From Parvularia atlantis (Eukaryota > Opisthokonta > Rotosphaerida): DNA of 37,564 nt. This document shows, in pieces, positions 1 to 37,564 of this stretch. Numbering within the stretch: the first letter of the stretch is position 1; each line of letters opens with the position of its first letter. Under the pieces are notes generated by a model. The model worked only from the letters and a program-made list of their open reading frames with translations. It did no database searches and was not told where the DNA came from. The position numbers were made by a program, and so were the translations under genes. The stretch lies in NCBI GenBank assembly GCA_943704415.1, contig CALSCO010002039.1:1-37564 (forward strand), given 5' to 3'.

Positions 1-2425
1 GGGGGGGGGCATCGCGCACCGCTTCAGGCCGTCGCCCGCGTCGGGCGGGGCCTTGTCCGGGTGAGCAAAGTCGGCGAGGTGCTGCGGGTTAAGCCGGTAG
101 CACTTGTCAAAGTACGGGCAGCGCGGGCGGTCGTCGCAAACGGCGGGCAGCGCGGCGGGCCGGGTCGGCGACGGCGCGAGCGGTGTCAGCGTCTCGCCCA
201 TGCACTTGTCGGCTGCGCGCGCTCGTGGCGCAATACGTGAGCCGTCACACGGCGGCAGGGCGAGCGGCACGCACCCAGGTTGAGCACGTCGGTGAATGTG
301 ACGTGGTCGCGCCGCTTCTGGAACACGTTGGCCGCGCCGTCAAAGTGGAAGCGCTTGAGGTGCAGGATTAGCACGCGCGGGAGCTGCTTTATCCTGTGGT
401 GGTACGTGGCGCGGTTGTGCCCGCACGCCTCGCACGTGTACTCGACGGCCTCATCCTTTGCGCGCGCGAGATGTCAGCCGAGCGAGTGGGCAAGCAGTAC
501 AGCGCGGCCACCTCGAAGAACCGGCCAAAGAGCGCCTCGAGCGACGTCACCTCGCGCTGGTCCGTCGCCCGTACAAAGTCCAGCGACAGGTCCAGGAACG
601 GCTCTGCGTGGACCGACTCGGCGCCGCACTCGTTGCAGCTGATCGTGTGCTGGCGGGGGCGGCGTAAGCGACGCGCCACCCGGCTGGCCTGGGCTTACGC
701 ACTTGCACCTCGGCGCGGAAGTTGCTCAGGATCGGGTCGGCCACGACGTGGTCGTCCTTCGTGGGCGACTCGTACGAGTCACGCGGCGACGACGACGACC
801 TGTGTCAACGTAAGCCACGCGCTTGCTCTCTGGCCGCACACGCACGTCAGCGTGCTCAGCGACGGGCCGGACGTGACGCTCGTGTACGGCCGGACCTCGT
901 CCGAGATCAGATCCAGCAGGTGCCCGAGAAACTCGTGCGCGTCCTGCCGCGCGACATCAGTCGCCGTTGCCGTGCACGGGGCTGCGCGCACCTCCTGCTG
1001 ATAGTCGGCAAACTTCTTGGCCGCGCGCGCGATCGTGTCCTTGAGCTCGCGCGGGTTGACGACGTCTTGGCTGCGCTTCTTGCTGACGACGGCCACAAGC
1101 GACCTGCGCGCGCACCCGCGTCAGGTGTGCCCCGTCCGCACCGGCGCAGCCTCGCGCACCGGTAGATGCTGTCGGCGGGCACGTCCGAGCGCAGCAGCGC
1201 CTTGTTGAGCAGGTCGGTCGTGAACGGCGCGAGGTTGATCAGCGCCTGGAGGACGGCGTTGATGTAGCACGTGTTGCCGAGGTTTTTGAAGCTGCACACG
1301 CGCGATTACGGCGCGTGCTTCGGCTGGCGCGGGGCGAGCACGCACCCCTCCATGCGCAGGCTATCGTGCTCGTCGAGCGGCGCCGGCCGCACGCGCCGCG
1401 GTGGAACGTTCGAGCTCGAGCGCGGCGCGTACGGCAGGCCGGGCGAGTAGGCGGACGACCACATTGACGTGGGCAGGGTGGCCGCATGCTGCGCGGGCCG
1501 CGCGGGCATACGGAAGATCGCGTGCGCTGCGACGAGGCCGTGAGCGTGCACCGGCGAGTGCAGTGCTTCGTGCGCGCACTCGGGGTAGACGTGGCCGTTT
1601 TGAGCGCGCTGACGGCGCGCGACGACACGTTCTCCTGTGCGCCGCGCCCGCGTGAGACGCAGCCGCAGGCACACGCACGGCACCGTGCCTTGTCGTCGCC
1701 CGCGTTGCTCACTTCGGCAAGCTGCTTGCGCGGCTTGAGCATGTTGACGGGCTTGATCGGCCCCCAGTCGTCGTCGTCGCTGCGGCCGGCGCGCTTGCGG
1801 GCCTGCGCGGCCGGCGAGAGCTGCTTGGCCGGGCGCTGCTTGGCCACGGCGCCGACAAACTCCTGGCCGGAGCGCATAAACATGCTGTCGCTCTGCTGCG
1901 AGCGCGGCTCGTGCAGCGGCAGCGCGTCGACGGCGGCCTGCTGTTCGTCTGCGCGCTCACGTGAGACGATGGCGGATGACGAATGACAAGAAGGCCGCAC
2001 CCGATCGCCCGATGCCCGGGTCCGTGCTCGTCGGCAGCGTCCGGAGCAGGTCTAGGAACGTGACCTTGTCGATGGCGCGCTGGAAGACGAGCTCGACCTT
2101 TGTGGCGGTCGTCACGCAGCCAGCTTCGACAACGCAACCGCGCGCCGCGCACCACGGGCCCGCCGGCGATGACGCGCAGCACGACGACGTCCTTCGAGTC
2201 GCCAAACAGCGTTTTGACGTTGCTCGTGAGGCGCACGGCAAGGGGCTCGCGCAGCGGGTCGATGTCGAGGTACAGGTTGGCCTGGTTGTTGCCTTCACGA
2301 CGCCGCGCGTCACGTGCCGCACACGGCCGTACTCGCGCTCACGACGCACCGTCACGCGCCACGCGCGCCACCGGCGCGTCGATCCGGCGCCCGGCCGAGT
2401 TGGCGCTGCGCAGCGCCCACTCCAT
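1..2425 (-). CDS. USP37/USP26/USP29-type ubiquitin-specific protease, 3' end missing
   Basis: Cysteine deubiquitinase of the peptidase C19 family. The Cys box GNTCYINAVLQAL has its catalytic Cys codon at 1267-1269. Further along the minus strand come YQQE joined to DAHEF across an intron near 930-980, the Cys-pair segment HTISCNECGAES (about 640), and LPRVLILHLKRF-like residues (LILHLKRFHF near 350-374). The order and spacing match human USP37. Upstream of the Cys box lie a region resembling the USP37-type PH-like domain (about 2010-2425) and a basic, low-complexity linker (about 1300-1930). The catalytic His box is not reached before the window ends. A PBZ zinc finger lies at 55-129. At least eight short introns are needed. 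The start is uncertain: ATG at 2425 is in frame, while ATGs at 2505 and 2523 need an unproven intron. It is divergent from the SDR gene at 2558. Confidence 0.9.
55..129 (-). other. PBZ (poly-ADP-ribose-binding) zinc finger encoded in the USP37-like gene
   Basis: The minus strand reads RPRCPYFDKCYRLNPQH followed by LADFAHPD. All the hallmark residues of the PBZ finger are present: C-x5-C-Y-R-x-N-P-x-H and a final H six residues later. The only visible departure from the usual pattern is F where many PBZ fingers have G. The finger is in frame with the preceding USP exon across a 62-nt intron (about 209-270), giving DVLNL-ADKCMGETL before it. PBZ fingers bind poly(ADP-ribose) in proteins such as APLF and CHFR. 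The position, before any visible His box, suggests it sits in or just after a catalytic-domain insert. Confidence 0.85.
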
Positions 2426-2557
2426 CGTGTTGAACGCGACGCCGCCGGACAAATGGCGCGCAAAGTGCGCCAGACGCGGTGGTCAGGCTGTGTGACACGG
2501 CGCCATGATGTTGTGCCGATCATCCCGATCGCGGGCGCCGCACAATAGCCTCACGCC

Positions 2558-3679
2558 ATGTCCCGCTCGGTCTTCGTCACGGGTGCCACCGGGTGCGTGC
2601 TGTGCGCGTGTGCCGCTGCCCGCGTGGGCTCGTGCTCGCCGACTAACTCAGACGCGCGTCCAGCTCCATCGGCTTCAGCGTCGTCGAGGCGTTCGTCGCG
2701 GCCGGGTACAAGGTCAGCGGCTTGGTAAGCAAGTGGGCGAGCGGTCACGCGGGTCGCACAGCTGACGTGGGGCGCAGGCGCGCTCGGACGAGTCCGCCGC
2801 CAAGCTGCGCGCCAAGGGCGTCGAGCCCGTCCGCGCCGACCTCACCGACTACAAGGCCGTTGTGGCCGCGGCGCAGCAGGCCGACGTGACCGTGCACGCG
2901 GGCCTCGTCACCGACTTTGCCGTCTTCGCCAAGGTCGACCGCGAGATCTCGCTCGAGCTCATCAACGGCCTCGCCGGCAAGAAGCTGCTGTACACGTCCG
3001 GTGCGCTGGAGCCCCGCGCGCGGCCCCGGCGTGCTCACACGCGCGCCGTCAGGCGTGTGGATCTACGGCGACCACGGCGAGCAGGTGGTCGACGAGGACG
3101 ACGCCGCGCCGGTCGAGAAGTCGTTCCCCTTCGGCCAAAACCACCGCTGTACGCTCGAGCAGGAGCTGCTGGCGGCGGCCAAGGCGAACAAGGTCGACCT
3201 GTTCATCATCCGCCCGGCGAACGTCGTCGCCAAAGGCGTCGGCTTCAACAAGGACCTCGTCAACCTGAGCAAGGCGTACGGCACATCGGCCATCAAGTGC
3301 GGCCCCGCGCCCGCCTCGAACCGTGCGCTCACCCTGCGCACGCGGTCGCAGGATCTCCGGCCCGGGCGAGAACTACATCAGCGTCGTGCACGTGAACGAC
3401 GTCGGTCCGGCGTACCGCGCCGTGCTCGAGAAGGGCGAGCCCAATGGCGTGTACAACCTCGCGGCAGCGTCGGTGCGGCTCAAGGAGTACGCCAAGGGCG
3501 CGGCGGGTGAGCTCGGCGGCGGCGACCTGCCGGTCGAGAGCGTTGTGCCGGACGAGGCGAGCAAGCACATCGGCTTCTCGGGCGTGTCGCTCACGCTCTC
3601 GCTGCGCGCCACGAGCAAGCACATGGGCGCGCTCGGCTGGGCCCCGACCAAGACGACGGTGGCGCAGCTGTGGCTGTGA
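2558..3679 (+). CDS. NAD-dependent epimerase/dehydratase-like short-chain dehydrogenase (SDR)
   Basis: Begins MSRSVFVTGATG, a Rossmann nucleotide-binding Gly motif split by an intron at about 2594-2651. It continues with VVEAFVAAGYKVSGL, then the ARSDESAAKLRAKGVEPV and RADLTDY segments typical of atypical or extended SDRs that act on small metabolites. The next block is KKLLYTSG-VWIYGD, joined across an intron at about 3001-3050. The Y-x3-K signature is not obvious, and the substrate cannot be told. IIRPANVV and ENYISVVHVNDVGPAY match the conserved late blocks of the epimerase family, and the protein ends AQLWL at 3679. At least four introns; the junction near 3276-3350 is ambiguous (a GTACGG donor at 3276 would restore frame). 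Its stop lies 24 bp from the stop of the convergent gene at 3704. Confidence 0.85.
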
Positions 3680-3703
3680 GCGCGGGCTGTCTTTTGCGTG
3701 TGC

Positions 3704-4641
3704 TCAGTGAGGCAGGGCACCAAACTCGCTCAGCCACAAGCCCTTGAGGATCCAGTGCCGCCGGGCGAGGTCCTGCGCACGCGGTCAGTGCGCATGCGGG
3801 TGCATGTGCGGTTGCGTACTCGCACCTGGAACCGCTCGGCCTCGGTCGCGTGCTGTGACACGGCCGTGGGCGGCTGGCGGTCGAGCACCATGGCGATGAC
3901 GCGGTCGAGCACGTTCAGGCCGTCGTCGGCACCGTTCGGCAGCTCGTTGTGCCTTGTGCTGTGCGCCGCGAGCCGCTCGGCCATCTGCGGGCGGGGGGCG
4001 GTCAGCGGGGGCACAGAGTGACGGCTGCCGCGTGCGTGGACGCGCCTCCTCGAGCTCGATCGCCATCAGCACCTTCCACAGCAGCGTGCGCGAGCACCGG
4101 GCCAGCAGCAGCTTGAGCGCGGTTACTAGGCGCCGCAGCGTGAGCGACGGAGGCGGCGCAGCGGGCCGCGCGCACCGGACCGGAACCGCGACGGCCGCTG
4201 CACAAGCGCCCAGGCCTCGGCCAGCGGCATCGCGCCGTCGCCGACCGTGCCCGGGTACGGCACCATGGAGAAGTAGTCGTCCGTCTGCGCGGGTGCGGCT
4301 GAGCGTCGATGCCGTCTGCCCGAGCAGCGCACCATGATCGCCTCGAGCCGCGCTGCGTCGTCCATCCACGCGCCCACGGTCGAGTGCACGCACAGCTGCT
4401 CGTCAAACAGGCGCTCGGCCTCGACCTCGAACGCGCGCGCGAGCCCGGCCAGCACTCGTCGCTTTGTGATCCGCCCGCTCGTCACGCGCGTCCAGTTGAC
4501 GAGCAGCACGGGCAGATCGAGCTCGGGCGCGGTCGCTGCTGGCATCCACCCGTCGTCGCCGGGCCCGGGCGCGCCATCGCCCGTGTCGCGCAGTGCCGAA
4601 GGTGGCTCGGGCGCATCGTCCAGTTCTTCCCAGTCGGCCAT
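3704..4641 (-). CDS. Hypothetical protein of about 250 residues, unrecognised
   Basis: I do not recognise the family. The start ATG at 4641 gives MADWEELDDAPEPPSALRD, an acidic and proline-rich N-terminus. A globular part follows with LPVLLVNWTRVTSGRITKRR, FEVEAERLFDEQL and TDDYFSMVPYPGTVGDG. A hydrophobic helical part (ALKLLLARCSRTLLWKVLMA) follows, then MAERLAAHSTRHNELPNGAD, and the protein ends LARRHWILKGLWLSEFGALPH. Frame is kept across four small introns: GTGCGCTGC at about 4277-4324, one at about 4126-4175, one at about 3994-4050 that would need a GC donor, and one at about 3767-3819. The continuous sense across these junctions supports a real gene. No membrane span or catalytic motif is clear. 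Confidence 0.6.
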
Positions 4642-5144
4642 CAGTGTCCAACTCTGCTACTAATTACGGCTACGCTCAGCGCCACGGCTTCGAGTGCGTC
4701 TACTACCGCTTCCACGCCGCCGTCGCAGCTCCCCCAGCGCGTTGCCTTCCCGCGCGTGTGCTGCACCGCTGACACCTCCACGCACAGCCTTCGGTTGACG
4801 CGCAGCACCGCGATGTGAGGCGGTTGGCTAAGTTGTGCTGCAGGCGAAGTTCCTGTGCACTAGTTCTTGCGCGGCAGCGGCGAGAAGGCGCGGCCAGCGC
4901 GATGTTGACACGCTGTGCCGGTGCACGCGGATGAGCCTGCGTCGTCGATGCCCTGCAGTGAGCAACATACATACTTGAGCAATATATGTTTCACTTGCCT
5001 TTCGCCGGCCCCCTCGGTGGGCGCGGCATCAGTTTGCGCGCCGCGGTGGTGGCTGCGCGTGGCGTGAGATCAGCACGCCCCCCCCCCTTTGCGCTGATCC
5101 TTCCCGCGGCCGCACGTCGCCTGACTTTTGCGCACCCCGCACAG
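4642..5144. other. Gene-free stretch, likely promoters of the divergent neighbours
   Basis: This 503-bp gap separates the divergent starts at 4641 (-) and 5145 (+). It holds an AT-rich patch around 4965-4990 (ACATACATAC... CAATATATG) that could be a core promoter, and a run of ten C at about 5081-5090. At 5121-5144 there is a CTGAC plus CACAG arrangement directly before the INSIG ATG, so a 5'-UTR or upstream-exon splice acceptor is possible. A minus-strand frame of about 70 codons runs into 4641, and a plus-strand intron-like piece lies near 4757-4788. Neither can be built into a convincing gene. Confidence 0.4.
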
Positions 5145-5830
5145 ATGACACCCGCACACCTGCCGTACCTCGACATGCCGCACGCGGCGGCGACGGTGCT
5201 GAGCGCGCACGAGGCGCAGCCGCCCTTCGCCAACGGTGCGCGCGGGGCCGTGTGAGGCACGAGGCGCGGCGGCTGAGCGTGGCCGCAGGGCGAAGGCGCA
5301 TCCCGCTCAACGCCGCGCTCGCCGTGCGCTTCCTTGTCGGCGCGACGCTGCTCTTCGCCGCCGGCAGCGTCGTCGCGACGCTCTCGAGCATCCTCATGAA
5401 CCAGCAGAACGTGACGCGGTACCCGCCGAGCCTGCTCAGCCTGTTCTCGACCGCGCTCTGGGTGCCGGCCGTGTGCGGCGTGAGGTGCGCGCACGTGCTC
5501 AGCGCAGCCGTCCCTGACCGTCCCCGGCCGTCCCGCAGCGCCGTGCTCGTCGGCCTGCTCTACCCGGCCGTCGACATGCTGTTGCTGGGCCAGCCGCACG
5601 TGACGGACGAGAACAGCTGGGCCAACATCACGCGCTGCCTCGTGCTCTTCCTCGGCGTGACCTACGCCGCCGCAGTGCGTGCGCGCGCGCGCGCCCGCGG
5701 GCTGTGCTGCGCAGCGCTGAACGCCGTGCCACGGCCAGAAACTGCCCTTTGACGACAACGTGCAGCTCTCCGTCGCGCTGGCCGTGATGGCGGTGCGCGC
5801 CGCCCGTCGGCCGTGACTAGCGCTGCTCAC

Positions 5831-5873
<43 letters not shown>

Positions 5874-6251
5874 CAGGTGTCGATGTGGTACATCTTCGAC
5901 CGCACCACGCACGGCTTCGCAATGGGCATGCTCGTGGCCGTCGGCGGGACCGTCGCGTCGAGCCTGCTGACGCTCTCGGGCGCGCTGAGGTGCGTGCGCC
6001 TCGCCCTGCGCCGCATACGCATGGCTCACACGCGGCACAGCTTCACACGCGCGGACTTGTTTGGCGTACGCTCGTGGATCCCGGTGCTCTTCTTCACGGC
6101 CGGTGTGCGCACATATGGCCGCCGTACTCGGCTGTCTGTGCTGACGCGCGCGCCGCCAGGCGTCTGCTTTGGCTCGATCGGGCGCAAGCTCGCGGCCGAG
6201 CTGCCCACGGCCCCCGTGGCGTCGCCGCCCGGCAAGGCCAAGCGCGACTGA
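5145..6251 (+). CDS. INSIG: INSIG (insulin-induced gene) family ER sterol-sensing protein
   Basis: ER membrane protein that in animals and fission yeast binds SCAP or HMG-CoA reductase and links sterol levels to their control. Seven exons join cleanly: 5145-5235, 5289-5484, 5539-5674, 5739-5792, 5877-5989, 6041-6102 and 6160-6251. Family blocks in order are a first hydrophobic helix (ALAVRFLVGATLLFAAG), ALWVPAVCG, LLYPAVDMLLLGQPHV, WANITRCLVLFLGVTYAAA, KLPFDDNVQLSVALAVMA, MWYIFDRTTHGFAMGM, FTRADLFGVRSWIPVLFFTA and GVCFGSIGRKLA. The Asp of WYIFDR matches the membrane Asp needed for INSIG function in human INSIG1/2. The family's six membrane spans can be traced. The tail PPGKAKRD is basic. Confidence 0.93.
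5831..5869 (+). repeat. (ACG)13 microsatellite inside an INSIG intron
   Basis: Thirteen perfect ACG units lie just before the GCGCGCAG acceptor of INSIG intron 4 (5793-5876). The repeat makes this the longest INSIG intron, about 84 nt against about 50-64 for the others, and it lies between the probable branch region and the acceptor. Confidence 0.95.
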
Positions 6252-6418
6252 CTGACCGCCGCCCGCTGCCCGCCGCCTCGCTCATGTATCCGCTACCCTT
6301 GGAACTGTAATAACATCGCTATGCATACATCGTATCGTGACGATTGATCGGGGGCTTTGCCCACTTTTCACGCGTTCCCGAGAGCCGCTGCGCCGTCTCG
6401 CACCGCCCACCCCACGCC

Positions 6419-7090
6419 ATGGACGTCAAGCAGGCCCCCGAGGAGTTCTTCCCGACGGCGCAGGGCGCCAACCAGCTGCCGCTCATCCCCGTCCAGTTCG
6501 ACACGAAGCAGGGCCCGTCGTACACTGGTCTCATGATGTGCTGCCTCTGCACCTGCGCGTCGTCGTGCCTGTGCCTGCCGTGCGCGCCGTGCGTGTACTA
6601 CGTCGGCGTGAAGGAGTTCGAGTCGCAGCAGGCCGTCGTCGACGACAAGCGCATCCACTTCCGCTCGGGCTGGGTTAACCGCAAGGAGAAGACCGTGCCG
6701 CTCGACCGCATCCAGGACATTGCGATCGAGGAGGGCCTGATCCAGCGCTGCTTCGGCGTCTCGGCCCTGCTCGTCCAGACCGCGGGCAATGGCGGCGGCG
6801 AGAATGCCCCGCGCGCCGAGATCATCCTCTCGGCCCCGATCGATGCGCGCAACCTCCGCACCAACATCATCCAGCGCCGCGACGCCATCGTCTTCAACCA
6901 GCCCCTCGGCACTAACGCGCTCGTCGCCGGCGCCGGCGTCGACTTTGTCGCCCAGCGCGGCCCCGTCACGCAGCAGCCGCGCGCCGACGCCGACACGGCC
7001 GCGATGGTCGCCGAGCTGCGCGCGCTGCGCGAGTCGGTCGCGCGCATCGAGAGGACCGTGCAGGACGCGGCCGCGCAGCACGCACGCTGA
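6419..7090 (+). CDS. Bacterial-PH-like (bPH2/DUF304) protein with Cys-rich segment
   Basis: Intronless, 223 residues from the ATG at 6419 (MDVKQAPEEFFPTAQG). Residues about 40-60 hold a dense Cys cluster (MCCLCTCASSCLCLPCAPC) that could be palmitoylated or could form a membrane-associated hairpin. Residues about 70-165 resemble the bPH2/YdbS-type fold: VVDDKRIHFRSGWVNRKE, then TVPLDRIQDIAIEEGLIQRC, FGVSALLVQTAG, and a final strand-helix with ILSAPIDARNLRTNIIQRRD. The C-terminus (AAMVAELRALRESVARIERT) looks like a short amphipathic coiled coil. Such domains are mainly bacterial, with scattered protist members. The role is unknown. An in-frame upstream extension would need a non-ATG start. Confidence 0.75.
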   Translation: MDVKQAPEEFFPTAQGANQLPLIPVQFDTKQGPSYTGLMMCCLCTCASSCLCLPCAPCVYYVGVKEFESQQAVVDDKRIHFRSGWVNRKEKTVPLDRIQDIAIEEGLIQRCFGVSALLVQTAGNGGGENAPRAEIILSAPIDARNLRTNIIQRRDAIVFNQPLGTNALVAGAGVDFVAQRGPVTQQPRADADTAAMVAELRALRESVARIERTVQDAAAQHAR

Positions 7091-7213
7091 GCCCTGCGCC
7101 CTTTGCCCGCTGCCCTGCTGTGTCCCGCTCTGCCGCGTTTTCTTCTTTCCATCTGCCGGCCTGCCATCGTACAGAAATGATCAATCTCAGAAGGGGGCAA
7201 AGCTGCCCGCGAG

Positions 7214-7643
7214 CTAGCGCAGCAGCAGCACCGGCCGTGCGGGCAGCGGCGGTGACAGGCCCATCCCGCCCATCGCCTGCGCGAGCTCGTCCGCGGCCGC
7301 CCGGCGTGGCGTGGTGCTCCGTGTCGGCTGCGGCGCGCGATCCGCGTCAGCCGCAGCAGTGAGCGCGCACACACGAGCGCACGCACCGTGCCCACCGCGA
7401 CTAGCAGCGGCGCCGGCTGCGTCCACTGCTCGCCCACGTTGCCGTTCTGGTACAGGTGCGTGATATCGCCGAGCGGCACACGCCACCGCTTAAGCACGTG
7501 CCCTGCGCCGTGCTGCTGGTGGCTGCGCGTCTGGCCCTGCCGCACGCGATGCGGCGCCACCGTCAGCTCCTCCCGATCCGCGCGTCACGCCTCTCTCCAA
7601 CGGGGCGCACCTGCATCGACCTCTCGGCGTTGCTCAGCTCCAT
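7214..7643 (-). CDS. Small hypothetical protein, 98 residues, three exons
   Basis: Exons 7611-7643, 7387-7536 and 7214-7327 (33, 150 and 114 nt) join in frame to 99 codons including the stop. Both introns have GTGCG donors, CAG acceptors and a GCTGACG branch-like site. The product starts MELSNAERSMQ, has a well-formed middle part (VLKRWRVPLGDITHLYQNGN, VGEQWTQPAPLLVAVG) and ends LSPPLPARPVLLLR. The middle resembles a conserved small globular protein, but I do not recognise the family. It is divergent from the gene at 7863. Confidence 0.6.
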
Positions 7644-7715
7644 GTGTGCTCGCGCGGGGTGCTTGCCGTTGGCGTGCTGAGGGCAAGGTCAGTGCGGGTG
7701 AGGCGCGTGCGCGCG

Positions 7716-7740
7716 CGAGAGAGTGAGAGAGAGAGAGAGA
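7716..7740 (+). repeat. GA-rich simple repeat in a divergent promoter
   Basis: A run of GA dinucleotides broken by one GTGA lies between the divergent starts at 7643 (-) and 7863 (+). It is followed by GC-alternating sequence. It may be a nucleosome-depleting or GAGA-like promoter element, or just a microsatellite. Confidence 0.7.
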
Positions 7741-7862
7741 CCGACAGCGCGCGCCAGGATACGCCAGGGCGGCGGCGCGCGCGCGCGGAAAGACGTTACA
7801 AACTTGAAATGGTCGACGTTCGATCAAGTTTCTGGCGCCAACGGTCACGTGCCTCGCAGCGG

Positions 7863-10800
7863 ATGGATGCGGCGAGCGCCGCGCTCTGGACGGACGACGA
7901 GCTGCGCGAGGCGGTGCGCGCGCACCGTGCTCGTGGGCGGCGTGCTGATGCGTGGGCATGCAGATCGACCGGTGGGCCGCCGCGGGTGCAGGCGGACACG
8001 CGCAGGCGCTCGAGCTCGTCGCGGCGCTGATCGATCAGGCGCGGCGCCGCACTCAGTTGAGGCGATGTGGCTGGCGCCTGACGGGCGCGGCGCAGGCGCG
8101 TGTGCCGCTCAACGAGACGCCCGCTGCGAGCACGAGTGCGAGCGCGCCCGCGTACAGCCGACGGCAGGAGGCGATCATGGCGGCCGTCGCGCGCATCGTG
8201 GCCGACGTGCCGCTCAACCTCGACGCGCTCGAGCGGCGCGTGCAGCCTGCGCACATGCCGCTGATCCACCGCGCGGTCAAGAGCGCCAACACCGTCGATC
8301 CCTCGGCCGCGCGAACGTGCGTGTTCTCCTGCGCTTGTGTGTCTGACGTCGCCCTCGCAGGACGCAACTCAACGACGCCAAGCTGGGAACGCTGCTGTGC
8401 GCGTGCCGCATGGACCTGCGCGCCGCCCACCCGCCCACCAGCGCCCGGATGGCGCGTCCCGCGGCCGACGACGCTCTGTGCGCGCGATCGCGACGGCTTC
8501 ACATTCCTCGCTGCTAATGCGACGCGCAACGCAGCGCCGCGTCGACAGCCGACTTACTGACGTACCTGATCAGGGTGGCGCGCCGCCTGGCCCTTCGGCG
8601 GTAGCGAGCTGACGCGTGCGCACAGGCCGAAAAGCCCGAGGCAAGAGCCCCGCGCACGCGCGCGCTCCTCGCCCAGACGGCCCACGAGATCAGCGACTAC
8701 CACATGTCGCTCACACCGTGCGCTCGCGCCGCGCACGCTGGCCGAAGCTGACATAGCGCACACAGGCTGGACGTGACAGCAGTCACCAGCGCCTGCTCCC
8801 GCGCGCTGGACTTCCTGCTCGCCGTGCCTGAAGCGGACCGCGAGCGTGTAACGCCGATCTGGTACGTCGCACTGAGCGCGGACGCGACGTCGCAGCTGAC
8901 CCGCCCCGCAGCTCGGTCACAGCGGCGCAGCTCGAGCGTGCCTTGGTCTCGCTCGAGCGATTGCAGAACCCGGGGACGCTCGGCGACGTGCAGACCGTCG
9001 TAAAGCTGTGCTCGCAGAGGCGCTGGGCGGGTGCGGCAGCCCTGCGCATTGTCGCCACCGCGTGCGCAGCGCTCACGGCGTGCGCGCCCGCAGACGTGCT
9101 CAGTCTCGTCATCAGTCTGAAGAGCAGTCAGCACGGCGGACCGATGACCTTCCTCGACCTGGCGCGCTTCTGGTGGCAGCAGCAGGCGGAGCTGGCGCTA
9201 TCTGAATCGCACGACGAGCCGGCCGTGCGGGAGCTGCTCGCACTGCTGCGGGCGCACTTTGGCGGCGACTTTGCCGGTTGCGAGCACGTTGCCGCGTTGC
9301 GCACGCCGATCTGTCTGACGCCGTGGTCGCGCAGAGACCGCTCAAGCGCCGGCGCCGGCGCCAACAAACGGCGATGTCTTCGTGGTCGACACAGCGCTTG
9401 CTCTGCCGTCCGCGGACAGAGACGAGACACTGGCCTGCGTCGTCGCCGCGCTCGAGGCGGTGCGGCTGGCAGCGCGGTCTCGCTTCGTGCCCGCTGACTG
9501 CTGCGTACGACAGCGCGACGTTTCCGACTTTGCGCGCCTGCGAGACCTCGTGCGCCGGGCGCGCGACACGTCCTGGCCGACGACGCTCGACTGGTGGGGC
9601 AAGGCCACAACGACGGCGGCCGTGCTCGACTTTCTGCTTGGTGCGTGCGCTGTCTGTGCGGTCACACCGTCTCACACGGCGTCGCCAGCCGCGCGCTCGC
9701 ATACCTCCAACGACCAGACGGCCGAGACGCTCGTCGCCGCCCTATGCACGAGCGCGCCACCTGGGCAGCGTCTCCTGCCGTCGCAGTGGCTGTTCTGGGT
9801 GCGCCCGGCCACAGCTGCGCGAACCACGCCCTGACGCAGCCCCACGCAGCTCCCTGCTCTGTCGCTCGCACTGCTGCGCCAGGGACGGAACGAGACGCTC
9901 GGCGCAATCAACGAGGCCGCGCACACCCTTGTCGAGCGGAGGTCGCACTGGTGCGCAAAACGTGTTCGCGCGTGTCGACTGCGCGCCGACGCGGTTGCGC
10001 ACAGGTGGAACGCGGAGGCGCCGCCGACGCGCGAGCTGGAGCAGATCGAGCAGGCAGCCGACGCGGCCCTCAGCGCGTGGCTTGCGCTCTTTACCGGCAG
10101 CAAGCCGGTCGACGCCGCGGCGCTGTTACGCTGGTTGCGCGAGTGGCGGGCGTGCACGGCGACCTGGTGCGTCGGCAAAGCGGCATCGCTGCCCCTTGAC
10201 GCGCACGCCGTTCGCCAGGGCTGCGCACAGGCCGGCGTGGCTCCCGCGGCACCCGGAGCTGCGCTCGCCGGTCCAGCGCAACGTCATGGCAGGCGCGGAG
10301 CTGTGGGCGCAGACGGCCGCGTGTCTCGCCAAACTGGAGCAGCGCCGGTTCGTGGACGTCTGCACCGGCCTGCTCTTGGTCAGCCCGGCACGGCAGCAGC
10401 CCGGGCACCGGCTGCTGAACGCGCAGCTGTGCGAGGGGTGGGCGTCGCCGGTGCACACGGTGTGGCCGCAGCAACACACGGACGCGGCCGAGGAGGACGA
10501 CCTCGTTGCCCTTCTGCAGCAGTATCTGCTGTGCGTGCGGCGCGCTTGTGCGTGCACTGGTCTTCCGTGAGCTAACGGAGCACGCAGATGCACACGCGAG
10601 CGCGCAGTTGCCCTCGGTACCACGGCCGTGCTGCTGCCCGTGACGCAGGCGCTCGGTGCACGGTGCGCGTTGGCCTGCCTGCGTGCCGCCTTTGCAACGC
10701 ACTAAACCGTGCGCGGCAGGCTGCTCCTATGTGCCGCGATCGACCACGTGCTCGGCGACAGCGACGCTGGGCCTGTCCCGGCGCCGCTGCAGCAGGAGCT

Positions 10801-11294
10801 CGTCGCTGCGCTGAGGCACAACGGCGGTGCGTCGCGCGTCTCCTTGTCGACTTTGCTCGCCTCACGCGGGCCACAGAACGCCTGCACGCGGCGCTGTGGA
10901 GCCAGTGGCTGCCGATGATTGACGCGGCCGCGGCCTCAGCCGACGTCGTAGCCGCCGTTGCGCACGGCCTGTGCTACTGCGGGCCGGGCAAGCTGCTGCA
11001 GCCCAAGACGGCGCCTGATCCGCGCGCGCGCCCATCGCCGTTCCTGCGCTTCCTGTGGGAGCCGACGATGCTCGAGTGGTTCATCCGTGCGTCTCCGCCG
11101 CTGCGCCGCTGATGCTGATTGCGCCCGCCGCAGACCACGCGCAGACGCGCGGACACCAGGCGCTCGCCGAGACGCTGAAGCGCCTCGCGGGCGAGCTCGA
11201 TCTCGGGCCGAGCCCGCAACGCCACGAGCCGCAGAGCGCGACGGCCCTCGCCGGCTACTGCCGCATGCTGCAGGCGGCCCTCGCCACGACATAG
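7863..11294 (+). CDS. Large alpha-helical protein, many exons, unrecognised
   Basis: The ATG at 7863 gives MDAASAALWTDDELREA, then an intron, then IDRWAAAG. Later blocks keep sense across many short introns: RRQEAIMAAVARIVADVPLN, LERRVQPAHMPLIHRAVKSA, TQLNDAKLGTLLCACRMDLR, LERALVSLERLQNPGTLGDV, LRIVATACAALTACAPADVL, LDLARFWWQQQAELALSE, VMAGAELWAQTAACLAKLEQ, LLLVSPARQQPGHRLLNAQL, LLVDFARLTRATERLHAALW and FLRFLWEPTMLEWFI. It ends GYCRMLQAALATT at 11294. Predicted content is almost all amphipathic helix with Leu/Ala spacing, suggesting an alpha-solenoid (HEAT or ARM-like) scaffold. No catalytic motif or membrane span is visible, and I cannot place the family. Exon edges are uncertain between about 8480 and 8800 and between 9650 and 10100. 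It is convergent with the HORMAD gene, 92 bp from its stop. Confidence 0.65.
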
Positions 11295-11386
11295 ACGCAA
11301 CCGCACTTGTACCGCTTCTCCATGGGCGCAACTACACGCAGACAGAAGCGTGCGCCAACACGGCGGCGGCGGGGGCAGGGAGCAGC

Positions 11387-14316
11387 TCACGACACGAGCG
11401 AGAGCGGTTTGGCAACGACGCTGACCTTGCGGCGCTTGCGCTCGCTCCCGCCGCCGTTTAGGCCGTCCTGGCTTGAGAGCAGCGTGTTGAGGTCGTCCGG
11501 GCGCGGCGCAGCGTCCTCGGCGACGGCAGCAGGTCTCACGGGCGCGGGCACTGGCGCGGGCTTGGACGCCGTGCCCTGCATCGGCGCCTGCTGCTGGGCA
11601 CACGTCAGCGAGGGCGCAAAACGACAGCAGCCGCTCCTGCGCACCGACGACGGCACGAGCTGCTCGTCCGATTCCATCGGCGACACCTTGCGCTTCTGGG
11701 CCGAAGGTGCGGGCGCCGGCGCGGGCGCGGGCGGTGTAGCAGCAGGGGCTGCGTCCATCGCCTGCATGGTGGTCAGCGCATCCTGCGGTCCGCGGAGCGC
11801 TGAGCGCTGCGCACCGACGGCGACGCCGACGGCTCGGCTGGCTTGGCGGGCGCCGGCTCGGGCAGCGCGCGGTTGTACAGCGCCGACAGACGCCGCGACG
11901 CGTCCTTTCCGCGCGCAAAGTCAAACGCGTTGCTGTGCCCATGGCGTCAGCGAGGCACGAAGGAAGCAGCCGCAAATGAGCCGCACCGCGGACGGCGGCC
12001 AAGGCCATGCCAGCTGCCGTTGAGCAGCAGGTAGCCCTCCGCAAACAGCCGGTTGCAGACGTTCTGGCATAGCGCGCGGTGGCGCGCGCTCGTCGCCGGG
12101 AAGCCGAGGCCCTCCTGCAGCGCCTTCGACTGCGGCAGGTCATCGGCCTGCATGGCCAGGTGCAGCACCAGGCGCATCAGCGCGAGCTCCTCGATCTCGG
12201 CCGGCACGGCGTCGTCCGGGTCCGTGTGCGACGTGCAGTAGTAGCACTTGATGGTGCTCGCCGGCACGTCCTGTGCGGAGCCCGTCCGTCAGCGTGCAGT
12301 GCAAGAAGATGCGCCGCGCACGCACCCCCTGGCGGAAGCCGTAGCAGCAGGCGTGCTGCGTGCGCGCACAGACGCTGCACGTCACAGTGGCGATGGCGTC
12401 GGCTTTGGTGGGCAGCAGCTGCACCGGCCGTCAGCCGTCGCTTTCGCCTGCCCGGGGCAGCGCGCACCTTGGGCGACACGACCGCACTGCAGATACAGTT
12501 GACCACCGGCGCGGGCGCAGGCTCGGGTGCGGCCGGCTTGGGCTGCGACGCTGCAGGCTTCGTCTGCGATGCCGCAGGCTTCGTCTGCGATGCAGCAGGC
12601 TTTGTCTGCGATGCGGCCGGCTTGGGCTGCGATGCGGCCGGCTTGGGCTGCGATGCGGCCGGCTTGGGCTGCGATGCGGCCGGCTTGGGCTGCTTGGGCG
12701 CCCTTGCGGGCTTGGCGGCAGGCGCAGCGGGCTTCTCGGCAATGGCCTGAGCGCAGCGCAGCTGGTCAGGCACGGCCACGTCGCAATAGCATCTCGCACC
12801 GCCGCGTTCAGCAGCGGGTTGAGCGACGACACGGGGCTCGTCGGCGCCTGCGACGTCTCCATCGGCACCGCGTCCTTGTCCTTGGCCTTGGCCGTTGCGC
12901 CCGCTGCCGGCACCTCCGTAATCTCGGCCGACTCGTCCGCAAAGTTGGTCTGCGGCGTGTGGATCTTGATGTCCATGCTGGTAATGCAAGGTCGTCAGCG
13001 GCCGCAGCACGCGCACTCATGCATCATGCGCACCCGTGGTACGGCGTCATCACCCGGCCGACTGTGACCTTGACCGGCGGGCCGTCAAACATGACGCTGC
13101 GCGCGCACGCGCACTGCTGTTAGCCACCTCGCAAGGACGCCGCGAGCCACGGCCACGAACTCGGTGTCCTCGTGCGCGCGGAAGAACGGCGGCTCGTACG
13201 TGATCGGCGTCACGTCCTCGTAGTAGTACAGGCGCATCGTGATCTGGCGGTGGTCTGCGCGCGCCATCGCGTCAGCCGGCAACGCCTCGCGCGAGACGGT
13301 CGCGCACCGGGCAGCGTCTTGAGCGTCTGCGTGAGCGTGACGAGTGTGCGCATCATCGACTGCGTCGCCTGGCGCCGCGCCCGTCAGCCACCGCCTCGTG
13401 CGCGCGGCAGGTCGCGTGGGGGACGCACCTTCTTGATCTCCTTCTTGGACTGCGCCGTCATGACCTCGACATCGTCCTGTTTGCGCTCGCACCGTCAACG
13501 ATGCACGTACGCAATGCGCAGACGCGCACACCTTGGTCAGCGAGACCGACGCCGAGCCGTTGTCTGGGTAGGTCACGCGAAACTCGTACACCTCCTCCAT
13601 CGCCTGCCGCGCCACGCGCGTCAGCACGACAACGAGGCAGAGGCCGCCGAGCACGCACGTCCGGGTTGAGCGGGTCGAGGTAGATGCCAAACATCATCTT
13701 GCGCAGCTGCGGACGGCCGCGTGAAGGACACGCCTCGATGCGAGCGCGACAGGCAAGCGCACGTATTTCTTCTCAAGTGCGTCGAAGCAGCCAATCTCGA
13801 GCCTGCGCCGGCGTTGTCAGCGGTGTGCGCGCCGAGGCAGCTGAAGCGGACACGTACCAGTTGAGGATGTGGTCGGCCTCGTTCGTGACCGAGCGCTTGA
13901 TCGTCTTGAGCATGAGGCCTGGCGGCGGCGGCGCATGAGCACACGGGCAGCACGGCGCGCTCTGGCCTCTCGCACCGTTCTGCTGCAGGTCCTCGTAGTT
14001 GTCCTCCTCGAACAGGTTGCTGCGGCCCGCCTGCGCGTCAGCCAGGCACACGACGGCGCAGCGGGCGCGCACCGCAAGTACGTGATGCACGAGATGCCTG
14101 CGCCGGCGCCCGACCGCTAGTTAAGCACACGGCACTGCGCGCGTTCCCCGCGCCACGCACTGGTCGACATCAGGTTCTTCATCAGGTTGAGCGACTCGGT
14201 CGCGTTGCACGTCTCGCTTTTGGTCTGCTGCTTCTGGAGCGACTGCACGCACGCACGCCGCGACGTCAGCACTGTGCCGATGCGCGCCGCGGTCGTCGAC
14301 GCACCAGCTGAACCAT
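11387..14316 (-). CDS. HORMAD/Hop1-type meiotic chromosome-axis protein
   Basis: HORMA-domain protein of the meiotic axis, where the family promotes double-strand breaks and homologue bias. ATG at 14316: MVQL, intron, SLQKQQTKSETCNATESLNL. Typical HORMA blocks follow: ISCITYLR-NLFEEDNYED, LKTIKRSVTNEADHILNWY, GCFDALEKKY, LRKMMFGIYLDPLNPD, MEEVYEFRVTYPDNGSASVS, MRTLVTLTQTLKTLP, ITMRLYYYEDVTPITYEPPF and MFDGPPVKVTVGRVMTP. Next are an acidic linker, a (KPAASQP)n repeat, and a PHD-like finger TCSVCARTQHACCYGF with IKCYYC (about 12235-12390). A winged-helix-like segment, ALMRLVLHLAMQADDLPQ to NRLFAEGYLLLNG, follows (about 12010-12190). The tail has two Lys/Arg-Ser motifs and ends AKPLSLVS. About a dozen small introns. 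It is arranged tail to head behind RPAP1. Confidence 0.9.
12534..12690 (-). repeat. 21-bp coding tandem repeat (KPAASQP)n in the HORMAD linker
   Basis: About seven and a half near-identical 21-bp units encode KPAASQP or KPAASQT in the disordered linker between the HORMA domain and the PHD-like finger. Units at the left and right ends differ at third positions, whereas the middle four are nearly identical, which suggests recent expansion. Function is probably spacer length. Confidence 0.9.
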
Positions 14317-14541
14317 CTTCGCAGCGATCGTGGCGGGCTTGCTGGTGGGCTTGCTGGCGGCGGCTGCTGACGGCAACGTGAACGAACGATGAACGAGCGC
14401 AAGACGAGACGGGCGAAGAGAGAAGAGACGACGAAGGGGGGCGGACGCGGTCGAAGCACCGAGAACAAGACGAAAAATGACCCTAAAAGGCGCGACGTCA
14501 GCAAAACACGCCTTAAACGCGCGACGCCGGTGAAACGCGCC
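14317..14541. other. Short intergenic gap between RPAP1 stop and HORMAD start
   Basis: Both flanking genes are on the minus strand, so this 225-bp stretch holds the RPAP1 3' end and the HORMAD promoter. It is pyrimidine-rich on the minus strand and contains a GACGTCAGC CRE-like half-site at about 14496-14504. No open frame of interest is seen. Confidence 0.5.
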
Positions 14542-17500
14542 TCAGACACGCGCCGCCGGCTGCGACGCGATCTGCCACAGCAGCGGCGTGCCGGCCGCCG
14601 ACAGTCGCGCGCGGGCGTGGAGCTCGGGCGCGGGCGGGTGGCCGTCGAGGAAGCGCGCGAGCGGGAGGTGCAAGTCATCGGCCGTGTGCGGGAACGTGTG
14701 CGCGAGCTCGGCCAGCTCGGTCCAGAACGCCGTGCGCGTGTCGGCGGGGAAGCCTGACTGCAGGTGGAATAGCACGACCGCGCCAAAAAAGCGGTCGCCG
14801 TACGACGACGACGCGTACTGCCGCAGCAGCTCCAGGAACAGCTGGTGATGGGCGATCGAGCGCAGGCGCAGCGGCACGGCGGTCGCGACGGCGCCCGGGG
14901 CGATCGCGTCCCATAGCGTGCGCACGAGCCGCGCCACCTCGTCGTCGTGGTAGACCGGCTCGATCTCGCCAATGAGAAACACGCGCACGAGGTGCGACAG
15001 CTGCAGGCCGGCGTCCACCGCGGCCAGGGCGTCCGGCGCGTGCTCGCGCAAAAACGTGAGCAGGCGCAGGCACGCGCGCACGTCGTCCACGCTCGCCGCC
15101 TTGAGCAGCGGCGCAAACATCCAATCAGCGCCCGCCGTCGACGTCGCCGGTGCCAGCGCAGCCGCCGTGTCGGCCGGTAAGACGCTGCGCAGCCACGGCG
15201 TCGTGGCGGCACGGTCGCGCACCATGAGCGCGCACACGACGGCCACGCGCAGGTCCGGGCTGCTGCTCGTGCGCGCGCGGCGCAGCCACGCCAGCCATAG
15301 CGGCACAAGCTGGCACTCGAGCTGGCGGTGGCGCGGCACGTGCGCCAACTCGCGGAAGAAGACGCGCACGCTCGCCTGCACCGTGCTGTCGTCCAGCGCG
15401 CCCGCCACAGCCACGACGCACAGCCGCGTGCTCAGCGCAAGCTGCGCGCGTGCGCTCGCCAGAGCCGCCGCCGAGTAGGAGCCCGGCAGCGACGCCAGCT
15501 CGTCCAGCACGGGCGCAGCAAAGTCGACACGCTGAGCCAGCGCCGTCCCGTCCAGCTCGGGCACGTCGGGCTCGACTGTGCGGCCGTGATGCGCCAGCGC
15601 GGCACGCAGCACCGGCGACGCGCTCACGCCGCGCCACTCGCCGGCCTCGCACGCAGCCGTCAGCAGCAGCTCGTAAACGGGCATGCTCTTGCCGTGCTCG
15701 ACGTACGCGTGCAGCACCCTGCCGGCGATGTCAGCGCAACAGCGATACCGCAGCGGCAGCGGCACCGCACCACAGGAACGCAGTCAGGCTCGCGTCGCCA
15801 GCGCCCGGCAGCCACTGCAGCAGCTGGGCGTAGGTGTCGGTGAGGATCTCGGCGCCGAGGCCGTGCAGCGCAAAAGCGCGCCACAGCAGCAACGTGTCCG
15901 TGCGCACGGCCGACTCACGCAGCAGGAAGCGTAGCACCACGTCGAGCACGCCGTCGCGCGTGAATAACAGCTCGGCGGATGCGCGCGGGCCGTGCGCAAG
16001 CGTTGTCAGCAGCCACAGCGTCCACGTGCGGTGCGTCTCGGTCGCGGCCGGCAGCGCCTCGGCGGCGGGCGGCCACGGCACCTCGAGGAACATGCGCCGC
16101 AGCGTGCCGATCAGCCGCGCGTGCTGCTGTACGAGCTTCTCGGCGCTGGAGCGGTGACGCGCGACACGCAGCAGCATCGCGAGGCACGGCCCGACCACGT
16201 CCGGCTGCGCAGGCGCGACGCGGTCCAGCAGGTGCTCGAAGCGGTCGAGCAGGCTCATGCGCTCGACCAGCGCCGCGACGAGGTCACGCTGCGCCAGAAG
16301 CGGGTCCTCGAGCGTCGCGCGCTCCTTCGACGTCAGCGGCAACGCGACCTCGGCGGGCACCGGCGCGTGGCCGCCAGGGAGCAGCAGGCGCTCATGCAGC
16401 AGCGCGTCTTCGTCCGTGCTCGCAACGAGTTTGGCCATCTGCCAGTGCGTGCGCGCGCAGCGTGTGAGCGGTGCGTAGGGCGCGGCATGACACAGGACGC
16501 ACCGCGTGCGTCGCCTGCACGAGCACGGTCTGGTGCGCGTCGTCCATCGCCGTGCGCAGGTACAGCACCGCGTTCATGTCCTCGAGCGCCGTCAACAGCT
16601 CGGCGCGCAGGTCCTCGGCCACGTCGCCGTGCTTGGCGTTGGCCGCGAGCGTCCCAAGCAGCTTAATCATCAGCGCCCGCTGCGCCGGCAGCGCGCTACG
16701 TGACAGGTGCAGCACCTCGCCAAGCGTGTAGCCGGCCTCGTCGGGATCGTCGCCGTGGTGGTGCAGCCCGAGTGACGGGTCCACATCCGTGCCCGGCGGG
16801 ACCACGTGCCCGTCAAAGTCGAAGCGCACGCGCGCCAGCCGCGGATGCTGCTCGCGCAGGACCACGATCGCCTGCGGCGTGCCCTGCGCATCGGCCTCGG
16901 CGCTACCCTTGCCGGCCGCGGCCGCCGGCTGCGTGATCCACGCGAGCTTGTCGCTCTCGACGTCGCCGGGCGCGAACAGCTTCGTGTGGCCCGGCACAAG
17001 CCGCTCGAGCACGGCCGTCTCGGGCTTGACCTGCGGTGGTGGCACCGCTGCCTTGCCGTCGCCACGCCGCTCGAGCAGACGTGCGAGTATCTCCGGGCGC
17101 ATCTGGCGGCGCAGCTCGGTGTGCGCCTCGGCGATCTCCTCGGGCGACATGCGCTCGAGCTTGGCCTGATTCTCGCGCGCGATCTGCCCGCGCTCGTCGG
17201 CCGAGAGCACGGCGCCGGGCTCGATGGCGGGCGCAGGCGCAGCGGGCGTGCGGCGCGCCGCAAACGACTGCTCGCTGCGATGGCGCGCCTCCGGGAACGC
17301 GCCGTGCTGGCCGGGCGTGTGCGCTTCGGTCTGCACAACGGGCGGCTGCGTCACGGTGCGCTCGACCACGACGTCGCGCATCACGGCAGGGCCACTCGGC
17401 GGATGCGGCATCGTCACCGTCGTCGCCTGCTGCTGCTGCTGGGCGCGCTGGCGTGCGAAGAGCGACGGCTGCTTGGCGCTGCCGCTGTTTGCAGACGCCC

Positions 17501-17675
17501 GCGCATCGACAGCAGGCGCCGTCGCCCGCGCATCGCCGCCGACCCGCACGACGCGCGCCGCCGGCCGCTCGCCGCCCACGCCCCTGTCGCGCAGGAACCG
17601 CGCCTGGTACGCCAGCAGCCCGGCCTCGTCCTCCACGTCGACGTCCTCGACGCTGGGCCGTTTCCACGTGGCCAT
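14542..17675 (-). CDS. RPAP1: RPAP1, RNA polymerase II-associated protein 1
   Basis: RPAP1 (IYO/MINIYO in plants) helps assemble and import RNA polymerase II. Three exons, 16503-17675, 15771-16438 and 14542-15718, join in phase to 1005 residues. The N-terminal part has the RPAP1_N signature (IARENQAKLERMSPEEIAEA, then LRRQMRPEILARLLERR). Next comes the RPAP1_C block (LARVRFDFDGHVVPPGTDVD, LHHHGDDPDEAGYTLGEV, LHLSRSALPAQRALMIKLLG). The rest is a long helical solenoid ending WQIASQPAARV, as in the family. The N-terminal 100 residues are low-complexity with a Gln run (RAQQQQQA). The gene shares a 62-bp head-to-head gap with the TPR gene. Confidence 0.93.
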
Positions 17676-17737
17676 CGCTTATGCTTGATGTGTACGACAC
17701 GGTCAGGGTACAGAAGACTCGAGAAGGGCAGACAATA
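17676..17737. promoter_or_regulatory. 62-bp bidirectional promoter, RPAP1 / TPR
   Basis: Only 62 bp separate the two start codons (17675 on minus, 17738 on plus), so core promoters and both 5' leaders must overlap each other or the coding sequences. The gap is richer in A and T than its flanks. I see no clear TATA box or named factor site. Confidence 0.55.
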
Positions 17738-20700
17738 ATGGCCGACGGCGTGGACGCGGCTGCCGCGGCCCTCGGCCTCACGCCGGCCGTCTACCACCAG
17801 ACCGTGCGGCAGCAGTGGGCGCCGTGGTGCGAGCGGCTCGAGGCGGCGCTGCTGCGTGACGCGCGCCGCATGGAGGCGCTGGAGCAGGACGCGCGCGACC
17901 ACGCCGCCGAGAGCCAGCGCGCAACGGCGCAGACGCAGGAGGCGCAAGAGCGCGAGCGCGCGGCGCACGAGCGCCACGAGGCCGAGGCCGCGCGCCACAC
18001 GGAGCAGGTCACCAAACTCGGTGCGCCACGTGGCGACGGTTCGCGTGCGGCGCGGCTGAGGGCGCGTCGACGTCGGCAGCGGCGGCCGTCGCCGACAAGG
18101 ACGCGACGATCGCGCGGCTGCAGGCGGCGCAGGCGGCGCGCGAGCGGGACGCGGCGGCGCACGAGGGCGACACGCGCGACACGCTGCGGCTGCTCGCGAG
18201 CACGCAGCAGGCGCTCGACCGGCTGCAGGGTGCGCGCTTCGCGCAGAGGAGTCAGCGCGGGCGGGGCAGCGATGCTGACCGCGGGCGATGTGCCGCGCGC
18301 AGACGAGCTCAGGATGACCGCGCACAAGCTGCAGGAGAGTGTCGAGTCGGAGAACAAGCTGCGCACGCGCGTTGCCGAGCTCGAGAGCAGCCTCCTGACG
18401 GAGCAGGTGCGCGCGTGCTCTACTCGTCGTACTGCGATGGCCTCACACCAGCGCGACGCGCCACAGCTCAAGAACACGCAGCGCGCACAGGAGACCGAGA
18501 TGCTCAATCAGCAGATCCAGTGGCTTAACCGCGAGCTGCAGTCGCGCGCGGACGAGTACGCCGAGTACCGCCGCACCAAGGCACGCGCCGCTCGCCATCC
18601 GTTTCGCGCGCGCAGCTCACCACTCTGCGCACGGCAGTCGGAGGTGATCGCCAAGCTGCAGCGCGACAACGACGAGCTGACGGCGCGCGTCGAGACGCTG
18701 GAGCGCGAGCGCAAGCGTGCGAGCGAGGCCGCGGAGACGGCGACTGTCGAGACGCACCAGGCGCTGGCCAAGCTGCGCGAGGTCAGCACTCTTGCTGCGC
18801 ACCATTGCCACACACTCAACCTCTGCGTGCGCGCGTGCCTCTAGGCCAAGGACGAGCTCAGCCGCAGCGAGGAGCTGTTCAAGGCCGAGATGGGCTCGCA
18901 GCAGCGTCTAGCCGCGATCTACGAGGAGGACGCGAGCAGCGCGCGCGCCCGCCTGGCCGAGATGACCGAGGAGTACCGCGAGCTCGTGCGCACCATCGAG
19001 ACGCTCAAGGAGCAGCTGCGCGAGGCCGAGCGGCACGCGGCGGCCGTCGAGGCGAACGCCCAGACGCAGCACGACGAGAACGAGCGCACGGTCCGCCGCC
19101 TGCAGGAGGAGCTGTCGCGCGCCAACGCACTGCTGTCGGAGGCCAAGGCGAACGAGGTGCGCGTGCGCCGCTGCGCGTGTGGCAGTGAGCCTCACAGAGG
19201 CGCCAGGACATGGTCTCGGTGCTGTCGCCCACCGCCGCAGCCGCCGTCGGCATGCAGCGCAGCGGCAAGACGTTCACGCAGGTCTACTCGGAGTACATCA
19301 CGACGCGGGACGACCTCACGCGCGTCACGAGCGAGCGCGACCGCCTGCAGCAAGCGCTGACGCAGATGGCCGACGAGATTGAGCAGCAGGCGCCGCAGCT
19401 GCAGAAGGAGCGCGAGGCGTACGGCGACGCGCTGCGCCAGATCGAGGCGCTCAACGGCAAGCTCGCGCAGGCTGCAGAGCGCGAGCGCGTGCACAGCCGC
19501 CAGGTGCGAGCGACGTGGCCTCACTGCCTTGTGCCCGCGGCTGACGTACGCCTTTGCTCAGGCGGCCGTGTTGAAGGACGACCTTGAGGCGGCGCAGCAG
19601 GAGATTGCGGCGCTGCGGCAGGGTGCGCCTGCGGAGGCGCGACAGCGGTGCACGCTGACGTCGGTGCTGGCAGAGTCACGCGACCTCAGCCGCCAGGTGC
19701 AGACGCTGCTGCGCGAGGTGGACGCGGCGGCGCTCGGCTTCAGCAACTGGCGCACGGTGCCGGACCTGGACAACGAGGACGCGAGCGAGGCCAGCCGCGT
19801 GGTCACCACCCGCCTGGTGCCGTTCAGCAGCGTGCAGGTGCGCGTTGCATCCGTCGCGTTATCTGTGTGGCTGATGCGCAACGTGCCCCGTCGCCGCAGG
19901 AGCTGCAGCAGCGCAACATTGAGCTGTTGCGCGTCGTGCGCGAGCTGAGCGAGCAGTCGGACGTGGCCGAGCGCGCGTCGTTTGCGCGCGCTGAGAGCGA
20001 GGCACGGCGGCTGTACGAAGACGCCGTGGCGCAGATCGAGGAGCTCAAGGCAGCGCGCGAGCGACAGCAGACTATGTGCGCCGTCGCGCCCCATGCACGT
20101 TTGCTGCTGATGCGCTGTGCAGCGTTGAGAGCATCGTGCGCCAGCGCGACTTGTACCACGACATGGTCACCAAGTTCCAGCAGGTGCGCTGCTGGAACAA
20201 CGCCAGGTGTGAACGCGCGCACCAATCGCTCGTGGCGCAGGAGCAGAGCAAGGAGGTCGGCGCGGCCTCGGCGCAGGAGGGCGGGCTGCTCGAGCAGCTG
20301 CAAAAGGCGCAGGGCGAGGTGCAGGACTTGCGGGTGCGTGCACGCGTGCCAGCCGTCGCCGTGCCGCCCTGACCGCGCCGCGGCGATGCAGACGCGCCTG
20401 GACGACTACAAGGCGCAGAGCGAGAAGCTGGTGGTGGCACTGCGGCAAGAGTCGGACAAGTGGCAGCACGAGCTGCTCGAACAGCGCATCCTCGTCGCCA
20501 AGACCCGCTCCGAGGCCGACTATCTGGCCGAGAAGCTGCAGATCGCCACGCGCACGTATGACGGGCTTAAGCAGGAGCACACGCAGCTGCTCGAGCAGTC
20601 GGCCAAGTACTCGGCGCTGCTGCTGCAGCACCAGAGCCAGCTGCGCGAACAGGGCGAGACGGCGGCGCAGGTCAAGGGCGACCTCGAGCGCGCCAGCAAC

Positions 20701-23700
20701 ACCGTCGTGCACCTGCGCGCCGAGAACCAGCTGCTGAAGGAGGCCGACGCGCGGCACCAGCAGCTGCAGGCGGTCTGGCAGGGCGAGCGCACAAAGCACG
20801 CCGAGTCGCTCCATGCGATGCAGGCGCTGCTGTCACATGCGCGCGCCGAGGCGGCGCAGGCGCAGTCGCGCATGTCGGGCCTGCTGCAGACCGTGCAGTC
20901 ATCGCTGTGCGTGCCTCGGGTGTGCGCACGCAAACGCATGCTGACCGAGCGCGCGCGCACGTATGCGCAGCGACAACACCAACGCCCAGCTCAAGGAGAT
21001 CAGCGAGCGCGAGGCTGCGCTCGTGCGCCGCCACGACCTGGAGCTGCAGCAGTACCGCGAGAAGGTCGATAAGCTGGTGCGCGCGCGGGGCGCGAGGTTG
21101 CCGCGTGCTCGTTCGCTCACGTGGCTCGCACACAGACGACCGACTACTTCCGCGAGCGCGAGGTCAGCGCACAGGTGCAGAGCGCTCATGAGGCGCTGGT
21201 GAAGGCGCACGAGGACGTCAAAACGCAGCTGGCCAAGAGCGAGGCGTTGACGGCGAGCATGATCAAGGCGCGCATGGCGCACACGCAGCAGCAGTGGGAG
21301 GAGGAGGCCAGTGCGTGCGCCCTTGGCCGGTGCTGGTGTAGGTGCGGGCTCATGAGCGGCCCGCCCACGACAGCGGCCAAGGTCAAGGCGGCCGAGGGCG
21401 AGCGCGATGCGGTCCAGGCACAGCTGGTGCAGGCGCAGGCCGAGCTGGCGCAGCGGGTGAATGACGTGGCGCAGTTCAAGGTGCGCGCTGCCCTGCCAGA
21501 GGCGCGCCGGTCGCTGAGCCGTCGACGCGGCGCGCAGTCGATCGCCGCGAGCAACGAGGCCGCGCTGGCAGATCTGACGCGCGCGTTTGACGAGTACAAG
21601 GCGCTGGCTGAGCCGCAGCTGAGCTCGTTCCGGGTGCGGCGGCGCACGCCTGGACACGCTGCACTTTGTAGCTGACGGGTCTGTGCGCAGGAGGAGCGGC
21701 GACAGCTTGTGGACAAGAACAACGACCTCGCCACGCGCCTCAACGACACTCTTGCCGACTTGGTTCACGAGCAGGAGCGCGCCGACGGGCTAGAGTGCGT
21801 ACGTGCGCCGCTCGCCGTGCGGCGTCTCACGCGTCGCGGCAGGGAAAAGTGCCAGGCTGCGACGGCCGAGGCGCAGCGGCTTCTGCAGACGTTGGCAGCA
21901 GCCGAGCAGCAGGTGTGCCGCAGTGTGAGCCGTCGGGTGCGGTCGCTGACGCCGTGCGCGCCGCGGCAGCACGCGGGCCTGATCGCGCAGATGCGCGACG
22001 AGTACAAGCGCATGGCCACGCAGGCCGACGAGAATCAGACCAAGTACCAGCGCGAGGTGGTGCTGCACGCGGCGGATCTCGAGGCGACGCGCAACGCGCA
22101 GGAGCGGGCGCGCCGGCTGGAGGAGACGGTTGTCGCGACGCAGGTGCGCGCGCGGTCGCGCACCTGCGCGACTGCAAGTGCTGAACGCGCGCCCGCAGCA
22201 ACTGTTGGAGAACGAGCAGCAGTTGCACCAGCAGGACAGCAAGGCGTGGGAGCACCAGCGCGCGCAGCTCGAGCGCAACGAGCGCGAGCTGACGATGCGG
22301 TGCGCCGTTGCCCGATGCCGCCGTGCTGCGCTCATGTTGCGCGTTCCAGGTGTGCCGAGCTTGATGAGCAATGCAAGTTGCTGCAGAGCCAGCTCGAGGG
22401 CGCGCTCAACGCGCGGCTGGGCGAGCCGTCCGGGACGCTGCAGTGCGTTGCGCCGCTTTGCCGTGGCCAGCGGACGTCTGACCGCGAGAGTGTCCGCTTT
22501 CAGGTCGCCTGGTGACCGCGAGCGGAGCACGGCCGAGCTGCTCGAGCTTGTGCGGTTCCTGCGGCGCGAGAAGGACACGCTCGAGCTCAAGCTGGACGTG
22601 AGCAAGCAGGAAGCGGCGCGCCTGCGCGGGCATGCTGAGGCGCTGCAGCGCTCGGTCGACGAGGCGCGGCTCCTGCTCGAGGAGGAGCGCAAGCGCGCGC
22701 GCGAGGCCACGGGCACGGCGGCGCGGCATCAGGAGATGCTGCAGCAGATCAAGGAGCTCAACCTGCTGCGCGAGTCCAACACGGCTCTGCGCGACGACGT
22801 CAACCGGCGCGGCGCGACGATCGGAGAGCTGCAGCGGCGCATCCAGGAGCTCGAGCGTGAGCAGGAGCCGCTGCGGCAGACGGTGCAGCAGCAGCAGGCG
22901 GCGCTCGAGGTGGCGACGCAGACACAAGCCATGTTGCAGGAGGACAGCCGCCGGTGGAAGACGCGCGTACAACAGCTGCTGGACCGGCACGAGCGCATCG
23001 ACCCCGAGCTGCACACGCGCGTGCTGACCGAGCGCGACGACGCCCTGCAGACGATCCAGCAGGTGCGCTAGCGCGGGCTGCGCGCATATCGCTGACTGTT
23101 GGGGGGTGTGCAGCTGCAGGAGCAGGTGCGCACGATGCAGAGCGCCCACACGGCCAAGATCGACGACCACCTGAAGGGTCTGGACGACTTTGTGCGTCGT
23201 CGTTGCTGCGCGCGCGGTCCGCAGCTGATGCGCCCTTGGACCACGCAGGAGAGGAAGCGCACGGAGCTCGCCGAGCGCTTCCGCCAGATGCGCGCAGAGC
23301 TGCAGCGCGTGACGGTTAGCGTCGTGCGGAAGGGCTGCTGTGTCGCTGACGGGTTGTCGAGCAGAATCTGCTGCAGCGGTCGGACGCGAGTCGCGCTGTG
23401 CTCGAGCAGCAGGTGCAAACGTTGCAGACACAGTCAGCCTCGGTGCGCGTGGGCGTCATCAACACCGCGGTCATTGACGCTGTGCCAGCACGAGAAGGAG
23501 CGTGAGGAGCTGACCAAGCGTATCGCGACGCTCGAGGAGGACCTGTCGGCGAACAAGCGCACGAGCGAGAACGACCAGGTGTGCTCGCCGGCCGTCTGCT
23601 GTGTGCCGCTCGCTCATCGCTTGTCGCAGCGCTCGCACACGCTCTCGCGCCGCGCGCTCGAGGCGTCGCGCCAGGAGACGAATGACGCGCGGCAGCTGCG

Positions 23701-24677
23701 CGACAAGGCTCTGGCGGACCTCGCCGAGGCGCGCAAGGCGAGCGAGGTGCGGCCGGCAGACTGCTGTCAAGCGTGCCGAGCTGACGCGCCGCGCGCAGGC
23801 CCTGCAGGCGCAGATCGCGACGATGCAGCAGCAGCTCCTGGAGGCCAACGACAAGCTGGCGCAGCAGGAGCTTGAGGTCAAGCGGCTGCGCTTCCGTGGC
23901 CAGCGCTTCACGCCGGACGAGCTGGCGCGCCTCAAGCAGCAGTTTGCGATCAGCCAGCACCCGGACCGCAACGTCGTGGCTGCGCTTGCCGCGGAAATGT
24001 GCCCGGACCCGCTGCTCATCGATACGGCGCGCATCCGCATCGAGACGTGGTTCGCGAATGGCCGCACGAAGCGCCAGGCCACGCCGGCCGGGGAGGCACC
24101 AGCAGCGCCCGCTGCCGAGCCTGCACTCGCGCCTGCGCCCGCACTTGCACCCGCATCCGCACCCGCACCCGCACCTGCACCAGCACCTGCGCCGGCACAA
24201 GCGCCACTGACGCCTGCCGCTCCCGTGCGCGTGGCGCCGCCGGCTGCGGAGCCCGCCGCTACCCCTGGGAAGCGCGCTCGTGAGGACGACGCCGCCCCCG
24301 CGCCCGCGCCCGAGCCTGCTGTTGCGACGACGCCGGCATTTTTGCCCGTGCAGCCGGCCGCTGCTGCTGTCGCGGCACGCCCGACGCTGCCGGTGGCCGC
24401 GCCTTCCGAGCCCGTTGTCGCGCCGAGCAAGCGTCCGCGTGAGGAGGAGCCGACGGCGCCCGCCGCACCCGTCGCGTCTGCCCCGCCTGCGACCATTACG
24501 CTCCGCCGGCCAGCAGAGCTCGCTACGACAATCACGCTCACCACCGCGGCGCCCAAGAAGATCCGCCTGAGCGTGCCGCAGAACGAGAACCCCAACATCA
24601 TCCGGCGTGCGGGCTCGGCGCAGTCCACGAGCGGCTCGCCGACCGCTGCCGTGGCTCCTATGCCCGCACCCGTCGTT

Positions 24678-24710
<33 letters not shown>

Positions 24711-25688
24711 CCCGTCACAGTGCCCGAGCAGCAGCCCGAGCAGCCGACCGAGCAGCCGACCGAGCAGCAGCCTGAACAGCAGCCGATCGAGCAGCAGCCT
24801 GAACAGCAGCCGATCGAGCAGCAGCCCGAGGCACGCGAGCCCGAGGTGCACGAGGCCGCACCTAGCGAGCCCACGACCGCGCCCGCGCACGAGCCCGAGG
24901 TGCAGGAGCCGATGGAGGCAGAGGCGCCCGCCGCAGAAGCGCCCGTCGAGATCAAGGTTGAGCCGATGGAGACGGGCGACGGCGAGCCGTCGGTGGCGAT
25001 CGAGATGGAGGCCGAGCCGGCGAGCGAGACGGGTGAGCAGTCGATGGAGACCGCCGCGGGCACGCCGACGGTCGGCGATGAGATGGAGACGGCCGGCGAG
25101 GCAGACAGCGGGACCGAGATGGCCGTCGAGGGCCCGCCGGCCGAGGAGCAGCCCGAGCAGTCAGAGGCGCCGGAGATGGAGGAGGAGCTGGCGCGCGCCG
25201 AGGAGCCTGAGCACGAGACCGTGGGCGAGGAGGAGCCTGCCGAGGCGGAGCAGGATCAGCCCGAGGTCGAGCAGCCCGAGGTCGAGCAGCCCGAGGTCGA
25301 GACGCACGAGCAGGAGCAGCCCGAGGCCGAGACCGAGCCGCAGGAGCACGAGGAGGAGCCGCAGCAGCACGAGGCGGTCGAGGAGGAGCAGCTGCAGGAC
25401 GCGGGCGACGGCGGCGAGCCGGCCGAGGAGAAGCGGCTGGACGAGCCTGAGACCGCGGCCGAGGGCGAGCCTGAGCCCGAAACCGCAGCCGAGCCCGAGC
25501 CCGAGGCCGAAGCAGAGGCGGAGCCTGAGCACGAGGGCGAGCAAGCGGAGGTGGCGCTGCCAAGCGACGACGAGGGCGAGGGCGAGGGCGATCCGGCGGA
25601 GGCCGAGGGCGCCACCGACCAGCAGCCACCAGAGGAGCAGCCGCCGGGCGAGGAGCCTGCGCGCGACGACGTGGTCGCGCTGGACTAG
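17738..25688 (+). CDS. TPR: TPR/Mlp/Megator nuclear-basket nucleoporin, with an added homeodomain-like segment
   Basis: Long coiled-coil protein of the nuclear pore basket. It starts MADGVDAAAAALGLTPAVYH at 17738 and is built from more than 20 short-intron exons. The family hallmark at 19210-19500 is nearly diagnostic: VLSPTAAAAVGMQRSGKTFT, QVYSEYITTRDDL, LTQMADEIEQQAPQLQKERE. EELQQ-type RNIELLRVVRELSE follows at about 19915. Heptad-rich exons run to about 23890. The last large exon (from about 23800) carries coiled coil, a homeodomain-like fold (23895-24077), an Ala/Pro-rich part with two basic KR-x-RE patches, a Gln/Glu repeat and a Glu-rich acidic tail ending ARDDVVALD. An acidic disordered tail is typical of TPR; the homeodomain is not. 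All introns fit the local pattern, e.g. about 23750-23799. Confidence 0.9.
23895..24077 (+). other. Homeodomain-like helix-turn-helix in the TPR gene
   Basis: The frame reads RGQRFTPDELARLKQQF, then HPDRNVVAALAAEM, and then IRIETWFANGRTKRQ. Aligned to the 60-residue homeodomain, the F at position 8, L16, F20, P26, L34-A35, I45, W48, F49, N51 and R53 all agree. There are about seven extra residues between helix 2 and helix 3 (PDPLLID region), a place where HNF1-type homeodomains also carry an insertion. N51 and R53, the key DNA-contact and structural residues, are kept. The preceding coiled coil (LLEANDKLAQQELEVKRLRF) runs straight into it in the same exon. Confidence 0.75.
24682..24830 (+). 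repeat. Coding low-complexity repeats in the TPR tail
   Basis: A hexamer run encodes (VP)n at about 24682-24715. It is followed by repeats encoding EQQPEQQPIEQQPEQQP at about 24725-24830. Both lie in the disordered tail after the homeodomain-like segment and look like replication-slippage expansions kept in frame. Confidence 0.85.
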
Positions 25689-25816
25689 ATCAGGGGACGG
25701 TCGTGTGTTTTGTGTGTGAGTGTGCACGACGACGACGGTTCATGCAGAAGGCGACAACGACATTCAAGGGGGGCTTTTGCTGGGGACGGTGCCAGCGCGG
25801 CAGGCGTTGTGGGTGT

Positions 25817-26514
25817 TCACATGCTGGCGAAGCGCTGCGTCCACTCGCGCGCTGTGCGCCGACGTGGGCGTCAGCCGCGCGTGCGCGCCACTGCGGCGAT
25901 GGGCCGCGCACCCGTCTGCAACGCCAGCTTCTCATTCTCCTTCCACGCGTTGGCGACGTCGTTGGCGAGCGGGTCGTCTGGGTTGGGCGCGGAGAGCAGC
26001 GCCTGGATCGACAGGAGGACCGTCCGGATCTGGAGGGCGGGGCTCCACTTTTCTGTGGGTCGAGGCGCGGCGATCAGTGCCGACGGACGGATGCGGACGA
26101 GGCGCGCCTGAGAGGATGTCGAGGCAGATGCGCCCGAGCTTGTCGATGTTGGGGTGGTAGATCTTGGTCAGGAAGCGGACCTTGGGCGGGGCCATGGGGT
26201 AGTCGTCGGGCAGGAAGAGCTCGAGCTTGAACGTGCCGCCTGACGGCGACTTCTCAGCGGCTCAAGCACAGAGAGCAGCAGCAAGGGACGCACCCTCGTA
26301 GGGGCTCGACTGCGGCCCGGCGATGAGCACCTCAAAGTACCGCAGGTTGTCCTCGTGCGGCGTGGCCGAGATGCCCGGCGGCGCCTCCTTCGTCAGCCGC
26401 TCCGTCTCCTGCGACGCGGCGCGGCGTGGCGCGGCACGCGTGGGCTGCGTGCGGCACAAACACACGCGCGGCGCGCCGCACCTTGAGGATGCGCTTGGGC
26501 ACTGCCGAGGCCAT
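25817..26514 (-). CDS. UBE2N: UBC13/UBE2N ubiquitin-conjugating enzyme E2
   Basis: E2 that, with a UEV partner, builds Lys63-linked ubiquitin chains in DNA damage tolerance and signalling. Five exons, 26482-26514, 26294-26408, 26108-26239, 25912-26052 and 25817-25851, give 151 residues; human UBE2N has 152. Key blocks: [37 protein letters not shown], the HPN motif in [17 protein letters not shown] with the active Cys, [33 protein letters not shown] and the end [14 protein letters not shown] at the exon 3/4 joint is read as SEKW where most UBC13 have KDKW. That joint (26053-26107) needs a GC-AG intron. The final exon is only 35 nt. Confidence 0.96.
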
Positions 26515-26864
26515 TGGCGCGAGTTGGGCGTCGGTCTGCGGGTGAGGCGCGTGGCGTGAGCGCGTGGCGTGAGCGCAAGGACGGCGCGGCGGCGGAGGAA
26601 GAGGAGGAGTGGAGGAGCTGACGAGGCGCGACGAGACGACCAACATAACTTTGTATTGCTAATTCATACCTGTACAAGGACGTCTTCTCTGCCCGGCACA
26701 GGTGGCGTGCGCTGTCGCGCCCTGCGGGCGAGGCTGAACCCCTGCGAGCCACGCAGGTCGGACACGAGGGAGCGGGCGCAAACTGTCGCCCCGGCCGACG
26801 AGCTCAGCGCGCGGCCGCACGAACCACGTGACAGTTTGCGGCGATCGAGCGACAGGCGACAGAC
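26515..26864. promoter_or_regulatory. Divergent promoter region, UBC13 / ZC3H14
   Basis: This 350-bp gap separates the starts at 26514 (-) and 26865 (+). It contains an AT-rich patch at about 26642-26668 (CATAACTTTGTATTGC), an E-box CACGTGAC at 26825-26832, and purine-rich repeats near 26590-26620. No further gene is evident. Confidence 0.5.
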
Positions 26865-28449
26865 ATGGCAGCGCTCAAGGTGGCTGCGCCGCTCGCCTTC
26901 GCCGCTCGCCTTCGCCGCGTCGTCGCTTGCTGACGCACCGGCTTGCGACGCGCGCCCGCAGGAGCAGATCGTCGACAAGCTGACGGAGATGAACCTGCTG
27001 ATCGACCAGATGCTGCCCGAGTACGTCCTGGCCATGCTCGAGAACAACAAGACGCGCAACCACATCCTCGCCAACCTCGAGGTCTTCCTCGGCGGCTCGA
27101 CGCAGGCCTTCGTCAACTGGTGCGCGGCGCAAGAGGGGCGGCGGTTAGCAGTTCACGCGCGCACGGCGGAAGGCTCTTCACCGAGGCGCGCTGGACGCCC
27201 AACGGCCTCGCGCAGGCCCCCGAGGCTGCGACCGTGCAGTCGGCGGGCGTGCGCAGCCAGGTTGTCGTGCCCGAGCGGCCGAAGGAGGCGCCGTGCGTGC
27301 GCGCGTTGCTGCGCGCACGGCCGGCGCTGCTGACGACGCAGCGCGTGCAGGCGCAAGCAGCCGCAGCTGGCCAACCGGCTTGTGCGTGCGGCGTTGCGAG
27401 ACGCCGTCGCCTCGACGGGCAGCGGGAACGCTGCACCCGCTGCACCCGCTGCACCCGCTGCACCCGCTGCACCCGCTGCACCCGCTCCACCCACAACCGC
27501 ACTTGCTGCCGCGCCCGCAACGGCGCCAGCGCGGCAGTCGGTGCACGCGCGCATCACGCTGGCCGGGCCGATCGAGCCGCCGTCGGGCGTGGACGCCGCT
27601 GCCGCCACCGTGCCCGCGGCCTCCTCGCTCGGGCTGCGTGGCCTGCACAGCAGCAACGGCAAGGACGCGCACGAGGAGCTTTCGGGGACGGCGGCTCGGT
27701 GCGCGCGCTGCCTCAAACGCTGCCTCGACTGCAGCACCTGCTCACGCCGCGACTGCTCAGCATCGTCAAGGCGGTCAAGGTCGCGAACGAGCCGGACGAC
27801 CTCGCGCACTCGCTGCTCAACCGGCGCATCAAGCGCCTGCGCGACCCGGCCGAGGGCGAGGCCGACGCGAAGAAGGCCAAGAGCGTGTCGATGACGATCG
27901 TGCTGGACACGCCGCCGCCCGCGAACTCTACCGACGACGACGCCTCGATCAAGCTCGCCGCGCGCCGGCACGCAACAGCGCTCAACGGTGGCGGCCAGGC
28001 TGCGCGTGTGTTGCGAGCGCATGCGGCGACACGCGGCCGGTGCTGACGCCCACACGTGCGCGACAGCCCTTGCGGCCACCGATCCGAGCACGACGCCGTG
28101 CCGCTACGACCCGCACTGCCGCAACCCGACGTGCCCGTACGTGCACAGCGCGCCGCACGGCCGGCCCGCGCCGTTTGCGGGCGCCTTCCGTCCGCCGCGG
28201 CCGCGGCCGCCCCCGCCCTTCTTCAGCCCGCGGCCGCCCCGCCCCGTGCACCAGAAGTGCAATTGCCCGCGTGTACCGCGCATGTCGTTGCTGACGGACG
28301 CCTGCAGGTGGGTCAATCCGGACATTGCCGCTGCCACGCCGACCACGGCCACGACCACGCCCGCTGCGGCCGCGGCCAGCCCGACGCCGTGCCGCTACGG
28401 CAGCGCCTGCAAGCGGCCAGACTGCCGGTACACGCACCCGTCCACCTGA
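26865..28449 (+). CDS. ZC3H14/Nab2-type nuclear poly(A)-binding CCCH zinc-finger protein
   Basis: The family binds poly(A) RNA and controls tail length and mRNA export. The N-terminus MAALK-EQIVDKLTEMNL (joined over an intron at about 26880-26962) continues LLIDQMLPEYVLAMLENNKT and LEVFLGGSTQAFVNW, the PWI-like fold of ZC3H14 and Nab2. The middle is low-complexity (Ala/Pro repeat), then a basic patch LLNRRIKRLRDPAEGEAD. Two CX5CX4CX3H fingers follow: CRYDPHCRNPTCPYVH (about 28101-28148) and CRYGSACKRPDCRYTH (about 28390-28437). Between them is a Pro-rich segment with a few extra Cys. The intron at about 28010-28067 joins in phase. Human ZC3H14 has five fingers and yeast Nab2 seven, so this member is reduced. 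The stop is 33 bp before the METTL4 start. Confidence 0.85.
27430..27486 (+). repeat. 9-bp coding tandem repeat, (AAP)n
   Basis: About six perfect CTGCACCCG units encode AAPAAPAAP in the linker of the ZC3H14-like protein. The DNA units are identical, which points to recent slippage and likely length polymorphism. Confidence 0.9.
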
Positions 28450-28482
28450 GCGTCCCTCCACTTTGTCACGTTGCGGTGCGGG

Positions 28483-29852
28483 ATGGCGTACTGGGTGTGG
28501 TGCGCGGACGAATGGGCCGTGCTGTGGCCGCATGCGCTCGGCCTCGCGCGGCGGTGCGCCGACTACGTCTGCACCGCGGTGTACGGCGCCGATGGGCCGT
28601 CGGCGAAGCGGGCGCGCGTGGACGCGGACGAGCACGACGGCACGGACGACTCGGACACGGCGCAGCTGCACCGAGCGGCCGTCGCGGCCGGTGCGCGCAG
28701 CGGCGCGGCGATGCGTGCTGCCGACCTTGCCGACGCGCAGTGCAGTACGCGCTCGAGTGCGTGCGCGCGTACCCGCCACGCGGCCACGACGGCGAGGAGG
28801 ATGAGGACGAGGACGGAGCTGTGTCGCCCACGACGCCTGACGCCGTTACGGCCGCGATGCGCGAGATCGTCAGCGCCGCACCGCGTCCTGTCGGCACCGC
28901 ACTCGTCGCGCCGCTGCGGCTGCGCTCGCCGGCTACGGCCACCACTGCTGTCGAGCTCGTTGAGCGGCTCGTGATCGCGGACGACGACGCGCCGACGCGC
29001 CTGACTGTGCGCCACGCGACCGCGCTCGGGACCACGCACGAGGCCACGTTCATCGTCCCGCCGCGCTGCGCCTTTGCCGTGTCGGACGTGGCGACGGTGC
29101 CGCGTGTGCTGCCGCAGCGTGCGTGCCGCTTGTGGTGCTTGCGTCGCTTACGCGGCGCGCAGAGCTGCACGGACGCCGCTGGGACCTGATCGTGCTCGAC
29201 CCGCCATGGGAGAGCCGCTCGGCAGCGCGCAAGGGCACGTGCGTGGCACGCCCGCCCCCGGGTACGCCCACGCCGAAGCCTCACGTGCCATGCCGCGAGC
29301 AGCTACCAGACGCTGCCCAACTTTCGGCTCTTCTCGCTACCGATGCGCGCGCTGCTCGCGCCCGGCGCGCTCGTGGCCGTGTGGGTGACCAACCGCCCAC
29401 GCTTCGTCGACTGGGTGCGCACGGACCTGTTCGCTTCGTGGGGCCTCGAGCTCGCCGGGACGTACTACTGGCTCAAGCTCACGCGGCGCCTCGAGCCCGT
29501 TCTGCCGCTGCACAGCCGGCGAGGACGCAGGCCATACGAGCACCTCATCGTCGGACGTGTCGCCGCGCCGGCGGGCGCCGCTGTGCCGCCCGCAACCGTC
29601 GTGCTGTGCGGGATGCCGCCGCGGGCGCACTCGCGCAAGCCGTCGCTTGAAGGTGCGCTGGCGTCGCGTGTCACAGCTGCTGAAACCGACGCAGCCGTCT
29701 TTTCGCCGTACCTGCCCGAGCGCCCGGCGTGCCTCGAGCTCTTTGCGCGCGAGCTGCGGCCCGGCTGGACCAGCTGGGGCAACGAGCCGCTGCTGTTCCA
29801 GCACGCGGCGCACTTCCAGCTGCACCATCGCGCAGAGAGCTACAGAACTTGA
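28483..29852 (+). CDS. METTL4: METTL4-type MT-A70 family adenine N6-methyltransferase
   Basis: MT-A70 enzyme; METTL4 methylates adenosine in U2 snRNA, and DNA activity has been reported. Starts MAYWVWCADEWAVLWPHALG at 28483. The intron at about 28690-28739 joins AAVAA to VQYALECVRAYPP. The catalytic DPPW motif (LIVLDPPWESRSAAR, gac-ccg-cca-tgg at 29198-29209) is intact. Then come YQTLPNFRLFSLPMRALLAP, GALVAVWVTNRPRFVDWV, WGLELAGTYYWLKLT, GRRPYEHLIVGRV and the METTL4-typical end RPACLELFARELRPGWTSW with GNEPLLFQHAAHF. The N-terminal 150 residues are poorly conserved and acidic. Four to five introns; the joint near 29230-29300 is less certain. Same strand as ZC3H14, 33 bp downstream. Confidence 0.9.
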
Positions 29853-30137
29853 AGCGTCTGAAACCGGTCGGTCGAGTGCTAGCTTCCCAGTCTAATAACC
29901 TTTCAGCTGCGACGCAATCCCCCGTCACCACTCACGCCGCTGCTCCCGTCGCCGCGCCGTAAGCAGCAGCGCCCTACCAGTGCGGTCGTCTTCTGCCTAG
30001 TAGAAGGCGCCCTCAAGCTGTTCCCTTTCTCAGGCTGTTGCTCACTGACTTGGACAAGCTTCTGCCAGCTCGAAGTAGAACTTGCCAATGAAAGCCACAC
30101 AATCACGCTGACTCAACTCACACTGGCGCGGCGGGTA
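29853..30137. other. Convergent 3' intergenic region, no gene seen
   Basis: This gap lies between the METTL4 stop (+) and the HGSNAT stop (-). It is clearly less G+C-rich than the genes. An imperfect inverted repeat around 29990-30012 (TTCTGCCTAGTAGAAGGCG) could form a small hairpin. I looked for a tRNA or a box C/D RNA and saw none. It probably holds the two 3' UTRs and poly(A) sites. Confidence 0.4.
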
Positions 30138-31944
30138 TCAGACCTTGAAGAAGATTTTGCGGTGGTACAGGTAGCCGGCGAAGAGCGTGTAGATCGCGAG
30201 CCACATGAGCGCCCACAGGTGCTGGCCGATGTACCACTCGTCTGTGCCGGCCCAAGGCGACAAGATGATCTCGTACAGCTCTTCGACCGCGTTCTGCGAC
30301 GGGTCCTGGTAGTACACGAGCGAGAGCTGCGGTACGGGATGGGCGTCAGCCAGCGGCGCGCGGGGTTGCAGCTTGCGCAGGGGTGCGCACGAGCGACGGC
30401 AGGATCGACGAGGCGACGTAGATCACGATGCTGTTCATGCCCAGGACCGTGAACGGGAGCAGGACCCAGCGCAGCCACGCAAGGCGCTGGTGCGCAAACG
30501 CCGAGTCGACGAGGAGGTAGATCGCGGCCAGGCACCCACCCGAGATCGCGGCGTTGACGAGCATGTACGACGGCGTATACATCTTCTTGTTGACGACCAG
30601 GGGCGTGAAGAAGTGGATCAGCATGCCCACGCCTGCCATGAGCACCGAGGCCGCCGTCCACTGGCCAACGCGCCACGTCTCCTCGCGGAAGTGGAACAGG
30701 ATGAGGCCAAAGAAGAGGCCCGCAAAGCCGCTGCCGACGGCCATCAGCGTCGACGAGAGGCTCTCGGGCTCGTGCGGCCACGGCAGCTGGATGAAGACGT
30801 GCTGCGCCCCAAACAGCGTCGTGTCGGAGTAGTCGAACGGGTTGCACGTCTAACACGCGCACGCAGCGTCAGAGTCAACTACATCGCGTCGCGGGGCACG
30901 CGTGCCGGGTTGGTGGCCGCGCGGCACGAGCACTGGTAGGTGTAGGTGACCGGTCCAGCCGACACCTCGTAGTCGGGCACGTACACGAGGAAGAAGACGA
31001 GCACTGCGGGCGTGCACGCGCGCGCAGCAGCAAGCTGTCAGCCTCGCCGTGCGTTGAGGCGCGACCGGCCCGCACGCACGGTAGCCGAGCGCAAACAGCA
31101 CGCCGACGACCCACAGCACGGCGTACTTCATGGGCACCTGCGGTGCGCTGCGTTTCAGGCAGAGGCGCCCGGCGGGCACGGACGCACGTCAAGCAGGCGG
31201 AGCCAACCGGTGAGCCGCGGCCACGTCGTCACGGGCGGGCACAGGAGGAATGCGGTCGCGGTGACAAAGTACACGACGGCGATGCGCTGCAGCACGCCCA
31301 TGATGCGGATCCAGTCGAGGTCTGCGTCGCGCGCACGCTCAGGGGGCCCCGCCACACGCCGAGCCCGCGCAGTGCCGTACCGACGTAGGGCCAGGGCTGA
31401 CGCGAGTCTGGCGCGGTGCGCAGGCTGTCGCGCGAGTGTGCGCGGTCAGTCGCTCAAGGCGAGCACATGGCCGCCGTCGCGCGCGCCTGCCGCTGATGAG
31501 CCCGAGCAGGAACAGCTTGATCGTACGCTCGACGACCTTGCTCAGCAGGCCGGGCGTGGCCGTGCCCTTGCCGCGGAGCTGCGCCAGCGAGAGCGCGACC
31601 GAGACGCCGACGAGGAACAGGAACGCGGGCATGACCACGTCCGACAGGTTTAGGCCGTCCCAGAGCGCGTGCGGCCACCACGAGGGCGTGCTAACGGGCG
31701 CGTAGTTGACGAGGATCATGACGGCGAGCGTGCCGCCGCGGGCGACGTCGATCGAGGCGAGGCGGGGCGGGCGCTCGCGCTTCTTGTTGCTGTCGCCCTC
31801 GCCGCTGCTGTCGCCGTTGCCGTCGGCGTCGGCACCGCTGCCCGTGCGCGCATTCCGCGGCGCGCCCACGAGATCGTCCAGCGTGCGCGGTGCCAGCAGC
31901 GGCGAGCTCGCCTCGGGGTCCGCGTTGAGGGACGCGCGCCACAT
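30138..31944 (-). CDS. HGSNAT: HGSNAT-type heparan-alpha-glucosaminide N-acetyltransferase
   Basis: Multi-pass membrane acyltransferase; in animals it transfers acetyl from cytosolic acetyl-CoA to terminal glucosamine of heparan sulfate in lysosomes. ATG at 31944, then an acidic, hydrophilic N-tail of about 60 residues. The family blocks are RLASIDVARGGTLAVMILVN, WWPHALWDGLNLSDVVMPAF (with the His that aligns to the catalytic His of the human enzyme) and LFLVGVSVALSLAQLRGKG. Further blocks are IRIMGVLQRIAVVYFVTATA, YAVLWVVGVLFALGY and CNPFDYSDTTLFGAQH. The C-terminal helices include LLPFTVLGMNSIVIYVASSI, and the protein ends GYLYHRKIFFKV. The human luminal N-terminal domain is absent, as in plant and protist members. 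Five or so introns; joints at 30850-31130 and 31360-31490 are approximate. Confidence 0.9.
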
Positions 31945-32098
31945 CGCCGTGGGGGGTCGGGATCGACTCTCTGTAGGCAGCGACTCTTAGCTTTGAGTTG
32001 CAATTGGGAGGGACGCAGTCGTGCTTGGCCGCATCATGCTCTCCTCGCCTCGCCCCTCCCGCTCGCGCCCGCACTCGCGCCCGCACTCACACCTCGTC
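31945..32098. promoter_or_regulatory. Divergent promoter region, HGSNAT / glucosamine-6-phosphate isomerase
   Basis: About 150-180 bp separate the two start codons, depending on which ATG the isomerase uses. The centre (about 31985-32010) is less G+C-rich and includes TTGAGTTGCAATTGGG. The right part is a CT-rich run. A shared promoter is likely from the spacing alone. Confidence 0.45.
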
Positions 32099-32122
32099 AT
32101 GCGCGTGGCGCGCGCACGCAGG

Positions 32123-33127
32123 ATGCGGCTGATGATCAAGGAAAACTACGACGAGGTCTCGGCCTACGTTGCCGAGTACATCGCCAAGCGCATCAACGAC
32201 TTTGTGCCGACGGCCGAGCGCCCGTTCGTGCTCGGCCTGCCCACCGGCAGCTCGCCCATGGGCACGTACCGCCTCCTGGTTGAGTACCACAAGAAGGGCC
32301 AGCTCTCGTTCGAGCACGTCGTCACGTTCAACATGGACGAGTACGTGGGCATGCCGACTGAGCACCCCGAGAGCTACCACACGTTCATGTGGAACCACCT
32401 GTTCAAGCACGTCAACATCAAGCCGCACAACGTGCACATCCTCGACGGCAACGCCGAGGACCTCGCGGCCGAGTGCCGCTCGTTCGAGGCGCGCATCCTC
32501 GCCGTCGGCGGCATCGAGCTCTTCCTGGGCGGTTCGCGCTGCTGCCGCCACAACGGGCCACGAAGCTGATGGCCGGCGCAGGCATCGGGCCGGACGGGCA
32601 CATCGCCTTCAACGAGCCCGGCTCGTCGCTCACGTCACGCACGCGCGTCAAGACGCTCGCGCATGACACGATCCTGGCCAACGCGCGCTTCTTCGGCGGC
32701 GACCTGAGCAAGGTGCCCAAGCTGGCGCTGACCGTCGGCGTCGGCACGGTGATGGACGCACGCGAGATCGTCATCATCATCACGGGTGCGCCGCGGGCCG
32801 TGTGCGCCTCGCGCCGCGCCGCTGACCACACGCGCAGGCGCGCACAAGGCCCTCGCGTTGAGCAAGTGCGTTGAGGAGGGCGTGTGCCACATGTGGACGG
32901 TCTCGGCCATCCAGATGCACCAGCGCGCGATGATCGTGTGCGACGAGGACGCGACGCTCGAGCTCCGCGTCAAGACCGTGCGCTACTTCAAGAGCATCCA
33001 GCAGGTCATGAACATGCTCCACGACGACCACGCCGCCGACGACGGCGCGGGCGGTAGCGGCGGCATGGGCGGGGCAGGCGCAGGGAGCGGCGGCGGCACG
33101 GCCTCGGGCGACCACAAGATGCGCTGA
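32123..33127 (+). CDS. GNPDA: Glucosamine-6-phosphate isomerase/deaminase
   Basis: Converts glucosamine 6-phosphate to fructose 6-phosphate and ammonia in the cytosol. Exons 32123-32531, 32582-32785 and 32838-33127 give 300 residues, against 289 for human GNPDA1. The match to the animal enzyme is very close: [128 protein letters not shown] and [15 protein letters not shown]. Catalytic Asp, His and Glu in the MDE and [10 protein letters not shown] motifs are present. I chose the ATG at 32123 because MRLMIKENY aligns with the human start; an in-frame ATG at 32099 would add eight residues. The C-terminal Gly-rich tail is extra. Its stop lies 68 bp from that of MCM2. Confidence 0.95.
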
Positions 33128-33195
33128 GCCACCCGTGCGCGCACGCGCAATGTATCGGTGCGCTTGCCCAGAAGACAAAACAAAGCATCAGTCGA

Positions 33196-37064
<3,869 letters not shown>

Positions 37065-37110
37065 CGGAGGAAGAGGCCGAAATTGGCGCGAAGCTACGTC
37101 ATTCGACGTC
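37065..37110. promoter_or_regulatory. 46-bp bidirectional promoter upstream of MCM2, with E2F-like and ACGTCA sites
   Basis: Between the two start codons lies TTGGCGCGAA at 37083-37092, close to the E2F/DP consensus on either strand (one mismatch to TTTGGCGC). Two ACGTCA half-sites follow at 37096-37101 and 37106-37111, exactly 10 bp apart; the second overlaps the ATG of the plus-strand gene. MCM genes are classic E2F targets in animals and plants. Function here is inferred only from the motif. Confidence 0.5.
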
Positions 37111-37564
37111 ATGCGCCACGTGACCGCACAGCACCTCGTCGCCGCGCTCGTCGCGCTCGCGGCGGCCGCGGCGGCCGAGGCGCCGTTCCGGTGGCCCGTG
37201 GCGTGCCCGCCGCCCGGCAACGAGCCGTGGGCCGCGCTGGCGGGCGCGCCGCCGCGCACGGCCGTGGGGCTGCGCGCCGTCGCGTCGGCGATGCGCCCCG
37301 TGCAGGACGTGTTTGCGGACGTGGGCCACGAGTGGCTCGTGCTCGCGGGCGCGATCGGCAGCGTGTACGAGACCGCGACGGCGCTGTACCCGTTCTGGTG
37401 CGTGTTCGAGACGGGCGAGCGCACGCCGAGCGCGCGCGACGCGGTCGACGACGCCGCGCTGCGCTTCACACGCACGTGCCCGATCCCGGACGCCGCCCGC
37501 GCGCTCCTCGACCACGACCGCGCCGTGCGCGTCACGTTCAGTGCGTGCGATATGCGCCCCCCCC
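37111..37564 (+). CDS. Hypothetical protein, first exon only, cut by the window end
   Basis: An open frame from ATG 37111 (MRHVTAQHLVAALVALAAAA) reaches a GTGCGTGCG donor-like site at about 37541, where the exon probably ends, about 144 residues in. The N-terminus reads like a signal peptide or membrane anchor (hydrophobic Ala/Leu/Val run, then AEAPFRWPVACPPPGNEPW). Later residues include VQDVFADVGHEWLVLAGAIG, VYETATALYPFWCVFETGE and ALRFTRTCPIPDAARALLDH. I do not recognise the family. The plus strand is preferred over the antisense frame because of the divergent spacing to MCM2 and the donor site. Confidence 0.5.
   Translation, partial: MRHVTAQHLVAALVALAAAAAAEAPFRWPVACPPPGNEPWAALAGAPPRTAVGLRAVASAMRPVQDVFADVGHEWLVLAGAIGSVYETATALYPFWCVFETGERTPSARDAVDDAALRFTRTCPIPDAARALLDHDRAVRVTFSACDMRPP

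Follow-up and report, generated by a model that had tools for sequence, protein, structure and literature searches.

Nuclear-basket proteins of the TPR/Mlp family (TPR in metazoa, Mlp1 and Mlp2 in yeast, Megator in Drosophila) typically end in an acidic C-terminal tail and are thought to act via adaptors, and the way in which pores capture genes and telomeres is debated. According to PMC10636164, TPR is the major structural part of the basket, its coiled coil permits homo-oligomers, and yeast Mlp1/2 are required for the correct position of telomeres; in PMC4339684, Mlp1 is reported as the anchor of GAL1 at the pore. Here we analyse a stretch of 37,564 nucleotides from Parvularia atlantis (hereafter, the window), in which one gene resembles these proteins in matching the family models PF25481, PF25785 and PF07926 and in having a long coiled coil followed by an acidic tail, but differs from them in carrying a predicted homeodomain between the coiled coil and the tail. 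We know of no TPR, Mlp or Megator family member with a homeodomain, and a literature search that covered few subscription papers found no TPR-homeodomain protein.

In leukaemia fusions of the NUP98-HOXA9 type, a nucleoporin part is joined to a homeodomain. Such fusions differ from the gene described here in being somatic and oncogenic rather than germline, and in involving a nucleoporin other than TPR. The trypanosome protein NUP92 bears an extra BRCT domain, and to our knowledge neither NUP92 nor its companion NUP110 has a homeodomain. These two proteins of a distant lineage are suggested counterparts of Mlp1 and Mlp2 in PMC11825100, and the BRCT domain of NUP92 is not found in passages of that paper or of PMC5333908. 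HOXA9 is named beside fusion nucleoporins in PMC10636164. In engineered yeast, a Nup1-LexA protein is used to drive a single telomere that carries LexA sites to the pore, as described in PMC6952416; it resembles the present case in placing a DNA-binding-type domain on a nuclear-basket protein, but it is man-made and built on Nup1 rather than on TPR/Mlp. The same paper reports that its main phenotype is copied by truncation of the Nup1 C-terminus. DNA binding was therefore not needed for that phenotype, which warns that a basket-borne domain need not act via DNA.

Results

The gene at 17738-25688 (+ strand) runs from an ATG to a stop through 29 exons and encodes 2147 aa, the only stop being at its end. 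The earlier note on this DNA had taken it for a TPR protein, and three Pfam models of the family bear this out with scores over their cut-offs. PF25481 (Nucleoprot-TPR, cut-off 27) matches at 18470-18736 (+; aa 197-266 of the corrected model), a stretch that is split by a probable GC-AG intron at 18581-18637. It reaches 48.7 bits when the first 640 aa of the corrected model are searched and 33.2 bits in a single open frame, but 26.2 bits, slightly less than the cut-off, when the GC-AG intron is left in. PF25785 (TPR domain, cut-off 27) matches at 19568-19971 (+; aa 490-586 of the corrected model) with 74.9 bits and E 7.8e-21 on the 28-exon protein and with 77.0 bits on the same 640 aa of the corrected model. 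PF07926 (TPR_MLP1_2, cut-off 36) matches at 21856-22398 (+; aa 1045-1171 of the corrected model) with 50.4 bits and E 2.8e-13 on the 28-exon spliced protein. The order of domains along the protein is hence PF25481, PF25785, PF07926 and homeodomain.

When the genome was searched exon by exon, PF25481 gave one match at E<=0.01, which is this gene. The best exon-wise PF07926 match also fell in the gene and two weaker ones fell elsewhere, all three below the cut-off; since weak PF07926 matches also turned up in 5 of the 14 prokaryotic genomes used as controls, such exon-wise matches carry little weight alone. An LSPTAA stretch pointed out in the earlier note resembles human TPR. A PDB sequence search with the N-terminal 602 aa of the 28-exon model gave no match at E<=0.001, and the single NCBIfam match (E 0.17) is meaningless. 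On the strength of the three profile matches, the predicted product of 17738-25688 is a TPR/Mlp-type nuclear-basket protein, the single one detected in the genome.

The spliced model came from a dynamic-programming script, which placed 34 introns, and from subsequent hand curation, in which 7 introns were dropped, one acceptor was shifted from 18850 to 18844 and the GC-AG intron at 18581-18637 was added. Five of the dropped introns lay in the last exon (24050-24095, 24201-24272, 24280-24353, 24433-24516 and 24607-24720); the codon model had been trained on Q/E-rich coiled coil and penalises the P/A-rich tail, and in our judgement its tail introns are therefore not to be trusted. The first of these, 24050-24095, would cut recognition helix 3 of the homeodomain and scores 5.4 bits. 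The other two were 19219-19257, which would remove the LSPTAA stretch, and 22350-22388, which was preceded by an exon of zero length. Splice scores ranged from -3.6 to 9.8 bits for the 7 dropped introns, whereas 25 of the 27 kept introns score at least 11.1 bits and the remaining two 0.5 and 4.3 bits. The added GC-AG intron has a low splice score (4.8 bits), but it lies inside the PF25481 region and is supported by the rise of that profile's score from 26.2 to 48.7 bits on its removal, so that 18581-18637 is a probable GC-AG intron.

The 27 GT-AG introns are 40-64 nt long and uniform in their signals, with G as the fifth base in all 27, a CAG acceptor in 26 and a GTGCG donor in 24. Splicing is required for an open frame at 18 of them; the other 9 could stay in the transcript without introducing a stop or shifting the frame and thus have the splice consensus alone in their support. 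The gene has about one intron per 170 coding bases between 17738 and 23798, and the window is about 70% GC. The intron before the homeodomain exon (23747-23798, +; 52 nt, donor GTGCGG, acceptor GCGCAG) has a leave-one-out splice score of 15.0 bits, compared with a median of 14.2 bits for the 27 introns. This predicted intron, which links the homeodomain exon with the coiled-coil exons upstream, agrees with the splice consensus of the gene; if it is left unspliced, the upstream frame runs into a stop at 23873 and does not reach the domain. Among GT-AG introns 35-110 nt long whose donor lies in 23802-24077, the best reaches 10.6 bits, and 25 of the 27 kept introns score higher.

The homeodomain segment at 23895-24077 (+; aa 1551-1611 of the final 2147-aa model) matches PF00046, has three predicted helices and is translated from 61 codons with no stop as RGQRFTPDELARLKQQFAISQHPDRNVVAALAAEMCPDPLLIDTARIRIETWFANGRTKRQ. 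With numbering from F8, every homeodomain residue that the earlier note had listed is found (F8, L16, F20, P26, L34-A35, I45, W48, F49, N51 and R53); K55 is also kept, and position 50 is A. The same note had counted about seven extra residues between helices 2 and 3, and by count from F8 these are CPDPLLI, after L34-A35. The PF00046 match likewise spans 51 profile positions against 58 residues, that is, 7 extra, and the alignments of Pax6 and PHOX2B to the domain contain 7-residue gaps. With this insert between helices 2 and 3 the segment departs from the standard 60-residue homeodomain layout, and it lacks the 3 extra residues that TALE homeodomains have between their first two helices, the spacing from F20 to P26 being standard. 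Further departures are G at position 5, so that R5 is missing, and T at core position 40; T also occupies positions 47 and 54.

A profile search of this translation, which the earlier note had proposed as a check, was run with Pfam and returned the homeodomain. Against a PF00046 cut-off of 22.9 bits, the isolated segment scores 33.0 bits (E 5.4e-8), the stop-to-stop frame 23514-25688 scores 27.1 bits, the spliced protein 26.8 bits (E 4.7e-6), and the domain 31.4 bits (E 2.6e-6) when all six frames of the 16.25-Mb genome are searched. None of ten scrambled controls of the domain (9 shuffled and 1 reversed) matched any Pfam family at E<=1, and the homeodomain match is thus more than chance. Genome-wide, PF00046 reported 5 matches, all above the cut-off, among which 23895-24077 scores lowest. 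The four other homeodomains lie on contigs C431, C489, C86 and C509, and their recognition helices read VQVWFQNRR or VLIWFQNRR in three cases and KQVHHWFTNKR in the one on C489.

At E<=10 the domain matches 25 PDB sequences, each of which is named as a homeodomain protein, although every match is weak (best E 0.058). PHOX2B, Pax6, engrailed, ALX4 and MATalpha2 are among the best sequence and fold matches, and the engrailed Q50A variant 1du0, which shares A50, is among the matches as well. The domain is like the paired, engrailed and MATalpha2 homeodomains, which provide its best matches in both sequence and fold and whose WF.N.R recognition helix it keeps, but it is unlike them in its 7-residue insert, in the lack of R5 and in its position inside a 2147-aa nucleoporin instead of a transcription factor. 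In the homeodomains of HNF1 and HOT1 (HMBOX1), too, the stretch from helix 2 to helix 3 is lengthened, and the extra residues found here sit at the same place; the fold matches to these proteins are weak, however (probability 0.38 for HNF-1A and 0.60 for 4j19), no HNF1 or HOT1 chain occurs among the 25 PDB sequences matched at E<=10, and the HNF1 insert is far longer than the seven residues in 23895-24077. As judged from its residues and profile scores, 23895-24077 encodes a divergent homeodomain that we assign to no named homeodomain class.

Two structural models were predicted with AlphaFold2 without an alignment. Model 1, which covers the coil end and the domain (23802-24143; mean pLDDT 62.7), has helices at residues 2-32, corresponding to the coiled-coil part, and then at 38-48, 56-66 and 70-92; model 2, which covers the domain alone (23880-24101; mean pLDDT 64.4), has three helices too. 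In a Foldseek search against the PDB, the best 50 of 77 matches of model 1 are all homeodomain or POU/homeodomain entries by title, including ALX4, Pitx2, BARHL2, engrailed and MATalpha2, with a top probability of 0.99 and a best E of 0.17. The entry 4j19, a telomere-repeat binder that we take to be HOT1, ranks 42nd for model 1 with a probability of 0.60. For model 2, homeodomain entries make up 6 of the 31 matches and unrelated folds the others, and its top match, HNF-1A, is weak (probability 0.38, E 1.3). Neither model had a PDB match at E<=0.001. Structure prediction, likewise suggested in the earlier note, thus gives the three helices, with homeodomains heading the matches of model 1, but at low confidence and with weak matches for model 2. 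Helix 3 is long in both models (23 and 22 residues, with pLDDT in the 60s), so that the insert seems to extend its N-terminal end; the models give only a hint that it does.

The last exon (23799-25688, +; 1890 nt) comprises the end of the coiled coil, the homeodomain, a P/A-rich linker, the acidic tail and the stop. Its first 29 residues, ALQAQIATMQQQLLEANDKLAQQELEVKR (23799-23885, +), form a heptad run that ends three residues before the homeodomain. L, I, V, M or F occupies 6 of the 8 a/d positions in this run (71 of 10000 shuffles were as good), or 7 of 8 when A is counted too (356 of 10000). Heptads were scored from aa 1381 on, coil elsewhere being judged by composition, and the 28-residue windows upstream of the last run (starts at aa 1479-1507 in 28-exon numbering) are heptad-poor, with 0.12-0.38 of a/d positions occupied. 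The domain is followed by the P/A-rich stretch (24078-24827, +; 250 aa; P 0.24, A 0.25), which is probably disordered and contains KRAR and KRPR clusters that we take to be an NLS-like motif, and then by the acidic tail with the stop codon (24828-25688, +; 286 aa, 36% D+E, net charge -98). With an acidic tail beyond the homeodomain, TPR-like features lie on both sides of the domain. It had been claimed that the coiled coil, the domain and the tail share an exon and a frame; this holds for the last coil stretch and for the tail, whereas the part before that stretch is heptad-poor. GC3 is 0.93 in the coiled coil, 0.89 in the domain and 0.83 in the tail, so that the domain takes the middle value. 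Two antisense frames across this region (23316-25160 and 23471-25255, - strand; 614 and 594 codons) had no Pfam match at E<=0.001 and were set aside as by-products of GC-rich coding.

The upstream divergent neighbour is part of an RPAP1 gene (16392-17678, -), with a further RPAP1 stretch at 14542-15783 and matches to PF08620 (83.8 bits), PF08621 (45.3 bits) and PF25766 (73.6 bits). The start codons of RPAP1 (17675, by reading the sequence) and TPR (17738) are separated by only 62 bp (17676-17737), which implies that promoters in this genome can be tiny. The downstream convergent neighbour encodes a ubiquitin-conjugating enzyme (E2; 25932-26663, -), in which PF00179 scores 69.8 bits over 25932-26261, while its 25.9 bits over 26262-26663 fall short of the cut-off of 27. 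Elsewhere, the genome has one Fungal_trans match and four Zn_clus matches, all over their cut-offs, which give it a fungus-like character. A 19-base SSU rRNA pattern had no match, and PF10211 matched neither this genome nor the control genomes and is thus uninformative. On contig C399 a Zn_clus match lies about 1 kb from the Fungal_trans match on the same strand, and the pair is a probable fungal zinc-cluster transcription factor. A search for relatives produced 23 pattern matches in viral contigs and 56 in prokaryotic genomes, with 0 confirmed in either set, as expected for a eukaryotic protein.

Discussion

We consider it very probable that 17738-25688 is one gene, encoding a TPR/Mlp protein that, in this one genome, has gained a homeodomain at the junction of the coiled-coil rod and the acidic tail. 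The domain, its frame and its place in a TPR-family protein can be read directly from the DNA sequence. The predicted domain arrangement is surprising in a known family, and a TPR/Mlp protein with a homeodomain appears to be new.

How such a domain might work is suggested by its position. TPR proteins self-associate via their coiled coil, which would bring two homeodomains side by side at the end of the rod, with each N-terminal arm continuing directly from the final heptads. The recognition helices, with A50, N51, R53 and K55, could then bind DNA, and chromatin would be held against the nuclear basket without an adaptor protein. The dimer geometry, the DNA binding and the tethering are what we infer from the arrangement. 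That N51, R53 and K55 are kept suggests that DNA contact has been selected for. However, given that R5 is lost, that T is found at positions 40, 47 and 54 and that an insert precedes helix 3, affinity and specificity may be low, and the loss of R5, T40 and the insert may mean a weaker or altered DNA specificity. The whole chain, from a fusion in one gene through paired homeodomains and DNA contact to chromatin held at the basket, seems to us evenly poised between being right and being wrong. We put forward more tentatively, at somewhat short of an even chance, that the basket of this organism has a built-in, paired DNA-binding homeodomain that would serve as an adaptor-free chromatin tether, for genes or telomeres, at every basket-bearing pore.

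A genuine fusion could also have a role that does not involve DNA. Some homeodomains bind RNA or proteins, and the homeodomain fold of this TPR might serve to bind proteins or RNA, or to cap the coil, rather than to bind DNA sequence-specifically. The loss of R5, the T at position 40 and the 7-residue insert all depart from the DNA-binding consensus, and the domain scores lowest among the five homeodomains of the genome, which would agree with such a role. Nevertheless, N51, R53, K55 and W48-F49 are kept, and in a domain that no longer contacts DNA one would expect drift at N51 and R53. We regard such a role as unlikely.

It might also be argued that the homeodomain belongs to a different product of the same locus, namely a short transcription factor in which the homeodomain is followed by an acidic activation tail, made from a transcript that starts inside the TPR gene, in which case TPR itself may end earlier. 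An exon-internal promoter is conceivable in a genome so compact that 62 bp separate the starts of TPR and RPAP1, the last exon has an in-frame ATG upstream of the domain, and the TPR rod could naturally end at the weak heptads that precede the last run. What makes this rather improbable is the intron at 23747-23798, which matches the consensus of the gene well and without whose splicing the upstream frame would stop at 23873 and leave a TPR without its acidic tail, together with the heptad run, which stays in frame and ends just three residues short of the domain.

A recent non-functional insertion into a tolerant part of TPR, in which the domain does nothing, would be in line with the low profile score, the insert and the occurrence in one genome. 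It is distinctly improbable in view of the named core and recognition-helix residues, which are intact, and of the GC3 of the domain (0.89), which lies between those of the coil (0.93) and the tail (0.83). Finally, an artefact, in which a homeobox gene and the TPR gene are wrongly joined in the contig or the domain is partly spliced out, might be suspected in a draft assembly of 616 contigs whose raw automatic model spliced the domain at 24050-24095, but it is highly improbable, as a misjoin would need to be in frame within one exon, between the heptads and the domain, and as the intron 24050-24095 scores 5.4 bits and the best alternative (donor in 23802-24077) 10.6 bits, less than 25 of the 27 curated introns.

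If, as we favour, the homeodomain is part of the TPR/Mlp protein and contacts DNA, a natural TPR with a DNA-binding domain at the junction of rod and tail would allow the capture of chromatin by nuclear pores, on which opinion is divided, to be tested directly, namely by removing the domain or N51 and following chromatin at the pores. Such a protein would also represent a new route by which a nucleoporin acquires a transcription-factor domain.
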